DNA from: Solirubrobacter pauli
GTDB taxonomy: Bacteria; Actinomycetota; Thermoleophilia; Solirubrobacterales; Solirubrobacteraceae
Direction: 5' to 3'
Length of the DNA stretch: 64,000 nt
Assembly: GCF_003633755.1 (NCBI RefSeq)
Contig: NZ_RBIL01000002.1
Span: forward strand, 1,116,001-1,180,000
In this document: piece by piece, positions 1 through 64,000 of the stretch
How positions within the stretch are numbered: position 1 is the first letter of the stretch
Layout of the letters: every line of letters starts with the position of its first letter
The notes under the pieces: model-generated
The model's database searches: none
What the model saw: the letters and a program-made list of their open reading frames with translations, nothing else
What the model was told of the DNA's origin: nothing
Made by a program: the position numbers and the translations under genes

Positions 1-375
1 TCGCTGCTGACGATCCCGGACGGCGTGATGACGGCCCTCGCGGCGATCGGCGCGGGGATCGCGTTGCTGTGGACGGCCGTCTACTTCGTGTTCTTCTGGT
101 CGGGCACCGGGCAGACGATCGGGGATCGCCTGCTCGGGATCACCGTGCGCGACGCGGGCTCGCTGGAGGCGCTGTCGCTGCGACGGGCGGCGCTGCGGGT
201 GCTGGTCCTGCCGCTGTCGGCGATCCCGTTGTGCGCGGGCTTCCTGATGATCCTGGTCGACCGCCGCCGCCGCGCGTTGCACGACCGGCTCGTGCACACC
301 GTCGTGATCTACGCGGAGCCCGTGCGGGCGCGCCGCCCGGCGACGGTGTCAGCGGTCCGCGAGCGCGTCGCGTAG
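1..375 (+). CDS. RDD family membrane protein (5' end outside window)
   Basis: The frame is open from the first base, so the N-terminus is missing; 124 residues remain. Visible are a hydrophobic helix (IGAGIALLWTAVYFVFFW), the family stretch GQTIGDRLLGITVRD, an arginine-rich turn, a second helix and the RRRRALHDRLVHTVV ending that closes RDD domains. RDD proteins are small polytopic membrane proteins of mostly unknown transport role. Its last 27 bases overlap the convergent DUF1269 gene. The family call is secure; function is not known. Confidence 0.85.
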   Translation, partial: SLLTIPDGVMTALAAIGAGIALLWTAVYFVFFWSGTGQTIGDRLLGITVRDAGSLEALSLRRAALRVLVLPLSAIPLCAGFLMILVDRRRRALHDRLVHTVVIYAEPVRARRPATVSAVRERVA

Positions 376-825
376 GTGCCGCTCCTGCTCGGGCGAGAGC
401 TCCGAGCGCAGCGCCTCGACGGCGAGCCCGTGCAGCCCTTCGGCCACGTGGACCGCGGCCGCGCGGCCGCTGAGCACGAACAGCGCCGACGTGCCCGGTG
501 TGACGCTCTCGCGCACGCGCTTGACGAAGTCGTCGGCGACGCCGAAGTCGGCCAGGCTGCCGGCGACCGCACCCGCGGCCGCGCCGAACGACGGCCCGGC
601 GAGCGGCGTGAGGAAGATCAGCCCGAGGAACATGCCCCAGAACCCGTGCCACAGCCGGCCCGGCCCGTTCAGCGTGCCCAGCTCCCGCGTCGTCGGCGTC
701 TGCCGGTCCGGTGGCCAGGCGACCAGCGCGGCGTCGTCGATCCCGCCGACCGTGCGGGCGAGCGGCGCGATCGCCGCCTCGGCCCCGTCGGGGCGCGGGA
801 ACCGCCAGACCGTGAGCGTGTTCAC
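349..825 (-). CDS. DUF1269 family protein
   Basis: 158 residues starting at GTG (VNTLTVWRFPRP). The central glycine/alanine-rich hydrophobic part (WGMFLGLIFLTPLAGPSFGAAAG, split here by a LAG-P turn) and the flanking alpha/beta halves with GTSALFVLSG are typical of DUF1269 proteins, which are membrane-associated and of unknown function. The start codon overlaps the stop of the upstream LuxR gene (GTGA), so the two are probably translationally coupled and co-regulated. The 3' end overlaps the convergent RDD gene. Confidence 0.75.
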   Translation of the reverse strand: MNTLTVWRFPRPDGAEAAIAPLARTVGGIDDAALVAWPPDRQTPTTRELGTLNGPGRLWHGFWGMFLGLIFLTPLAGPSFGAAAGAVAGSLADFGVADDFVKRVRESVTPGTSALFVLSGRAAAVHVAEGLHGLAVEALRSELSPEQERHLRDALADR

Positions 826-3185
826 GCCTCGCCGATCAGGCCGGCGCTGCGCCCACGGGCGACCGCGTCCGAGCGGCAGGACACGTCGAGCTTGCGGTAG
901 ACCGCGAGCGCCTGCGTCTTGACCGTGTTGGTCGACACGTGCAGCCGCTGGCCGATCTCGCGGAACGACATGTGGCTCGGCAGCAGCCGCAGCACGCGCA
1001 GCTCCGCGTTGGTGAGCATCGGACCGTCGCCGGTGGCCGTCTCCGCGAAGGCGTCCGCCCGGGCCCAGCCGTCGTGGATCCAGCGTTCCAGCGTGCGGTC
1101 GCCGGGCACGCGGGGCTGCAGGTGCGCGGCGCGCGTGAGCCCGCCGCGCGCGGCCGGCCCGTCGCTGAGCAGGATCTCGGCGCGCGCGAGCCAGATCTCG
1201 GCCTCCGCGAGCACCCACGGCACGAAGTCGGTGCGCGCCGCGAGCAGCCGCCGCGCGTCGACGGCGTCGTGCCGCGCCTGCGCGATGTCCCCGCGCTGCG
1301 CGGCGACGACCGCGCCCGTGGCCAGCACGAGCGCCCGGACGGCGCCGGGCACGCCGGTCGTGAGCGCGGCGTGCGCCGTCGCCGCGCACTCGGCGGCCTC
1401 GTCCCAGGCGTCGCGGTCGGCGGCGGTGAGCGCGAGCTGCGCGTGCGCGAGCGCGGCGACGACCGGCAGCTCGTCCGCGCGGTCGGCGGCCTCTTCAAGC
1501 AGGGGCGCAGCGGCGTCCGCGTCGCCGCCGAGATGCGCGGCGACACCGGCCAGCAGCAGCGCCAGCGCGTGCCACGGGCTCCACGGCGGAAGCAGCGTCC
1601 GCGCCTGGGCGGCGTCCGCGGCCATGTCCTCGAGCCCGTGCTGGGCGAGGCACGCGCGCAGGAGCGCGACCGCAGCGGCGCCGTCGTCGCACGCGAAGCC
1701 CGGGGGAGCGACGAGCTGCGCGGCGCGTTCGTTCGCGGCCGTTGCGGCGGGGTGCGCGGCGCGCTCGCCGGCGCGCACGTCCGGCGTGGCGCCGACGGTG
1801 GCGCGTTCGTCGGCGGGCCCGCTGGGGGTGGCGGCGTGCGTGGCGCGGCCGTCCGCGGGTGCTGTGCGTGCGGCGAGTGCGCGTTCGGCCGCGTCCAGGG
1901 CGCGTTCGGCGGCGGCGCGGCGGCCCGTCAACAGGCGGTGTGTGGCGACGGCCAGCGCCAGCGGGGCATTCGCGGCCACGGCGCGGGCGTCGAAGCGGGG
2001 CATCCACGGTTCGAGCGGCTCGGTCGGCAGGCCGGCGGCCGCCGGGCGTGCGAGCGCCCAGAGCAGGCGGCCGGCGAGCGGCGTGTCGCCGGCGGCGAGG
2101 GCGTGCGTCAACGCCGGTCGAGGGTGGGCTTCCGCCGCGTGCCAGAGCGCGGCGCGGCGCTGCAAGGTCGACTCGAGCTCGGGTTCGACGCGGGCGCGCT
2201 CGGCGCGGAGCATCCCCGCCAGCAGGGGGTGGACCGCGAGGCGCAGCGTGCAGGCGTCCGACGCGGTCAGCGGCAGCCCGCGGCGCACGAGCTCCTCGAG
2301 CGCCGGCCCGGAGCCGTGCGTGTCCAGGACGGCGTCGCAGGCCGGGGCGCTGAGCTCTTCGAGCACCGAGCAGCGCCGGGCGAACGCGCGCTGGCCGGGC
2401 GTCAGGGCGCCCAGCACGTCGTCACGGAGGAAGCTCGCGAGCAAGGGCTCGCCGCCGCTCAACGCCCCGAGGGCGAGCTGCGGGTCGGGTGCCTGGGCCA
2501 GGGTCCGCGCCGCGAGGTAGAGCGCCGCCGGCCAGCCCTGCGTCCGCCCGAGCAGCAGGTCGACCTGCGCCGGCTCGAGCCGCAGCCCGGTGGCCGCGAC
2601 GAGCATCGCGGCCTCGAGGTGGGTCATCGCGAGGTCCTCCGGCCCGATCTCGACGACGCGCCGGTGGGCGCGCCAGCGGCCGATCGGGCCGGGCGGCGCC
2701 CAACGGGACACGAGTGCCAGCGTACGTCCGCGCGGCCACGTCGCGGCGGTCTCGAGCAGGCCGCGCAGCACGTCGGGGGACGCGTGCTGCGCGTCGTCGA
2801 CCACCAGCACCTGCCCACCGGCCGGCGCCGACCGCGCCAGCAGGCGCGTGAGCCGCTCGTCGTGCGCCCCGGCCAGCGCGACGTAGGCGAACGGCCGGTC
2901 GTCGCGCAGCGCCCACTCGCTCACCAGCGTGCTCTTGCCGTAGCCGGCGGGAGCGGCGAGGACCGCGATCCGCGCGTCCTGCGCGTCGACGAGGCGACGC
3001 ACGAGCCGCGCCCGCGGGACGGTGCCCGGCCCGGGGAGCGGTGGCGGGGGCCCACTCGGCGTCGCGTGCCGAGTGGGGTGCAGGACGAGCGCAGGGACGG
3101 TGTCGACGACCACGATGGCCTGAGCATCCAGCGACGCCCGTTCCCGGCCAAGGGAGCGCGCCCGCCACTTCGCGAGGGCGTGCAC
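822..3185 (-). CDS. MalT/LAL-type LuxR transcriptional regulator
   Basis: Up to 787 residues. An N-terminal STAND-type ATPase shows a Walker A at AAPAGYGKSTLVSEWAL and a Walker B at VLVVDDAQHA, followed by the MalT-like winged part (GWPAALYLAARTL), a long alanine-rich helical TPR-like region and a C-terminal LuxR helix-turn-helix (SFREIGQRLHVSTNTVKTQ, then YRKLDVSCRSDAV). This is the order of MalT/LAL regulators, which bind ATP and an inducer and activate transcription. The ligand is not evident. The start is uncertain: GTG at 3113 (VVVDTVPALVL) is as plausible as the upstream one. The stop overlaps the DUF1269 start. Confidence 0.85.
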   Translation of the reverse strand: MHALAKWRARSLGRERASLDAQAIVVVDTVPALVLHPTRHATPSGPPPPLPGPGTVPRARLVRRLVDAQDARIAVLAAPAGYGKSTLVSEWALRDDRPFAYVALAGAHDERLTRLLARSAPAGGQVLVVDDAQHASPDVLRGLLETAATWPRGRTLALVSRWAPPGPIGRWRAHRRVVEIGPEDLAMTHLEAAMLVAATGLRLEPAQVDLLLGRTQGWPAALYLAARTLAQAPDPQLALGALSGGEPLLASFLRDDVLGALTPGQRAFARRCSVLEELSAPACDAVLDTHGSGPALEELVRRGLPLTASDACTLRLAVHPLLAGMLRAERARVEPELESTLQRRAALWHAAEAHPRPALTHALAAGDTPLAGRLLWALARPAAAGLPTEPLEPWMPRFDARAVAANAPLALAVATHRLLTGRRAAAERALDAAERALAARTAPADGRATHAATPSGPADERATVGATPDVRAGERAAHPAATAANERAAQLVAPPGFACDDGAAAVALLRACLAQHGLEDMAADAAQARTLLPPWSPWHALALLLAGVAAHLGGDADAAAPLLEEAADRADELPVVAALAHAQLALTAADRDAWDEAAECAATAHAALTTGVPGAVRALVLATGAVVAAQRGDIAQARHDAVDARRLLAARTDFVPWVLAEAEIWLARAEILLSDGPAARGGLTRAAHLQPRVPGDRTLERWIHDGWARADAFAETATGDGPMLTNAELRVLRLLPSHMSFREIGQRLHVSTNTVKTQALAVYRKLDVSCRSDAVARGRSAGLIGEA

Positions 3186-3225
3186 ACCACCCCGGGAGGG
3201 CGGCCACGCACCCCCGCCACCCGGG

Positions 3226-4074
3226 TCAGGCGGCGGCCGGCTCGGGCACCTGCGGCCGGAACGGGACCTGCTCGTCCTGCCCGCGCTGGATGACGAGCGC
3301 CGTCGCCTCCGGCACCGCGACCCACACGCCCGGCAGGTCCGAGAGCGGCTCGGAGACGACCACGCGCGTCTCGTCCGTGAGCCGCTTGAACCGCGCGTTG
3401 TCGGGGTGCAGCGCCTGCACGGTGGCGCGGTCGGCCGAGACGTACAGCGTCCGCGAGCGGTGCTCGCTCGAGTAGCGGACCGCCCACAGCCGCTCGCCGT
3501 CGCTGAAGCCGAGCGTCATCTGCACCGCGTGCTCGACGCCGTGCGCGCGACCCGTCGACTCGACGAACCCGACCGCGCGCTCGACCGCGCCGAGCGGGTC
3601 CCGCTCGAGCCCGAACGTCAGCGCGAGGTAGAAGAGCACCTCCGAGTCGGTGGAGCCGGTGATGCCGTCGTAGAGCTCCGGGTCGACGGCCAGCATGAGA
3701 TCGCGCCGCATCGCGTGGAACCCGTTGAGGACGCCGTTGTGGACGAACAGCCAGCGGCCGTGCTTGAACGGATGGCAGTTCGTCTGCTGGACCGGCGTGC
3801 CCGTGGTCGCCCGGATGTGCGCGAGGAACAGCGGCGACTCGATGTGCGCCGCCAGGTCGCGCAGGTTCTGGTCGCTCCAGGCGGGCGTGACGCTCCGGTA
3901 GCGGGCGGGCTCGCCGCCCGCCGCGCCGTACCAGCCGAGGCCGAAGCCGTCGCCGTTGGTGGTCTCGACGCCCTGGCGGGCGTGCAGGCTCTGGTCGATC
4001 AGCCCGTGGTCGGTCTGGTACAGCAGCTCGTCGATGACGATCGGGTCGCCGAAGTAGGCGTTCCAGCGGCACAT
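3226..4074 (-). CDS. class II glutamine amidotransferase
   Basis: 282 residues. Met-Cys at the N-terminus (MCRWNAYFGDP) places the nucleophilic Cys2 exactly where Ntn-type glutaminases need it; family motifs NGDGFGLGWYG, FLAHIRATTGT, NCHPF and the WLFVHNGVLNGF stretch follow. This is the YafJ/EgtC-like group of stand-alone class II amidotransferases, which release ammonia from glutamine or hydrolyse gamma-glutamyl amides. The other ergothioneine genes are absent, so EgtC itself is not supported. It starts one base after the stop of the zinc-ribbon gene and is probably in its operon. Confidence 0.85.
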   Translation of the reverse strand: MCRWNAYFGDPIVIDELLYQTDHGLIDQSLHARQGVETTNGDGFGLGWYGAAGGEPARYRSVTPAWSDQNLRDLAAHIESPLFLAHIRATTGTPVQQTNCHPFKHGRWLFVHNGVLNGFHAMRRDLMLAVDPELYDGITGSTDSEVLFYLALTFGLERDPLGAVERAVGFVESTGRAHGVEHAVQMTLGFSDGERLWAVRYSSEHRSRTLYVSADRATVQALHPDNARFKRLTDETRVVVSEPLSDLPGVWVAVPEATALVIQRGQDEQVPFRPQVPEPAAA

Positions 4075-4075
4075 G

Positions 4076-4465
4076 TCAACACCCCGGTCTCGTTGTGGAT
4101 GGTGGTCGCGTCGGTCGCCGGCGCTCGGCCGCGGTCAGCCGCCGCTGAAGCCGCACCCGGTCGCGGGCGAACCGGCGCTCGCGGCTGCGGCGGTAGCCGT
4201 CGTCGACCACCGCCCGGCGCCACGTGTCGCACTGCCCGCACTGCAGAGCGACGCGCTCGTGCAGGACGTCGACGGCCTCCGACTGCATCCGGCGGACGGC
4301 CAGATCGCCGCAGCGCGGACAGCAGGCCAGCATCCGCCGCGTCCGCCAGCGGGCGATCCGCCCGATCACGACCGGCAGCAGCACCGCGAGGCAGAGCACC
4401 GCGCTGAAGCACACCGCCGTCAGCGGAGGTCCGTGCGTAGCGGGTGCCGCGGCGGCCGGCAACAC
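4076..4465 (-). CDS. small membrane protein with zinc ribbon
   Basis: 129 residues from GTG, with GAGGA eleven bases upstream. An N-terminal hydrophobic helix (CFSAVLCLAVLLPVVIG) is followed by a four-cysteine ribbon, CCPRCG and then CGQC about 25 residues later, and a strongly basic tail (RRSRERRFARDRVRLQRR). Membrane-tethered zinc ribbons of this build have no assigned role that I recognise. One base separates it from the glutamine amidotransferase downstream, which suggests a two-gene operon. The basic tail could bind nucleic acid or phospholipid; that is inference. Confidence 0.6.
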   Translation of the reverse strand: MLPAAAAPATHGPPLTAVCFSAVLCLAVLLPVVIGRIARWRTRRMLACCPRCGDLAVRRMQSEAVDVLHERVALQCGQCDTWRRAVVDDGYRRSRERRFARDRVRLQRRLTAAERRRPTRPPSTTRPGC

Positions 4466-4497
4466 GCCACGACCATCCTCACGCGCCGCGCCGGCGG

Positions 4498-4518
4498 CAT
4501 CACCCCGAACGGGTGATG
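4498..4518. promoter_or_regulatory. perfect 8-bp dyad in a divergent promoter region
   Basis: CATCACCC and GGGTGATG flank a 5-base spacer in the 141-base region between the divergent zinc-ribbon and CYTH genes. Similar but less perfect dyads lie at 6909-6926 and 54478-54495. A repressor or activator site is likely, but the protein is unknown. Confidence 0.45.
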
Positions 4519-4606
4519 GCGGACCACCCGGGATGCGGTGTGCTCGCCGCGGCTCAGCTCGCGACCAACGAGAGGTGAAGATGTCCCGTCATCCAGAGGT
4601 GCGGTC

Positions 4607-5374
4607 ATGACCGCCGTGGGGCCGGCGCCCATCGCCACGGGCGAGAAGCTCGTCGAGCTGCTGGCGCTCGTGCGCGAGGCCGACAGCGTCGAGCTCAAGG
4701 CCACCGTCCCGCTCGTCGACCAGCGCTCGACGCTGCTCGCGCTCGGCATCGACCCGCTCGAGGCCCAGATCCGGCTCGTCGTGTTCTTCGACACGCCCGA
4801 TCTCGCGCTCAACCGCCAAGGGGTCGTCGCGCGCGCCCGGCGCGTGCAGGGCAAGGGCGACGACTCGGTCATCAAGCTGCGCCCCGTCATCCCCGGCGAC
4901 ATGCCGGCCAAGCTGCGCCGGCAGTCGGGGTTCCGCGTCGAGGTCGACGCGCTGCCCGGAGGCTTCGTCTGCTCCGCGACGCTCAAGGAGGCGCTGAAGC
5001 CGCCCGCGGTGAAGTCGGCGTTGAGCGGCGACCTGCCGATCCGCAAGCTGTTCTCCAAGGAGCAGCGCGAGTTCTTCGCCGCCCACGCGCCCGACGGCGT
5101 GCGGCTCGACGACCTCACGCCACTCGGACCGATCTTCGTGCTCAAGGTGCGCTGCGTCCCGCCGGAGCTCGGTCGTCGGCTCGTCGCCGAGGTGTGGCTA
5201 TTCCCGGACGGCAGCCGGGTGCTCGAGCTGTCCACCCGCTGCGGGACCGACGAGGCGTTCCAGGTCGCGGCGGAGACGCGCGCCTGCCTGACCGCGCGGG
5301 GCGTCGACCTCGGCGGCGAGCAGCAGACGAAGACGCGCAAGGCGCTCGAGTACTTCGCCGGGCAGCAGGGATGA
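4607..5374 (+). CDS. CYTH domain protein
   Basis: 255 residues; ATG chosen because AGAGGTG lies seven bases upstream and because the domain begins soon after. CYTH (triphosphate tunnel metalloenzyme) features are an acidic-basic first strand (VELKATVP, residues 28-35), FFDTPDLALNRQG, RARRVQGKGDDSVIKLRPV and RQSGFRVEVD, giving the alternating charged strands that line the tunnel. Family members hydrolyse inorganic triphosphate or thiamine triphosphate, or make cAMP. No CHAD domain is attached. The stop overlaps the next start (ATGA), tying it to the Ppx fusion, so tripolyphosphate is the most likely substrate; this last point is inference. Confidence 0.8.
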   Translation: MTAVGPAPIATGEKLVELLALVREADSVELKATVPLVDQRSTLLALGIDPLEAQIRLVVFFDTPDLALNRQGVVARARRVQGKGDDSVIKLRPVIPGDMPAKLRRQSGFRVEVDALPGGFVCSATLKEALKPPAVKSALSGDLPIRKLFSKEQREFFAAHAPDGVRLDDLTPLGPIFVLKVRCVPPELGRRLVAEVWLFPDGSRVLELSTRCGTDEAFQVAAETRACLTARGVDLGGEQQTKTRKALEYFAGQQG

Positions 5375-6906
5375 CGGTCGTCGCGCGCTGGGAGTGGCGG
5401 ATCTTCGGCGACGCCTTCGCCGTCGCGCAACGGCGCCTGACGGCGACCGTGCCCGAGCGCGTCGAGCACAGCGACGAGATCTACGTGGTCGCTCGCGGCT
5501 CGGACGCCTCGGTGAAGCTCCGGGGCGGGAAGCTGGACGCCAAGCGGCTGCTCCGCGTGGACCCCGAGGGGCTCGAGCAGTGGGTGCCGGTGCTCAAGGC
5601 GCAGTTCCCGCTCACGGCGGCGGATCTCGGCGGCGTGCTGGAGTTGCTGGGCGTGCCGGGCGAGCACGCGGGCGCGGAGACGGCGGACGCGTTCCTCGCC
5701 CTCGTCGCGCGCGAGCCGGACCTGTGCGCCGTCGGCGTGCACAAGAACCGCGAGCACTACACGTTCGCGGGGTGCATGGCCGAGTCGACCGAGCTGCGCA
5801 CCGCCGGCGGCGCCATCCACACGCTCGCGGTCGAGTCGCCGGACCGTGAGCGCGTCGCCGCGGCGGTGAGCGCGCTCGGCCTCGCGGGCCGCAGCGTGGT
5901 GTCCGTCCCACGCGCGCTGAAGGCGCTGGTCGGCTTCGCGACCGCGCGGGCGGCGGTGATCGACATCGGCACCAACTCGGTCAAGTTCCACGTCGGTGAG
6001 CGCGGCGCCGAGGGCCGCTGGCGCACGGTGGTGGACCGCGCCGAGATCACGCGTCTGGGCGAGGGCCTCTCGGACGCCGACGAGCTCGCCCCGGACGCGA
6101 TCGCGCGGACCGTCGACGTGATCGCGACCATGGGGACCGAGGCGCGCAGCCTCGGCGCCGCACGGATCGCGGCCGTCGGCACCGCCGCCCTGCGGATCGC
6201 GCGCAACGCCTCCGACTTCACGACCGCCGTGCACGACCGCTGCGGGCTGGTCGTCGAGGTGCTGCCCGCGGACGAGGAGGCGCGGCTCGCCTCCCTCGCC
6301 GCGGTGGCCGACCTCGCGCCGGAGGCCGACCGGACCGCGGTGTTCGACACCGGCGGCGGGAGCACGCAGTTCACGTTCACCCGCGGCCGGGAGGTCGAGG
6401 ACCGGTTCAGCGTCGACGTCGGCGCCGTGCGGCTCACGGAGCGGTACGCGCTCGACGAGCCGGTGTCCGAGGAGACGCTGGGCACGGTGTACCGGGCGAT
6501 CGAGGCCGAGCTCGCGGTGCTGCGCGGGCGCGGACGCCCCGACGTCCTCGTAGGGATGGGCGGCGCGATCACCAACCTCACCGCGGTGCGGCACGGCCTC
6601 GCTCGATACGACCCGGAGGTCGTGCACGGGACGGTGCTGACCCGCCACGAGGTGGAGCGGCAGATCGAGGTCTACCGCCGGCGCTGGGCCGCGGAGCGCC
6701 GCGGGATCGTCGGGCTCCAGCCCGCGCGCGCCGAGGTGATCCTGGCCGGCGCGTGCGTCGTCCGGACCGTGCTCGCGCTGCTCGGCGCCGACGCGCTGCT
6801 CGTCAGCGACCGCGGGCTGCGGCACGGCGTCCTGGCCGAGCGCTTCGGCCGCCTGACCAACGGCCATGCGCGCGGGCGGCCCGTCGCCGGGATCGTCGAC
6901 CACTGA
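5371..6906 (+). CDS. CYTH-like/Ppx-GppA exopolyphosphatase fusion
   Basis: 511 residues in two parts. Residues about 1-185 look CYTH-like by strand pattern (RWEWRIFG, DEIYVV, DASVKLRGGKLDAKRLL, AIHTLAVESP); this is by eye and weaker than the rest. Residues about 194-490 are a Ppx/GppA ASKHA phosphatase: VIDIGTNSVKF (196-206), VGTAALRIARN, DEEARLASL, FDTGGGSTQF (325-334) and VGMGGAITNL. Such enzymes release phosphate from polyphosphate ends or from pppGpp. Ordinary Ppx proteins start directly with the phosphatase. The start overlaps the stop of the CYTH gene by four bases. Confidence 0.8.
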   Translation: MTVVARWEWRIFGDAFAVAQRRLTATVPERVEHSDEIYVVARGSDASVKLRGGKLDAKRLLRVDPEGLEQWVPVLKAQFPLTAADLGGVLELLGVPGEHAGAETADAFLALVAREPDLCAVGVHKNREHYTFAGCMAESTELRTAGGAIHTLAVESPDRERVAAAVSALGLAGRSVVSVPRALKALVGFATARAAVIDIGTNSVKFHVGERGAEGRWRTVVDRAEITRLGEGLSDADELAPDAIARTVDVIATMGTEARSLGAARIAAVGTAALRIARNASDFTTAVHDRCGLVVEVLPADEEARLASLAAVADLAPEADRTAVFDTGGGSTQFTFTRGREVEDRFSVDVGAVRLTERYALDEPVSEETLGTVYRAIEAELAVLRGRGRPDVLVGMGGAITNLTAVRHGLARYDPEVVHGTVLTRHEVERQIEVYRRRWAAERRGIVGLQPARAEVILAGACVVRTVLALLGADALLVSDRGLRHGVLAERFGRLTNGHARGRPVAGIVDH

Positions 6907-6908
6907 AC

Positions 6909-6926
6909 CATCCCGTGCGGGCGATG
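6909..6926. promoter_or_regulatory. imperfect CATC...GATG dyad upstream of kinase gene
   Basis: CATCCCG, a 3-base spacer and GGGCGATG lie between the Ppx stop and the sensor-kinase start. It resembles the perfect dyad at 4498-4518. Function is not known. Confidence 0.3.
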
Positions 6927-6961
6927 TCGTGAGCCGTGAGGGGTGAGAGGCTCGTGGGACG

Positions 6962-8815
6962 GTGGCGGGCGGAGAGATGACCTCGCACGCGGTCGACTCG
7001 ACCGCATCCCGGCCCACGCCGTCCCCGGCGGCGCGGCGGCTCACCAGCGCGCTGGCGCTGGTGGGCGCGTGCGTGTGCGCGCTGGCCGTCAGCTTCGTCG
7101 TGCAGGCGGCGCCGGCGGATCAGCGGGTCGCCCGCGGCGTGACGGAGCTGCTGGTGGTGGGCGTGCCGATCGTCGCCGGCCTCTACGCGCTCGGCAGCCC
7201 GCACACCGTCCGCAGCGGGGCGATGCTGCTGTCGATGGGGTTCGCGTGGTCGCTGACCGCGCTCGCCGAGTCGGACGAGAGCCTGCCATACAGCATCGGC
7301 CGCGTCGCCGCCTGGCTGGTGTTCCCGGGCCTGATCCTGCTGATGCTGACGTTCCCGAGCGGGGTCCTCGACCGCGGTCGGGACCGGGCGTTGCTGTACG
7401 CGTTGTGCGGGGTCCTGACGCTGCTGTTCCTCGCCTCCGCGCTGTTCGTCGTCGAGTTCCCGAGCTCCACGCCGTGGGCGACGTGCACGGACGACTGCCC
7501 GGCGAACGCGTTCATGGTCGTCGACCGCGAGCCGGCGATCGTGGGCCGCTTCCTCACCCCGGCGCGCGAGCTCCTCAGCGTCCTGCTGCTCAGCGGCGTG
7601 CTGGTGTCGATCCTGCTCCGCTGGCGCGCCGCGACGCCGCTGCAGCGGCGGACGATCTGGCCGGTCGTGATCGCGAGCAGCCTGTCGGTGGTGCTGCTGG
7701 CGGCGTTCTTCGTCGCACGCCGGCGCGGCGAAGACGCGTCGACCGTGGAGACCCTCGGCCTGCTGTGGGGACTTTGCATCCCGGCGATCTCGGCCGCCTT
7801 CCTGGCCGGGCTGCTCCGCCGCCGGCTGTTGCTGGGGCAGGTGCTCGCCGACCTCGCGGGGCACCTGAGCTCCGGGCTCGACGTCCGCCGCGTGCGCGAC
7901 GGCCTGGCCAGCGCGTTGCGCGACCCGTCGCTCGAGGTGCTCGTGGCCGACGGGCCGGTGCACTGGCGCGACAGCGACGGTCGCGTCGGCTCGCTCCCGG
8001 CCGCGGGGAGCGGGCGGGCGGTGACGATCGTCGGGGCGCAGACCGCGCCCGCGGTGGCGCTCGTCCACGACACCGGGTTGGAGGCGGATCAGGAGCTGCT
8101 GGGCGCGGTCGGCTCGCTCGTGCTGGGGACGGTGCGCCACCACGCGGTGGCGATGTCGCTCGCGGGCGCGCTGCAGCAGCTCGCGCAGTCGCGGCGGCGG
8201 ATCGCCGAGGCGGCCGACCACGAGCGCGCCCGGATCGAGCGCGACCTCCACGACGGCGCCCAGCAGCGGCTGATGGCGCTGCGGATCCGCCTGTCGCTGG
8301 CCGAGGAGCTGCTGACCACGGACCCGAAGACCGGCATCGGCGCGGTGCACGAGCTGGGGGACGAGGTCGAGCGCACGCTGGACGAGATCCGCGCGCTGGC
8401 GCACGGCGTCTACCCCGCGGTGCTCAACGACCGTGGGCTCGCGGACGCGCTGCGCAGCGTCGCGGCCGACGCGCCCTTGCCGGTCCACGTGCAGCTGCGC
8501 AGGCTGACCCGTCACTCGCGGCAGGTCGAGACCGCCATCTACTTCACGTGTGTCGAGGCGCTGCAGAACGCGGTCAAGCACGCGCACGGCGCGAGCGGCG
8601 TGTGGATCGCCGTGACCCAGGACGCCGTGCTGAGCTTCGAGATCCGCGACGACGGCGCCGGGTTCACGCCGCCGCCGGAGACGGGCGGGAACGTCCCGGG
8701 GCACATCGGCCTGCGCAACATGCGCGACCGGCTGGAGGCGGTCGGCGGGAGCCTCGTGGTCGAGTCCGCGCCCGGCCACGGCACCCGCATCAGCGGGCGG
8801 CTGCCGCTCGACTGA
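6962..8815 (+). CDS. NarL-type membrane sensor histidine kinase
   Basis: 617 residues. About eight hydrophobic helices fill the first 300 residues, then a dimerisation segment with the HisKA_3 box RIERDLHDGAQQRLMALR (phospho-acceptor His about 430) and an HATPase with ALQNAVKHAHGA, DDGAGF and GHIGLRNMRDRLEAVGG. Kinases of this class pair with NarL-type regulators. The likely partner is the regulator encoded convergently four bases downstream. GTG at 6962 and ATG at 6977 are both possible starts. The signal sensed is not evident. Confidence 0.85.
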   Translation: MAGGEMTSHAVDSTASRPTPSPAARRLTSALALVGACVCALAVSFVVQAAPADQRVARGVTELLVVGVPIVAGLYALGSPHTVRSGAMLLSMGFAWSLTALAESDESLPYSIGRVAAWLVFPGLILLMLTFPSGVLDRGRDRALLYALCGVLTLLFLASALFVVEFPSSTPWATCTDDCPANAFMVVDREPAIVGRFLTPARELLSVLLLSGVLVSILLRWRAATPLQRRTIWPVVIASSLSVVLLAAFFVARRRGEDASTVETLGLLWGLCIPAISAAFLAGLLRRRLLLGQVLADLAGHLSSGLDVRRVRDGLASALRDPSLEVLVADGPVHWRDSDGRVGSLPAAGSGRAVTIVGAQTAPAVALVHDTGLEADQELLGAVGSLVLGTVRHHAVAMSLAGALQQLAQSRRRIAEAADHERARIERDLHDGAQQRLMALRIRLSLAEELLTTDPKTGIGAVHELGDEVERTLDEIRALAHGVYPAVLNDRGLADALRSVAADAPLPVHVQLRRLTRHSRQVETAIYFTCVEALQNAVKHAHGASGVWIAVTQDAVLSFEIRDDGAGFTPPPETGGNVPGHIGLRNMRDRLEAVGGSLVVESAPGHGTRISGRLPLD

Positions 8816-8818
8816 GCG

Positions 8819-9505
8819 TCAGTGGGTCTCGAGCGCGCTCGTCTCGGCCTCCGACAGCAGCATCAGCGTGGCCTTCACGCGCTTGCTGACGTCCTCCGCG
8901 TCGGCGAGCCGGAGCTTGAGGAAGATCGCGTTGATGTGCTTCTCGACGGCGCGCTTGGTCAGGTAGAGCGTCTCCGCGATCGCGGTGTTGCTCTTGCCCT
9001 TGGCGATCTCGGTCAGCACCTCCCGCTCGCGCGCCGTCAGGTCGTTCAGCGGCGAGTGCTCGGCGCGGGCACGGGCTTTGACCAGCCCGTCGACGATCTG
9101 CGAGTCCACCATCGAGCCGTCCGTCGCGACCGCGCGGATCGCCGCGGTCAGCTCCGCGCGGTTGTGCACCCGCTGCTTGAGCAGGTACGCGCGGCGGTTG
9201 GAGCCGTGCTCGAACAGCGCCAGCGCGTAGATCGGATCGGCGTACTGGCTGAGGACCACCACGCCGACCTCGGGGTGCGAGTCGCGCAGCGCGGCGGCGG
9301 CGCGGATGCCCTCGTCCGTGTGCGTCGGCGGCATGCGGATGTCCGTCACCACCACGTCGGGCGCCTCGCGGGCGCACGCCTCGCGCAGCCCGTCGAAGTC
9401 ACCGGCGCAGGCCACCACGGCGATCTCGTCGTCGAGGTCGAGCAGGCGGCAGATGCCTTCGCGGACGAGCAGGCTGTCCTCACCCAGAACGATGCGGATG
9501 GGCAT
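8819..9505 (-). CDS. NarL/LuxR-type response regulator
   Basis: 228 residues. The receiver has the acidic pocket (GEDS), phospho-acceptor D55 in VVVTDIRMPP, and a C-terminal LuxR HTH (LTAREREVLTEIAKGKSN, then TKRAVEKHINAIFLKL). The gap after the aspartate is longer than usual (PPTHTDEGIRAA), a form common in actinobacterial LuxR-type regulators, and the usual receiver lysine is in YLLKQRV. It is convergent with the sensor kinase at 6962-8815, its probable partner. Confidence 0.88.
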   Translation of the reverse strand: MPIRIVLGEDSLLVREGICRLLDLDDEIAVVACAGDFDGLREACAREAPDVVVTDIRMPPTHTDEGIRAAAALRDSHPEVGVVVLSQYADPIYALALFEHGSNRRAYLLKQRVHNRAELTAAIRAVATDGSMVDSQIVDGLVKARARAEHSPLNDLTAREREVLTEIAKGKSNTAIAETLYLTKRAVEKHINAIFLKLRLADAEDVSKRVKATLMLLSEAETSALETH

Positions 9506-9592
9506 GGCCGGACACTACCAGCGAGCAGGGCGACCTCCGCTTCACCCGATTGAGGCGATGCGAAGATGGCACGACCGACCTAGCGTCGGCCC

Positions 9593-10561
9593 ATGGAGAC
9601 TTCGGGCCACATCCGTCACGCGCCGGTGCTCGCAGCGTTCTCCCCGGAAGCCGGCGCGCGGGAGCCGGTGGAGTTCGCCGTCGCGGCGAGCCGCATCACC
9701 GGCGCCCCGCTGATCATCGCCGTCGTGGTCGACACGGGCTCGCCCGTGCGGCTCGGCGGCACCGTCGCCGCCGACGGGCCGTCGTTGCCGGCCGGCGTCG
9801 CGGCGCCCGTCAGGCACCTGCAGTCCGAGCTGGAGGGCCGTGGCGTTCCGGTCGAGGTGCGCGTGTTCGAGGACTCCACGGCCGCGCGCGGCCTGGCCCG
9901 GGCGATCGACGAGCTCGAGCCCGAGCTCGTGGTCGTGGGGGCGACGAGCCGCGGGGAGCGCGGCGCCCTGCTGCTCGGCACGACGGCCGGGCGCGTGATC
10001 CGCGTCAGCGCCTGTCCGGTCGCGGTCGTGCCGCGGGGCTACACGCGTCCGGAGAACGGCGTCCAGGTCGTGTGCGCCGCCTACACGCGCACCCCCGAGG
10101 GTCAGGACGCGCTCCGGGCGGCGGCGTCGCTGGCGCGCAGCGGGCGCGTGGCGTTGCGGGTCATCCACGTCGTCGAGCCCAAGCACATGCAGGAGGAAGC
10201 GCATCAGCTGATGGCCGAGCAGCACCACGCCGTCGGCGCGGAGTCGCAGTACGCCGCACGCACGCGGCTGGACATCGAGGCCCAGACCCGTGCGGCGGTC
10301 GCCGAGGTGGCCGGTGACCTCGACGCGGACGTCGACCTGATGATCGACGAGCCGGTGCGCGCGCTCGCGGCCGCGTCCGGGCACGTCGACCTGCTGGTCA
10401 TGGGCTCCCGCGGGCTCGGTCCGCGGCGGTCGGTCGTGCTCGGCAGCGTCTCGCGGCGCGTGATCGAGCGGGCGGCCTGCCCGGTGATCGTGATCCCGCG
10501 CGACACGGAGGCCAAGAGCGAGGAGCTGCTGTCGGACGTGGAGGCGCACGCGCCGCGGTGA
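9593..10561 (+). CDS. two-domain universal stress protein
   Basis: 322 residues holding two UspA folds, about 8-145 and 155-305. Both show the ATP-binding ending: VVVGATSRGERGALLLGTT and the second-domain LVMGSRGLGPRRSVVLGSVS followed by CPVIVIPR. Such tandem Usp proteins bind ATP and are usually induced by hypoxia or stationary phase in actinobacteria. The gene lies alone, divergent from the response regulator upstream and convergent with a receiver gene downstream. Confidence 0.88.
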   Translation: METSGHIRHAPVLAAFSPEAGAREPVEFAVAASRITGAPLIIAVVVDTGSPVRLGGTVAADGPSLPAGVAAPVRHLQSELEGRGVPVEVRVFEDSTAARGLARAIDELEPELVVVGATSRGERGALLLGTTAGRVIRVSACPVAVVPRGYTRPENGVQVVCAAYTRTPEGQDALRAAASLARSGRVALRVIHVVEPKHMQEEAHQLMAEQHHAVGAESQYAARTRLDIEAQTRAAVAEVAGDLDADVDLMIDEPVRALAAASGHVDLLVMGSRGLGPRRSVVLGSVSRRVIERAACPVIVIPRDTEAKSEELLSDVEAHAPR

Positions 10562-10567
10562 GCGTCG

Positions 10568-10948
10568 TCAGCGGCGCCGGTGCGCGACCCACAGCCCGCG
10601 CAGCATGCGCGGCGTGAGCCAGTGCTTGCGCACCAGCGCCGCCGCACCGCACGAGCGGGCGAGCCCGGCGAGCTCGCCCGTCTCGACCGTCGTCGCGAGC
10701 ACGATCACCCGGGTCGCGTCCCGCGCTCGCAGCCGCGCGGCGACCTGCATGCCGTCCATCCCGTCCATGCGCACGTCGACGATCACCATGTCCGGGTCGA
10801 GCGTCTCCGCGTCGCGCAACGCGGCGGGCCCGTCGGCGGACGCGCCGACGTGCTCGAAGCCGGGCGTGGAGGCGACGATCGCGTGCGCGGCGGCGTGGAA
10901 GTGCGGCTGATCGTCCACCGTCATCAGCCGGACCGGGCGCGTGTCCAT
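10568..10948 (-). CDS. stand-alone response-regulator receiver
   Basis: 126 residues, a receiver domain only: acidic pair VDD (11-13), phospho-acceptor D58 in MVIVDVRMDGMDGMQ, the threonines of VLATT and a C-terminal lysine (LVRKHWL). There is no output domain, so it should work as a phosphorelay or CheY-like partner. ATG at 10948 is chosen because the domain begins there; longer in-frame starts add only low-complexity residues. It ends six bases from the convergent Usp gene. Confidence 0.75.
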   Translation of the reverse strand: MDTRPVRLMTVDDQPHFHAAAHAIVASTPGFEHVGASADGPAALRDAETLDPDMVIVDVRMDGMDGMQVAARLRARDATRVIVLATTVETGELAGLARSCGAAALVRKHWLTPRMLRGLWVAHRRR

Positions 10949-11025
10949 GGGCGCAGCATCGAGCGCGCCCGGCGGGCGGGCAAGGAGGTACGCACCTGCT
11001 CGGAGCGGACGCAGGCACGAACGCA

Positions 11026-11055
11026 AACGGGGCGCCCCGCCAGGGACGCCCCGTT
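11026..11055 (-). terminator. GC-rich hairpin downstream of ERCC4 nuclease gene
   Basis: AACGGGGCG pairs perfectly with CGCCCCGTT across a 12-base loop. Read on the minus strand it lies about 100 bases beyond the ERCC4 stop and ends in GTTTGCGTT, a weak U-rich tail. It separates that gene from the receiver gene. The rest of 10949-11154 shows no gene. Confidence 0.5.
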
Positions 11056-11154
11056 CACTGAGGAGGAGGGTGGCACGCCGACACGGAGGAGGGGGTTCCA
11101 AACGGCGCGACACGACTGGGGTTCCCGCCGGCTCGGGTTCGATAACCGCGACTT

Positions 11155-11778
11155 TCAGCCTTCGTCGTGGAAGAGCTGCGCCAGCCGGGCGGCGCGGATC
11201 GGGCCGACGCCGGCGACGGCACGCAGCTGCGCCTCGTCGGCGGCGAACACGCTCGCCAGCGAGCCGAAGTGCGCGAGCAGCCGCCGGGCGGTGACGGTGG
11301 AGATGCCGGGCAGGCAGCCGAGGACGTCCTCGGCGGACTGGCGCAGGTCGTCGGTGGGGCGGCGCGTGCGCGGGCGCCCGCGCGGCTCCGACGGTCCCTT
11401 GCCCTCGAGCCGGTGCAGTCGCACGAGCCAGGCGGCGCTGTCCTGGCGGCTGGAGGTCTGCAGCACCGACACGCCGGTCGTGAGGACGCGGGCGAGCGCG
11501 CCCTTCCAGCTCGGCTCGGCGATGTGGACGGGCTGGCCCTCGACGAGCAGGACCACCGACGTGTAGGCCTCGCGCAGGCGGTCCAGCTGCTCGAACAGGC
11601 GGCGGTCCTTGATCGACGCGGCGAGGTCGGCGCCGGTCTTGCGCTCGACCACGAGCCGGTCGGAGACCAGGTAGTCGCCGGCCGGCAGCCGCGCCGCGGA
11701 GACGTCGAGCCCCGCGGCCTCGAGCGCCGCGGGGATGCCCGACTTGACCTCGCCGTGGTCGAAGAGCACCGCCGCCAT
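11155..11778 (-). CDS. ERCC4-type (XPF-like) nuclease with helix-hairpin-helix
   Basis: 207 residues. The N-terminal nuclease has GDYLVSDRLVVERKTGAD with the ERK-x3-D metal site at 45-51, as in XPF/MUS81/Hef, then IKDRRLFEQLDRL. The C-terminus carries tandem HhH units (CLPGISTVTARRLLAHFGS and VAGVGPIRAARLAQ) that bind DNA. It lacks a helicase. Family members cut 3' flaps, forks or bubble structures in DNA repair. The start codon lies 36 bases from the divergent LysR start. Metal ligands and fold look complete, so activity is expected. Confidence 0.85.
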   Translation of the reverse strand: MAAVLFDHGEVKSGIPAALEAAGLDVSAARLPAGDYLVSDRLVVERKTGADLAASIKDRRLFEQLDRLREAYTSVVLLVEGQPVHIAEPSWKGALARVLTTGVSVLQTSSRQDSAAWLVRLHRLEGKGPSEPRGRPRTRRPTDDLRQSAEDVLGCLPGISTVTARRLLAHFGSLASVFAADEAQLRAVAGVGPIRAARLAQLFHDEG

Positions 11779-11814
11779 CGGGAGGGGTCTACCCGGCTGC
11801 GAGAATGCCGCGCC

Positions 11815-12750
11815 GTGGAACTGCGGCGTCTGCGGCTGCTGCTCGAGCTCTCGCGCCGGGGCACGGTCGCGGCGGTCGCGGACGCGCTCGCGTACAGCCC
11901 GTCCTCGGTGTCGGTGCAGCTGGCCGAGCTCGAGCGCGAGGTGGGCGTGAAGCTGCTGCGCAAGGTGGGCCGCAACGTGGCGCTCACCCCGGCCGGGCGC
12001 CGGCTGGCGGACTACGCGGCGTCGGCGGTCGCGGCCGACGAAGCGATGCTCGCCGAGCTGGCCACGCTGGACGGCAAGCCGCGCGGGACGGTCCGGATGA
12101 GCTTCGTGCAGACGCCCGCGCTCGCGCTGCTGCCGGCCGCGCTGGCGACGCTCGCGCGGACCGCGCCCGACCTCGCGGTCGAGGTGGTGCAGCGGGAGAC
12201 GCTGCCGGGGCTCGAGGACCTGCGCTCGCGCGCCGTGGACGTGGTGCTGGGGATCGACTACGACCCGGTGCCGGTTCCGCGCCACCGCGACGTCGACCGG
12301 CGCGACCTGATCCGCGAGGAGGCGTTGCTGGCGGTGCCCGCGAACGACCCGCTGGCGGCGGCGGGCGGGCCGATCGCGCTGGCGGACGTCGAGCACGCGG
12401 TGTGGGCGGCCGGGCACCGCGGCACCGGGCACAGCGCGACGGTCGAGACGATCTGCAACGGGCTCGGCGGGTACGCGCCCAACATCCGCCATCGCACCGA
12501 CGACGCGTTGATCCTGCGCGCGCTGGTGTCCTCCGGGCAGGCCGTCACGCTGCTGCCGGCGCTGATCGGCACGGCCACGCCGGAGGTCGCCGTGCGGCCG
12601 ATCGCCGAAGGCCCGGTGCGCCGGACGATCTTCACCGCGGTGCGCACGACCGCGATCGACCTGCCCGCGGTGGTCGCGGTGCGCGAGGCGCTGCACGCGG
12701 CGGCGGTGGCGGCGACCGACGGCCGCGCCGACGTCACGGTCCTTCAGTAG
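11815..12750 (+). CDS. LysR family transcriptional regulator
   Basis: 311 residues from GTG (VELRRLRLLLELSRRGTV). The winged HTH covers the first 60 residues (VADALAYSPSSVSVQLAELE, then LTPAGRRLADYA), followed by a periplasmic-binding-fold effector domain (VVLGIDYDPVPVP, LLPALIGTA). There is no clear ribosome binding site ahead of the start, so leaderless translation is possible. The target is unclear; the divergent ERCC4 nuclease is the nearest candidate. It resembles the regulator at 16026-16916 in length and layout. Confidence 0.85.
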   Translation: MELRRLRLLLELSRRGTVAAVADALAYSPSSVSVQLAELEREVGVKLLRKVGRNVALTPAGRRLADYAASAVAADEAMLAELATLDGKPRGTVRMSFVQTPALALLPAALATLARTAPDLAVEVVQRETLPGLEDLRSRAVDVVLGIDYDPVPVPRHRDVDRRDLIREEALLAVPANDPLAAAGGPIALADVEHAVWAAGHRGTGHSATVETICNGLGGYAPNIRHRTDDALILRALVSSGQAVTLLPALIGTATPEVAVRPIAEGPVRRTIFTAVRTTAIDLPAVVAVREALHAAAVAATDGRADVTVLQ

Positions 12751-12833
12751 AAGGGCGATGCCGCCACCGTCCCCGCTGAGCTGATCCTTAGCCGCCTCTC
12801 CGACGAGTCTTACGCCGGGATGCCTCACTGAAC

Positions 12834-12853
12834 GTCATCGAATCGCGAATGAC
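12834..12853. promoter_or_regulatory. GTCAT-N10-ATGAC dyad upstream of zinc peptidase
   Basis: GTCAT and ATGAC form an inverted repeat ending 15 bases before the ATG of the peptidase gene and abutting its AAGGAG ribosome binding site. Its position suits an operator; the protein is unknown. Confidence 0.3.
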
Positions 12854-12868
12854 ACAAGGAGAACCCCT

Positions 12869-13648
12869 ATGAAGTTCCTGATCGGAGGGATGCTGACGCT
12901 CGTCGTGGCCGGTGGCACCTTCCTCTACCTCGGCACCGCGCGGGCCGACGAGCCCTCGCGCGCCCCGGCGAGCGACGCCCACGGGCTGGTGCTCGGCTCG
13001 GCCCAGGAGGCGCAGCCGGAGACGATGACGGACTTCCTGACGGCCGTGACGAAGGACGTCGACGCGTACTGGACGAAGGTGTTCGCCGACAACGGGCTGC
13101 CGGAGCCGCGCGTGACCTACCAGTGGATCCCGGCCGGCCAGTCGGCGGCCAGCGCGTGCGCGGACAGCAGCACGTCCGGCGACGACATCGCGGCCTACTG
13201 CTCGGCCGACGACACGATCTCGATCTCCGAGGCGTTCGCCTCGCGCATCTACGACGGCGAGCTCGACCACGCGCTGCCCGGCAGCTCGCAGGGCTACGGC
13301 GGGACCGCCGGCGACTTCGCCGTCGCGTACATCGTCGCCCACGAGTACGGCCATCAGATCCAGGACGAGCTCGGGCTGTTCGATCAGTACGGCTCCCAGG
13401 TGCCGACGTCCGCGTTCGAGCTGCAGGCCGACTGCTACGCCGGCACGTGGGCGAAGAGCGCCTACGACGAGAACCGGCTCGAGGACGGCGACGTGCAGGA
13501 AGCGCTCGACGCGGCGCTCGCGGTCGGCGACTTCGACGCTTCGAACCCCAGCCACCACGGCACGCCGGAGGAGCGCAAGGCGGCCTGGAGCACGGGCTTC
13601 GAGTCCGGCGACCCGTCCGCCTGCAACACCTACCTGCAGGCGGCCTAG
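12869..13648 (+). CDS. secreted neutral zinc metallopeptidase
   Basis: 259 residues. A signal peptide or N-terminal anchor (FLIGGMLTLVVAGGTFLYLG) is followed by the zincin motif HEYGH (158-162) in VAHEYGHQIQDELG and by FELQADCYAG, which supplies the third, glutamate ligand. This matches the PF04228/YpfJ neutral zinc metallopeptidase family. Cysteines in SACADS, AAYCSADD and ADCYAG suggest disulphides outside the cell. A good AAGGAG lies eight bases before the ATG. It stands alone, convergent with the HEAT-repeat gene. Confidence 0.85.
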   Translation: MKFLIGGMLTLVVAGGTFLYLGTARADEPSRAPASDAHGLVLGSAQEAQPETMTDFLTAVTKDVDAYWTKVFADNGLPEPRVTYQWIPAGQSAASACADSSTSGDDIAAYCSADDTISISEAFASRIYDGELDHALPGSSQGYGGTAGDFAVAYIVAHEYGHQIQDELGLFDQYGSQVPTSAFELQADCYAGTWAKSAYDENRLEDGDVQEALDAALAVGDFDASNPSHHGTPEERKAAWSTGFESGDPSACNTYLQAA

Positions 13649-13654
13649 CCGGGC

Positions 13655-14389
13655 TCAGTAACCGGGCGGCGGCCAGGACTCCAGCAGGCCGGCCTCGACG
13701 TAGAGCTCGCCGGCCTCGTCGATCATCGGGCCTTCCCATCCGTCCTCGTAGTCCTCGATGAGGACTGCGAGGCCGCGCGGGTCGCCGCGCTTGGCGAGAC
13801 CGGCGATCGCTTCGTCGTGCGTGGCGCGGTGGGTGTCGCGCAGGCGGGCCGTGAGCGCGTCGCGGATCCGCGGCGAGTCGCGGTCGTTGATCGTGCCGAG
13901 CTCGAACGTCGCCCAGTCGCGGACGTCGTCGTCCGGGTCCTCCATCAGCGCGAGGAGCGCGTCGACCGCCCGGTCGTCGTCGTGCCGGAACAGGCCGTGC
14001 ACGACGGAGAGCCGGACGTGCTCGTCGGCGTGTGTGGCCAGGGCGACGGTCGAACCGATCGTGCGCGGGTCGTGGATGTGGCCGAACGCGTCGAGGATCG
14101 ACGCGAGCACATGCGGCTCCTGCTCGCGCTCGACCAGCTCGAGCAGGAGCACGATGGTGGGCTCGCGGAACGCCCGGTCCTCCTCGTTGAGCGAGAACCC
14201 GAGCTGGCCGAGGATGTCGACGCCGAGCGCGCGCCGGTCGAGGTCCGCGCTGCGGCACTGCTCGACCGCGGCGAGGTAGGTCTCCTCGTCGTTGCGCTGC
14301 TGCAGCTCCCGGACGGCCTGCCAGTACGGCTCGTCGAGGCCGTCGGGAACGTGCTGGTGGGCCTGCTCGATCAGCTCGGCGACGGTCAT
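13655..14389 (-). CDS. HEAT-repeat protein
   Basis: 244 residues, acidic, built of helical pairs. The middle holds at least three recognisable HEAT-like units: HVLASILDAFGHIHDPRTI, EHVRLSVVHGLFRHDDDRA and DDDVRDWATFELGTINDRD. Such repeats make protein-protein scaffolds. No catalytic motif is seen and I do not recognise a specific role. The ORF uses ATG at 14389. The 40-residue ORF at 14436-14558 lies just upstream on the same strand. Confidence 0.75.
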   Translation of the reverse strand: MTVAELIEQAHQHVPDGLDEPYWQAVRELQQRNDEETYLAAVEQCRSADLDRRALGVDILGQLGFSLNEEDRAFREPTIVLLLELVEREQEPHVLASILDAFGHIHDPRTIGSTVALATHADEHVRLSVVHGLFRHDDDRAVDALLALMEDPDDDVRDWATFELGTINDRDSPRIRDALTARLRDTHRATHDEAIAGLAKRGDPRGLAVLIEDYEDGWEGPMIDEAGELYVEAGLLESWPPPGY

Positions 14390-14435
14390 CCGGCGGGCGA
14401 TGGTAACGGGCCGCGGTCGGCAGGGCGCGACGCGC

Positions 14436-14558
14436 TCAGGCGGCGCGGCGGTGGCGCTCGCAGCGCGCGGCCCAGAGGGCGGCGACGCCGAGCCAGGTGA
14501 GCATCGCCGCGGCGTGCACCGCGGCGCCTTCGACGTTGTGCTTGCGGGTGGCGGTCAT
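14436..14558 (-). CDS. small hypothetical membrane protein (40 aa)
   Basis: ATG to TGA reads MTATRKHNVEGAAVHAAAML and continues with TWLGVAALWAARCERHRRAA. A basic start, one short hydrophobic helix (about 14-32) and a basic tail make a plausible single-pass peptide. There is no strong ribosome binding site. It sits in the gap between the HEAT-repeat gene and the decarboxylase gene, all on the minus strand. Expression is unproven. Confidence 0.35.
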   Translation of the reverse strand: MTATRKHNVEGAAVHAAAMLTWLGVAALWAARCERHRRAA

Positions 14559-14621
14559 GTCCACAGCATCGACGGCGGCCGTGCTGTGGACATGCGTAGA
14601 AGGCCGCACACCCGGCGCGGG

Positions 14622-15950
14622 TTACACGAAGCGCGGGGCGACGTCGGTGAGCGCCTGGTCGAGGATCTCGAGGCCGAGGGTGAGCTGCTCGTCGGTGGTC
14701 GTCAGGGCGGGGGCGATCCGGAAGGTGCCGGAGAGCTCGGGCAGGTTGACGATGTTCATGTGCAGTCCGAGCTCGAGGCAGCGGTCGGTCACGGCGGTGC
14801 CGAGGGCGGGCGAGGCTTCCTTGGTGTCGCGGTCGAGCACGATCTCCAGGCCCTGCATGAGTCCACGGCCGCGGACGTCGCCGATCACGGCGTGGCGCTC
14901 CTGCAGCTCGCGCAGGCCGTTGGCGAGCAGCTCGCCCTTCGCGGCCACGCCGGCGCCGACGCCGTCGTTCTCGAGCACGTCGAGCACGGTGTTGCCGACC
15001 GACGCGACGAGCGGGTCGGAGACGTGGGTCGTGTAGAAGAGGAACTTGCGCTCGTAGGCGGCGGCCTCGATCTCGTCCGTCGTGACGACGGCGGCCAGGG
15101 GCAGGCCCGCGCCGAGCGTCTTGGACATCGTGATGATGTCGGGCACGACGCCGTCGCGCTCGAAGCCGTAGCGGTCGCCGGTGCGGTACAGCGCGGTCTG
15201 GGCCTCGTCGAAGATCAGCAGCATGCCGCGGCGGTCGCAGTGCTCGCGCAACGCGCGGAAGTAGCCCACGGGCGGGACGACGATGCCGGCGGACGACAGG
15301 ATCGGCTCGACGATGCACGCGGCCAACGCGCCGGTCGACTGCGCGTCGATCAGCTGGAACCCGACGTCGAGCTGGCGGCGCCAGTCGAGGTTCCCGTCCG
15401 CGTCGGTCAGGTCCGGGCGGTACGGATCCGGCGTGAGCAGCGCGAAGTTGCCGGGCGCCGCGGGCCCGTAGCCCTTGCGGCCCGCGCTGTAGGTGGCGTT
15501 GGCCGCGCCGAGCGTCATGCCGTGCCAGGAGCGGCTGAAGGCGACGACCTCGTGCTTGCCGGTGACGAGCTTCGCCAGACGCAGCGCGGCCTCGTTGACC
15601 TCCGCGCCGGTGGTGAGCAGCATCGCCTTGTTGAGCGGGTCCGGCAGCGACTCGGCCAGGCGGCGCGAGAGCTCGACGACCGGACGCGAGAGCATGCCGC
15701 TGAAGAGGTGGTCGAGCGTGCCCGCGGCCTCGCGGATCGTCGCCGTGATCGCGGGGTGCGAGTGGCCGAGGATCGAGCTCATCTGGCCCGACGTGAAGTC
15801 GATCAGCTCGCGGCCGTCGCTCGTGTAGAGCAGGCTGCCCTCGGCGCGCTCGACGATCGCCGGGACGAACGTCGGGTTGTAACGGATGACATGACGGTCG
15901 ACGTCGGACCAGAACGCCGGGTCCAGCCCGGTCTCGGCAAGCACGCTCAT
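14622..15950 (-). CDS. dgdA: 2,2-dialkylglycine decarboxylase (class III PLP enzyme)
   Basis: 442 residues. The sequence follows Burkholderia DgdA closely as I remember it: FTSGQMSSILGHSHP (with the Q of the substrate pocket), DHLFSGMLSRPVVELSRRL, SRSWHGMTLGAANATYSAG, VEPILSSAGI, the PLP lysine K277 in MSKTLGAGLPLAAVVT, FYTTHVSDPL and FRIAPALTTT with the carboxylate-binding Arg. The enzyme decarboxylates 2-aminoisobutyrate-type amino acids and then transaminates pyruvate. A divergent LysR gene 75 bases away matches the dgdA-dgdR arrangement. The ATG at 15950 fits the family length (about 433). Confidence 0.88.
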   Translation of the reverse strand: MSVLAETGLDPAFWSDVDRHVIRYNPTFVPAIVERAEGSLLYTSDGRELIDFTSGQMSSILGHSHPAITATIREAAGTLDHLFSGMLSRPVVELSRRLAESLPDPLNKAMLLTTGAEVNEAALRLAKLVTGKHEVVAFSRSWHGMTLGAANATYSAGRKGYGPAAPGNFALLTPDPYRPDLTDADGNLDWRRQLDVGFQLIDAQSTGALAACIVEPILSSAGIVVPPVGYFRALREHCDRRGMLLIFDEAQTALYRTGDRYGFERDGVVPDIITMSKTLGAGLPLAAVVTTDEIEAAAYERKFLFYTTHVSDPLVASVGNTVLDVLENDGVGAGVAAKGELLANGLRELQERHAVIGDVRGRGLMQGLEIVLDRDTKEASPALGTAVTDRCLELGLHMNIVNLPELSGTFRIAPALTTTDEQLTLGLEILDQALTDVAPRFV

Positions 15951-16005
15951 ACGGCCGAAGGTACCGCCGGCAACCGTGAAGGTCCAGCGACATTTCCTGC
16001 CCTCG

Positions 16006-16026
16006 CTGTACAGTCGAGCTGCACAG
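16006..16026. promoter_or_regulatory. 21-bp dyad, probable LysR operator
   Basis: CTGTACAG and CTGCACAG flank a 5-base spacer and are inverted repeats of each other at seven of eight positions. The site lies between the divergent decarboxylase and LysR genes and its last base is the first of the LysR GTG. A LysR bound here would block its own start, the usual autoregulation. Confidence 0.55.
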
Positions 16027-16916
16027 TGCTCGACCCGCGCCGCCTCCGCCTGCTGATCCAGCTCGAGAGCCTGGGAACGGTCCGCGCCGTGGCGCAGGCC
16101 GCGTCGATGAGCCCGTCCGCGGTCTCCCAGCAGCTGCAGGCGCTGGAGCGGGAGAGCGGCGCGTCGCTGTTGGAGCGCCACGGCCGCACCGTCGCGCTGA
16201 CCGATGCGGGCGTCGCGCTCGCCGGCCACGCGCGCGTGATCCTCGAGCGCATCGACGCCGCCGAGGAGGCGTTGCGCGCGCTCCAGGACGCACCGGCCGG
16301 CGCCGTCCGCGTCTCCGCGTTCACCAGCGCCATGCGCGCGTTCGTGATCGACGCCGCGGCCGCCGTCGCCCAGCAGCACCCCGGCATCAGCGTCCAGCTC
16401 GTCGAGCTCGAGCCCGCCGAGAACATCCCGGCGCTGGAGCGTGGGGAGGTCGACCTCGCCGTGGTTGCCGACTTCGGGGACGGCACGTTCCCGCATACGC
16501 CGCACCTGCGGTCGGTGCCGCTCGCGCGCGACGAGCTGCAGCTCGTGCTCCCACCCGGGACGACGTCCTCCGGCGACCTCGCCGACCTCCAGGACGCCGC
16601 CTGGCTCCTCGACGGCACCGAGCTCGAGCAGCACATCGTCCGCCGCTGCCGCCGCGCGGGCTTCGAGCCCCGCTTCGCCGGCCGCCTGTTCAGCCACGAG
16701 GCGCTGCTGTACGCCGTCCAGCGCGGCCTCGGCGTGACCATCCTGCCGTCGTTCGTCACCGCGCCGCCGGGCACGGTCACGCTCGCCCCGCTCAACCCGG
16801 TCGCGCACCGCGAGCTGCTCGTCCTGCACCGCGAGGAGGCGCTGACGCGGCGCTCGGTCGCGCTCACGCTGGACGTGCTCGTGGCCGCCGCCTACTCGAC
16901 CGGCGGCGTGCCATAG
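16026..16916 (+). CDS. LysR family regulator, probable DgdR-like
   Basis: 296 residues from GTG (VLDPRRLRLLIQLESLGTV). HTH: AQAASMSPSAVSQQLQALERE; effector domain with VDLAVVADFGD and GLGVTILPSFV. Divergent from the decarboxylase gene, the position of dgdR in Burkholderia, where the LysR protein represses dgdA until a dialkylglycine is present. The GTG overlaps the dyad at 16006-16026 and no ribosome binding site is seen, so the mRNA may be leaderless. The last 25 bases overlap the convergent dioxygenase gene. Confidence 0.85.
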   Translation: MLDPRRLRLLIQLESLGTVRAVAQAASMSPSAVSQQLQALERESGASLLERHGRTVALTDAGVALAGHARVILERIDAAEEALRALQDAPAGAVRVSAFTSAMRAFVIDAAAAVAQQHPGISVQLVELEPAENIPALERGEVDLAVVADFGDGTFPHTPHLRSVPLARDELQLVLPPGTTSSGDLADLQDAAWLLDGTELEQHIVRRCRRAGFEPRFAGRLFSHEALLYAVQRGLGVTILPSFVTAPPGTVTLAPLNPVAHRELLVLHREEALTRRSVALTLDVLVAAAYSTGGVP

Positions 16917-17827
16917 GTGTGGAAGGACGGGACGGTCTTCACGCCCCACGCCTGCCCCTTCGCCCGCTCGGCCTCGGTCCAGACGACCACCGGCTCGTCG
17001 GGCGCGTAGACGAAGCGCCCGCCGGTGGTGACCTCGACGCGGTTGCCGCCCGGCTCGATCCCGTAGAGGAAGAAGCCCTGCGCGATCGCGTGCTTGGACG
17101 GCGCCGCCTCGATCTCGATGCCCGCGTCGACCCAGATGTCCGCGGCGCGCAGGCACTCCTCGCGCGTGTCGACCCACAGCGCGACGTGGTGCAGCCGCCC
17201 GGACGCGCCGTACGCGTCCCGCGTGTAGATCAGCTCGTGGGCGGCGATCGTCGCGCTCATCCACGCGCCCGCCTCGGACCCGTCGTCGAGCTCGATGCGC
17301 TCGTAGAGCCGGTAGCCGAGCGTGTCGACGCAGAAGTCGCGGTTGGCGCGCACGTCGGCGGCGAGGAGGTTCACGTGGTCGAGGCGCTTGATCGCGCACC
17401 CTCGGCCCGTGAACCGCCCGGGGACGTTCTTGTGCGCGGGCGCGAGGTGCGGCGGGGCCGCGTAGCGCTCGCACTCGAAGTAGAGCTCGAACACGTGGCC
17501 GTCGGGATCGGTGAAGCGGTATGCGTCGCCCCGGCCCAGGTCCCCGTCGGTCCAGCCGAGGCCGAGGCCGGCCGCCTCGATCGCGGCCACGCGCCGCGCC
17601 AGCGCCTCCGGGCTCCACGCACGCAGGCCCAGCACGCCCATCCCGCTGGTCGCGCGCGCGGTGAGCTTGACCGACCAGCGCTGGTAGTCGCCCCAGCCGC
17701 GCAGATAGGTAGACGGACCGGCCTGCTCGACGACGTCCATCCCGAGGATGTCGACGAAGAACGCGAGGCTCGCGTCGAAGCGCGGCGTGAAGACCTCGAC
17801 GGGACCGAGGTGCGCGAGCTCAGACAC
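16892..17827 (-). CDS. type I extradiol ring-cleavage dioxygenase (catechol 2,3-dioxygenase family)
   Basis: 311 residues, two VOC modules. The iron ligands line up with H151 in RLDHVNLLAADV, H213/H214 in RLHHVALWVD and E265 in GGNRVEVTTGG; the active-site end SFHTYGTPP is also kept. The enzyme opens a catechol-type ring next to the hydroxyls using Fe(II) and O2. It is last in an operon with hydratase- and aldolase-like genes that act on carboxylated products, so a carboxylated di- or trihydroxybenzene such as gallate is possible (inference). GTG start overlaps the previous stop by eight bases. Confidence 0.85.
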   Translation of the reverse strand: MSELAHLGPVEVFTPRFDASLAFFVDILGMDVVEQAGPSTYLRGWGDYQRWSVKLTARATSGMGVLGLRAWSPEALARRVAAIEAAGLGLGWTDGDLGRGDAYRFTDPDGHVFELYFECERYAAPPHLAPAHKNVPGRFTGRGCAIKRLDHVNLLAADVRANRDFCVDTLGYRLYERIELDDGSEAGAWMSATIAAHELIYTRDAYGASGRLHHVALWVDTREECLRAADIWVDAGIEIEAAPSKHAIAQGFFLYGIEPGGNRVEVTTGGRFVYAPDEPVVVWTEAERAKGQAWGVKTVPSFHTYGTPPVE

Positions 17828-18425
17828 GGGCGTCCAGCCCGTCGAGGTGCCAGGACAGCGCGCCCGCCTCCAGCTGCGCGCGCTTGACCCGCTCCTTCTC
17901 CTCGCGCTCGAGCGACGCGGCCAGCACCGCCTCGGCCCGCGCAGCCGCCACGACGGTGGCGCCGTCCGCGTCGAGCACGACCAGGTCGCCCGGGTGGATC
18001 GCGGCGCCGCCGACCACGACCGGGACGTCCAGCTCGCCGACCACGTCCTTCGCGGCACCCCGGGAGCGGATCCAGCGCGCCCACACCGGGACGGCCATCT
18101 CCGCGAGCTCCTCGGCGTCACGCACGGCGGCGTCGACCAGCACCGCGACCGCGCCGCGTGCGATCGCCTGCGTGAGCAGCAGGTCGCCGAGCAGCGCGAC
18201 CGGCCGCGGCTCGGGCATCGTCAGCACGAGCACCTCGCCCGGCTGCAGCCGCGTCATCGCCGCGTGGACCATCAGGTTGTCGTCCTGCCCGCAGCGCACC
18301 GTGCGCGCCGGACCGCACGCGCGCGAGTGGGGGACGAGCTGCTTGAGCTCGACGTCCACCAGCCCGCGACGCCCCGACGCCTCGTACACGGTCGCGGCCC
18401 CGAGCCGCGCCAGCTCCCGCTTCAT
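17820..18425 (-). CDS. RraA/LigK-like aldolase (4-carboxy-4-hydroxy-2-oxoadipate aldolase type)
   Basis: 201 residues. Family marks are the substrate/metal loop LLGDLLLTQAIARGAVAVLVD followed by AAVRDAEEL, where the Arg-Asp pair binds substrate and the divalent metal, and WARWIRSRGAAKD. Class II pyruvate aldolases of this fold split 4-carboxy-4-hydroxy-2-oxoadipate into pyruvate and oxaloacetate; RraA proteins share the fold but lack the pathway. Context with a GalB-like hydratase upstream and a ring-cleavage enzyme downstream favours the aldolase. It overlaps both neighbours (ATGA upstream, 8 bases downstream). Confidence 0.78.
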   Translation of the reverse strand: MKRELARLGAATVYEASGRRGLVDVELKQLVPHSRACGPARTVRCGQDDNLMVHAAMTRLQPGEVLVLTMPEPRPVALLGDLLLTQAIARGAVAVLVDAAVRDAEELAEMAVPVWARWIRSRGAAKDVVGELDVPVVVGGAAIHPGDLVVLDADGATVVAAARAEAVLAASLEREEKERVKRAQLEAGALSWHLDGLDARV

Positions 18426-19135
18426 AGCTCCTCCACGACCTCGGGCAGCACCCGCATGAACGACTCGGCGTAGCGCACCTCGGCCCGGCCGGACGCCCGC
18501 CGCGCGTGGTTGCCCCGCTGCTCGCCCCGCTGCGCGTAGTAGGTCTGCAGGTACCGCTGCGCCTGCATCTCGCCCATCGCCGCCACCTTGCGCTCCCACA
18601 CCGAGGTGATGTCCACGTGCACCGTCGGGGTGAACGCGCACAGCTCGGGCTGATGCGGCTCGAACAGGAACAGCTGCGGCGGCTTGATCGTCCCGAACGC
18701 GCTCGGCACGCCGGCGCCCGCGGCGAGTGACCGCGCGCGGTCGACGGCCGCGTGGGCGACGGGATGGTCCGGGTTGAACGGGTCGACCGACGTGTGGGTG
18801 ATCAGCACGTCGGGCGCGAACGCGCGGATCGCCTCCGCGATCGCCAGCAGCCGGTCGCCGTCGACCTGCAGCGGGTAGTCGCCGAAGTCTAGGCAGCGGA
18901 AGCTCGCGCCGAGGTGCTCCGCGGCCGCCGCCGCCTCGCCGTGCCGCACCCGCTTGACCTGCTCGACGGTCTGGCCCTCCTGCTTCCACAGCTCGCCGGA
19001 CTCCCCGCGCTCGCCGTAGGAGAGCGCGATCACCTCGGCCGTGCCGCCGAGCGCGACCGCCTTGGCCACGGCCCCGCCGGCGCGCCAGACGAAGTCCGCC
19101 GCGTGCGCGCCGATCACCTGGACGCGCTTAGGCAC
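18422..19135 (-). CDS. PIG-L family, GalB-like 4-oxalomesaconate hydratase
   Basis: 237 residues from GTG, with a strong GAGGAGG seven bases upstream. The usual PIG-L zinc motif HPDD is AHAADFVWRAGG here, the form I associate with GalB of Pseudomonas putida; ALSYGERGESGELW, LDFGDYPL, THTSVDPFNPDHPVAH and FEPHQPELCAFTP also agree. GalB adds water to 4-oxalomesaconate, giving the substrate of the aldolase encoded next. Zinc ligands H11 and D14 and the later DHP-x-AH are in place. It overlaps the upstream gene by eight bases. Confidence 0.78.
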   Translation of the reverse strand: MPKRVQVIGAHAADFVWRAGGAVAKAVALGGTAEVIALSYGERGESGELWKQEGQTVEQVKRVRHGEAAAAAEHLGASFRCLDFGDYPLQVDGDRLLAIAEAIRAFAPDVLITHTSVDPFNPDHPVAHAAVDRARSLAAGAGVPSAFGTIKPPQLFLFEPHQPELCAFTPTVHVDITSVWERKVAAMGEMQAQRYLQTYYAQRGEQRGNHARRASGRAEVRYAESFMRVLPEVVEEL

Positions 19136-20075
19136 CCGCGAGCCTCCTCGTGTTCTCCACGGCCATGATCCGGACCTCCTCCTCGCTGAAGCCGGCTGCG
19201 AGGTGGCGGTCGGCCAGCAGGGCCAGGCCGTCCTCGACCGGCGGGTTGAACACCTGTCCGAGGTCGCTGCCCCAGACCGTGTGCCGCGCGCCGACCGCGC
19301 GCGTGGCGGCGAACAGCTCGTCCCACGTGCACTTGCCGGTGTACGGCGTGGTGAGCGCGCGCTGCAACAGCGCACCGCGCTCCGCCAAGGCCACCTGGTC
19401 GGCGGGGCTCAGCTTGTGCGACGGGAACTCGGGGTTGGTCACGACGATCGTCTCGACGCCCGCCGCGACCGCGGCGTCGACCACCGCGAACACCTCGGCG
19501 CGCGCGAGGTGCCCCGTGGCGAGCACCAGCCGCCGCCGGGCGACGATCTCGAGCACCCGCAGCAGCTCGGGCAACGGCGCGCCGGCGTCGTCGAGCACCG
19601 GCACCGTCCCGGGCACCGCGCCCGCGGCGCGCAGCTCACGCTCGAACGCCACCCACACCGGGACGTTGCCGCTCGCCCGCTCGACCTCGGCGAACTCGCC
19701 GAGCGCGCTGACCGTCGGCAGCCAGACGATCCGCGCGCCCTGCCGCGCGGCCACCTCCACCGCGGTCGCGTTCAAACCCCCGACTGCGTGGTTGAGCACG
19801 ATCGACCCGACCGCGAGCGCCCGTCCGACCGCGGCGTTGACCACGGCCGCGCGCTCCGCCGTCGCCGTGTAGTGCGACGTCAGCGCGAAGCCGGCCAGCC
19901 CGAGCTCCGCGTGGCGCCGCGCGAGCTCGAGGTCGGTGATCCGCCGCGGGGCGAAGTCCGGCGCGGCGTGCACGTAGGGGTCGAACCCGCCGCGCACGAG
20001 CTCCCGCGCGCGAGCGGACGGGACGGGGTGCTCGGGCACGCAGCAGATCCTGACGATCTCTTCGCGTTCGCGCAC
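19128..20075 (-). CDS. DUF6282-type amidohydrolase-like protein
   Basis: About 315 residues. The amidohydrolase-like pattern FDPYVHAAPDFAPRR, GLAGFALTSHY, IVLNHAVGGLNATAVE, ARIVWLPTVSA, LVLATGHLARAEV and VVTNPEFPSHKLSP suggests a TIM-barrel metal hydrolase; I place it in DUF6282. First gene of the aromatic operon, it could take the isomerase, decarboxylase or lactonase step the other three do not cover. Start uncertain: GTG at 20075 or GTG at 20039, the latter just before PEHPVPSARARELV. Its TAA overlaps the next GTG. Confidence 0.65.
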   Translation of the reverse strand: MREREEIVRICCVPEHPVPSARARELVRGGFDPYVHAAPDFAPRRITDLELARRHAELGLAGFALTSHYTATAERAAVVNAAVGRALAVGSIVLNHAVGGLNATAVEVAARQGARIVWLPTVSALGEFAEVERASGNVPVWVAFERELRAAGAVPGTVPVLDDAGAPLPELLRVLEIVARRRLVLATGHLARAEVFAVVDAAVAAGVETIVVTNPEFPSHKLSPADQVALAERGALLQRALTTPYTGKCTWDELFAATRAVGARHTVWGSDLGQVFNPPVEDGLALLADRHLAAGFSEEEVRIMAVENTRRLAGA

Positions 20076-20099
20076 GCACGCAAAGTCGTGGCGTCGGGT

Positions 20100-20116
20100 G
20101 GTTTCGTCGCGCAACC
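20100..20116. promoter_or_regulatory. GGTTnCG/CGnAACC dyad ahead of aromatic operon
   Basis: An imperfect palindrome, GGTTTCG then CGCAACC with three bases between, lies 24 bases upstream of the operon start and 71 bases upstream of the divergent EamA start. It is a candidate operator for either gene; the nearby Lrp regulator is one possible binder. Confidence 0.3.
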
Positions 20117-20187
20117 TTCTTGTGTCTGCGCGCGAGATTGTTCGGTCCCGCTTGAGACGGCCGCGGCGCTGCGTCAGTTGTCGGGGC

Positions 20188-21099
20188 GTGCTGAGCCGAA
20201 GCGCCCTTGTCCTGCTGGCTGCCGTAGCCCTCCTACGCGGCAGCTCGTACCTGCCCACGCAGGTGGCCCGCGAGGGGTTCACCCCGGCGTCCCTCATCGC
20301 CGTGGAGATCCTGCTGACCGTGCTGGTGGCCTGGGTGTATGCGGCGGCGCGGGGCCAATTGCGCCAGGCGCTGCGAGTGATCGCAGCGCGCCCCGCGCCG
20401 TCGCTCGTGCTCGCCGCGACCCTGACCGCCGTGCCGCTCACGCTCGTGGCGCTGGCGATCACCGACGTCTCCACCGGGATGGCGGCGATCCTCGTCGCGC
20501 CTGCGCCGATCTTCGGCCTCGCCTTCGGCGTGCTGGCCGGGGAGCGGCTGCCGTGGAGCGCCGTGGTCGGCGCGCTCGTGGGCTTCGCGGGCGTGGTCGT
20601 CGCCACCGGTGGCGGCAGCGCCGGAAGCCTGGTGGCGGTGCTCGCCCTGCTCGGCGCGTCCGCGTGCTACGCGCTCGGGGCCCGCTCGATCCGCATCTGG
20701 TTCGCCGACGTGCGCCCCGAGGCGGTCGCGCTCGCGGCGTCGCTGCCGGCCCTTCCGGTCGGCGTGGTGCTGGCGTTCGCGGACCTCCCGGACGCGGTGC
20801 CGTCTGCCGGGCCGATCGCGTCGCTCGCCGTGCTCGGCACGCTCAACATCGGGCTCGGACTGGTGCTGTGGTGCGCGCTGGTCCGCAGCGCGGGCGCGGA
20901 GACCGCGCTGCTCGTGACCTACGCGAACCCGCCCGTGGCGATGCTGCTGGCCGCGCTCGTGGCCGGCGAGGCGCTGACGCTGCGGGAGCTGCTCGGGCTC
21001 GTCGTAGTCTTCGCGGGCATCGCCATGACCACGCAAGCCCTTCGCCTGCCCGCGCTCCGCAGCCGCCTCACGTGGACGACGTCGACGAGCGAATCGTAA
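20188..21099 (+). CDS. EamA/DMT family transporter
   Basis: 303 residues, about ten hydrophobic helices in two EamA repeats. Typical motifs are LRGSSYLPTQVAREGFTP at the first helix, PAPIFGLAFGVLAGERLPW near the end of repeat one and TYANPPVAMLLAALVAGEAL in repeat two. DMT exporters move amino acids or small metabolites out of the cell. GTG at 20188 puts the first helix at the N-terminus; upstream residues are arginine-rich and unlikely. The Lrp gene overlaps its last 28 bases, so Lrp probably controls this exporter. Confidence 0.85.
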   Translation: MLSRSALVLLAAVALLRGSSYLPTQVAREGFTPASLIAVEILLTVLVAWVYAAARGQLRQALRVIAARPAPSLVLAATLTAVPLTLVALAITDVSTGMAAILVAPAPIFGLAFGVLAGERLPWSAVVGALVGFAGVVVATGGGSAGSLVAVLALLGASACYALGARSIRIWFADVRPEAVALAASLPALPVGVVLAFADLPDAVPSAGPIASLAVLGTLNIGLGLVLWCALVRSAGAETALLVTYANPPVAMLLAALVAGEALTLRELLGLVVVFAGIAMTTQALRLPALRSRLTWTTSTSES

Positions 21100-21500
21100 G
21101 CCTCCTGCGGGAGGACGGCCGCCGCTCCTACGCGGCGATCGGCCGCGAGGTCGGGCTGTCCACGGCAGCCGTCAAGCGGCGCGTCGAGCGGCTGGAGGCG
21201 ATCGGCGTCATCCAGGGCTACACCGCGATGGTCGACCGCGGCAAGCTCGGCCAGGAGCTGCAGGCCTTCATCGACCTGCGCTTCGCCGGCACCGCCCGGA
21301 TGGAGGACATCTGGAAGGCCGCCGACGACGTCACGCCGGTGGTCGCCGCCTACTCGGTCGCGGGTGACCTCGACGCGGTCCTGCACGTGCGCGTGCGCGA
21401 CATGGCGCACCTGCAGGAGGTGCTCGCGCACCTGCGCAACAAGCCCGAGGTGACGGGCACGCGGACGCGCATCATCCTCGAGGCGCGCAACCACGAGTAG
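21072..21500 (+). CDS. Lrp/AsnC family transcriptional regulator
   Basis: 142 residues from GTG (VDDVDERIVSLLREDGRRSY). HTH: AAIGREVGLSTAAVKRRVERLEAIGVI; then the ligand-binding RAM domain (ELQAFIDLRF, VVAAYSVAGDLDAVLHV, VLAHLRNKPEVTGTRTRI). Lrp proteins sense amino acids or aromatic acids and form octamers. The start lies within the end of the EamA gene, so the pair is co-translated. It could also act on the aromatic operon on the other side of the exporter; that is inference. Confidence 0.9.
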   Translation: MDDVDERIVSLLREDGRRSYAAIGREVGLSTAAVKRRVERLEAIGVIQGYTAMVDRGKLGQELQAFIDLRFAGTARMEDIWKAADDVTPVVAAYSVAGDLDAVLHVRVRDMAHLQEVLAHLRNKPEVTGTRTRIILEARNHE

Positions 21501-21531
21501 CGCGCCGGGAGCTTGGCTAAGGTCGCGCGAG

Positions 21532-22491
21532 ATGCGCACGCTGCCTCCCAACCTGTTCGGCATCCCCTTCGGCCTGGCCGGCCTGGCCGCCGCGTGGCAC
21601 TACGCGGGTGTGCGTGACCTCGCCCCGACCGCGGTCGGCGACGCGCTGGCGCTCCTGGGCGCCGTGGCCTGGGCGACGATCACGGTGGCCTATGCGCGCT
21701 CGCTGCGTCGCCCTGCCGCGCTGGCCGAGGACCTGCGGCACCCGATCGCAGGGCCGTTCCTGTCGCTCGTGCTGATCGCGCCCCTCGTGCTGGTCGTCAC
21801 CGGCGTCGTCCCGCACGCGCCCGATCTCGGCCGGGCGCTGGTCGACGTGCTGGCCGTCGCCATCGTGGTGCTCGGCGGCTGGTACACGGGCCAGTGGATC
21901 TACGCGCCGATCCAGCCCGCCCAGCTGCATCCCGGCTACTTCCTGCCGACCGTCGCGGGAGGCCTGCTGGCGGCCGCGGGCGCGGCGTCCGTCGGTCAGC
22001 AGCGCTTCGCCGAGGTCCTGCTGGGGTACGGCCTGATCTGCTGGCTCATCCTCGGCTCGATCATCCTGGGCCGGCTGCTCGTGGGTCCGCCACTGCCGAC
22101 GCCGCTGCTCCCGACGCTCGCGATCGAGGTCGCGCCCGCGGCGGTCGCGACCCAGGCCTACCTGGCCGTGCGCGGCGAGGCGATCGACCCGCTCGTCGCC
22201 GTCTTCGCCGGATACGGCCTGCTGATGGTGCTGGCGCAGGTGCGCCTGCTGCCGGTGTTCGGGCGCCTCGGGTTCGCGCCGTCGTTCTGGGCGTTCACGT
22301 TCTCCTGGGCCGCGGTCGTGACCGCCGGGCTGCACTGGCTCGCGATCCTCGAGCCGGCGGGGTGGCGGGCGTGGTCGTACGTCCTGCTCGGCGCGGTGAC
22401 GCTGCTGATCGGGGCCATCGCGTGGCGGACGGCGGTCGCGGCGGCTCGCGGCCAGCTGTTGCCGGCGCCCGCGCCGCCGGTCGCGGCCTAA
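21532..22491 (+). CDS. SLAC1/TehA-like (TDT) family channel or transporter
   Basis: 319 residues with about ten hydrophobic helices. PPNLFGIPFGLAGLAAAWHY at the start and LHPGYFLPTVAGGLLAAAGA in the middle are the TDT/SLAC1 hallmarks, as are FWAFTFSWAAVVTAGLHWL near the end. Members include bacterial TehA (anion channel, tellurite resistance), malate exporters and sulfite exporters. The substrate cannot be told from sequence. It lies 31 bases after the Lrp gene and is convergent with the HD-GYP gene. Confidence 0.8.
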   Translation: MRTLPPNLFGIPFGLAGLAAAWHYAGVRDLAPTAVGDALALLGAVAWATITVAYARSLRRPAALAEDLRHPIAGPFLSLVLIAPLVLVVTGVVPHAPDLGRALVDVLAVAIVVLGGWYTGQWIYAPIQPAQLHPGYFLPTVAGGLLAAAGAASVGQQRFAEVLLGYGLICWLILGSIILGRLLVGPPLPTPLLPTLAIEVAPAAVATQAYLAVRGEAIDPLVAVFAGYGLLMVLAQVRLLPVFGRLGFAPSFWAFTFSWAAVVTAGLHWLAILEPAGWRAWSYVLLGAVTLLIGAIAWRTAVAAARGQLLPAPAPPVAA

Positions 22492-22496
22492 GCCCG

Positions 22497-23552
22497 TCAG
22501 GGGAAGATGCGCAGGAACGCGTCGACCACCTGGGGGTCGAAGTGCGTGCCGCGCAGGCGGGCGATCTCGGCTCGGGCGTTCTCGTGCGTCCACGCGCGCT
22601 TGTACGGCCGCTCGGACGTGAGCGCGTCGTAGACGTCGGCGAGCGCGACGATCCGGCCGGCCTCCGGGATGGCGGTGCCGGCGGTGCCGTGCGGGTAGCC
22701 GGTGCCGTTCCACCACTCGTGGTGGGTGCGGGCGATCTCGCGGCCCATCTGGAGGACGTCGGAGTGGGTGCCGGAGAGGATCGCGGCGCCGGCCTCGGCG
22801 TGCGCCTTGACCTGCTCGAACTCCTCGGCGGTCAGCTTCGCGGGCTTGAGGAGGACCGCGTCCGGGACGGCGAGCTTGCCGATGTCGTGCAGCGGCGCGG
22901 CGAGCCGGAGCAGCTCGACGCGGTCGCTCGTCCAGCCGAGCTCGGTGGCCAGCTGGGCGGCGAGGTTGGCGACGCGCTCGGTGTGCTCGTGGGTCGCGCC
23001 GTCGCGGTACTCGGCGGCGCGGGCCAGGCACTGCAGGGTCTCGGTGCGCGCGGCGTCGAGCTGCTCGTAGACCTGGACGTTCTCGATCGCGACCGCGGTG
23101 GAGTCGGCGAGCGCCTGCAGCAGCTCGAGCTCGTCGGGGCTCGGCTGGCGCTGCTGGCCCCAGTAGTTGCCGATCGCGCCGACCGGGTCGAGCTTGCGGA
23201 TCGGCACCATCGCGAGGCTCTTGACGAAGGTCGGCCGGTACGCGGCGTGCGGGATCCGGTCGTCGACGTAGATGTCCTCGATCGCGACCGAGCGCCGGTT
23301 GTTCATCGCCCAGCCGGAGATGCACTGGCCGAGCGGGAACCGCTGGCCCTTCCACAGCGGCTCGATCGCGTCCTCGTCCGCGTAGAAGCACTTGTCGCCG
23401 TCGCGCAGGACGAACGTCGCGCCGTCGGCACCCGTGAGCCGACGCGCGCCGCTGCGCACGATGGACTGGATCTCGTCGAGAGAGCGGGCCAGCGAGAGCC
23501 GCTGGACAAGACCGATGAGCTCGAGGGCCGGGTCCGGGGCGATGGTGTGCAT
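22497..23552 (-). CDS. GAF-HD-GYP c-di-GMP phosphodiesterase
   Basis: 351 residues from ATG (GTG at 23576 would add eight). Residues about 8-165 are a GAF sensor (GATFVLRDGDKCFY, GQCISGWAMNNRRSV, SLAMVPI). The HD-GYP domain follows: HEHTERVANLAAQLA, HDIGKLAVPD (222-231), HHEWWNGTGYPHG with GYP at 285-287, and ALADVYDALTSERPYK. All metal ligands and the GYP signature are present, so hydrolysis of c-di-GMP is expected. The GAF ligand is unknown. Confidence 0.9.
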   Translation of the reverse strand: MHTIAPDPALELIGLVQRLSLARSLDEIQSIVRSGARRLTGADGATFVLRDGDKCFYADEDAIEPLWKGQRFPLGQCISGWAMNNRRSVAIEDIYVDDRIPHAAYRPTFVKSLAMVPIRKLDPVGAIGNYWGQQRQPSPDELELLQALADSTAVAIENVQVYEQLDAARTETLQCLARAAEYRDGATHEHTERVANLAAQLATELGWTSDRVELLRLAAPLHDIGKLAVPDAVLLKPAKLTAEEFEQVKAHAEAGAAILSGTHSDVLQMGREIARTHHEWWNGTGYPHGTAGTAIPEAGRIVALADVYDALTSERPYKRAWTHENARAEIARLRGTHFDPQVVDAFLRIFP

Positions 23553-23637
23553 GCGGGGCGCAGTATCGGCCGTCACATCTCAGACCTTGAGCGGGTCCGG
23601 CGAGAATGGTCCTCGCGCTGACGAAACCGGACGGATC

Positions 23638-23658
23638 GAACCGTTTTCGGAAAGGTTC
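23638..23658. promoter_or_regulatory. AT-rich GAACC/GGTTC dyad
   Basis: GAACC and GGTTC flank an AT-rich centre (GTTTTCGGAAA), unusually AT-rich for this window. It lies 86 bases upstream of the HD-GYP ATG and 20 bases beyond the YdjM-like stop on the same strand, so it may be an operator or a weak terminator. Confidence 0.3.
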
Positions 23659-23677
23659 TGTGCAGTTTTGGCGCGGT

Positions 23678-24232
23678 TCAGCCCGCCAACAGCAGCGTCA
23701 CTGCGACCGTGCCGCCCGTGAGCGCGGCGGCGACCGCGAGCTCCCGCAGGCTTCCGGTCGGGATCCGCGCGGGGCGGGGGAGGAGGTGGCGCCGCCGCTT
23801 GGAGAGCGGCGCCAGCAGCGGGACGCCGCCCGGCGTGCAGGCGTCGGCCGCGACGTGGGCGAGGTAGCCGATCAAGATCCCGGCCGCGACCTCGTGCGCC
23901 AGCGCCGGCACCACCGTCGACGCGAGCGCGAACGCCGCGGCGGTGACCGCGGCGGTGGCGAGCAGCGAGTGGGTCAGCCCACGATGGCCGAGCAGGATCA
24001 GCGCCCGCAGCGGCAACCGCGCGAGCCGGCCCACGATGCGCAGCGGCCAGGCGCGCCGCTCCAGGCGGCGGGCGCGGTAGATCCGGCTCCCCGCACGGTC
24101 CGCGTCCGGCAGCAAGGAGCCGAGCCAGGCGCCTGCGACGAGCACGGCCGCGCTCGTCGCGGTGGCGTCGAGCGCGGTGGCGGTGACGACGGCGAGCCCG
24201 ACGCCGGCGATCTGATGGGTGGTCGCGCGCAG
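23678..24232 (-). CDS. YdjM-like metal-dependent membrane hydrolase family protein
   Basis: About 184 residues. RATTHQIAGVGLAVV at the N-terminus, GAWLGSLLPDADRAGSRIYR, HRGLTHSLLATAAV and GYLAHVAADACTPGGVPLLAP are the His/Asp signatures of the YdjM (LexA-regulated, DUF457) family, set between hydrophobic helices. No ATG, GTG or TTG lies in frame near the expected start; CTG at 24232, just before RATTHQ, is the best guess, and the only ordinary start is far upstream inside the opposite gene. A non-standard start or a sequence error is possible. Confidence 0.65.
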   Translation of the reverse strand: MRATTHQIAGVGLAVVTATALDATATSAAVLVAGAWLGSLLPDADRAGSRIYRARRLERRAWPLRIVGRLARLPLRALILLGHRGLTHSLLATAAVTAAAFALASTVVPALAHEVAAGILIGYLAHVAADACTPGGVPLLAPLSKRRRHLLPRPARIPTGSLRELAVAAALTGGTVAVTLLLAG

Positions 24233-24289
24233 GACGATGACCCTACGAGCGCGGTCGGCGGGAACGCGCGTGGCAAGCTGAGCGCCCGC

Positions 24290-24592
24290 ATGGCCGGCCT
24301 GATCGAGCTCAGCGACGACGCCATCTGGTACAGCGCCGCCGGCCCGTACCGCGCGGTGCTGCGGGGGGCCGAGGCGTACCTCGACGATCCCGAGGGCTGC
24401 GAGGCGCTCGAGCGAGCGCTCGTCGAGAGCCGGCTGATCCACCCGTCGGAGCCACTGCTGCGTGCGCTCGATCGCTCCGTCGTGCGGCTGCTGGCCGAGC
24501 TGATCAACGCGGACGAGCGCGACGACGGACGGCTCGACCACTACGCCGAGCTCCGCTCCATGGTGCGCGCGGAGCTCGCGCGGCGGTCCTGA
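24290..24592 (+). CDS. hypothetical protein (100 aa)
   Basis: 100 residues, acidic and helical: MAGLIELSDDAIWYSAAGPY opens it, GAEAYLDDPEGCEALERALV and LLRALDRSVVRLLAELINAD follow. I do not recognise a family. It is divergent from the YdjM-like gene and is followed by a structured non-coding stretch. ATG at 24290 is preceded by GGCAAGCTGAGC, a poor ribosome binding site. Confidence 0.55.
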   Translation: MAGLIELSDDAIWYSAAGPYRAVLRGAEAYLDDPEGCEALERALVESRLIHPSEPLLRALDRSVVRLLAELINADERDDGRLDHYAELRSMVRAELARRS

Positions 24593-24600
24593 AGCACGAA

Positions 24601-24726
24601 ACGTCGCCCGTAAGGCCCCGTACGGTGACGCACGGGCCAAACCGCTTCAGGGACCACCGACCCGCTAGAAGGCTGACGGTGAGGGGCCGAATCGGTCGCC
24701 CGGGCGCTCGTCAGGTTTCAAGCGCC
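24601..24726 (+). promoter_or_regulatory. structured leader region upstream of glycosyltransferases
   Basis: This stretch in the 160-base gap holds several potential helices: GGCCCCGT with ACGGGCC (one bulge), CACCG with CGGTG, and GGCGCT (24703-24708) with AGCGCC (24721-24726) just ahead of the GGAG site. The segment ACGCACGGGCCAAACC is reminiscent of the 5' part of c-di-GMP-I riboswitches, but the other conserved segments are not recognisable. A cis-regulatory RNA is possible. Confidence 0.3.
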
Positions 24727-24752
24727 GAAGAACACGGAGATGACCGCGAGCG

Positions 24753-25859
24753 ATGAGCGTCGTCGCAGCCACTCCGCCCGGTCGTTCCCGTGCGCGCGAT
24801 CTGATCCGAGTCGCCTCGGTGCCCGCGAGCCACGTCTACGTCCGTCACCTGGCCGATCCCGACGGGGCGGACCGCGTCCACCGGCTGCCCGACATCCCGC
24901 CCGCCGACGGGCGCAAGGTCCCGGGCGGCTGGTGGCCGCCGGCGATGCTCGACGCCGGCTGGATCGCGGAGCACAGCGACACCTTCGACGTCTTGCACAT
25001 CCACTTCGGGTTCGACGCCAAGACGCCGGAGGAGCTGACGGAGATCGCGGACGCGCTGGCGGCGGCGGACGTCCCGCTGATCGTGACCGTCCACGACCTG
25101 CGCAACCCCCACCATCCCGAGCCGGCGCTGCACGACGCGCAGCTCGGCGTGCTCGTGGACCGGGCTGACGCGCTGATCACGCTCACGCCGGGCGCGGCGC
25201 GGGAGATCGAGCGCCGCTGGGGGCGCCGAGCGACCGTCCTGGCCCACCCGCACGTCGTCGACTGGGAGACGATGGTCCGCGCCCGGCCGGTGCACGAGGG
25301 CTTCGTGGTCGGCCTGCACGCGAAGAGCCTGCGGGCGAACATGGACGTGCTCGGGGTCGCGCGCGTCGTGGCGCGGGCGGTCGAGGGGCTGCCGGGCGCG
25401 CGGCTGCAGATCAACGTCCACCACGAGGTGTTCGAGCCGGGCAACCACTTCTACGACCCGGCGGCGGGACAGGCGCTGCGCGACCTCGCGGCACGGCACG
25501 CCGCCGTCGAGCTGCGCGAGCACGAGTACTTCAGCGACGACGAGCTGTGGGCGTACCTCGCGAGCCTCGACGTCTCGGTCCTCCCGTACCGCTTCGGCAC
25601 CCACTCGGGTTGGCTGGAGGCGTGCGTGGACCTCGGCACCGCCGTGATCGCCCCGACCTGCGGGTTCTACGCCGACCAGCAGCCGATCCACGTCTACACG
25701 CAAGACGAGGACGGCCTCGACGCCGACTCGCTCGTCAGCGCCGTCCGCGCCGCCTACCGGCACCGTCCCGCCCTGCGGGCCGACCCGGACCAGCGCCGGG
25801 AGCAGCGCCGCGCGCTGAGCGCCGCCCACGAGGCGATCTACCGGCGAGTGCTGCGTTGA
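24753..25859 (+). CDS. GT-B glycosyltransferase
   Basis: 368 residues. The N-terminal half has HLADPDGADRVHRLPDIPP and FDVLHIHFGFD plus IVTVHDLRNPHHPE, typical of GT-B acceptor domains; the C-terminal half has a nucleotide-sugar-binding pattern (LHAKSLRANMDV, LDVSVLPYRFGTHSGWLEA, DLGTAVIAPTCGFYADQ). The family is near GT1/GT4, and the sugar and acceptor are unknown. No membrane segment is seen. Its stop overlaps the TTG of the next glycosyltransferase, so the two probably act in one pathway. Confidence 0.8.
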   Translation: MSVVAATPPGRSRARDLIRVASVPASHVYVRHLADPDGADRVHRLPDIPPADGRKVPGGWWPPAMLDAGWIAEHSDTFDVLHIHFGFDAKTPEELTEIADALAAADVPLIVTVHDLRNPHHPEPALHDAQLGVLVDRADALITLTPGAAREIERRWGRRATVLAHPHVVDWETMVRARPVHEGFVVGLHAKSLRANMDVLGVARVVARAVEGLPGARLQINVHHEVFEPGNHFYDPAAGQALRDLAARHAAVELREHEYFSDDELWAYLASLDVSVLPYRFGTHSGWLEACVDLGTAVIAPTCGFYADQQPIHVYTQDEDGLDADSLVSAVRAAYRHRPALRADPDQRREQRRALSAAHEAIYRRVLR

Positions 25860-26971
25860 GGATCGGGATCATCGCCGCGGCGCGGTTCCCGATCGCCGAG
25901 CCGTTCGCGGGCGGCCTCGAGGCGCACGTGTGGGACCTCGCCGACCGCCTGCGCCTCCAGGGGCACGAGCTGACGCTGTTCGCCGGGCCCGGCTCGGACC
26001 CGCGGCTGGGCGTCGAGCTGCTCGACCTGCAGCGCCCGAGGGTGAGCGACGCGGCCCGGGCCGACGTGAGCATGAGCGCGCCCGAGTGGCTCGACGAGCA
26101 TCACGCCTACCTGCGGCTGATGGTCCGGCTCGCGCGCACCGCCGCCGACGCGTTCGACGTCGTCCACAACCACTCGCTGCACCACCTGCCGATCGCGATG
26201 GCGAGCACGCTGCCCGTGCCGATCGTGAGCACGCTGCACACGCCGCCGACGCCCTGGCTGGAGTCGGCGATCCAGGTCGAGGACGAGTGCGACGTCACCT
26301 TCGCCGCCGTGAGCGCGCACACCGCCGCCGCCTGGTCGCACCTGATCCCCGACGCCCACGTCATCCACAACGGCGTCGACGTCGACCGCTGGCGTCAGGG
26401 TCCCGGCGGCGGCCCGGCCGTGTGGTTCGGCAGGATCGTCCCCGAGAAGGGACCGCACCTGGCGATCGACGCCGCCGTGCGCGCCGGCCGGCCGCTCCGG
26501 CTCGCCGGCCCGATCGCCGACCGCACCTACTTCCGGGACGAGATCCGCCCGCGGCTCGCCCAGCCCGGCATCGAGTACGTCGGCCACCGCACCCAGGCCC
26601 AGCTCGCGGCGCTCGTGGGGGATGCGTCCGTGGCGCTGATCACCCCCTGCTGGGACGAGCCCTACGGCCTCGTGGTCGCCGAGGCGCTCGCCTGCGGGAC
26701 GCCCGTCGCGGCGTTCGCCCGCGGCGCGCTGCCGGAGCTCATCCACGACGGCTGTGGCCGGCTGGTCGCGCCCGGCGACGTGGCCGCCCTCGCGACCGCG
26801 ATCGACGAGGCCGCGCAGCTCTCGCGCACCGCGGCCCGCGCGCAGGCCGTGCGCGAGTGCTCGCTCGAGAGGATGGTCGCCCGCTACGTCGACCTGTACG
26901 AGACGCTGGCGTTCAGATCCAGCCTTCCTTGTACGCGATCCGCGCCGCGTCCGCTCGCGTCGGCGCGTTGA
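25856..26971 (+). CDS. GT4 family glycosyltransferase
   Basis: 371 residues from TTG (LRIGIIAAARFPIAEPFAGG), overlapping the previous stop by three bases. GT4 marks: GGLEAHVWDLADRLRLQGHE, VVHNHSLHHLPI, the GRIVPEKGPHLAIDAA loop and the E-x7-E motif in DEPYGLVVAEALACGTPVAAF. The enzyme transfers a sugar from a nucleotide donor with retention. The last 19 residues (after about LAF) look like antisense of the convergent regulator gene, and the two genes overlap by 59 bases. Confidence 0.87.
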   Translation: MRIGIIAAARFPIAEPFAGGLEAHVWDLADRLRLQGHELTLFAGPGSDPRLGVELLDLQRPRVSDAARADVSMSAPEWLDEHHAYLRLMVRLARTAADAFDVVHNHSLHHLPIAMASTLPVPIVSTLHTPPTPWLESAIQVEDECDVTFAAVSAHTAAAWSHLIPDAHVIHNGVDVDRWRQGPGGGPAVWFGRIVPEKGPHLAIDAAVRAGRPLRLAGPIADRTYFRDEIRPRLAQPGIEYVGHRTQAQLAALVGDASVALITPCWDEPYGLVVAEALACGTPVAAFARGALPELIHDGCGRLVAPGDVAALATAIDEAAQLSRTAARAQAVRECSLERMVARYVDLYETLAFRSSLPCTRSAPRPLASAR

Positions 26972-27515
26972 GCTTGGCCATCGCCGACGACAGGTAGTTG
27001 CGCACGGTGCCCGGCGCGAGGTGCGCGACCTCGGCGATCGCGGCGGCGCTGCGGCCCATGTGCACGTGCCGCAGCAGGTCCAGCTCGCGGTCGCTGAGCG
27101 GGCACGTGCCCTCGGTGAGCGCCGTGGCGGCGATCTCGGAGTCGATGTAGCGCCCGCCCGCGTGGACGTCGCGCAGGATCCGGGCGAGCCGGTCGGCGGG
27201 CGTGGTCTTGGGGACGAACGCGCGGACGCCCGCGGTGAGCGCGCGCCGGAGCACGCCCGGCCGGGCGTGGCGCGTGAGCAGGACGACCGGCACGGTCCGC
27301 CGCGCGAGGATCGCCTCGGTGGCGGAGACGCCGTCCAGCTCGGGCATCTCGAGGTCGAGCACGACGAGGTCGAGCTCGTGCTGGGCGGCGAGCTCGACCG
27401 CCGCGCGGCCGTGGCCCGCCTGCGCGACGACCTTGAAGTCCGGTTCGAGCTCGAGCAGCGTGGCCAGCGCCTCGCGCACGAGGTCCTCGTCGTCGGCCAG
27501 GAGGAGCCGGATCAC
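26913..27515 (-). CDS. DesR-type NarL/LuxR response regulator
   Basis: 200 residues. Receiver with DDE (8-10), D54 in LVVLDLEMPELDG and the lysine in AFVPKTT; LuxR HTH with LSDRELDLLRHVHMGRSAAA and LAPGTVRNYLSSAMAKL. This is the short DesR type that pairs with DesK-like kinases. It starts four bases inside the kinase stop (ATGA) and so forms one unit with it. The divergent ABC exporter is the likely target. Confidence 0.9.
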   Translation of the reverse strand: MIRLLLADDEDLVREALATLLELEPDFKVVAQAGHGRAAVELAAQHELDLVVLDLEMPELDGVSATEAILARRTVPVVLLTRHARPGVLRRALTAGVRAFVPKTTPADRLARILRDVHAGGRYIDSEIAATALTEGTCPLSDRELDLLRHVHMGRSAAAIAEVAHLAPGTVRNYLSSAMAKLNAPTRADAARIAYKEGWI

Positions 27516-28657
27516 GCGGCCGCCCGGTGCGGTGCTCGGCCGACGAGCTCGAACCCGCGCGGCGCGAGCGGCTCCGCGTCCACGCGTCCGCCGACCGCGG
27601 CGAAGCGCTCGCGCAGGCCCGCCACGCCGGTGCCGTCGCCGGCGGGCGCGACCACGCGCGCGACGCCGTCGTCGATCACGCGCACGACGATGTCGTCGCC
27701 GTCGCGCTCGACCGCGATCTCGCAGCGGGCGGCCTTCGTGTGCCGGAGGAGGTTCGTCGCGCCCTCGCGCACGAGCGAGCCGAACAGCGGCTGCAGCGCG
27801 ACCGGCACCGACTCGGGCGCGCCCTCGACCTCGGCGTCGACCCCGGCCGCCTTGAGGATCCCGACCGCGTTCGCCAGCTCGGTCGCGAGCCCGACCTTGC
27901 GGTACCCCTGGACCAGCTCGCGCGTCTCCGCCAGCGCCTGCAGGGCCAGCGCGTGCGCGTCGTCGGCGTTGCGGCGCGCGGCTTCGTCGTCGCGGCCGAC
28001 CAGCCGGGACGCGAGCTGCGCCTTGAGCGCGATCGCCTGCAGCTGATGACCCTGGATGTCGTGCAGATCACCCGCGAAGCGCAGCCGCTCGCGCAGCACC
28101 GCGACCTCGCCGGCCTGCTCACGCGCCTGGTCCAGGCGCAGGGTCACGTCCCAGATCCACACCTGGGCGAGGCAGGTGATCGCGAACGTGGCGAGCACCG
28201 CGGTGCCGCTGCGCCCGGCGTCCACCTCGCCGGTGACCAGCCAGCCGGTCATGAAGACCGCGATCAGCCCGGCCGCCAGCACGAGCCAGCGGCCGCGGGG
28301 CCCCGCGCTGAACGTCGCGCCGCAGACCACGGCGGAGACCGGCAGCACCCACATCCACCGCACGGGGTCACCGTCCACGAGCGCACCCCACAGCACGAGG
28401 CCGACCGCCGCCGCCGCGCCGACGAGCCACGGCGAGCGCGGCGCGTCGTGCAGCCCGGCCATCCCGCCCAGCAGCAGCCGCGTCTGGACGTAGCCGACGA
28501 AGCCCAGCCCGGCGAGCGCGGCGACCACCGCCGCGGCCGGCCGGTCGCGGGCCAGCAGGTCGCTCGCCGGGATGAGCACGGCGAGCCCCGCGACGCTCGC
28601 CAGCGTCCACCGGGTCATCCGGCGCATCCACTGCAGGCCCGCCTCGGTCCGGTCCAT
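27512..28657 (-). CDS. DesK-type sensor histidine kinase
   Basis: 381 residues. Five or six hydrophobic helices (about 15-165) precede a coiled linker and the HisKA_3 box RFAGDLHDIQGHQLQAIALK (His 199); the HATPase has GATNLLRHTKAARCE, VIDDGV and GDGTGVAGLRERFAAVGG. DesK-type kinases sense membrane state or envelope drugs. The ATG lies 114 bases from the start of the divergent ABC operon, a common layout for a self-contained envelope stress or drug-export system. Confidence 0.9.
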   Translation of the reverse strand: MDRTEAGLQWMRRMTRWTLASVAGLAVLIPASDLLARDRPAAAVVAALAGLGFVGYVQTRLLLGGMAGLHDAPRSPWLVGAAAAVGLVLWGALVDGDPVRWMWVLPVSAVVCGATFSAGPRGRWLVLAAGLIAVFMTGWLVTGEVDAGRSGTAVLATFAITCLAQVWIWDVTLRLDQAREQAGEVAVLRERLRFAGDLHDIQGHQLQAIALKAQLASRLVGRDDEAARRNADDAHALALQALAETRELVQGYRKVGLATELANAVGILKAAGVDAEVEGAPESVPVALQPLFGSLVREGATNLLRHTKAARCEIAVERDGDDIVVRVIDDGVARVVAPAGDGTGVAGLRERFAAVGGRVDAEPLAPRGFELVGRAPHRAAA

Positions 28658-28771
28658 GCGGCGAACCTAGCGCGCGGGTGACCACCACGGGCCGAGGTCA
28701 TGACACCTGCATCGGAAGCGGTGACAGGCGGGCACTACCGGGCGCCGCCGCGCCCCGGCACGCTGCCGGGC

Positions 28772-29653
28772 ATGCCCGTGATCGAAGTCACCGACCTGCG
28801 ATGCACGTACGGCGCCCACGTGGCCGTCGACGGCGTCGACTTCACCGTCGAGCGCGGGGAGGTGTTCGCGCTGCTCGGCGCCAACGGCGCCGGCAAGACG
28901 ACCACGCTCGAGACGCTCGAAGGCCACCGCGCGCCCCAGGGCGGGCGCGTCCGCGTGTTCGGCCACGAGCCGCGGACGGCGCGCCGCGCCGTCCGCCGCC
29001 GCACGGGCGTCATGCTCCAGGACGGCGGCTTCGCCGGCGAGCTCACCGTGCGCGAGACCGCGAACCTGTGGGCCCGGCTGGGCACGCGCGACGGGGACGT
29101 GGAATCCGACCTCGCCCAGCTCGACCTCTCCCACCGCGCAGATGTCGCGGTCGAGCAGCTCTCCGGCGGCGAGCAGCGCCGCCTGGAGGTCGCGCTGGCG
29201 ATCCACGGCCGCCCGGAGCTGCTGATCTTCGACGAGCCGACGACCGGGCTGGACCCCGAGTCGCGCCGCCGCACGTGGCAGGTGATCGGCGAGCTCGTCG
29301 CGGCCGGCACGACGATCCTGCTGACCACGCACTACCTGGAAGAGGCCGAGGCGCTCGCGGACCGCGTCGCGATCCTGCGTGACGGCCGGATAGCGATCGC
29401 TGGCACGCTCGGCCAGGTCTCCGCGCAGCTTCCCGCACGGATCGCGTTCCGCGCGCCGGCCGTTCCGCTGCCACCGGACCTCGAAGCGCTCCGCGTCGAA
29501 GGCCGCGTGGGCGAGGTGGTGCTCGAGACGCCCCGCCTGCAGCCCGACCTCGCGCGGCTGCTCGCCTGGGCCGACGCCCACGACCTCACGCTCGACCGCC
29601 TGCACGCCCGCGGCGGGTCACTGGAAGACGTCTTCATGACGGTGGTGGCATGA
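28772..29653 (+). CDS. ABC transporter ATP-binding protein (ABC-2 exporter)
   Basis: 293 residues from ATG (MPVIEVTDLRCTYG). Walker A GANGAGKT (36-43), Q-loop MLQDGGF, signature LSGGEQRRLEVALA, Walker B ELLIFDEPTTGLDPE and switch THYLEEAEALADR. A C-terminal extension of about 80 residues is typical of drug-export ATPases. It powers the permease encoded next, whose ATG overlaps this stop. The neighbouring DesK/DesR pair probably controls it; GTCATGAC at 28697-28704 is one candidate site. Confidence 0.92.
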   Translation: MPVIEVTDLRCTYGAHVAVDGVDFTVERGEVFALLGANGAGKTTTLETLEGHRAPQGGRVRVFGHEPRTARRAVRRRTGVMLQDGGFAGELTVRETANLWARLGTRDGDVESDLAQLDLSHRADVAVEQLSGGEQRRLEVALAIHGRPELLIFDEPTTGLDPESRRRTWQVIGELVAAGTTILLTTHYLEEAEALADRVAILRDGRIAIAGTLGQVSAQLPARIAFRAPAVPLPPDLEALRVEGRVGEVVLETPRLQPDLARLLAWADAHDLTLDRLHARGGSLEDVFMTVVA

Positions 29654-30360
29654 GCCGTGTCATCGCACTGGCCGGTGCCGAGGTGCGCATCCTGCTGCGG
29701 AACAAGCTGGTCTGCGCGACCGCGCTGCTGCTGCCGCTCGGGCTGGGGGCGCTGATCGCCACCGACGGCGAACCCGGCGCCTGGGGCGACGTCGTCGCCA
29801 TGCAGTTCGTGTTCGTGATGCTGTTCTGCGTGTACGCGACGGCGACGACCTCGCTCGCCGCCCGGCGCCGCCAGCTCGTCCTCAAGCGGTTGCGCAGCGG
29901 CGAGCTGAGCGACCTGCAGATCCTCGCCGGGCTGCTGTCCCCGCTGCTGATCCTCGCCGCGGTGCAGTCCGCCCTGCTGCTCATCTGCGCGGTCGCGCTG
30001 GGCGCTCCGCTCCCCGATCGCCCGCTCACGCTCGTGCCCGCGTACGTGTTCGGGAGCGTCATGGCCGCGTCGCTCGCCCTCGCCACGACCGCCTTCACGG
30101 CCAGCGCGGAGCTCGCCCAGATCACGGTCGCCCCGGTGTTCCTCGCCGCGCTCGCGAGCGCGACGTGGGTGCTGTCGGTCACGCCTGACGCGGCCAGCTG
30201 GCTCATGCACCTCACGCCGGGCGGCGCGCTCGCCGACCTCGTCCGCCAGGGCTGGGAGGACGGCGGGCACCTGCTGCCGCCGATCGCCGGGCTGATCGTG
30301 TGGACCGGCATCGGCTACGAGATCGCCAAGCGCCGGCTCACGTGGGAGCCGCGTCGCTAG
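29650..30360 (+). CDS. ABC-2 type permease
   Basis: 236 residues with six hydrophobic helices, starting MSRVIALAGAEVRILLRNKL, the usual ABC-2 opening, with the conserved LVCATALLLPLGLGALIATD helix after it and a C-terminal helix before KRRLTWEPRR. It forms the membrane part of the exporter with the ATPase encoded upstream (ATGA overlap). Substrate unknown; lipid-like or antimicrobial compounds are typical. The final TAG shares its CTAG with the stop of the convergent GH15 gene. Confidence 0.88.
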   Translation: MSRVIALAGAEVRILLRNKLVCATALLLPLGLGALIATDGEPGAWGDVVAMQFVFVMLFCVYATATTSLAARRRQLVLKRLRSGELSDLQILAGLLSPLLILAAVQSALLLICAVALGAPLPDRPLTLVPAYVFGSVMAASLALATTAFTASAELAQITVAPVFLAALASATWVLSVTPDAASWLMHLTPGGALADLVRQGWEDGGHLLPPIAGLIVWTGIGYEIAKRRLTWEPRR

Positions 30361-32147
30361 CGCGCGGCTTCCAGCGCGAGCGCGGCGTGGATGTGCGACA
30401 GGTGCGTGAGCGCGAGCGGGAAGTTGCCGAGCAGCCGTCCGCTCGCCGGGTCGACCTGCTCGGCGAGCAGCCCCAGGTCGGTCGCGGTGGCGCACGCGCC
30501 GTCGTACACGGCCTGCGCCTCGTCGAGCCGCCCCTGGCCGGCCAGGCACTCGGCGAGCCAGAACGAGCACGCCACGAACGCGCCCTCGGGCGGCATGCCG
30601 TCGTCGGCGTCGTAGCGGCGCAACCGCCCGGGCGCCACCTCCAGCGCCGCGCGCACGGCGGCGACCGTGCCGAGCATCCGCTCGTCCTCGTAGGCGAGGA
30701 AGCCGTAGCTGGGCATCCGCAGGACGGACGCGTCCAGGTCATCGGCCCCGAAGGCCTGCACGAACGTCCCGCGCCTGGCGTCGAAGCCCTCGGCGAGCAC
30801 CGCCTCGCGGACCGCGTCGCGCGCCGCCCGCCAGTGCCGCGCGGGCGCACGGCGCATCGACTGCTCCGCCAGCAGCAGCCCGCGGTCCAGCGCCACCCAG
30901 CACATCAGCTTCGAGTGCACGAAGTGGCGCGGCTCGCCGCGCCACTCCCAGATGCCGGCGTCGGGCACGTCCCAGCGCTCGGCGGCCGCGTCCACGAGCC
31001 CGCGCAGGAAGCGCCACTGGTCGTCGTCCGGCGGCCGGCCGAGCTGCGCCCACGTCCAGCTCTGCTCGAGCAGGTGCCCGTAGGAGTCGAGCTGGAGCTG
31101 GGGACCGGCGTCGTTGCCCGAGCGCACCGGCTGCGCGCCGTCGAAGCCGCGCAGGTGCGACAGGGTCCGCTCGGGCAGCCGGCGCTCGCCGCCGACGCCG
31201 TAGAACACCCGCACGTCGCCGGCCGCGCCCGCGCCCGAGCGGTCGACGAAGCGCCGGAACGCCTTCGCCTCCTCGTCGTGGCCGAGCTCGGTCAAGCAGC
31301 GCGTGGCCAGCACGGCGTCGCGGATCCAGGCGTAGCGGTAGTCCCAGGTGCGCCGCTCGTCGCCCGCCACGGCCTCCGGCAGCGACGTGGTCGGCGCCGC
31401 GACCATCGCTCCGGTCGGCGCGTAGGTCAGTGCCTTGAGCACCAGCGCGGACCGGTGCACGCCCGCGGCGGCGAGCTCCGGGTGCCTGGTCGCGAGCTCC
31501 CATTCGCGCCAGCCGTCGATCGTGTCCTCCAGCGCGGCGTCCAGCGCCTCGGACGGGGGCGGCTCGTCCTCCACCTCGTCGAGCTCCGCGGGCCGGCGCG
31601 TGGCCAGCAGGACGCGCAGCCGCTCGCCGGGGCGCAGCGTCGCCTCGGCCACGATCGTGTCGCCGTCGAGCCGGAGGTCGGTCGGACCGACGCACAGCAG
31701 CCCGTCGTCGCCGGAGGTGGCGGTGATCAACCCGCGTCCACGGTCGCGGAACCACGGGGCGATCTCGCCCTCGTCGAAGCGCGGCGTGGCCCGGATGCGG
31801 ACCCGGACCGTGCCGCGCACGCCCTCGACGATCCGCAGCAGCCCACGGTGGTCGGGCGCGGGGGAGAGCGGGTCGGCGAGCGGCATCAGGTCGAGCAGGC
31901 GCGCCTCGCCCTCGTCGGCGTGCAGCCGCGTCTCCAGCACGAACGTCCCGTCCAGGTACCGCCGGTCGCCCGCGTGCCCGCCGTCGACCTCGACCGTGCA
32001 CGTGCCCGCGTCCGGGTCGAGCAGCCGCGCGAACACCGCGCCGGTGTCGAAGCGTGGCATGCAGCACCAGTCGATCGAGCCGTCACGCGCGACGAGCGCC
32101 GCGCCGTGGCAGTCCGCGAGCAGCGCGTAGTCCGCCAGCTCCGTCAT
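30357..32147 (-). CDS. glycoside hydrolase family 15 (glucoamylase/trehalase-like)
   Basis: 596 residues. The N-terminal beta-sandwich starts with DYALLADCHGAALVARDGSID and CMPRFDTGAVFARLLD. The (alpha/alpha)6 barrel has RTWDYRYAWIRDA, LDSYGHLLEQSW, the acid motif GIWEWRGEPRHFVHSKLMCW and the ending GNFPLALTHLSHIHAA. Family members release glucose from alpha-1,4-glucans or cleave trehalose; which of these applies cannot be told. Cytoplasmic, no signal peptide. Its ATG overlaps the stop of the upstream SDR gene. Confidence 0.9.
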   Translation of the reverse strand: MTELADYALLADCHGAALVARDGSIDWCCMPRFDTGAVFARLLDPDAGTCTVEVDGGHAGDRRYLDGTFVLETRLHADEGEARLLDLMPLADPLSPAPDHRGLLRIVEGVRGTVRVRIRATPRFDEGEIAPWFRDRGRGLITATSGDDGLLCVGPTDLRLDGDTIVAEATLRPGERLRVLLATRRPAELDEVEDEPPPSEALDAALEDTIDGWREWELATRHPELAAAGVHRSALVLKALTYAPTGAMVAAPTTSLPEAVAGDERRTWDYRYAWIRDAVLATRCLTELGHDEEAKAFRRFVDRSGAGAAGDVRVFYGVGGERRLPERTLSHLRGFDGAQPVRSGNDAGPQLQLDSYGHLLEQSWTWAQLGRPPDDDQWRFLRGLVDAAAERWDVPDAGIWEWRGEPRHFVHSKLMCWVALDRGLLLAEQSMRRAPARHWRAARDAVREAVLAEGFDARRGTFVQAFGADDLDASVLRMPSYGFLAYEDERMLGTVAAVRAALEVAPGRLRRYDADDGMPPEGAFVACSFWLAECLAGQGRLDEAQAVYDGACATATDLGLLAEQVDPASGRLLGNFPLALTHLSHIHAALALEAAR

Positions 32148-33133
32148 CGACGCGCCGCCGCCACCGCGACGGCGACGATGCCACCCACGCCCGCGGCGAC
32201 GAGCGGCCGGTGCGTGTTGAGCCACCACTGCGGGCTGCGGTCGTGCGCGTCCGCGTCGAAGATCCCGTGCGCTCCCGGATCGCCGGGCGGCGGCGAGAAG
32301 AGGTTGTCGTCGCGTTCGGCCGGGTCGATCGGGATGTCGGTCTGCTGGCCGTCCTCGTTCGTGCGGCCGAGGAACCGGTCCATCGCCCCCGAGATCAGCT
32401 TCTCGCCGAGGATCGTGTAGACGGTCGAGCCGCCGACCCAGTGCTCACGCTTCGGGTGGCTGATCGCGTGGACGACCGCGCGGGCGGCGACCTCCGGCTG
32501 GTAGATCGGCGCCACCGGCTGCGGGTGGTGCTCGAGCCGCGTGCGCACCCAGCCGAACTGCGGCGTGTTGAGCCCGGGCAGCTGCACGAGCGTGACCTTC
32601 ACGTTCGAGTCGTGGTGGATCAGCTCCGCCCGGAGCGAGTCGCAGAACCCCTTGACCGCGTGCTTGGCGGCGCAGTACGTGGCCTGCAACGGGATCCCGC
32701 GCCGCGACAGCGCCGAGCCGACCTGCACGATCACGCCCTCGTTGCGCGGCAGCATCCGCCGCAACGCGCACTGCACGCCGTGCACGCTGCCGAGGTAGAC
32801 GACCTCGGTCACGCGCTTGAACTCCTCGGGGGTCGTGTCGGACACCTCCGCGAGCACGGCGGTCATGGCCGCGTTGACCCAGACGTCGATCGGCCCCAGC
32901 TCGGCCTCGATCGTCGCCGCAGCCCGCTCGAGCGCGTCGGCGTCGCTGATGTCCGCGGGCGCCACGCACGCGCGGACGCCTGCGGCCCGCGCCTCGGCCG
33001 CGGCGGCGTCGAGCCGGCCACGGTCGCGCGCGATCAGGCCGACCGCCGCGCCCTGCCGGGCGAGCTCGCGCACCGTCGCGCGTCCCACGCCCGCCGACGC
33101 CCCCGTGACCACGACCACCTTCCCGTTCAACAT
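32144..33133 (-). CDS. SDR family oxidoreductase with C-terminal anchor
   Basis: 329 residues. Rossmann start VVVVTGASAGVGRATVRELA, NAG-type motif WVNAAMTA, and the YxxxK active site in ATYCAAKHAVKGF. After about residue 245 comes an unusual extension that ends in a hydrophobic helix (PLVAAGVGGIVAVAVAAARR), suggesting membrane attachment. This long SDR type is common in actinobacteria; the substrate is unknown. It is coupled to the GH15 gene through ATGA. Confidence 0.85.
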   Translation of the reverse strand: MLNGKVVVVTGASAGVGRATVRELARQGAAVGLIARDRGRLDAAAAEARAAGVRACVAPADISDADALERAAATIEAELGPIDVWVNAAMTAVLAEVSDTTPEEFKRVTEVVYLGSVHGVQCALRRMLPRNEGVIVQVGSALSRRGIPLQATYCAAKHAVKGFCDSLRAELIHHDSNVKVTLVQLPGLNTPQFGWVRTRLEHHPQPVAPIYQPEVAARAVVHAISHPKREHWVGGSTVYTILGEKLISGAMDRFLGRTNEDGQQTDIPIDPAERDDNLFSPPPGDPGAHGIFDADAHDRSPQWWLNTHRPLVAAGVGGIVAVAVAAARR

Positions 33134-33189
33134 GGCGAGGACCCTTCCCCTTCGCGTGGGTGGCCACTCGCGTGGGTAGGGCCTCGTGG

Positions 33190-33717
33190 ATGAGCACGAG
33201 CCCGCCGCAAGACCGCACCGACCTGCCGGGCCGCCTCGGCGCCGACTACGCCGCCGCCGCCGACGACCAGCGCCCGCTGGCCGGCTACAGCGTGCTCACC
33301 AGCACCTTCGGACTGCTGTTCGCCGGCGGGCTGCTCGCCGCACGCCGCTCGGGCCGCGACCTCCCCGAGCGCGTCGGGGTGCGGGACCTCGCGCTCGGCG
33401 GCATCGCCACCTACAAGCTGAGCCGCATGATCACCAAGGACAAGGTGACCGCGTTCGCCCGCGCGCCGTTCACGCGCTTCCAGGAGAAGGCCGGCCACGG
33501 CGAGGTGGAGGAGGCGGCGCGCGGGCGCGGCCTGCGCTACGCGATCGGCGAGCTGCTGGTGTGCCCGTACTGCCTGGGGCAGTGGGTGGCCGGCGCGTTC
33601 ACCGTCGGGTTCGTGTTCGCGCCCCGGCTCACGCGCCTGCTCGCCGGGATGTGGACGATGTACGCGATCGCCGACGTGGCCCAGCTCGGCTACAAGGCGC
33701 TCGAGGAGCAGAGCTGA
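33190..33717 (+). CDS. DUF1360 family membrane protein
   Basis: 175 residues. GYSVLTSTFGLLFAGGLLAA, then GVRDLALGGIATYKLSRMIT and the conserved cysteine motif ELLVCPYCLGQWVAGAF identify DUF1360, followed by a last helix (MWTMYAIADVAQLGYKAL). Function unknown; related proteins are linked to sporulation or envelope in other bacteria. The last bases carry the ribosome binding site (GAGGAG) and start of the FAD oxidoreductase. Confidence 0.8.
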   Translation: MSTSPPQDRTDLPGRLGADYAAAADDQRPLAGYSVLTSTFGLLFAGGLLAARRSGRDLPERVGVRDLALGGIATYKLSRMITKDKVTAFARAPFTRFQEKAGHGEVEEAARGRGLRYAIGELLVCPYCLGQWVAGAFTVGFVFAPRLTRLLAGMWTMYAIADVAQLGYKALEEQS

Positions 33718-35225
33718 ACGTCCTCGTCGTCGGCGGCGGGCACAACGGCCTCGTGGCCGCTCTCCACGTCGCGCGCGGCGGCGCCGACGTGACCGTGCTC
33801 GAGCACGCCGACCGGATCGGCGGCGCGGCCACCTCCGTCGAGTGCACGCTGCCGGGCTTCGTCCACGACTCGTGCGCGGCGTTCCTGCCGATGGCGGCCG
33901 TGTCGCCGGCGATGCGCGAGCTCGGCCTGGACGTCGACTGGGTGAACCCCGACACGGTGCTCGCGCACCCGTTCGACGACGGCACGGCGATCGCGCTGCA
34001 CCGCGACGTGGACCGCACGGTCGAGTCGCTCGGCGCCGCCGGACCCGGCTGGGCCCGCGCGATGCAGCAGCTGCTGCCGCACGCGTCCGCGATCGCCGAG
34101 GCCGTGCTCGGCCGGCTGCCGCCCGTGCGCGCCGGGACACGGGTCGCGCTCGGGCTCAACCGCGATCTGGTCGAGTGGGCGCGCCGGCTGCTCGGCTCGG
34201 CCGAGGCGCTCGGGCTGGACCTGTTCGACGGCGACCGCCGGGCGACCGCGTGGCTGTCCGGCTCGGCGCAGCACAGCGGCCTGCCGCCGACCGCGGCGCT
34301 CAGCGGCGCGTTCGGGATGCTGCTGCAGCTGACCGGCCACAGCCACGGCTGGCTGCTGCCGCGTGGCGGTGTACAAGCGCTGACCGACGCGCTCGTCCGT
34401 GAGGCGACCGCCGCGGGCGCGACGCTGCGCACCGGCGCGTCGGTCGAGCGGATCCGGCTGCGCGGCGGCCGCGTCGTCGGCGTCCAGCTCCGCGGCGGGG
34501 AGGAGGTCGCGGGCGACGCGATCATCTCGACCGTCTCGGCCACGGTCCTCGCGCGGATGCTCCCGGAGGGCGCGCTGCCCGGCCGGCTCGAGCGGCGGCT
34601 GAAGGTCTGGCGCGCGGGCACGGCGCCGTTCAAGCTCGACTACGCGCTGGCCGGGCCGATGCCGTGGACGGCGGCGGAGCCGCGCACGTCCGGCGTGGTG
34701 CACCTCGCCGGCCCGCTCGAGGACCTGGTGCGCGCGGCGGACACCGCCCGCCGCGGCGAGGTGCCCGAGCGGCCCGCGCTGGTGGTCGGCCAGCAGTCCC
34801 TGCACGATCCGACCCGCGCGCCCGCCGGCCGGCACACCCTCTACGTGTACGGGCACGTGCCCGCGCGCTACGAGCCGTCCGACGACGAGGTCGTCGCCCG
34901 GATCGAAGCGCAGCTCGACCGCTTCGCCCCGGGGTGGCGGTCGCTCGTGCTGGCCCGGGCGCAGCGCTCCCCGGCGCAGACCGAGGCGGAGAACCCGAGC
35001 TTGGTCGGCGGCGATCTGGCGGGCGGCTCCTACGAGATCGACCAGCAGCTCGTCTTCCGCCCGGCGCCGTCCCTGTCGAGGTACAAGACCCCGATCGACG
35101 GGCTCTACATGGCCGGGGCGTCGACCCACCCGGGCGGCGCCGTCCACGGCATGAGTGGCCGCGGCGCCGCCCAGGCGCTCCTGCGCGCTCGGCGCGTCCG
35201 GTCGCTGCTACCGCACCCGGCGTAG
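33714..35225 (+). CDS. FAD-dependent oxidoreductase, phytoene-desaturase/carotenoid family
   Basis: 503 residues. N-terminal FAD site [22 protein letters not shown], then [20 protein letters not shown], a substrate domain, and the C-terminal FAD motif [20 protein letters not shown]. This is the CrtI/retinol-saturase-like group that desaturates or isomerises polyenes; no other carotenoid gene is near. The start appears to be CTG at 33714: GAGGAG lies five bases upstream, CTG overlaps the previous TGA, and no ATG or GTG is available before the FAD motif. Confidence 0.82.
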
Positions 35226-37322
35226 CACGCGGAGCGTCCGCCCGGTCAGGACGGTCGTCCCGCCGCCCTCGAGCTCCTCGTCCACGCCGTCCGTCGCCAG
35301 CTCGGTCCGCCAGGCCTGGCCCAGCTCGGGGTCGAGCCCGAACTCGACGCCCTCGTGGTGCGCGTTGACCAGCACCAGGAACGAGTCAGAGCGCTGCGGC
35401 GTGCCGTCCTCGAGCGGCTCCACCTCGCGGCCGTTGAGGAAGATCGCGAGCGACTTGTGGTGCCCGTTGTCCCAGTCGCCGTGGCCCATGGCCTGGCCGT
35501 CGGGGCGCAGCCACTCGACGTCGGCGAGGCCCGATCCGCTGCGCGACTCGCCGCTGAAGAAGCGCCGGCGCGCGAACACCGGCTCCTCGCGGCGCAGCTT
35601 GATCACGCGGCGCGTGAACGCGAGCAGGTCCTCGTCCACGCCGTCCCAGTCGTACCAGGAGATCTCGTTGTCCTGGCACCAGCCGTTGTTGTTGCCGCCC
35701 TGCGTGCGGCCCAGCTCGTCGCCGCCGAGCAGCATCGGCACGCCCTGGGAGAGCAGCATCGTGGCCAGCAGGTTGCGCTGCTGGCGGGCACGGAGCGCAT
35801 TGACCTCGGCGTCGTCCGTCTCGCCCTCGGCGCCGCAGTTCCACGAGCGGTTGTCGTTCGCCCCGTCCTGGTTGTCCTCCAGGTTGGCCTCGTTGTGCTT
35901 GTCGTTGTAGGAGACGAGGTCGCGCAGCGTGAAGCCGTCGTGGGCGGTGACGAAGTTGATCGACGCGCTCGGGTGGCGGCCGTCGTCTGCGTACAGGTCC
36001 GCGGAGCCGGAGAAGCGGCCGGCGAACGTCGCCAGCGGCAGCTCGCCGCGCCAGAAGTCGCGCATGTCGTCGCGGTACTCGCCGTTCCACTCGCTCCACA
36101 GCACGGGGAAGTTGCCGACCTGGTAGCCGCCCGGCCCGACGTCCCACGGCTCGGCGATCAGCTTGACCTGGGAGAGGATCGGGTCCTGGTGGATCGTGTC
36201 CAGGAAGCCGGACAGGCGGTCGCCCTCGTGCAGGCCACGGGCGAGCGCCGCGGCGAGGTCGAAGCGGAACCCGTCCACGTGGCAGTCGAGCGCGAAGTAG
36301 CGCAGCGAGTCCATGATCAGCCGCAGCACCTGCGGATGCGTCGGGTCGAGGCTGTTGCCGGTGCCCGTGTAGTCGTGGAAGAAGCGCGGGTCCTCGGCGC
36401 TGCGGTAGTACGCGGCGGAGTCGACGCCCTTGAACGACAGCGTCGGGCCGAGGTGGTTGCCCTCCGCCGTGTGGTTGAAGACGACGTCGAGGATCACCTC
36501 GATCCCCGCGGCGTGCAGCGCCTTGACCATGTCCTTGAACTCGGCGACCTGCTCGCCGCGCGAGCCGGCCGCGCTGTACGGGCCGTGCGGCGCGAGGAAC
36601 CCGATCGACGCGTAGCCCCAGTAGTTCGTGAGTCCGCGGTCGGCGAGGAAGCTCTCGTCGATGAAGTGGTGCACCGGCAGCAGCTCGATGGCCGTCACGC
36701 CGAGCGACTTGAGGTAGTCGATGATCGCGGGCGTCGCGAGACCGGCGTACGTGCCGCGCAGCTCCTCGGGCACGTCCGGGTGCGTCATCGTCAGCCCGCG
36801 CACGTGCGCCTCGTAGATGACCGTGTCCGTCCACGGGGTGCGCGGCCAGACGTCGTCACCCCAGTCGTAGCGCTCGTCGACAACGACCGACTTCGGCATC
36901 GCGGTCGCGCTGTCGCTGTCCTCGCGGTGCAGGTCGGCGTCGTCGCCGCTCCCGGCCTGGTACGGCAGCAGCGTCGGTCCGTCCCAGTCGACCGTGCCGT
37001 CGATCGCCTTCGCGTACGGGTCCAGCAGCAGCTTCGCCGGGTTGAAGCGATGCCCGTTCGCCGGGTCCCACGGCCCGTGGACGCGGTAGCCGTAGCGCTG
37101 GCCGGGGCGGATGCCCTCGAGGAAGCCATGCCACTGTTGCGCGGTCCGCTCGACGAGGTCCAGCCGGGTCTCGGCGCCGTCGTCGTCGAACAGGCACAGC
37201 TCGACCCGCTCGGCGCTCGGCGCCCACAGCGAGAAGTTCGTGCCCTTGGCGTCGGCGTGCGCGCCCTGGGGGAATGGTCGGCCCGCGAGGACCTTGACGG
37301 CAAGCGCCGCGGAAGTGGACAT
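35208..37322 (-). CDS. glgX: glycogen debranching enzyme GlgX
   Basis: 704 residues, full GlgX length. An N-terminal CBM48 ([32 protein letters not shown]) precedes a GH13 barrel: [13 protein letters not shown], nucleophile region [12 protein letters not shown] (about 348), acid [32 protein letters not shown] and [14 protein letters not shown]. It removes alpha-1,6 branches from phosphorylase-limited glycogen. AGGAG lies five bases before the ATG. With GH15 at 30357 and phosphoketolase at 48022 it points to active storage-glucan use. Confidence 0.95.
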
Positions 37323-37422
37323 GATGCTCCTGAGGGGAATTTCGGGTTCAGGCCACTCCCGTTGGGGGAAGCGGCCCGCCCGATCTACCCAGCGCAGCGG
37401 GATTTCATGGCTTGCCCGCCGC

Positions 37423-38214
37423 TCAGGGCGTGACGGTCTTGATCAGGCCGCCGTCGATCAGGTAGTCGGAGCCGGTCACGTTCGCGGTGCGGGGCGACGC
37501 CAGCAGCGCCACCAGCGTCGCGACCTCCTCCGGCGTCGAGAACCGCCCGGTCGGGATCCCGCCCGCGACCGTCTGCGACCGCACGGTCTCGGGATCGGTG
37601 CCGCTGGCCGCGGCGATCGTGGCGGCGACGCCGTGCTCGCCCAGCCACAGGTCGGTGGCGACCGGGCCGGGGGAGACGCTGTTGACGCGGATGCCCTTCG
37701 GCGCGAGCTCCTGGGAGAGCGCCTTGGCGAGGTTCCCGAGCGCCGCCTTGGCCGCGCCGTAGTCGATCACGCCGCCGTCGGGCTGGAAGAACGCGTTGAC
37801 CGAGCCGACGTTGACGATCGCCCCCGGCGCGGAGCGGCCGAGCATGTCGGCCACCGCCGCCCGCGTCGCGCGCAGGGCCGCGTAGAAGTTCAGCTCCATC
37901 GACGCCGCGAAGTCGGCGTCGGTCAGCGCCAGGAAGCCCTCGAGGCGCACGCGCGCGGCGCCCACGTTGTTGACGAGCACGTCCACCCGCCCGTGCGTCG
38001 CGACCGCATGCCCGACCAGCGCGCCCGGGCCGTCCGCCGTGGACAGGTCCACGGCGAACGGCGTCACGCGGTCCAGGCCGGTCAGCGAGCGCACGTCGCG
38101 CGCGCCGGCCACGACCTGCGCGCCTTCAGCGGCGAGCGTCTCGACGACCGCGCGCCCGATGCCCTTGCTCGCCCCGGTGACGACGCACACCTGGTCCTGC
38201 AGTTGGAGGTCCAT
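37423..38214 (-). CDS. SDR family oxidoreductase
   Basis: 263 residues, a classical short-chain dehydrogenase: [25 protein letters not shown], catalytic Ser in VNVGSVNAF, Tyr-Lys in [25 protein letters not shown] and the closing [12 protein letters not shown]. Gln/Asp pattern after the second strand (AGARDVRSL) is compatible with NADP(H). Substrate unknown. It lies upstream of GlgX on the same strand with a 100-base gap that shows no gene. Confidence 0.9.
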
Positions 38215-38385
38215 GCGCGACGTATACCGGTTCGCGATGAGCGGGTCAGCTCACGTCGTCGTGGTGGAGCGACGCCCGCCGTCGGTCAGCGACCTCGTAC
38301 CGGAACGGCCCGGGCGGCGGCAGGCGCGAGCAGCGCGGCGGCGAGCGCCGCGCCCACGATCTGGTGAATCACGCGGCCGCACGCT

Positions 38386-39792
38386 ATGGATGTGGCGGTG
38401 AGCACCGGTCACGGGGTTGGGAAGCCGTTCTCTGAGTCGCGAGCCTTCGCGCTGCAGCGCGCGTTCTACGCGGAGGCCTCGGGCGAGGCGTTCGCGGAGA
38501 TCCCGCACCAGGTCGTCGACAACCCGTTCGTGTCGTCCGCGTACGCGCGCGTGGTGGTCGGCTTCCTGCGCGACTGCGCCCGCGGCGCGCTGGACCTCGA
38601 CGAGCCGCTGTACGTGGTCGAGCTCGGGGCGGGAGCGGGGCGGTTCGCGCACGGGTTCATGCGCGAGCTGGCCGACTGGACCGCCGCGCTGCCCTTCGCG
38701 CTGCCGCCGATCGTGTACGTGCTGACCGACCTCGGCGACCGCATGCTCGAGGAATGGGACGCGCACCCGGCGTTCGCCGGCGACCGGTTCGACTTCGCGC
38801 GCTTCGACGTCGAGACCGACTCCACGCTGCGGCTGCGCCGGCGGGGCGTGACGCTCGAGCGGCTCGCGAACCCGCTCGTCGTGATCGCCAACTACCTGTT
38901 CGACAGCGTTCCCGTCGACGCGTTCGCGTTCGGCGGCGGGGCGATCGAGGAGTGCCTGCTGGCGGTGGACGGCCAGGACGTCCCGTCGATGGAGCTGCGC
39001 TGGTCGCGCCGCGCCGTCGGGCCGGACCACTACGGCGAGCCGGACCTGGACGCGCTGCTCGAGCACTACCGGACGACGTTGGGCGACACGGTGGTGACGA
39101 TCCCGCGGGTCGGGATCGACTGCCTCCGCCGGCTGCGCGCGCTCGCGGACGATCGCCTGCTCGTGCTCGTCGGGGACAAGGCGCACGCCACCGAGGCCTC
39201 GCTCGCGCACGGGTCCGAGCCCGAGCTCGACCGCCACGGCGGCAGCTTCTCGGTGATGGTCAACGTCCACGCGCTCGGCTGGTACGCGCGCCGCCACGGC
39301 GGGGACCTGCTGCACGGCGGAGACCGGCACGTCGCGGTCGCCGCCGCCGCGCTGCTGCTCGGCGGCGAGCATCCCGAGACGCGCCTCGCCTACGCGGACG
39401 CGATCGAGCGCTTCAGCCCGCAGGACCTGTCGTTCCTGGCCGAGGGCGTCGAGCAGGCGGCCGAGCACCTGTCGGTGGCGGAGCTGGTCGCGCTGCTGCG
39501 GCTGAGCGGCTGGGACGCGTCGACGCTGCTGGGCGTCGCGAGCGCGTTGCGGACGCAGGCGGCGGAAGCCGATCCGGCCGCGCAGCGGGACCTCCTCCAC
39601 GCGCTGCACGAGACGTACGCCCGGCACGTCTTCGTGCCGGGGGAGGAGGACCTGCCGTTCGCGCTCGGCCTGCTGGCGTTCGAGCTGGACGCCCTCGAGG
39701 ACGCGATCCGGTTCTTCGAGGCGTCGCTCGCGGAGCACGGCCCGGACGACGCCACGCAGCGCAACCTCGACCTCTGCCGCGGCCTGCTCTAG
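38386..39792 (+). CDS. SAM-dependent methyltransferase-like protein with helical C-terminus
   Basis: 468 residues. The SAM-binding motif I is VVELGAGAGRFAHGFMREL, followed by VYVLTDLGDRMLEEW and NPLVVIANYLFDSVPVDAF, a layout close to the MidA/NDUFAF7-like group. The last 150 residues are helical and TPR-like (LPFALGLLAFELDALEDAIR, FFEASLAEHGPDDATQRNL). Such proteins methylate other proteins or small molecules; target unknown. The start may be ATG at 38386 or GTG at 38398. Confidence 0.7.
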   Translation: MDVAVSTGHGVGKPFSESRAFALQRAFYAEASGEAFAEIPHQVVDNPFVSSAYARVVVGFLRDCARGALDLDEPLYVVELGAGAGRFAHGFMRELADWTAALPFALPPIVYVLTDLGDRMLEEWDAHPAFAGDRFDFARFDVETDSTLRLRRRGVTLERLANPLVVIANYLFDSVPVDAFAFGGGAIEECLLAVDGQDVPSMELRWSRRAVGPDHYGEPDLDALLEHYRTTLGDTVVTIPRVGIDCLRRLRALADDRLLVLVGDKAHATEASLAHGSEPELDRHGGSFSVMVNVHALGWYARRHGGDLLHGGDRHVAVAAAALLLGGEHPETRLAYADAIERFSPQDLSFLAEGVEQAAEHLSVAELVALLRLSGWDASTLLGVASALRTQAAEADPAAQRDLLHALHETYARHVFVPGEEDLPFALGLLAFELDALEDAIRFFEASLAEHGPDDATQRNLDLCRGLL

Positions 39793-39914
39793 ACGCGCAC
39801 CAGCTCGCCGGCCGGGCCGAACGCGATCGCGTCGGCGAGACGCCGCACGTCCGGTTCCTCGCCATGCGGACCGTCGCCGAGGCCCTCGACGGCGTGCGCT
39901 GACGTTCGCTTCAC
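39789..39914 (-). CDS. possible small protein (41 aa)
   Basis: GTG to TAG gives MKRTSAHAVEGLGDGPHGEE followed by PDVRRLADAIAFGPAGELVRV. The stop shares CTAG with the convergent methyltransferase gene, a junction also used at 30357-30360. No ribosome binding site is visible and the opposite strand is open too, so this is only a candidate. The remaining 39915-39975 shows no gene. Confidence 0.25.
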   Translation of the reverse strand: MKRTSAHAVEGLGDGPHGEEPDVRRLADAIAFGPAGELVRV

Positions 39915-39975
39915 GACAAGTCGCTCTTCGCTCTACGAGTAGCCGCGAGGGGGCGCTCCTTGCATCATCGCCTCG

Positions 39976-40749
39976 GTGAAGTCCCTGCTCGCGCTCGATC
40001 CCGACCTCGGTCGTCTGCTGTCCCACGACCGGCTCGCGGCGGCGAAGCGTGAGCTGCAGGTGCGCCAGCAGCGGCTCGACGTGGGGCCGTGGGACGGCGC
40101 GCGGCTGGTCGCCGCGCCCGGGACCATCGGCCTGCTGATCGTCGACGGCGTGCTCGCCCGCGAGGTCGTGCTCGAGGACACGGTCAGCACCGACCTGCTC
40201 GGGCCCGGCGACATCGTCCGCCCGTGGCAGCACCACGCGACGCCGTCGCTGGTGGCGGCCGAGACGCGCTGGAACGTGCTGGCGACGCTGTGGGTGGCGG
40301 TGCTCGGCAACGGGCTGTCGGCCGCGCTCACGCGCTTCCCGGAGGTGTCCGTGACGATCGTCGAGCGGCTCGGCGAGGCCGCCGTGCGCAGCTCGGTGAC
40401 GCAGGCGATCGCCCATCTGAACCGCGTCGACCGGCGGCTGCTCGCGCTCTTCTGGCACCTCGCGGAGCGCTGGGGGCGCGTCACCACCGAAGGGGTCGTG
40501 ATCCCGCTCGCGCTCTCGCACCGGCTGCTCGGCGAGCTCGTCGGCGCGCGCCGGCCGACGGTCTCCAGCGCGCTCAGCGACCTCGCACGCGAGGGGACGC
40601 TCCTGCGCCGTGCCGACGCCACCTGGCTGCTCACGGGGGAGCCGGCGACCGGGGACCCATCGCAGGCGATCGAGCTGGTCCGCCAGCGCCGGCGGCTCAT
40701 CCCCGCCGACGGTCAGCCGCGCAGCGTGGCGCTCGGCGTCTTCCCGTAG
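39976..40749 (+). CDS. Crp/Fnr family transcriptional regulator
   Basis: 257 residues. A cyclic-nucleotide-binding-type jelly roll (LVAAPGTIGLLIVDGVLARE, DLLGPGDIVRPWQ) is followed by a dimer helix and a Crp HTH (PLALSHRLLGELVGARRPTVSSALSDLAREG). The phosphate-binding cassette of cAMP receptors is not evident and there are no Fnr cysteines, so the ligand is unknown. Its last 37 bases overlap the convergent AraC gene. Confidence 0.85.
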   Translation: MKSLLALDPDLGRLLSHDRLAAAKRELQVRQQRLDVGPWDGARLVAAPGTIGLLIVDGVLAREVVLEDTVSTDLLGPGDIVRPWQHHATPSLVAAETRWNVLATLWVAVLGNGLSAALTRFPEVSVTIVERLGEAAVRSSVTQAIAHLNRVDRRLLALFWHLAERWGRVTTEGVVIPLALSHRLLGELVGARRPTVSSALSDLAREGTLLRRADATWLLTGEPATGDPSQAIELVRQRRRLIPADGQPRSVALGVFP

Positions 40750-41648
40750 GCGATCCGGTACTGGCGGGAGAAGCGGCTGGGCGTCGCGAAGCCCCAGCGC
40801 AGCGCCACGTCGGTCACCGTCAGGCCGTCGGGCGTGCCGTCGAGCAGCTGCTGGTGCGCGTGCTGCAGTCGCACCCGGCGCAGGTAGGCCGTCGGCGTGG
40901 TGTCCAGGTGGCGGCGGAACGCGAGCTGGATCGCGCGCGGCGTCACGTGCGCGGCGCGGGCGATCGCGGCCGTGCCGATGTCCAGCTCCGGGTTGCTCTC
41001 GATGAACGCGATCGCGCGGCGCAGCGTCTCGGGGTGCGCGTCCCGGCGGTCGTCGATGCTGGGCTCGCTGACGGCGGTGTTGGGGAACACGGCCAGCGCG
41101 GTGGTGGCGAGCAGCCGGGCGGCCGAGCCGAGCACGAGCGGCGCGCCTGCGCTCGGCGGGTCGGCGAGCAGGTCGTCGACGAAGCGGGCGGCGAGGCGCC
41201 AGCGGCGGCCCTCGCCGGCGCGCGGCGTCATCGAGGCGAAGCGCGGCTCGCCGTCGGCGATCTCCGACAGCAGCGCACGCGAGACGCTCATCGTCCGTGC
41301 GCGGATGTTCTGCGTGCGGCAGGCGTGCCCCGCGCCGCCGGGGCTGCCGATGAACACGTCCCCGGCGACGTAGCGGTCCACGTGGGTGCCGCGGTCGGCC
41401 TCGAACGCGCCGTCGACGAGGGTGTTGATGAGCACGTCGCCGTGGCTCAGCATCCGGTAGCGCATCGTCCCGGGCAGGGCGGCGTCGGTCGACGCGAAGC
41501 GGCCCGCGTCGGTGCGGATGAGCTCGAGCCCGAAGGACCCGGGCTCGGTGTGCTTGAGCAGCAGGCGGCTGCCGTAGGTCTGGGTCAGGAAGGCCTGCGC
41601 CTCGTCGACGTCGTCGATGCGCAGGTCGATGCGGGTGGGTGTGTCCAT
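40713..41648 (-). CDS. AraC family transcriptional regulator
   Basis: 311 residues. An N-terminal AraC-binding-like domain (DDVDEAQAFLTQTYGSR, GDVFIGSPGGAGHACRTQN) precedes the double HTH: IGTAAIARAAHVTPRAIQLA and VTDVALRWGFATPSRFSRQY followed by RIAYGKTPSATLR. This domain type is common in regulators of aromatic or hydrocarbon catabolism. The ATG at 41648 is 65 bases from the divergent hypothetical gene, a possible target. Confidence 0.9.
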   Translation of the reverse strand: MDTPTRIDLRIDDVDEAQAFLTQTYGSRLLLKHTEPGSFGLELIRTDAGRFASTDAALPGTMRYRMLSHGDVLINTLVDGAFEADRGTHVDRYVAGDVFIGSPGGAGHACRTQNIRARTMSVSRALLSEIADGEPRFASMTPRAGEGRRWRLAARFVDDLLADPPSAGAPLVLGSAARLLATTALAVFPNTAVSEPSIDDRRDAHPETLRRAIAFIESNPELDIGTAAIARAAHVTPRAIQLAFRRHLDTTPTAYLRRVRLQHAHQQLLDGTPDGLTVTDVALRWGFATPSRFSRQYRIAYGKTPSATLRG

Positions 41649-41713
41649 GGTGCGGCCGTGCAGCTTGCCGCGTGATGGTCGAGAGTGCACCCGAATGGGG
41701 AGAATTTGGCGCG

Positions 41714-42088
41714 ATGAGTGAGGATCAGGCGATCGAGACCGCAGGCAAGATGTCGGAGGCGCTGGAGACGCTCGAGCGCGCTCGCGGCCATCTCTACTCG
41801 TTCCACCAGCTCGTCGGCGAGGCGGACTTCGCGCTCGACGACGTGCTCGAAGGGCTGCGCGCGGCCGGGCGGTCGGAGCTGGCCGACGCGCTCGAGCGTG
41901 ACCTGGTCGGGCGCGACGTGCTCGAAGGGCGCTGGACGTTCCAGATCATGGAGGAGTTCGACGACGGCTACTGGTCGGTGTTCCGGGACTTCGAGCGCCG
42001 CGTGCGCGACGAGCTCACCGGCGGGCGCCGGCACGTCTACGAGGCGCGCCTGAAGGCCGAGCGCCAGGGCACTACGGACGCGGGCTGA
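41714..42088 (+). CDS. conserved-looking hypothetical protein (124 aa)
   Basis: 124 residues, acidic and helical: MSEDQAIETAGKMSEALETL, ARGHLYSFHQLVGEADFALD, LVGRDVLEGRWTFQIMEEFD and DDGYWSVFRDFERRVRDELT. The aromatic-rich stretch WTFQIMEEFDDGYW looks conserved, and I have an impression of similar actinobacterial proteins, but no function is known to me. It overlaps the convergent PolX gene by 17 bases. Confidence 0.65.
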   Translation: MSEDQAIETAGKMSEALETLERARGHLYSFHQLVGEADFALDDVLEGLRAAGRSELADALERDLVGRDVLEGRWTFQIMEEFDDGYWSVFRDFERRVRDELTGGRRHVYEARLKAERQGTTDAG

Positions 42089-43655
42089 GCAGTCGCGTGT
42101 TGACCACGTCCGCGGCGGTCGCGCCGCCGCGGCGAGCGGTGTGGACCGCGTAGGTCATCCCGGCGAGACCGTCGATCGAGTGCGCGTCGGTCGAGCAGAC
42201 GATCTTGACCCCGGCCGTGAGCGCCGCGCGCACGTGGGTCCCGCTCAGGTCAAGCCGGGGTGACAGGCCGTTGACCTCGAGCGCGACGTCGTGCGCGCGC
42301 GCAACCGCGTAGATGTGCTCGAGGTCGAGCGCGTTCTCGGGCCGGCGGCCGATGATCCGGCCCTTGGGGTGGCTGAGGCAGCTGACGGCCGGATGCTGGA
42401 GCGCAGCCTCCACGCGCTTGGTCATCTCGGTGCGCGGCATCCGCTGGCCGCCGTGCACGCTGGCCTGGACCCAGTCGAGCTCGGCGAGCACGTCGTCGGG
42501 GAGGTCGAGCCGGCCGTCGGGCAGGATGTCGCACTCGATCCCGCGCAGGACGCGGAACGGCGCGAGGCGCTCGTTGGCGGCGGCGATCTCCTCGCCCTGG
42601 CGGCGCACGTCGTCCGGGGTGAGGCCGCGCACGGCGCCGACGGCGGGCGTGTGGTCGCAGATCGCGAGGTAGTCGTAGCCGCGGTCGCGCGCGGCGCGGC
42701 CCATCTCCTCGACGCTGAAGCGCCCGTCGGACCAGGTCGTGTGGGTGTGCAGGTCGCCGCGGATGTCGGCCTCGGTGAGCAGCGGCGGCGGCGCGCCGGC
42801 GAACGGCGCCTCGCGCAGCTCCGGCGGCAGCCACGGCCGACCGAGCCGGCGGTAGACCTCGGCCTCGCTCGGCGCGTCGGGCAGCGGGCCCAGCGCGGCC
42901 ACGTACTCGGGTGAGCCGGTGGCTTGCAGCAGCGCGGTGCCGAACCGCTCGGGCGGCGCGGTGTGCAGCTCGACCGGCACGCCCTCGATCGTCAGGCCGC
43001 AGCGCTCCTCGACCATGGCGACGATCTGCGGAAGCGCCGCGAACCGCTCGACGGCGTCGGGCGCGGAGGTCACCACCGCCAGGTGCCGCGGCGAGTCGTG
43101 CCACCGGCGGACGTCCCCGGCGGCCTCGCCGCCGAGCGCCTCGGCGATGCCGCTCACGAGCGCCCGGGCGCGGTTGAGCAGCAGGCCGGGCCGGCGCGGC
43201 GCGTCCTGCTCGAGCGCGGCCACGATGCGCGCCTCGGTCTTCGGGCCGACGCCGGGCACGTCGCGCAGGCGGCCGTTGGCCACCGCGTCCCGGAACGCCT
43301 CGGGCGTGCGCACGTCCAGCGCCTTGGCGAGCTCCATCGAGCGCTTCGTAGTCAGCCCCAGGAACCGGCCGAGCCCGATCAGCCCAGGCGAGAGCTCGCG
43401 CTCGAGCGCCTCCAGCTCGGCGATCCGGCCCGTCTCGACCAGCTCGCGCAGCCGCCCCTCGATGCCGGGCCCGATCCCGCGCAGCTCGCGCACCCGGCCG
43501 TTGCGGACGAGGCGTTCCACCGGAACCGGCGCCGAGCGGATCATCTCGGCCGCACGACGGTACGCGCGCGGCTGGTACGCGTTCGCGTCGGCGAGCTCGA
43601 GCAGGGTTGCGAACGCCTCGAGCTGGTCGGCGAGGGCGGCGTTGTCCACCCGCAC
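42072..43655 (-). CDS. polX: PolX-like protein: degenerate polymerase domain, intact PHP nuclease
   Basis: 527 residues. Helix-hairpin-helix segments (LRGIGPGIEGRLRELV, VPGVGPKTEARIVAAL) lead to a Pol-beta-like core, then a PHP phosphoesterase with GDLHTHTTWSDG (300-311), AICDHTP, GIECDIL, VQASVHGG, SHPKGRIIGRRP and STDAHSIDG, whose metal ligands appear complete. In the core, where family X polymerases have GS-x-RR-x6-D-x-D, this protein has GDVRRWHDSPRHLAVV (180-195), and the third Asp (VDL) is Glu in GVPVELH. Polymerase activity is therefore unlikely; 3'-5' nuclease or AP-site processing is expected. GTG starts at 43655 or 43649. Confidence 0.85.
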   Translation of the reverse strand: MRVDNAALADQLEAFATLLELADANAYQPRAYRRAAEMIRSAPVPVERLVRNGRVRELRGIGPGIEGRLRELVETGRIAELEALERELSPGLIGLGRFLGLTTKRSMELAKALDVRTPEAFRDAVANGRLRDVPGVGPKTEARIVAALEQDAPRRPGLLLNRARALVSGIAEALGGEAAGDVRRWHDSPRHLAVVTSAPDAVERFAALPQIVAMVEERCGLTIEGVPVELHTAPPERFGTALLQATGSPEYVAALGPLPDAPSEAEVYRRLGRPWLPPELREAPFAGAPPPLLTEADIRGDLHTHTTWSDGRFSVEEMGRAARDRGYDYLAICDHTPAVGAVRGLTPDDVRRQGEEIAAANERLAPFRVLRGIECDILPDGRLDLPDDVLAELDWVQASVHGGQRMPRTEMTKRVEAALQHPAVSCLSHPKGRIIGRRPENALDLEHIYAVARAHDVALEVNGLSPRLDLSGTHVRAALTAGVKIVCSTDAHSIDGLAGMTYAVHTARRGGATAADVVNTRLLSPRP

Positions 43656-43672
43656 ACATTAGGGTTGGAGGC

Positions 43673-44677
43673 GTGTCCGAGAAGGGATTCCGCATGCCGC
43701 CCGAGTGGGCGCCGCACGCTCGCACGTGGATGGCGTGGCCGTCGTCCGGCTACACGCTCGGCGACGATCCGGACGAGGCGCGCAGGACGTGGGCCGCGGT
43801 CGCGAGCGCGATCGTCGCCTTCGAGCCGGTGACGATGGTCGTCGACCCGGGGGCGGTGGAGGTCGCCGGCCGCCATCTCGACCCGCGCGTCGAGGTCGTC
43901 CAGGCGCCGCTGAACGACGCCTGGATGCGCGACATCGGGCCGACGTTCGTGCTCGACGGCAGCGGCGGGCTGGCCGCGGTCGACTGGGTCTTCAACGGCT
44001 GGGGCGGCCAGGAGTGGGCGGCGTGGGAGCACGACGCCCAGATCGCGCGGTTCGTCGCGGGCCGGGCCGGCGTGCCGGTGGTCGACTCGCCGCTGGTCAA
44101 CGAGGGCGGCGGGCTGCACGTCGACGGCGCGGGCACGGTGCTGGTCACGCGCACGGTCCAGCTGGACCCGGGGCGCAACCCGGACTGGGACGAGGCGCGC
44201 GTGGAGGCCGAGCTGGAGCGCACGCTCGGCGCCCGCCGCGTGATCTGGCTCGAGCGCGGGCTCACGCGTGACTACGACGAGTTCGGCACACGCGGCCACG
44301 TCGACATCGTCGCCACGTTCTCCGCGCCCGGCACGGTGCTCGTGCACCGCCAGGACGACCGCGACCATCCCGACCACGAGGTCTCACGCGGCGTCGCCGA
44401 CCAGCTGCGCGCCGAAGGGCTGACCGTGATCGAGGTGCCCGCGCCGCGGTTCACCCACGACGAGCACGGGCCGGTCGACTACAGCTACATCAACCACTCG
44501 CTGGTCAACGGCGGCGTCGTCCTGTGCGCGTTCGGCGAGGAGGCGGCCGACACGCGCGCCGCGGCGATCATGGCGGAGGCCTATCCCGGCCGGCGCATCG
44601 AGCTCGTGGACGCGCGGCCGCTGTTCGCGCGCGGCGGCGGCATCCACTGCATCACCCAGCAGGAGCCGGCGGTCTGA
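43673..44677 (+). CDS. aguA: agmatine deiminase
   Basis: 334 residues from GTG (VSEKGFRMPPEWAPHARTWM). Guanidine-modifying-enzyme motifs: MAWPSSG, NDAWMRDIGPTFV, FNGWGGQ, VNEGGGLHVDGAGT, GHVDIVATF and the catalytic Cys326 in GGGIHCITQQ. It hydrolyses agmatine to N-carbamoylputrescine and ammonia. No AguB-type N-carbamoylputrescine amidase follows; instead two urease subunits do, with the TGATG junction at 44675. The start is only 17 bases from the divergent PolX start. Confidence 0.92.
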   Translation: MSEKGFRMPPEWAPHARTWMAWPSSGYTLGDDPDEARRTWAAVASAIVAFEPVTMVVDPGAVEVAGRHLDPRVEVVQAPLNDAWMRDIGPTFVLDGSGGLAAVDWVFNGWGGQEWAAWEHDAQIARFVAGRAGVPVVDSPLVNEGGGLHVDGAGTVLVTRTVQLDPGRNPDWDEARVEAELERTLGARRVIWLERGLTRDYDEFGTRGHVDIVATFSAPGTVLVHRQDDRDHPDHEVSRGVADQLRAEGLTVIEVPAPRFTHDEHGPVDYSYINHSLVNGGVVLCAFGEEAADTRAAAIMAEAYPGRRIELVDARPLFARGGGIHCITQQEPAV

Positions 44678-45336
44678 TGCGTCTGCTGCCCAGCGAGGAA
44701 GACCGGCTGCTGCTGTTCCTGGCGGGGGAGCTGGCCCGCAAGCGGCGGGCGCGCGGGCTGCCGCTGACCCAGGCCGAGGCGGTCGCGCTGATCGCCGACG
44801 AGGTGTGCGAGGCGGCGCGCGACGGTCGCTCGTACGCGGAGGTGCAGGCCTTCGGCTACACGGTGCTCGGCGAGGCGGACGTGCTCGAGGGCGTGGCCGA
44901 CGCCGTGCCGCGCGTGGAGGTCGAGCCGCTGTTCGTGGACGGGCACCGGCTCGTCGTGCTGCACGACCCGATCCGCCGCGACGGCCCGCCGGAGGCGCGC
45001 GCGGTCGACCCCGAGTGGGTGGGCGAGGGCGTCGCGCTCGACGTCGTCAACGAGGGCGAGGTCACGGTCGGCGTGACGTCGCACTTCCACTTCTTCGAGA
45101 CCAACCGCGCGCTGCGCTTCGACCGGGCGGCGGCGTGGGGCCGGCGGCTGGCGATCGAGGCCGGGGCGAAGGTCGTGTTCCCGCCGGGGGAGACGGTCGG
45201 CGTGCGGCTCGTGCCGATCGCGGGCGCCCGGATCGTGCGCGGGCACGGCGGGCTGGTCGACGGCCCGCTGGATGCCGACGGCGCGCGCGAGGCGGCGCTG
45301 GCGCTGGCGCGGGAACGGGGGTACCGCGGTGCCTGA
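44677..45336 (+). CDS. ureAB: urease gamma-beta fusion subunit
   Basis: 219 residues. Residues 1-100 are urease gamma (LLPSEEDRLLLFLAGELARKRRAR interrupted as usual, LTQAEAVALIADEVCEAARDG, VEVEPLFVDGHRLVVLHDPI); residues about 110-205 are urease beta (LDVVNEGEVTVGVTSHFHFFETNRALRF and PPGETVGVRLVPIAG). Such fusions occur in Helicobacter and some actinobacteria. These subunits build the frame around the catalytic alpha subunit. The ATG overlaps the deiminase TGA; the stop lies inside the start of urease alpha. Confidence 0.92.
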   Translation: MRLLPSEEDRLLLFLAGELARKRRARGLPLTQAEAVALIADEVCEAARDGRSYAEVQAFGYTVLGEADVLEGVADAVPRVEVEPLFVDGHRLVVLHDPIRRDGPPEARAVDPEWVGEGVALDVVNEGEVTVGVTSHFHFFETNRALRFDRAAAWGRRLAIEAGAKVVFPPGETVGVRLVPIAGARIVRGHGGLVDGPLDADGAREAALALARERGYRGA

Positions 45337-46936
45337 GCGCGTACGGCTGGCCGACAGCGACCTGTGGCTCGAGCCCGAGGGCGAGCCGGACGCGATCGTC
45401 CCCGGCTGGGGCGGCACGATGCGCGATGGGCTCGGCGTGCGCGCCGAGCGCGGCGGCGTGGAGGTGGCGATCACCGGCGGCCTGGTGGTCGACCCGATCC
45501 TCGGCGTCCGCTACGCGAGCCTCGGGATCAGCCAGGGCCGGATCGTCAGCGTCGGCCGGGCCGGCAACCCCGACACGATGGACGGCGTCGACGTGGTGCT
45601 GGACACCGCGACCGCGGTCCACGACGCGAGCGGGTTGATCGTCACGCCCGGCGGCATCGACACCCACGTGCACTGGCTCTCGCCGCAGGTCGCGGACGCG
45701 GCGCTCGCCGGCGGCCTGACGACGCTCGTGATCCAGGACCCGGGCCCGGTCTGGAACCTCGGCTGCAACCCGCCCGAGCTGCTGCAGGCCGCGTGGGCGG
45801 CGCTCGATGCCTACCCGCTCAACGCCGCGCTGCTCGTCCGCGGCTCTGCGGCCCGGCAGGACCCGATCCTGCACTCGCTGCGCGCGGGCGGCGCCGGCCT
45901 GAAGATCCACGAGGACGTCGCGGCGGGCGCCGAGCAGATCCGGACCGCGCTCGACGTGTGCGACGCCGAGGACGTGCAGCTCGCGATCCACACCGACGGC
46001 CTCAACGAGTCGCTGTCGGTCGAGGAGACCTACGCGGCGTTCGGCGGGCGCACGATCCACGCGTTCCACATCGAGGGCTGCGGCGGCGGGCACGCGCCCG
46101 ACCTGCTCGTGCTGGCCGGCCGTGACCGCGTGCTCACGTCCTCCACGAATCCCGGGCTGCCGTTCGGCCCAGGCACGGAGGCCGAGGGCCGCGCGATGGT
46201 CGAGGCCGTGCACCTGCTCGACCCGGGCGGCCGCAGCGGCGACCTCGCGATCCTCGACCTGCGCGTGCGCGCCCGCACGATGGCCGCCGAAGGCGTGCTG
46301 CACGACCTCGGCGTGATCCACATGCTGTCCTCGGACTCGCAGGGCATGGGCCGCGCGGGCGAGGTCGTCCGGCGCGCCTTCCAGAACGCGGACTGGATGA
46401 AGGCCGTCCGCGGCGCCGAGGGCGCCCACGACAACGCCCGTGTCCTGCGCCACGTCGCGAAGGTCACGATCAACCCGGCGCTCGCGCACGGCCTGGCCGG
46501 CCACGTCGGCGCGCTCACGCCCGGCCGCCTCGCCGACGCCGTGCTCTGGCAGCCGTCGCTGATCGGCGTCCGCCCGGAGCTGGTGGTCAAGGCCGGCATG
46601 GCCGCCTGGGGCGCCTCCGGCGACGGCAACGCGACCACGATGCTGTCCGAGCCCGTGCGGGTCCGCCCGCAGGTCGGTGGCGTCGGCGGCGCTCCCGCCC
46701 GCACGTCGCTGGCGTTCCTCGCCGGCAGCGCGATGGAGGCGGAACTGCCGACGGCCCGCCCGCGCGCCCGCGTCGAGGGCTGCCGCGACCTGACCGCAGC
46801 CGACATGGTCCACAACACGCGCACCGGCACGGTCCGGGTGGATCCGCGCACGTGGGCGGTCACGCTCGACGGTGAGCCGGTGGACGCGCCGCCGGTCGAG
46901 CGCCTGGCGTTCTCAGGCCGCTTCCTGCTGGGCTGA
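45329..46936 (+). CDS. ureC: atypical urease alpha subunit
   Basis: 535 residues, shorter than the usual 565-570. Nickel ligands are kept: H113 and H115 in GGIDTHVHWLSPQ, carbamylated K192 in GAGLKIHED, H221 in AIHTDGLNES, H247 in FHIEGCGGGHAPD and D336 in SSDSQGMGR. The catalytic flap differs: where ureases have MVCHHLD this has VEAVHLLD, so the flap Cys is Val294, His295 is kept and the next His is Leu; one residue is also inserted before R312. No accessory gene (ureD, E, F, G) is in the window. The GTG overlaps the previous stop by eight bases. Confidence 0.88.
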   Translation: MPERVRLADSDLWLEPEGEPDAIVPGWGGTMRDGLGVRAERGGVEVAITGGLVVDPILGVRYASLGISQGRIVSVGRAGNPDTMDGVDVVLDTATAVHDASGLIVTPGGIDTHVHWLSPQVADAALAGGLTTLVIQDPGPVWNLGCNPPELLQAAWAALDAYPLNAALLVRGSAARQDPILHSLRAGGAGLKIHEDVAAGAEQIRTALDVCDAEDVQLAIHTDGLNESLSVEETYAAFGGRTIHAFHIEGCGGGHAPDLLVLAGRDRVLTSSTNPGLPFGPGTEAEGRAMVEAVHLLDPGGRSGDLAILDLRVRARTMAAEGVLHDLGVIHMLSSDSQGMGRAGEVVRRAFQNADWMKAVRGAEGAHDNARVLRHVAKVTINPALAHGLAGHVGALTPGRLADAVLWQPSLIGVRPELVVKAGMAAWGASGDGNATTMLSEPVRVRPQVGGVGGAPARTSLAFLAGSAMEAELPTARPRARVEGCRDLTAADMVHNTRTGTVRVDPRTWAVTLDGEPVDAPPVERLAFSGRFLLG

Positions 46937-47470
46937 CGCGGCCGTCCGCAGCGCCCGCGCCGTCGCCTCGCGGTGCGCGGGGCGCGGCGTCGTCCAGGCG
47001 AGCTGGCGCAGCGCGGGGGCGAGCCGCTCGGCCTCGGCGGCGAGCGCCGTCGCGCGGGCGAGCGCGGCGCGGTGGTCCTCCGCCGGCACCATGGCGCGGG
47101 CCGGGCGCACGCACACGCCGATGCACGGCTGCGGCGCCTCGATGTGCCCGCAGTCGCAGCGCCACGTGGTGACCTCGAGCGCGGGCTCGGGCACCCGCGG
47201 GGCGTGCAGCACGGCGCGGGCGCGGGTGCGCAGCGCCGCCCACTCGCCATCGGCGAGCGTGGACCGCGCGACCTCGGCGAGCAGCGCCCGGCGTTCGGCC
47301 AGCAGCGTCTCCAGCGCATCGACCGCCGCCAGCGCCGCCGCGTGCTCGTCCGCCGGGACGAGGTCCAGCCGGTGCTCGTGGCAGCCGCCGAGGCACGGCT
47401 GCGGCGTCTCGATCGCGCCGCAGCCGATGCACTGGTTGACCGTGATCACGTCAAGCGGCCTGGGCGACAT
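46913..47470 (-). CDS. hypothetical protein with duplicated Cys motif
   Basis: 185 residues. Two copies of a cysteine motif stand about 90 residues apart: C14-x2-C17-GAIETPQPC26-LGGC30 and C105-x-C107-GHIEAPQPC116-IGVC120. Each is followed by a charged helix (VPADEHAAAL, VPAEDHRAAL), so the protein is an internal duplication, probably binding two metal ions. I do not recognise the family. It is coupled to the upstream universal stress gene by a 20-base overlap and convergent with ureC (24-base overlap). Confidence 0.65.
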   Translation of the reverse strand: MSPRPLDVITVNQCIGCGAIETPQPCLGGCHEHRLDLVPADEHAAALAAVDALETLLAERRALLAEVARSTLADGEWAALRTRARAVLHAPRVPEPALEVTTWRCDCGHIEAPQPCIGVCVRPARAMVPAEDHRAALARATALAAEAERLAPALRQLAWTTPRPAHREATARALRTAASAQQEAA

Positions 47471-47939
47471 CCTGGTCCTCGGCCGGGCAGCCGTGGCGGA
47501 CGACGAGCGTCGGGCGCGTGGCGTGGTGGACGACAGCGTTGCTCACGCTGCCGAGGACGAGCGACCGGATGCCGCTCAGCCCGCGCGACCCGAGCACGAT
47601 CGCGGCGGCGTCGCGGTCGTCGGCCGCGGCGAGGATCGCCTGCCAGATCGGGCCGCTCGCGCGCATGGCCATCGGCTCTGCGTCCAGGCCGGCCTCGCGG
47701 GCCAGCGTGGCGCCCCGCTCGGCCAGCTCGGCGGCGGCGTCCGCGGCGGCCTTGTCGAGCGCGTCGAGGTCCTCCGCGTAGACCATGCCCGGCCAGGCGT
47801 AGGTGAGCTGCGCCTGGGCGCGTGGCCAGGCGACGAGCACGACCGCGGGGCGCCCTCCGAACAGCGCCGCGGCGCGCTGGATGGCGACCGCGGCGTCATC
47901 GGAGCCGTCGTAGCAGAGGATCACGGGGGAGGCGGTCAT
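47451..47939 (-). CDS. universal stress protein
   Basis: 162 residues, one UspA domain: VILCYDGSDDAAVAIQRAA at the start and IVLGSRGLSGIRSLVLGSVS with the G-x2-G-x9-GS ATP-binding ending. AAGGA lies eight bases before the ATG. It follows the phosphoketolase gene on the same strand after 82 bases and overlaps the next gene. Stress proteins of this type accompany fermentative or hypoxia genes in actinobacteria, which fits the neighbour. Confidence 0.88.
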   Translation of the reverse strand: MTASPVILCYDGSDDAAVAIQRAAALFGGRPAVVLVAWPRAQAQLTYAWPGMVYAEDLDALDKAAADAAAELAERGATLAREAGLDAEPMAMRASGPIWQAILAAADDRDAAAIVLGSRGLSGIRSLVLGSVSNAVVHHATRPTLVVRHGCPAEDQDVAQAA

Positions 47940-48019
47940 CGTCGGGTCCTTCGGTCGGTGCTTGGTACTCCCAACCTAGGTCCGTGTCCGCCTCCCCGGC
48001 TTCGGGGAAGTCCGAGACC

Positions 48020-48040
48020 GACTACGGGTTTTCCGTAGTC
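48020..48040 (-). terminator. perfect 8-bp hairpin at phosphoketolase stop
   Basis: GACTACGG and CCGTAGTC pair across a 5-base loop; the minus-strand hairpin contains the phosphoketolase TAG. A second hairpin, CCCCG with CGGGG, follows at about 47993-48006. There is no U-run, so termination would be of the weak GC-rich type. Confidence 0.4.
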
Positions 48041-50376
48041 CAGACCCAGTCGCGCAGCTCGGCCGGGTCGTCGCCGTGCTCGCGCGTGTAGGCGCGGGCC
48101 CGCAGCCGCTCGTCGACCATCTGCTGGCGCAGCAGCGCGGCGCGCTGGCCCAGTCCCGGCACCCGGTCGATCACGTCGATCACCAGGTGGAAGCGGTCCA
48201 TGTCGTTGAGCATCACCATGTCGAACGGCGTCGTGGTCGTGCCCTCCTCCTTGTAGCCGCGCACGTGCAGGTTCATGTGGTTCGTGCGGCGGTACGTGAG
48301 CCGGTGGATCAGCCACGGGTAGCCGTGGTAGGCGAAGATCACGGGCTTGTCGGTGGTGAACAGCGCGTCGAACAGGCCGTGGCTGAGGCCGTGCGGGTGC
48401 TCGCTCTCGTCCTGCAGGCGCATCAGGTCGACCACGTTGATCACGCGCACCTTCAGCTCGGGCAGGTGCTCGCGCAGGAGCGCGGCCGCGGCGACGGTCT
48501 CCAGCGTCGGGATGTCGCCCGCGCACGCGAGGACGACGTCGGGCTCGCCGCCCCCGTCGCTGGACGCCCAGTCCCAGATGCCGATGCCGCGCGTGCAGTG
48601 CGCGACCGCCTCGTCCATCGTCAGGTAGTCGAGCGCGGGCTGCTTGCCGGCGACGATCACGTTCACGTAGTGGCGGCTGCGCAGGCAGTGGTCGGCGACC
48701 GAGAGCAGGCAGTTCGCGTCCGGCGGCAGGTAGACGCGGATGACCTCGGACTTCTTGTTGACGACGTGGTCGATGAACCCCGGGTCCTGGTGCGAGAAGC
48801 CGTTGTGGTCCTGGCGCCAGACGTGCGAGGAGAGCAGGTAGTTGAGCGACGCGACCGGCCGCCGCCACGGGATGTGGCGCGTCGTCTTGAGCCACTTCGC
48901 GTGTTGGTTGAACATCGAGTCGACGATGTGGATGAACGCCTCGTAGCTGTTGAACAGCCCGTGGCGCCCGGTCAGCAGGTAGCCCTCGAGCCAGCCCTGG
49001 CACAGGTGCTCGCTCAGCACCTCCATCACCCGGCCGTCCGGCGCCATGTGCTCGTCGGCGTCCTTGATCTCGGCCATCCACGCGCGGTCGGTCGCCTCGA
49101 CGACGGCGCCGAGCCGGTTCGAGACGGTCTCGTCGGGGCCGAAGATGCGGAACGACGTGTCGTTGGCGACCGCGACGTCGCGCAGCCAGCCGCCGAGCAC
49201 GCGCGTGGCCTCGCTCGAGCTGTAGCCGGGGGAGTCGACCTCGACCGCGTAGTCGCGGAAGTCCGGCAGCTCCAGGTCGTGCAGCAGCAGTCCGCCGTTG
49301 GCGTGCGGGTTGGCGCCCATCCGGCGCTCGCCGGCCGGTGCGAGGGCGACCACCTCGGGCAGCGGGCGGCCCTGGTCGTCGAACAGCTCCTCGGGCCGGT
49401 ACGACCGCATCCACGCCTCGAGCTGCTCGACGCGCTCCTCGTGCCCGGCGAGCCCGGACAGCGGCACCTGGTGCGAGGCCGGCGTGGCCTCGTTCGGCCC
49501 GGTCCAGCCCTTCGGCGTCCGCAGCACGAGCATCGGCCAGCGCGGACGCTCGGTGCTGCCGTTGCGCGCGTCGTCCTGGATCCGCGCGATGTCGGCGACG
49601 ATCGCGTCGAGCGTGCCCGCGAGCTCCTGGTGGACCGTCTCGAGGTCGTCGGTCTCGACGAAGAACGGCGTGTGCCCGTAACCGCGCATCAACGCGTCGA
49701 GCTCGTCGTGCGTGATCCGGCTGAGCACCGTCGGGTTGGCGATCTTGTAGCCGTTCAGGTGCAGGATCGGCAGCACGGCGCCGTCACGCGCCGGGTTGAG
49801 GAACTTGTTCGAGTGCCAGCTCGCGGCGAGCGGGCCGGTCTCGGCCTCGCCGTCGCCGATCACACACGCGACGAGCAGATCCGGGTTGTCGAGCGCGGCG
49901 CCGTAGGCGTGCGCGAGCGCGTACCCGAGCTCACCGCCCTCGTGGATCGAGCCGGGCGTCTCAGGCGCGACGTGGCTCGGGATGCCACCCGGGAAGGAGA
50001 ACTGGCGGAACAGCTTGCGGATGCCGTCCTCGTCGCGCCCGATGTTCGGATAGACCTCGCTGTAGCTGCCCTCCAGCCACGTGCTGGCGACGAGCCCGGG
50101 GCCGCCGTGCCCGGGACCGGCGATGTAGATCGTGCTCAGGTCGTGAGCCTGGATGACGCGGTTCAGGTGCGCGTACAGCAGGTTCAGCCCGGGCGTCGTC
50201 CCCCAGTGGCCGAGCAGCCGCGGCTTGACGTGCTCGGGCAGGAGCGGCTCGCGCAGGAGCGGGTTCCCGAGCAGGTAGATCTGCCCGACGGACAGGTAGT
50301 TGGCGGCGCGCCACCAGGCGTCCAGCCGCGCGACCTCCTCCGCCGACAGCGGAGCAGGCGTCTCGGTCATGGCCAT
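48022..50376 (-). CDS. xfp: phosphoketolase (xylulose-5-P/fructose-6-P)
   Basis: 784 residues, full length. TPP-enzyme motifs: [75 protein letters not shown] and the TPP motif [20 protein letters not shown]; later [20 protein letters not shown] and [15 protein letters not shown]. It splits xylulose-5-P (or fructose-6-P) into acetyl phosphate and glyceraldehyde-3-P (erythrose-4-P). No acetate kinase is next to it. Start ATG at 50376; ATG at 50370 is also possible. Confidence 0.96.
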
Positions 50377-50483
50377 GTCCGAAGAGTGCCGGGTCTGGCT
50401 GCGGCGTGCGTCCGGGAGCGACCACCGCCGTCCGGGGGAGAACTACGGATGGCGCCGCTCGTCCGCACTCGTACGGTCACGAC

Positions 50484-51656
50484 ATGAGCAACCAGCCGCA
50501 CATCGTCATCGCGGGTGGGGGCGTCGCCGCCATCGAGGCGGTTGCGGCGCTCCGGGCCGCGGTCGGCCCACATCCACGCATCACCGTCCTCGCGCCCAAC
50601 GACGTGCTGAACCCGCCACCCGCCTCGGTCGCCGCGCCGTTCGGCTTCGGGCTGCCGAACCCGGTCCCGTTCGCGGTCATCCAGCGCTACGCGCCGTTCG
50701 ACCATCGTCCGGCCAAGCTGGTGCGGGTCGAGGCGGACCAGCACGTGGTCGTCGACGATCACGGTGACCGCCTGCGCTACGACGCGCTGCTCGTGGCGCC
50801 GGGCGCACGGTCGCTTCCCGCCGTGTCGGACGCGATCACGTTCACCGGCCCGGCTTCCGTTCCGGCCGTCGAGGCGGCGCTCGCCGAGACGGCGACGCTG
50901 GCCTTCGTGCTCCCGAGCGTCTCGACCTGGGCGCTGCCGCTGTACGAGCTGGCGATGATGGCCGCGACCGAGCTGCGCAGCCGCGGGCGCGAGCCGCGCG
51001 TCACGATCGTCACCCCCGAGCCCGTGCCGCTGTGGATGTTCGGCAGCGAGGCCGGCGCGGCCGTGTCCGAGCACCTCGCGGCGCGCGGGATCGCCCTGCG
51101 CGCCGGCGTGCGGCTGGCCGAAGTGCATCCCGGGTGGGTCGAGCTCGACGGCGCCGATCCCGTGCCGGCGGGCCGCGTGATCGCGATGCCGCGCCTGGTC
51201 GGACCGGCGATCGCGGGGCTGCCGCACGACCCGTCCGGGTTCGTCCCGGTCGACGGCCACGGCCGGGTGCCCGGCCTGGCGGATGTGTTCGCGGCCGGCG
51301 ACGTGACGACGTTCCCGCTCAAGCAGGGCGGGCTGTCGGCGCAGCAGGCCGACGTCGCGGCCGCCGCGATCGCCGCCGACCGCGGGCTCGGACCGGCCCC
51401 GGAGCCCTGGCAGCCGGTGCTGCGCGGGCTGCTCCTCACGGGCGGCGCGCCGCTGTACCTGCGCGCGCCCGTGAGCCTGGACGGGGAGCCGCTCCCAACG
51501 ACCGAGCGGACCGTGTGGCACACGCCGCTGTGGTCGCCACCCGGCAAGGTCGCCGGGCGCTACCTCGCGCCGTTGCTGGCGACGGCGCGCCCGCCGCGGC
51601 TGGCGAGCGCGCCGATGGAGGACGTGCCGCTCAGGCGCGCGCGCCAGAACGTGTGA
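50484..51656 (+). CDS. FAD-dependent pyridine nucleotide-disulphide/SQR-like oxidoreductase
   Basis: 390 residues. FAD site HIVIAGGGVAAIEAVAALRA, second dinucleotide region RVTIVTPEPVPLWMFGSEAG, and the FAD-closing ADVFAAGDVTTFPLKQGGLS. The layout is that of sulfide:quinone or NADH dehydrogenase-II-like enzymes, but the redox cysteines of true SQR are absent. It may pass electrons to quinone. It is divergent from phosphoketolase (107 bases) and overlaps the convergent L,D-transpeptidase gene by 26 bases. Confidence 0.8.
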   Translation: MSNQPHIVIAGGGVAAIEAVAALRAAVGPHPRITVLAPNDVLNPPPASVAAPFGFGLPNPVPFAVIQRYAPFDHRPAKLVRVEADQHVVVDDHGDRLRYDALLVAPGARSLPAVSDAITFTGPASVPAVEAALAETATLAFVLPSVSTWALPLYELAMMAATELRSRGREPRVTIVTPEPVPLWMFGSEAGAAVSEHLAARGIALRAGVRLAEVHPGWVELDGADPVPAGRVIAMPRLVGPAIAGLPHDPSGFVPVDGHGRVPGLADVFAAGDVTTFPLKQGGLSAQQADVAAAAIAADRGLGPAPEPWQPVLRGLLLTGGAPLYLRAPVSLDGEPLPTTERTVWHTPLWSPPGKVAGRYLAPLLATARPPRLASAPMEDVPLRRARQNV

Positions 51657-52272
51657 CGATCACGGTCGTGCCGGGCGCGAGCAGGTCGTAGAGCTCGCGC
51701 GCGAACGCGGCGGGCACGCGGACGCAGCCGTGGCTCGCCCGCTCGACGTCGGTGGTGCCGGCGTGGAAGGCGACGCCACCGACGAAGTAGCTCGCGTACG
51801 GCAGCCAGACCTTGTACGGGACCGACCACGACCGGCGCTCCTTGCGGCCGATCTTGAACGTGCCGACGGGCGTCTCGTAGCCCTGCTTGCCGGTCGAGAC
51901 GGAGTAGACCCGCTCGACCGCGCCATCGCGGACGACGAGCAGCAGCTGGCGGGACAGGTCGACCTCGACGTGCAGGCCGGGGCGCGCGCTCACGGGCGTG
52001 AGCGCCGCGGGCGCGTCGAGCGCGGCGCGGGTCTTCGGGCCGGCGACGCCGTCGGCGCTGAGGCCGTTGGCCTTCTGGAACGCCTGGACGGCGGCGCGGG
52101 TGGACGGTCCCGCGCAGCCGTCGACGGCGCCGCCGGGGAAGTGCAGGGCCTCGAGCCGCTCCTGGAGCGCGGCGGTCTTGGCATCGCAGCGCGGGGCGGC
52201 GACGGCGGTGGCGGGCAGGGAGGCGATCATCGCGACGAGCGCCGCGAGCAACAGGGTCAGACGGTGGTTCAT
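51631..52272 (-). CDS. L,D-transpeptidase with peptidoglycan-binding domain
   Basis: 213 residues. Signal peptide (LTLLLAALVAMIASLPATAVAA), then a PG-binding-1 repeat (LQERLEALHFPGGAVDGCAG, AVQAFQKANGLSADG), then a YkuD domain with the active-site Cys183 in HAGTTDVERASHGCVRVP. The enzyme makes 3-3 cross-links in the cell wall outside the membrane. The gene is divergent from an ECF sigma gene, and a 40-base dyad lies between them. Confidence 0.92.
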   Translation of the reverse strand: MNHRLTLLLAALVAMIASLPATAVAAPRCDAKTAALQERLEALHFPGGAVDGCAGPSTRAAVQAFQKANGLSADGVAGPKTRAALDAPAALTPVSARPGLHVEVDLSRQLLLVVRDGAVERVYSVSTGKQGYETPVGTFKIGRKERRSWSVPYKVWLPYASYFVGGVAFHAGTTDVERASHGCVRVPAAFARELYDLLAPGTTVIVTRSGARA

Positions 52273-52290
52273 GCCCGTTGGACGAACGCC

Positions 52291-52330
52291 GCCGCCGATT
52301 CCTTCACGCCGTCGTGAAGAAATCGGCGGC
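52291..52330. promoter_or_regulatory. 40-base dyad between L,D-transpeptidase and sigma genes
   Basis: GCCGCCGATT and AATCGGCGGC pair perfectly, and inside them CTTCACG pairs with CGTGAAG around CCGT; one mismatch separates the blocks. It begins 19 bases upstream of the transpeptidase ATG and ends 20 bases before the sigma ATG, so it could be a shared operator or a leader hairpin for either mRNA. Confidence 0.5.
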
Positions 52331-52349
52331 TTGGTAGGTCTAAGGGGGG

Positions 52350-52928
52350 ATGCTGCTCATCTTCATCGCCGTCGTGGACCCGCCGCAGCGCGGGGAACGG
52401 CGCCTGATCAAGCGCGCGCAGGGCGGTGACGTCGGCGCGTTCGAGCAGCTGCTCGAGGCCAACGGCGCCGCCATGCGCCGGCTCGCCTACTCGATGCTCG
52501 GCGACGAGGCCACGATGGACGACGTCCTCCAGACCGCGTACGTGCGCGCCTTCCGCGCGCTGCCGAAGTTCGACGGGCGCTCGAGCTTCGGCACCTGGCT
52601 GCACCGGATCGTCGCCAACGCGGCGGTCGACGAGCTGCGCCGGATCGCCCGCCGCGGCGAGGTCGACCTCGAGGCCCTCGAAGGCCGCGCGGCCGCCTCC
52701 AGCCCCGACATCGGCGACGCGAGCGACACCCGCATGGACCTCGCCAACGCGCTCGCCGGCCTGCCGGCGGACCTGCGCATCGTCGTCCTGATGGTGGACG
52801 CCGAGGGCTACAGCTACGACGAAGTGGCGGAGGTCGTCGGCATCCCGCCGGGCACCGTCGCGTCGCGCCTGAGCCGCGCCCGCGCGGCGCTCCGTCCTGT
52901 CCTGGACGCCCGATCGGAGGCGGCATGA
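52350..52928 (+). CDS. ECF-type sigma-70 family RNA polymerase sigma factor
   Basis: 192 residues. Region 2: AFEQLLEANGAAMRRLAYSM, DDVLQTAYVRAFRALPKFD and FGTWLHRIVANAAVDELRR; region 4: ALAGLPADLRIVVLMVDAEG and YSYDEVAEVVGIPPGTVASR followed by LSRARAALRP. The ATG is preceded directly by AAGGGGGG. Its stop overlaps the ATG of a 41-residue ORF, which in turn overlaps the RseB-like gene, so sigma factor and likely regulator are co-translated. Confidence 0.92.
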   Translation: MLLIFIAVVDPPQRGERRLIKRAQGGDVGAFEQLLEANGAAMRRLAYSMLGDEATMDDVLQTAYVRAFRALPKFDGRSSFGTWLHRIVANAAVDELRRIARRGEVDLEALEGRAAASSPDIGDASDTRMDLANALAGLPADLRIVVLMVDAEGYSYDEVAEVVGIPPGTVASRLSRARAALRPVLDARSEAA

Positions 52929-53050
52929 CCGCGCACGGCAACGAACCCGCGTGCGAGGCGCACGGCGCGCGGCCGGCCCGGCCGGGAGGCCGCGACGCCG
53001 CGCGCGGGCTGCGCCCCGCAGCACGAGCCCGGACGGAGGCGACGCGATGA
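52925..53050 (+). CDS. small bridging ORF (41 aa) between sigma factor and regulator
   Basis: Reads MTAHGNEPACEAHGARPARP, then GGRDAARGLRPAARARTEATR. Both junctions are ATGA: its ATG overlaps the sigma stop and its TGA overlaps the next ATG. It is basic, holds one cysteine and has no obvious domain. It may be a true peptide, a degenerate zinc-finger anti-sigma remnant, or only a device that carries ribosomes across the gap. Confidence 0.45.
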   Translation: MTAHGNEPACEAHGARPARPGGRDAARGLRPAARARTEATR

Positions 53051-54456
53051 GCGACCGCGACGAGGAGCTCGGCCGCGCGCTGCGCGACCTGCCCGCGCCC
53101 CCGCACCGCGAGGGCTTCCACGCCGAGCTGCGCGCGCGGCTCGAGGACGAGGCGGCGAGCCGCCGCGCGGCGCGGCCCCCGTGGCGGCCGTGGCGCGCGC
53201 GCGACAGCCGCGATCGGGGCTTCGCGCCGGGTGCGGCGCGGCCCGGCGACGCCCGCGCCCGCGGCTCGGCCGCGCGCCGCCGGCTCGGTCCCGCGCTGGC
53301 CGGCGCGACCGCGCTCGCGGCGGCGATCGTGCTCGTGCTCGCGCTGCTGCCGGGCCGGGTGGACCGGGGCGTCGTCACCGCGCCCGCCCAGGCGGCGCAG
53401 GTGGTCGAGCGTGCCCGCGCGGCCCTCGCCGACGTGCGGTCGCTGCGGGCCACGCTGGTCGTCCGCGGCCGGCTGAACGCCCAGGAGCCGCTCACGACCG
53501 ACCGCCTGCGCGTGGCGCTGACCGACCGCGGCGACCTGCGGGTCCTCGGCAGCGCGCAGGACGGCGACTTCTACTACTCGTCCCGCGACGCGCGCGAGGT
53601 GCAGCTCGACCTGCCGTACGCGCCCGGCTCGTTCGTCACCGAGGGCGTCGCCCCCGGCGCGCCCGACGGCCTGATCGGCGACCGGCGCCTCGGCCTGCAG
53701 GCCGCCGCGGTGACCCGGGCGCTCGCGGCCGCGCGTACGGGCACGGTGCGCGAGGAGCGCGTCGACGGCCGGCCCGCCTGGGTGCTGCGCGCCGACATCC
53801 CGGTCAACAAGCTCGGCTACTCGGGTGACCGGCTCGAAGTCATCGTCGACCGCGGGACCGGGTTCCCGCTGTCCGTGCGCGAGACGCTCCGCGGCCGCCT
53901 CGTGCAGGGGTTCGAGCTCGAGCACCTGCGGCTGAACCCGTCGCTGCCCGCGTCCGCGTTCGCGCCGGACGTCCCCGCCGACGCGACCGTGGTCGACGAG
54001 GGGTTCCGCACCGTGCCGTTCAGCGCCGTCCGGGACCGCGTCGGCTACCCGCCGCTCGCGCCGCGCGCGCTGCCGGCCGGCTTCGGCCGCTCGGTCACGC
54101 GCGTGGCCAGGACCACGCCGTCGCCCACCGGCAACGAGGCGCTGAACCCGCCCTCACGCGACGTCGTCAGCACCGCGTACCGCCGCGGGCTCGACACCGT
54201 GATCGTCAGCACCCGCCGCGCCGGCGCCGACCCGGACGCCTGGGCCGACCCGATCGCCTCCGGCGAGGGGAACCTCGTCGAGCCCGAGCGGGTCCGGATC
54301 CGGGCCGGGGCCCTCCGCGGGGCCACCGCCAACGTCGTCCTCGACCCGCGCGTCGAGCCGCACGTCTACGTCGTCACCGACCAGCTCGTATTGACGATCA
54401 CCGGTCCGCTCACGCGCGAGGAGCTGCTGGCGGCGACGGCGTCGCTCACGCGCTGA
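53047..54456 (+). CDS. membrane-anchored RseB/LolA-like sigma regulator
   Basis: 469 residues. A cytoplasmic part of about 80 residues begins MSDRDEELGRALRDLPAPP, like the start of anti-sigma proteins, then comes one membrane helix (82-102). Outside is a beta-rich domain (LRATLVVRGRLN, LRVALTDRGDLRVLG, DRLEVIVDRGTGFPLSVRE, GFELEHLRLNPSLPASAF) of the LolA/RseB fold, and a C-terminal domain after about 330. RseB-type proteins bind lipoproteins and gate anti-sigma factors. Here both roles may be in one chain; that is inference. Confidence 0.72.
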   Translation: MSDRDEELGRALRDLPAPPHREGFHAELRARLEDEAASRRAARPPWRPWRARDSRDRGFAPGAARPGDARARGSAARRRLGPALAGATALAAAIVLVLALLPGRVDRGVVTAPAQAAQVVERARAALADVRSLRATLVVRGRLNAQEPLTTDRLRVALTDRGDLRVLGSAQDGDFYYSSRDAREVQLDLPYAPGSFVTEGVAPGAPDGLIGDRRLGLQAAAVTRALAAARTGTVREERVDGRPAWVLRADIPVNKLGYSGDRLEVIVDRGTGFPLSVRETLRGRLVQGFELEHLRLNPSLPASAFAPDVPADATVVDEGFRTVPFSAVRDRVGYPPLAPRALPAGFGRSVTRVARTTPSPTGNEALNPPSRDVVSTAYRRGLDTVIVSTRRAGADPDAWADPIASGEGNLVEPERVRIRAGALRGATANVVLDPRVEPHVYVVTDQLVLTITGPLTREELLAATASLTR

Positions 54457-54477
54457 GCGCGGCGCGGTCGCACGCCT

Positions 54478-54495
54478 CATCCCCGGGGGGTGATG
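54478..54495. promoter_or_regulatory. CATC...GGGTGATG dyad
   Basis: CATCCCC followed by GGGGGGTGATG, a near-palindrome like the perfect one at 4498-4518; both are followed within two bases by CGGAC. It lies 26 bases upstream of the coiled-coil gene start. Confidence 0.3.
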
Positions 54496-54520
54496 CGGAC
54501 TGCTCACGGCCGCACCTACG

Positions 54521-55105
54521 GTGGCGCCTGTGACCCGACCGAACCGCTGGATCTGGGTGAGCGCGGCGCTGGGCGTCGTCGCCGTCGCCGCCCTCGCGTG
54601 GGCGTTCGTCCTGCGCTCGGACCGCGACGACACGCAGGCCGAGCTCGACCAGGCCAACCAGCAGGTTGCCGAGCTCCAGGCCGAGGAGCCGCAGGCCGCC
54701 GGCGGCGCGGAGGAGACCGCGACCAAGGCGGCGCTCGAAGCCGCCTACGAGGAGCTGTCGGCGCGCCTGGGGACCAAGGCCGAGACCCTCGAGGCCGCGA
54801 CCGCCTCGGTCGAGGACGCGCAGCGCACCGCCGACGCCGCCGCCGAGAAGGCGGCCGACGCCAAGAAGGCCGCCGCCGGCGCGGAGGGCGCGACCGAGCA
54901 GGCGCAGGCCACCGCCGACCAGGCGCAGGCCGAGGCCGAAGCGGCCAAGGCGAAGGGCGCGGTGGTCATCGACTGCGCGAAGGTGTCGTTCGCGGCGCTC
55001 GGAGAGCTGCTCGGCAGCGGCTCGCTGACCGCTCAGCTGTCAACGCTCCGTGACTCGCTGGAGGGCGTTGCGGACGAGTGCCAGACAGCGTTTGCGGACC
55101 TGTGA
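54521..55105 (+). CDS. membrane-anchored coiled-coil protein
   Basis: 194 residues from GTG (second GTG at 54530). One helix (WIWVSAALGVVAVAALAWAF, about 11-30) is followed by an Ala/Glu/Gln-rich coiled coil (AELDQANQQVAELQAEEPQA through ADQAQAEAEAAKAK, about 38-145) and a short end domain with two cysteines (VVIDCAKVSF and ADECQTAF) that could form a disulphide outside the cell. Function unknown. It follows the RseB-like gene by 64 bases and may be a member of that sigma factor's group. Confidence 0.6.
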   Translation: MAPVTRPNRWIWVSAALGVVAVAALAWAFVLRSDRDDTQAELDQANQQVAELQAEEPQAAGGAEETATKAALEAAYEELSARLGTKAETLEAATASVEDAQRTADAAAEKAADAKKAAAGAEGATEQAQATADQAQAEAEAAKAKGAVVIDCAKVSFAALGELLGSGSLTAQLSTLRDSLEGVADECQTAFADL

Positions 55106-55202
55106 GCGAAGAACCTCCTACCCGCCCTAGTAGTTCGCGGTACGCTCCGCTGACGGACCGTCAAATCGGTCCATCGCCGCACATCGAAGAGGGGGTACTT
55201 CT

Positions 55203-56894
55203 TTGTCCCGGAGTCGTTTGGCTCTGGTGGCCGCATGCGCCGCCACGTTCGCCTTAGTCCCTGCCGCCGCGTCGGCCAACGGTGGCGCCGTGTCGCCGCG
55301 GGACCCAGGCGCGAAGCGCTTCGTCGAGGGCGTCTCCGTCCCGAGCATCACCGAGCATCAGACCGCGCTGCAGCGGATCGCGACGCTCAACGACGACACC
55401 CGCGAGGTGTTCTCGCCCGGCTACCAGGAGTCGCTGGACTACGTCGTCAGCACCCTGCGCGAGGCGGGGTACCGCCCGCAGGTCACGCAGTTCAACTACC
55501 CGACGTGGGGCGAGAGCCAGGCGCCGGTGCTCAACCAGGTCAAGCCGACGCCGAAGGTGTACCGGCCCGGCACGGCCGAGCAGTCCGACCTGCCGGACTC
55601 GGACTTCATCACGATGGCCAACTCGCCCACGACCGTGCTCACCAACGCACCCGTGTTCCCGGTCGGCGGGATCGTCGACCCGCCCACGGGCGGCTCCACC
55701 AGCGGCTGCGCGGCCGCGGACTACGCCGGCGTGTCCGGCAAGATCGCGCTCGTGCAGCGCGGCACGTGCGCGTTCATCGAGAAGTGGCAGCTCGCGCAGG
55801 CCGCGGGCGCCACGGGCGTGATCATCTACAACGAGGGCAACACGCCCGAGCGCCAGAACCCGATCTTCGTCGACAACCAGCCGGACCCGCCGGCGACGAT
55901 CGCGGCCGTGATCACCAGCTACGCGCTCGGCAACGAGCTGCTGCAGGCCTACAAGCAGGGCAAGAACCCGACCGTCGACTTCAAGGTCTACGGCACGTTC
56001 ACCGACCGCTTCCTGCCGCAGGTGATCGCCGAGACCAAGGGCGGCGATCCCAACCACGTCGTGCTCGCGGGCGCGCACCTGGACTCCGTGCCCGAAGGCC
56101 CGGGCATCAACGACGACGGCTCCGGCACGTCGACGCTGCTGTCGATGGCCCGTGAGCTGTCGGAGGGCCGGTACAACCTGCGCAACAAGGTCCGCTTCAT
56201 GTGGTTCGGCGCCGAGGAGAACGGCCTGGTCGGCTCCTCCTACTACGCGCGCAACCTCAGCCAGAAGGAGGTGGACAAGATCGACGTGATGCTCGACTAC
56301 GACATGCTCTCGTCCGCCAACTACATCCGAGGCGTGTACGACGGTGACGGCGACGACACCGAGGACGGCAGCGAGGCCTCCGAGTCACCCGACTCCGGCA
56401 AGGTCGAGGCGGTCTTCGAGGACTGGTTCCGCTCGCAGGGCCAGCCGGTCGTCAAGGGCCCGTTCGACGGTCGCTCGGACTACGTCGGCTTCACGCTCCG
56501 CGGCATCCCGTCCGGCGGCATCTACGCCGGCGCCGAGGGCGTCAAGACGCCCGAGGAGGAGCAGATCTTCGGCGGCGCCGCGGGCTCGTGGTACGACCCG
56601 TGCTACCACCAGATCTGCGACAACCTGAGCACCGTGTTCACCGGTGTCATGCCGCTCAGCGCCGAGGGCCTGGCGCCCGGTGGCACCGACGCCGAGAAGC
56701 GCGCGGCCCGTCGCAAGATGTCCGGCGGGGCGCTCAAGAGCCTCAAGGAGCTCGCCGCGGCGGCGTCCTACGCCGTGTACTACTTCGGCGCCTCGCGTGA
56801 CGCCTTCGGCACCAAGCCGGGTGGCCACAAGCCGCCCAAGTGGCCGCGTCGCGGCCCGCGCTGGCACGGTCACGAGCACCGCGTCGGCCGCTAG
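55203..56894 (+). CDS. secreted M28 family aminopeptidase with PA domain
   Basis: 563 residues from TTG, with GAGGGGG eight bases upstream. Signal peptide (LALVAACAATFALVPAAASA), a PA insert (AADYAGVSGKIALVQRGTCA, AGATGVIIYNEGN), then a di-zinc M28 peptidase: VVLAGAHLDSVPEGPGINDD, FMWFGAEENGLVGSSYYA, LDYDMLSSANYI and CYHQICDN. Family members remove N-terminal residues from peptides outside the cell. The C-terminus is basic and Pro/Gly/His-rich, possibly wall-binding. A GGACCG/CGGTCC dyad at 55155-55172 lies upstream. Confidence 0.92.
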   Translation: MSRSRLALVAACAATFALVPAAASANGGAVSPRDPGAKRFVEGVSVPSITEHQTALQRIATLNDDTREVFSPGYQESLDYVVSTLREAGYRPQVTQFNYPTWGESQAPVLNQVKPTPKVYRPGTAEQSDLPDSDFITMANSPTTVLTNAPVFPVGGIVDPPTGGSTSGCAAADYAGVSGKIALVQRGTCAFIEKWQLAQAAGATGVIIYNEGNTPERQNPIFVDNQPDPPATIAAVITSYALGNELLQAYKQGKNPTVDFKVYGTFTDRFLPQVIAETKGGDPNHVVLAGAHLDSVPEGPGINDDGSGTSTLLSMARELSEGRYNLRNKVRFMWFGAEENGLVGSSYYARNLSQKEVDKIDVMLDYDMLSSANYIRGVYDGDGDDTEDGSEASESPDSGKVEAVFEDWFRSQGQPVVKGPFDGRSDYVGFTLRGIPSGGIYAGAEGVKTPEEEQIFGGAAGSWYDPCYHQICDNLSTVFTGVMPLSAEGLAPGGTDAEKRAARRKMSGGALKSLKELAAAASYAVYYFGASRDAFGTKPGGHKPPKWPRRGPRWHGHEHRVGR

Positions 56895-56909
56895 CAGCGC
56901 TACGTGCGA

Positions 56910-56936
56910 ACCCCGGGCGTGGACCACGCCCGGGGT
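56910..56936 (+). terminator. strong GC hairpin after M28 peptidase gene
   Basis: ACCCCGGGCGTGG pairs base for base with CCACGCCCGGGGT around a single centre base, giving at least 11 pairs once the loop opens. It begins 16 bases after the peptidase stop. There is no T-run, as is usual for GC-rich actinobacterial terminators. Confidence 0.7.
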
Positions 56937-57018
56937 CCGCTCGTCAAGCCATCGCACCTCACCGTCCGATCTCCAACACCGCACGAGTGGCTGGTTGTGG
57001 GCGTGGAAAGAAGAGGGC

Positions 57019-57780
57019 ATGGCCCCAGTTGCTGCAACCCTTCCGCGTGAGCGTGGACGGGCCCAGGATGTCACCCCGCTGTTCGAGCGCTACCGGGCCA
57101 ACGGTGATCAGGAAGCCCTGGAGGCGCTCGTGGAGCGCTTCTTGCCGTTGGCGCGCCATCTCGCGCGCCGATATTCGGCCGGCTCCGAGCGCGAGGACGT
57201 CGAGCAGGTCGCCGCGGTCGGCCTGATGAAGGCGATCGAGCGGTACGACCCCAGCCGCGGGCTCGCGTTCACCTCGTTCGCGATGCCGACGATCCTCGGC
57301 GAGGTCAAGCGCTACTTCCGCGACCTCGGCTGGACGGTCCGCGTCCCGCGGTCGCTGCAGGAGCTCGCCCCGAAGGTCTCGCGGGCGACGGAGGAGCTGT
57401 CCGCCCAGCTCGGACGCACCCCGACGCCGGAGGAGGTCGCGACCAAGTGCGGCGTGACCGTCGAGCAGATGCTCGAGGCGCGCGCCAGCGTCAGCGCCCA
57501 CCGCGCCGACTCGCTGGACCGCCCGTGGGCGGACGACGAGGAGAGCTCGACCCGCGGGGACCTCCTCGGCGGGGAGGACCCCGGCTTCGCGCACGTCGAA
57601 CGCGTCACCGACATCGACCGCATGCTGTCGCAGCTGCCCGAGCGCGAGGAGCGGATCGTCCGCCTGCGCTTCGAGCAGGACCTGACGCAGCGGGAGATCG
57701 CCGAGCAGGTCGGGCTCTCCCAGATGCACGTCTCGAGGCTCCTGCGGGACGCGCTGACGACGCTCTCCGAGGCCGGCTGA
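57019..57780 (+). CDS. SigB/SigF-type RNA polymerase sigma factor
   Basis: 253 residues. Region 2: FERYRANGDQEALEALVERF, DVEQVAAVGLMKAIERYDPS and FTSFAMPTILGEVKRYFRD; region 3: GWTVRVPRSLQELAPKV and the EELSAQLGRTPTPEEVATK helix pair; region 4: LSQLPEREERIVRLRFEQDL and EIAEQVGLSQMHVSRLLR. This is the general-stress/sporulation group (SigB, SigF). No anti-sigma gene is adjacent. AAGAGGG lies close to the ATG at 57019. Confidence 0.93.
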   Translation: MAPVAATLPRERGRAQDVTPLFERYRANGDQEALEALVERFLPLARHLARRYSAGSEREDVEQVAAVGLMKAIERYDPSRGLAFTSFAMPTILGEVKRYFRDLGWTVRVPRSLQELAPKVSRATEELSAQLGRTPTPEEVATKCGVTVEQMLEARASVSAHRADSLDRPWADDEESSTRGDLLGGEDPGFAHVERVTDIDRMLSQLPEREERIVRLRFEQDLTQREIAEQVGLSQMHVSRLLRDALTTLSEAG

Positions 57781-57783
57781 GTC

Positions 57784-59079
57784 TCAGGCGCTGAAGCCCG
57801 TCGACAGCAGCCAGAGCCCGGTGCAGGTGAACACCACCATCAGACCGAGCATGGCGAGCTGCGAACGCGCCGCCGCTCGCGCGGAGCCGTAGACCTCCAG
57901 CGCGCGGTCGTGCGCCAGCACCAGCGCCGCGACGTGCCCGGCGACGAGCGCGCCGATCTGCACCCACCAGATCGTGGTCGCGCTCAGCGCGGCGTAGTCG
58001 ACCTCCGAGGCGGCGCCCCCGAACAGGTCGGCGCCGCGGCCGAGTGGGTCGTTGGCCAGCGGCCACAGCGCCTGTCCGCCCACGACGGCGAGCGAGAAGT
58101 AGTGCGCGACCAGGTACCCCGCGGCGATCGGGATCAGCGTGTGCGCGAACGCGCGCGCGTGCCGGCGAGCGGGCGCGACACCCGCCGCCCAGATCGCGAG
58201 CACGAGCACCACGCACAGCGCGAGCCCGGCGACGCGGCCGGTGTCCAGCGCCGCCTCGGCGGACAGCCCGAGGTGCGTGCCGGCATCCTCGAGCGCGTGG
58301 GCGATGCGCTTGAACGCGGCGGCCTCGCGTGCGCCGTCGAACGCGGTCGACCCGATCGCGACCAGCAGCAGCGCGATCGTGCCCCCGAGCGCGGTGCCCG
58401 AGTGGGCGAAGCGGCGGCCACGCAGCGGCGACAGGCTGCCGAGGAGCGCGAACAGCACGCCGAAGGCGTCGGCGTTGCGCACCCACGGCTCGACGCCGTA
58501 GAGGCTCATCCCCACGAGCATCACCACGAAGTAGACGAGCATCAGGATCGCCAGCGGACGCGGCTCGCCCGCCCGGGCCCAGCACAGCTCGCAGACGGCG
58601 AACGCGAACAGGCCGACCGCCGCCGGGACCCGGCCGAGCCGCTCCGGGTAGGGCGCCGGCCGGCTGGCCAGCCCGGCACGGGCAGCGAGCGCGCCCGCGG
58701 CGCGGCCGACCGCCCGCCACGGGCTCACGTGGCGGAACACGTCGCCGAGCAGCAGCGAGGCGAACGGCACGCCCACCCAGAAGCCGACGTAGACGGCCGT
58801 GGGGGCGAGGTTCTCGTTCGGGAGCGTGGTCCCGGCCAGCCCGGCGTAGGCGACGGCCGCGAAGGCCGTGACCCCGAGCGTGCCCAGCAGCGCGTCCGAC
58901 CAGCGCGGGAGCGCGGTGTCCGGAAGCGCGGCGGCGTGGCGCAACCGCGGGCGTGTCCACCCGGCGGCGAGGAAGGCGAAGGACAGGACGAGCACGCCGG
59001 CGGCGGCCGCGAGCGCGACGGTCAGCGGAATCGGCACGTCGGCGCCGGCCGCGATCCCGTGCGCGAGCAGCGGCCTCAC
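57784..59079 (-). CDS. polytopic membrane protein (FedA/fenitrothion-hydrolase-like annotation group)
   Basis: 431 residues with about ten hydrophobic helices. It opens LLAHGIAAGADVPIPLTVAL, a pattern I associate with actinobacterial membrane proteins annotated as fenitrothion hydrolase (FedA-like); that name reflects one old assignment and says little about natural role. VFRHVSPWRAVGRAAG and LIPIAAGYLVAHYFSLAVVG hold conserved histidines. It is the last gene of a four-gene operon with the amine-oxidase-like protein and a signal peptidase; its ATG overlaps the peptidase stop. Confidence 0.65.
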   Translation of the reverse strand: MRPLLAHGIAAGADVPIPLTVALAAAAGVLVLSFAFLAAGWTRPRLRHAAALPDTALPRWSDALLGTLGVTAFAAVAYAGLAGTTLPNENLAPTAVYVGFWVGVPFASLLLGDVFRHVSPWRAVGRAAGALAARAGLASRPAPYPERLGRVPAAVGLFAFAVCELCWARAGEPRPLAILMLVYFVVMLVGMSLYGVEPWVRNADAFGVLFALLGSLSPLRGRRFAHSGTALGGTIALLLVAIGSTAFDGAREAAAFKRIAHALEDAGTHLGLSAEAALDTGRVAGLALCVVLVLAIWAAGVAPARRHARAFAHTLIPIAAGYLVAHYFSLAVVGGQALWPLANDPLGRGADLFGGAASEVDYAALSATTIWWVQIGALVAGHVAALVLAHDRALEVYGSARAAARSQLAMLGLMVVFTCTGLWLLSTGFSA

Positions 59080-59627
59080 AGCGTCGCCTCGACCCGGCCG
59101 ACGATGCGCTCGGCCGGCACGAACCCGTGGCCGGGTGCGTCCGCGAAGCCGCCGCTGTCGAACGATCGCGCACGGTCGTCGCCCATCATCCAGTAGCGGC
59201 CGTCCGGGACGGTCACGTCGAAGGCCAGCGGCATGGTCCGGCGGGCGTTCCCCGCCACGTACGGCTCCTTCAAGGGCGTGCCGTTGAGGATGAGGGCGCC
59301 GTCCGCCGAGCAGCAGACGACGTGGTCGCCGCCGACCCCGATCACGCGCTTGACGATCAGCGCGTCGGCGGCGATCTCGCCCCGGCTGCGCGCCGAGGCG
59401 CGTGCCCAGCCGCCGGGGTCCTCGAAGACGGCGACGTCGCCCCGCCGCAGCGGGACGAGCTCCGGGACGAGCTTGTTGACCAGCACGCGATCCCCGACCC
59501 GCAGCTCGGGCTGCATCGACGGCGTGACCACCGTCAGCAGGCCCACCGTCCGGTAGGCGACGAGCATCAACAGCGCGACGCCGACCGCGGCGCCGAGCAG
59601 GCGGGTGCGGGGACGCGTGCCGGTCAA
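59076..59627 (-). CDS. lepB: signal peptidase I
   Basis: 183 residues, short actinobacterial type with one N-terminal anchor (LLGAAVGVALLMLVAYRTVG). Catalytic Ser37 is in VVTPSMQPEL and the base Lys93 in ALIVKRVIGVGGDHV; box E follows as YWMMGDDRARSFDSGGFA. The enzyme cleaves signal peptides outside the membrane. It starts four bases after the stop of the secreted amine-oxidase-like protein, which suggests a dedicated peptidase rather than the housekeeping one. Confidence 0.9.
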   Translation of the reverse strand: MTGTRPRTRLLGAAVGVALLMLVAYRTVGLLTVVTPSMQPELRVGDRVLVNKLVPELVPLRRGDVAVFEDPGGWARASARSRGEIAADALIVKRVIGVGGDHVVCCSADGALILNGTPLKEPYVAGNARRTMPLAFDVTVPDGRYWMMGDDRARSFDSGGFADAPGHGFVPAERIVGRVEATL

Positions 59628-59631
59628 CGCG

Positions 59632-61446
59632 CTAGCTCCTGACCTTCAGGGTCTTGGCCTTGGTGGCGCCGGCCGCGGCCGTGGCCGACCCGAGGTAGCT
59701 CGCCGTGACCTTGTAGGTGCCGGCCTTGAGCTTCGGCAGCGTGGCGGTCGCCAACCCCTTCTTCAGGGTGAGCGTCCGCACCGTCTTGCGGTTGATCTTC
59801 AGCGCCACCTTGCCGGTGGCGGCCACGCCGCCGGAGGTGACCGAGATCGTGGCCTTGCCGCCGCTGAGCTTCAGGGCGACGGCCGACAGCGCCTTGCGCG
59901 CCGCGCCGCCGACCTGGAGCGTCGCGGTCGAGCTGTCGCCGGCTTCGGGGGCGACCACCTCGGTCCGCGCCGCGGCGCTCGGGCCAGGCGCGGGCGTGGT
60001 CGTCGCGGTGGCGGTGGCGGTGGCGGTGGGCGTGCTCGTCACCGTGGCCGTCGCGGTCGGCGTGGCGGTGGCGGTGGCGGTGGCGGTGGCCGTCGTCGTC
60101 GCGGTCGCGGTCGCGGTGGCCGTGGTGGTCGGCGTGGCGGTCGCGGTGCTGCTCGGCGTCGGGGTCGGCGCCGCCGGCATGTTGCGGCCGTTCCAGGCCG
60201 ACCGCAGCGCCGGCGCCTGCGAGTTGTTGGCGTGCCAGTCGCGCGGGTAGAGGCTGAAGCCCTGCCAATGGATCGGCATCGGGCTCTGGTCCTCGTCACG
60301 CGGGACGTGGTGGAAGCCCACGTTGACCCAGGCCACGGGGTTGGTCAGGTTCTCGCCGTCCAGGTAGTCGAGCGAGGTCTTGTCGCCGCAGTTCGCCTGC
60401 GACGTGAGGTTGCGCATGGGGAACTGCTCGCACGAGCGGAACTGCGAGAAGGTCAGCTCGTACTTGAGGTGCGGGTAGGAGCTGTAGGGGTCGTTCTTGC
60501 CGTAGACGAACTCGTACGACCGCGGATGGCCGTCCGTGTTCGTGCTGTTCGGCGCGAGCACCCGGAACCAGCGCCGGTTGGTCAGGTTGAACGCCTTCTC
60601 CGTCGGGATGTCGGTCTTGGTCGTGTTGTAGATCGCCGACTGCGTCCCGCGCTGGCCCGTGGGCGCCGTGTCCCACTGCTCGGCCTTCATCTGCGACTGG
60701 CCGTCGAGGCCGAAGTCCACCCGCCAGACGGCCGAGTGGTAGTGGTTCATCAGGAAGTCGCTCTCGCCCGTGCCGACCGGCCAGCCGTTGACGTACCCCT
60801 CGCCGAACGGGATCGCCTCGCCGGTCGCGCCGAGGTCGGCGTCGATCTGCCCGTCGTCGTGGAACGCGTAGCGCATCTCGTACTCGTAGTTGCCGATCGC
60901 GGCGGTGGCGTGGACGATCAGGTCCGTGCCCTGCTTGGCCAGGATCTGGCTGTTGGACCGGTACTGCGAGCGGTACGCCGTGCCGGTGTCGGCCTCCCGG
61001 ATGCACAACGCCGGGCGCACCTCCTCGCGGTACACGCTCGTCGACGTCTCCCACGAGACGGTCGCGTTGCGCAGCTCGCCCTGCGGGCACTCGGAGACGT
61101 CCAGGCCCTTGAGGTACTGGCCACCGAAGCCGTACTGGAGCACGTCGTCGTACTCGATCGAGCCGTTGTCGTAGGGCACGTTCATCTGCGCGGTGTTGAT
61201 CGCGTCCAGCACGAGCTTGGGCGCGGTGTCCTTGGGACCCTGGAACGCGACCTTCGAGATCACGAGGCCCTTGATCGAGTGGTGGCCCCAGCACATCTCC
61301 CACTTGGCCCCGTTGCGGAGCTTGTACGAGATCAGCGACTCGCCGGAGCAGAACGCCGCGGTCGGGGTCGTCGACTGCGCCCCGGCGCTCGGCGCGCCCA
61401 GCGCGAGCGCCACGCCCACGATCATGAGTACCTTCAGCGCCTTCAC
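59632..61446 (-). CDS. secreted copper-amine-oxidase-like protein with Thr/Ala linker and Ig-like end
   Basis: 604 residues from GTG. Signal peptide (1-24), then a catalytic-domain homologue of copper amine oxidases without the usual N-terminal domains: MNVPYDNGS, the TPQ tyrosine Y187 in AIGNYEYEMRY, copper ligands H235 and H237 in MNHYHSAVWRVDFG and the third His in VGFHHVPRDEDQSPMPIHW. Where family members have the catalytic-base Asp (YFDTGEY) this reads YGFGGQY, so the base seems lost. A Thr/Ala/Pro linker of about 60 residues and a 90-residue Ig-like domain (GTYKVTASYLGSA) follow. GTGA overlap with the upstream gene. Confidence 0.75.
   Translation of the reverse strand: MKALKVLMIVGVALALGAPSAGAQSTTPTAAFCSGESLISYKLRNGAKWEMCWGHHSIKGLVISKVAFQGPKDTAPKLVLDAINTAQMNVPYDNGSIEYDDVLQYGFGGQYLKGLDVSECPQGELRNATVSWETSTSVYREEVRPALCIREADTGTAYRSQYRSNSQILAKQGTDLIVHATAAIGNYEYEMRYAFHDDGQIDADLGATGEAIPFGEGYVNGWPVGTGESDFLMNHYHSAVWRVDFGLDGQSQMKAEQWDTAPTGQRGTQSAIYNTTKTDIPTEKAFNLTNRRWFRVLAPNSTNTDGHPRSYEFVYGKNDPYSSYPHLKYELTFSQFRSCEQFPMRNLTSQANCGDKTSLDYLDGENLTNPVAWVNVGFHHVPRDEDQSPMPIHWQGFSLYPRDWHANNSQAPALRSAWNGRNMPAAPTPTPSSTATATPTTTATATATATTTATATATATATPTATATVTSTPTATATATATTTPAPGPSAAARTEVVAPEAGDSSTATLQVGGAARKALSAVALKLSGGKATISVTSGGVAATGKVALKINRKTVRTLTLKKGLATATLPKLKAGTYKVTASYLGSATAAAGATKAKTLKVRS
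59985..60175 (-). repeat. hexanucleotide low-complexity repeat coding a Thr-Ala linker
   Basis: On the plus strand runs of GGTGGC/GGTCGC are repeated about 25 times, coding Ala-Thr pairs on the minus strand. The stretch joins the oxidase-like domain to the Ig-like domain. Such repeats can change length by slippage, which would alter the spacer without shifting frame when whole units are gained or lost. Confidence 0.8.
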
Positions 61447-62249
61447 GGCTCGATCACCTCGATCTTGTCGGCAGAGAGATCGACGATCCGATCGACCATG
61501 ACCAGGCCGCGACCGTCTTCGGTGCGGAGCTGGAAGAAGATGCAGCGGTGCTCGCCGCACTTCTCCGCGCCCTCGCTCTTCTCGTCGGCGGTCCAGGCAC
61601 CGCCCGCGTAGTCGAGCTGATCGGCGCTGGTGAGCGCGACGCCCGTCGTCCGCTTGTAGTCGTCCTTGAGCGCCTGGCTCGCCGGGTCCGCGAGCAGGCG
61701 GACCATCGCGGTGTCCACCTCACGGCGCGAGGGCGGCAGCTGCACGCCCTTCGCCCGCTTGGTGTCGACCGTGCCCGACTGCAGGTCCACGACCTGCGTC
61801 ACGAGCTCGTCCGTCGCGTAGTCGTAGGAGCTGACCTTCACGGCGCGCGTCGGCGTGCCGTCCTCGCTCTCGGCCAGGTCCGTCGAGAGGTACTGCAGTC
61901 CGGCTGAGCCGTCCACCCGCTCGCCGGTGTCGGCCGTTGCGGCCACGGCGACGCTGCGCGCGTAGCCGACCTCCTCGCCGCTGAGTGGATCGAGCGGCTT
62001 GCCGATCGTCTTCGGCTTCGCCGTCGGCATGCCCTCGGGCAGCGGCGTCTGCGGCTTGGCCAGCACCTCCTCGACCGGCACCTCCGGCTCGGGCTGCGCG
62101 TTGAGCGGCGCGCCCTGCCCGCTCACCTGCCCGCCCGTCACGAGCAGCACCGCCATGAGTCCGACGGCGGCCGTCAGGCCGACCAACGCGGCCAGCACCG
62201 ATCGCCGCGAGAGCCATGCGACGACCCTCCCGTCTGATGGGTCTTTCAT
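61443..62249 (-). CDS. single-pass membrane protein, partner of amine-oxidase-like protein
   Basis: 268 residues from ATG with AGGGGG before it (ATG at 62258 also possible). A short cytoplasmic start (MKDPSDGRVVAWLSRRSVLA) leads into one helix (about 18-40), a Pro/Glu-rich spacer (PEPEVPVEEVLAKPQTPLPE) and a soluble domain with VKVSSYDYATDELVTQVVDL, REVDTAMVRLLADP and a cysteine pair in EKCGEHRCIFFQLR. Unknown family to me. Its stop overlaps the oxidase-like start (GTGA). The domain resembles small partners found beside copper-amine-oxidase-like genes, but I cannot confirm this. Confidence 0.65.
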   Translation of the reverse strand: MKDPSDGRVVAWLSRRSVLAALVGLTAAVGLMAVLLVTGGQVSGQGAPLNAQPEPEVPVEEVLAKPQTPLPEGMPTAKPKTIGKPLDPLSGEEVGYARSVAVAATADTGERVDGSAGLQYLSTDLAESEDGTPTRAVKVSSYDYATDELVTQVVDLQSGTVDTKRAKGVQLPPSRREVDTAMVRLLADPASQALKDDYKRTTGVALTSADQLDYAGGAWTADEKSEGAEKCGEHRCIFFQLRTEDGRGLVMVDRIVDLSADKIEVIEP

Positions 62250-62304
62250 CCCCCTCATCCCTCGTGAGGACGCCCCGCGACCGCCCCTCAATGCAGCGCG
62301 GATG

Positions 62305-62401
62305 CGCCAGCGCCCATGAGCGCTGGGCGAGATCAAAGCGAACGTGGGATGAGCGAGAAACGGCCGACCGGGCGGTGCTCCGAAGTGTGGTTTTCGACCA
62401 C
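62305..62401. promoter_or_regulatory. two hairpins upstream of the Nramp-related gene
   Basis: CGCCAGCGC pairs with GCGCTGGGCG (one bulge, 62305-62329), and GTGGT with ACCAC around TTTCG (62387-62401), both in the 175-base divergent gap. The second lies 23 bases before the ATG. They may be operators or leader hairpins, for instance for metal-dependent control. Confidence 0.3.
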
Positions 62402-62424
62402 CTGTCCAGAGGGGAGGACGGGGT

Positions 62425-63863
62425 ATGACCGCCGGAGCCCCGCCACAGGACTTCACGCCGACGCTGCCGAGCAAGCACCTTCCGGAGGTGGAGGTGCGGG
62501 AGCTGCCGGAGCCGCCACGATCGATCTGGAAGATCATCGGCCCGGGCGTCGTCGGCGCGGGCGTGGGCCTCGCGTCGGGCGAGTTCATCCTGTGGCCGTA
62601 CATCTCCTCGCAGGTCGGGCTGGTGTTCCTGTGGGCCGCGTTCGTCGGCGTCCTCATCCAGTTCTTCCTGAACATGGAGATCGAGCGCTACACGCTCGCG
62701 ACGGGCGAGACCGCGCTGACGGGCTTCAGCCGCTACTGGAAGCACTGGGGCCTGTTCTTCGCGGTCCTCATCTACTTCGCGAACCTGTGGCCCGGCTGGG
62801 CGACGAGCTCGGCGACGCTGATGACGTACCTGTTCGGCGGCGGCGACCCGGTGGTGATCGCGATCGCGATCCTGCTGCTGGTGGGCGCGGCCCTCACGCT
62901 CGCGCCGGTCGTCTACGACGCGCTCGAGCGCGTGATCTTCCTCAAGGTCGCGGTCATCGTGATCTTCTTCGTCGTGGCCGCGATCACCGTGATCAGCGGC
63001 GAGGCGGTCGGCGAGCTGCCCGAGGTGGTCACGAGCTTCGGCCAGTTCCCCGGCTCGATCGACTTCGCGGTGCTGCTCGGCGCGCTCGCCTTCGCCGGCG
63101 CGGGCGGCGGCCAGAACCTGTGCCAGAGCAACTGGATCCGCGACAAGCGCTACGGCATGGGCCGGTACGTGCCGCGGCTCGTGAGCCCGATCACCGGCGA
63201 GGAGGAGGCCGAGGCCGGCACCGGCTACGCGTTCGCGCCGACCGAGCAGAACATGACCCGCTGGCGCGCCTGGTGGAAGTTCGCCAACCTCGAGCAGCTG
63301 TGCACGTTCGTGGCGATCACGATCATCACGATCACGGCCACCTCGCTGCTCGCCTACTCGACCGTGTTCGGCCAGGACGGCCTGACCGACGACATCAGCT
63401 TCCTCCAGGTCGAGGGTGACCGCCTGAGCGACCTCGCCGGCGGCTGGATGGGTCCGCTGTTCTGGGGCATCGGCGCGTTCTCGCTGCTGGCGGCGTCGAT
63501 GGGCATCGTCGACTACACGAGCCGCGTCGCCGCCGACATCCTCAAGGTCAACTACTTCCGCGAGGCCAGATCAGCGAGAGCAAGCTCTACTTCCGCCTCG
63601 TCTGGGGCCTGGTCATCCTCGGCTGCGCGATCCTGCTGATCGGCCTCGACCAGCCGCTGATCCTGCTCGTCATCTCGGCCTGCGTCGGCGGGGTGATGAT
63701 GTTCGTGTACTCGATCCTGCTGCTGATCATGAACCGCCGCTCGCTGCCCGAGCCGATCCGCGTGCGCGGCTACCGGATCGGCGTGCTCGTCTTCTCGGCG
63801 GCCTTCTTCGGCGTGCTCTCGATCATCACGCTGATCGACGAGGGCGGCCAGCTGTTCGAGTGA
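62425..63863 (+). pseudogene. Nramp-related metal transporter, interrupted by a one-base frameshift
   Basis: Frame one runs from ATG (GAGGA eleven bases upstream) through about 380 residues, with helices such as IGPGVVGAGVGLASGEFILW, IYFANLWPGWATSSATLM and GALAFAGAGGGQNLCQSNW, to NYFREA at 63567 and then turns to nonsense ending at 63639. A second frame resumes at 63567 with QISESKLYFRLVWGLVILGC and runs for 98 residues and two or three helices to a TGA at 63863. One missing base (probably C in GGCC-AGATC) explains both. In the reconstituted protein the canonical Nramp motifs DPGN and MPHN are absent, so metal choice is unclear. It may be a sequencing error rather than a real mutation. Confidence 0.8.
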
Positions 63864-63881
63864 CCGCCTAGGGTCTGGGCC

Positions 63882-64000
63882 GTGATCTCCGGCCTCGACC
63901 CGACCCTGCTGCTGTGGCTGAACCTCGTCGGCGTCTTCGTGTTCGGCCTCAGCGGCGGGCTCGCCGCGGTCCAGGCGCGGCTCGACGTCTTCGGCGTGAT
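63882..64000 (+). CDS. TRIC channel (UPF0126) family protein, 3' end outside window
   Basis: GTG start followed by 39 residues up to the window edge: LLLWLNLVGVFVFGLSGGLA and then AVQARLDVFGV. This helix pair is the start of UPF0126/YicG proteins, now known as prokaryotic TRIC cation channels, usually of about 200 residues. It lies 18 bases after the frameshifted transporter gene and may be in its operon. Confidence 0.75.
   Translation, partial: MISGLDPTLLLWLNLVGVFVFGLSGGLAAVQARLDVFGV

Follow-up and report, generated by a model that had tools for sequence, protein, structure and literature searches.

A conserved and mobile gene set combining two predicted triphosphate-tunnel folds with a Ppx/GppA domain in Solirubrobacter pauli and other bacteria

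Introduction

Near the start of the stretch of 64,000 nucleotides of Solirubrobacter pauli DNA that was analyzed here (the window), a gene for a CYTH-like protein overlaps a gene in which a Ppx/GppA domain is preceded by an additional N-terminal part. This raises the question of what such a phosphatase domain does together with its two companions, in particular whether these hydrolyze phosphate chains themselves or serve in chain binding. According to PMC8233210, Iyer & Aravind 2002 had already noted fusions of CYTH domains with exopolyphosphatases. The features of the locus are as follows.

P0001, 4607..5374, + strand: 255 aa; predicted CYTH/TTM-fold protein; TTM motifs in the variant forms SxExK and ExS; Lys242 (plug helix) retained
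ATGA overlap, 5371..5374, + strand: start of P0002 and stop of P0001
P0002, 5371..6906, + strand: 511 aa; CYTH-like domain and Ppx/GppA domain fused
N-domain of P0002, 5371..5931, + strand: residues 1-187; predicted CYTH-like tunnel with the pattern RxExR...ExY...KxR...K...KxR...E...AxE; without Pfam match
Ppx/GppA catalytic domain of P0002, 5944..6846, + strand: residues 192-492; DTGGGSTQ replaces DxGGGSxE; nearest solved relative is Aquifex aeolicus Ppx

Organization of the gene pair

The original prediction had started from two frames overlapping by ATGA, and both were recovered with the overlap at 5371-5374. The frames are not due to chance, as whole-length alignments can be made of 25 full-length fusions and of 19 P0001 family members. 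Because many of these full-length homologs are found in distant genomes, both frames and the fusion itself are considered real. The overlap makes translational coupling of P0001 and P0002 likely, and in other genomes the two genes likewise abut directly or meet in an ATGA-type junction, in reversed order (L040, L041). A nine-codon frame, MSRHPEVRS, is located at window positions 4581-4610; it is preceded by a purine-rich sequence resembling a ribosome-binding site, and its ATGA end overlaps the start of P0001. This frame is possibly a leader peptide or part of an alternative start arrangement.

P0001 as a predicted stand-alone tunnel protein

With the Pfam CYTH model, P0001 alone stays below threshold (E 0.23; 11.7 bits vs a gathering score of 23.2), and 17 of the 19 members of its family match at E <= 1, the best with 1.4e-5. 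The AlphaFold2 model of P0001, which was built from 19 sequences, has a mean pLDDT of 90.6, and its leading matches in the PDB are all tunnel enzymes, with Z-scores of up to 17.0. The matches include 2gfg (Z 17.0, rmsd 2.8, 187 aligned residues), AtTTM3 (5a67; Z 16.2, rmsd 3.2, 196 aligned), YgiF (5a60; Z 13.1), and SaTTM (7nsf; Z 11.7), followed by the VTC tunnels Vtc4 (3g3q) and Vtc2 (3g3o) with Z of about 9. As modelled, P0001 is thus a CYTH/triphosphate-tunnel protein with an eight-stranded tunnel fold; its assignment to CYTH in the original prediction is borne out by the Z-scores of 16-17 to solved tunnel enzymes.

In a motif register that was set by the family alignment and the end points of the structural matches, neither the ExExK motif of strand 1 nor the ExE motif of strand 8 is present in the P0001 family. 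All 19 members have S/A/T-x-E-x-K and E-x-S instead, with S/A/T at position 27 and Ser at position 209. P0001 retains E29, K31, R76, R78, K90, E112, D114, E195, E207, and K242 of the plug helix. A P0001-like hypothetical protein with 34% identity over two thirds of the length is also encoded on a conjugative plasmid of Nostoc sp. UHCC 0302 (L132, 4668-5519), with no annotated Ppx gene adjoining.

A second predicted tunnel in the N-domain of P0002

Pfam has no match in P0002 before residue 190. In the AlphaFold2 prediction of the whole fusion (pLDDT 89), the N-domain comprises eight strands (6-13, 30-41, 44-51, 54-63, 69-78, 118-132, 135-144, and 147-156; block-mean pLDDT 80-97), with two helices between strands 69-78 and 118-132 and more helices after the last strand, which is the order found in CYTH proteins. 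A search of the BFVD with the fusion model yielded, among the best matches, viral proteins that are annotated as CYTH and are 155-183 aa long, namely A0A6J7WT37 (E 8.6e-5), A0A6J5RXU0 (1.4e-4), and A0A219YCE3 (9.2e-4), with a Foldseek probability of 1.00 and target-normalized TM-scores of 0.37-0.52. These matches are owed to the N-domain, as the Ppx part could not have yielded them. The corresponding fold search in the PDB was uninformative on the N-domain, the match list being occupied by the Ppx half.

Across 30 N-domains, a set that takes in four divergent members, free-standing ones among them, the residues R6, E8, R10, Y38, K49, R51, K58, K125, R127, E138, and E155 are invariant. They match the order and local spacing of the ExExK, DxY, RxR, K, KxR, and ExE motifs of SaTTM, in a mapping by motif order and strand position rather than by residue-level structural alignment. 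The basic residues of the tunnel are represented by K49xR51, K58, and K125xR127 in 30/30 sequences, and the counterpart of DxY is E/D36xY38. The metal-binding motifs ExExK and ExE are absent from the N-domains: RxExR is found in all 30, and the last motif has a single invariant Glu, in a register that can be read as A153/E155 or as E155/157. Position 153 is Ala, Ser, or Val.

The Pfam CYTH model matched none of 28 N-domains, which indicates that present sequence models miss this clade. In hhalign comparisons, the N-domain matched neither the P0001 set nor the canonical CYTH set, and a control pair of true CYTH groups was unmatched as well, which leaves these comparisons without evidential value. 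When viral contigs were searched with the N-domain, no relative came up. Predicted strands, viral CYTH matches, and residue pattern agree that residues 1-187 are predicted to form an eight-stranded CYTH-like tunnel, as had been suspected for the extra N-terminal part.

The Ppx/GppA domain

Residues 215-490 of P0002 match Pfam Ppx-GppA with an E-value of 6e-49 (167 bits vs a cut-off of 27). The modelled domain shares 34-35% identity with A. aeolicus Ppx/GppA (1t6c, 1t6d, 2j4r) at Z 35-37, the value for 1t6d being 37. Its best NCBIfam match is 'exopolyphosphatase', under the cut-off of that model. The residues that matter in the PPX of D. radiodurans include D7, T10, N11, S12, R86, E114, D136, and E143 (PMC11234463), the first seven of which are kept in P0002 as D198, T201, N202, S203, R275, E303, and D326. 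Four of the five members of the catalytic set (D7, R86, E114, D136, E143) are therefore present. The fifth, which is the catalytic or metal-binding Glu of DxGGGSxE, is replaced by Gln333 (window 6367-6369) in 25/25 fusions. As the E143A exchange lowered the kcat of DrPPX about tenfold (PMC11234463), the presence of Gln333 in every fusion suggests that the Ppx reaction itself could be altered. Both Ppx proteins of M. tuberculosis have Glu at this position (PMC3411833). Gln is also found at the same site in several ordinary Ppx paralogs of related genomes (L014, L018, L019, L022, L024, L027, L028).

Distribution and linkage

The same fusion in other genomes had been proposed as a check of the original prediction, and it was found across several phyla and classes, namely Actinomycetota, Chloroflexota, Armatimonadota, and alpha-, beta-, and gammaproteobacteria. 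It is encoded in Thermoleophilia, Acidimicrobiia, Nocardioides, Cellulomonas, Chloroflexota, an armatimonadete, Rhizobiaceae, Tabrizicola, and Chromatiaceae, and also on a megaplasmid of Cupriavidus. The tree mixes phyla, with two Thiocapsa sequences lying apart and Nocardioides falling into two clades, as would be expected from horizontal transfer. The set is thus both conserved and mobile.

In most loci, a P0001 homolog adjoins the fusion in either order. It is located 5' of the fusion in the window and in L006, L039, L044, L049, L057, and L131, 3' in L033-L037, L040-L042, L048, and L051, and once on the opposite strand (L050). Where the partner is not adjacent, it is often encoded elsewhere in the genome. 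Both families are present in G002, G003, G004, G035, G088, and G434 and neither in G001 and G006; in the genus sample, both occur in five genomes and neither in two. Among 396 genomes of the phylum, the two families are found in five and eight, three of which are shared; this is above chance (p 5e-5, kinship ignored), and the partner is also present in genomes without the fusion. In a mirror-tree comparison, distances between partners correlated with those of the Ppx domain (r 0.61; 11/2000 permutations as high). The correlation with the N-domain was r 0.09, showing no sign that this domain and the partner co-evolve, and direct co-evolution of the two tunnels is without support.

The modules also occur in other combinations. 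Contig L035, from Thermoleophilia, encodes the N-domain and the Ppx domain in two genes, one directly after the other, with the gene for the partner next to follow. A frameshift is an unlikely cause of this split, as the N-domain gene has a stop, the Ppx gene starts with GTG about ten bases further on, and both align over their full lengths. The N-domain is absent from two Lamprocystis loci with Ppx and partner (L053, L054) and stands alone in L067, where it adjoins a SulP gene. In two unrelated genomes, a free-standing N-domain adjoins a canonical ExExK-type CYTH protein (E 5e-16 in L059 and 1e-14 in L069). In the Neomarinimicrobiota contig L059 (3962-5067), the N-domain homolog and the short CYTH are encoded in overlapping frames; in L069 (5313-6400; G145, from the phylum of the window), a histidine phosphatase gene is also present beside the two.

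Genomic context

In seven loci, spread over different classes and phyla, genes for SulP-STAS sulfate/anion transporters directly adjoin the fusion, a free N-domain, or a P0001 homolog, in several orientations:

L035, 6350-8095: SulP-STAS gene
L036, 2166-3857: SulP-STAS gene
L038, 2265-3929: SulP-STAS gene
L048, 2146-3810: SulP-STAS gene
L056, 5488-7209: SulP-STAS gene
L067, 4163-5818: SulP-STAS gene
L108, 5796-7100: SulP-STAS gene

With genomes carrying 4-10 SulP genes each, a rough Poisson estimate puts the expected number of such cases below 0.4. No SulP gene is located beside the pair in the window or beside most other loci. Genes for P-type cation ATPases (PF00689 type) are adjoining or two genes away in four loci:

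L041, 1-2319: P-type cation ATPase gene
L056, 1192-4029: P-type cation ATPase gene
L067, 401-3163: P-type cation ATPase gene
L072, 2433-5153: P-type cation ATPase gene

Directly 3' of the pair, window positions 6962-11113 encode a HisKA_3 kinase, a LuxR-type regulator, a double Usp protein, and a second response regulator, and a second Usp gene adjoins a phosphoketolase gene 40 kb further on (47454-50376). A phosphoketolase gene is also found near the set in L038. Kinase or response-regulator genes adjoin the set in L035 and L073 as well as in the window. The DosR dormancy regulon of M. tuberculosis includes the possible sulfate transporter Rv1739c and the cation ATPase gene ctpF (PMC4082495). 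By analogy with these two regulon members, it would be reasonable, though unproven, to regard the neighborhood of the set as a DosR-like stress or anoxia island.

The genome of S. pauli also encodes PPK1 with its own adjoining Ppx, PPK2, and a CHAD protein, and has three other Ppx proteins in all. This argues for an accessory role of the pair outside the housekeeping polyphosphate pathway.

Proposed function

The residues of the tunnel motifs in SaTTM are E5/E7/K9, D38/Y40, R56/R58, K69, K110/R112, and E135/E137 (PMC8233210). One metal is bound by E7 and E135, and the water-activating metal requires E5 and E137, a split of ligands that follows a reading of the text of PMC8233210. In the P0001 family, the position of E5 is taken by Ser, Ala, or Thr and that of E137 by Ser (19/19), and in all 30 N-domains Arg stands at the position of E5. 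Judged from sequence, metal ligands of the two-metal hydrolytic site are lost in both tunnels. The prediction for both is therefore binding of phosphate chains, with the standard two-metal hydrolysis probably impaired, although a tunnel that lacks one or two metal ligands need not be inactive, since the first Glu is also missing from other Pfam-recognized CYTH proteins of the genus (NxExK).

In the proposed mechanism, the pair would be an accessory unit for the handling of polyphosphate. Its Ppx/GppA domain would remove terminal phosphates from polyphosphate or a similar oligophosphate chain, and the fused tunnel and the partner CYTH protein, which may associate with it, would mainly capture, thread, or hold the chain for Ppx, or take over the short end product. 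Hydrolysis of the chain by the Ppx half, with both tunnels serving to hold, thread, or cap it, is given an even chance of being correct. A more elaborate version, in which a horizontally mobile polyphosphate machine with two non-hydrolytic tunnels, one of them from a so far overlooked CYTH clade, threads or measures the chain for a Gln-type Ppx and works together with SulP anion transport and cation ATPases in a dormancy-like stress island, has to be regarded as tentative and rather doubtful.

Alternatively, polyphosphate might be degraded completely, with Ppx shortening the chain and one or both tunnels hydrolyzing the tripolyphosphate that is left over, which would give phosphate and pyrophosphate. 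CYTH enzymes with tripolyphosphatase activity include NeuTTM and YgiF, and Ppx of E. coli acts poorly on PPPi (PMC3440374); moreover, free N-domains are encoded beside a CYTH of the canonical tripolyphosphatase type, and one metal pair (E29, E207) remains in P0001 together with the plug-helix Lys. This is opposed by S/A/T27 and S209 in P0001, where SaTTM requires E5 and E137 for water activation (PMC8233210), and by R6 and the missing Glu of ExE in the N-domain, which makes this pathway unlikely. The idea of two CYTH hydrolases finishing tripolyphosphate is thus the weaker of the two that had been put forward. The metal-ligand loss favors the other, a CYTH part as a polyphosphate-binding module, so that the evidence speaks more for a module that binds the chain or feeds it to Ppx than for two additional hydrolases. 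That such a module replaces CHAD could apply at most to P0002 itself, as the genome also encodes a CHAD protein.

The substrate might also be another anionic oligophosphate such as a nucleoside tetra- or pentaphosphate, pppGpp, or a triphosphorylated cofactor, with specificity provided by the tunnels. The Ppx/GppA family has pppGpp and nucleotide phosphatases among its members, and Gln333, which never varies, is similar to the Gln in the NTPDase motif DLGGASTQ, NTPDases being the next fold neighbors of the P0002 domain. A housekeeping Ppx is already encoded beside ppk1, and AtTTM1/2, which do not have the TTM motifs, act on pyrophosphate (PMC8233210). As the Ppx domain is closest to A. aeolicus Ppx/GppA, its best NCBIfam match is an exopolyphosphatase (below cut-off), and the many basic residues of the tunnels would fit a long phosphate chain, a low probability is assigned to such substrates. 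It is very improbable that catalytically weak tunnels and Ppx act as regulators or sensors that bind polyphosphate or ligands containing Pi and thereby control a neighbor, for example the SulP transporter or a two-component system, as the adjoining SulP-STAS and kinase/response-regulator genes might suggest, because the active-site loops of Ppx are almost completely retained and most loci, including the window, have no SulP gene at their side.

Comparison with known systems

Polyphosphate handling by Ppx with accessory tunnels would differ from the systems described so far in several respects. The fusions of Iyer & Aravind 2002 likewise join a CYTH-type domain to an exopolyphosphatase; as far as the mention in the citing paper allows comparison, the N-domain of P0002 differs in lying outside Pfam CYTH and in having RxExR instead of ExExK. 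The short-chain polyphosphatase YgiF of E. coli (5a60; TTM-CHAD; PMC6537752) also combines a tunnel with a second polyphosphate-related module in one chain. In YgiF, however, catalysis is carried out by the tunnel and polyphosphate binding by CHAD, whereas in P0002 Ppx is the likely catalyst, the degenerate tunnel would be accessory, and CHAD is missing. The two-domain catalytic core is common to P0002 and A. aeolicus Ppx/GppA, which has no N-terminal tunnel and has DQGGGSTE instead of DTGGGSTQ. P0001 resembles the tripolyphosphatases AtTTM3 and SaTTM in fold, RxR, Lys, and one metal pair, with K242 falling at K200 of AtTTM3, but has SxExK and ExS where these enzymes have ExExK and ExE. The tunnel fold is also used for polyphosphate in the yeast VTC subunits Vtc4 and Vtc2; these tunnels are parts of a membrane polyphosphate polymerase, none of whose parts were found beside the pair.

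New elements are the clade of RxExR tunnels that is invisible to Pfam, the conserved set of two tunnels plus Ppx with loss of metal ligands, and its context of SulP, cation-ATPase, and stress-regulator genes. If the tunnels bind without cutting, they would represent a second bacterial way, besides CHAD, to equip a polyphosphatase with a chain-holding module, and tunnel proteins that are now called hypothetical would gain a function. The recurrent SulP, cation-ATPase, and stress-regulator neighbors would link the unit to stress or dormancy physiology.

A different type of CYTH fusion is encoded in the same genome as the window: in L076 (2323-3933), a CYTH domain with NxExK is joined to a cytidine/dCMP deaminase domain in one frame of 537 aa, and the sequences of L110, L111, L115, and L118 suggest a similar CYTH-deaminase arrangement in relatives.
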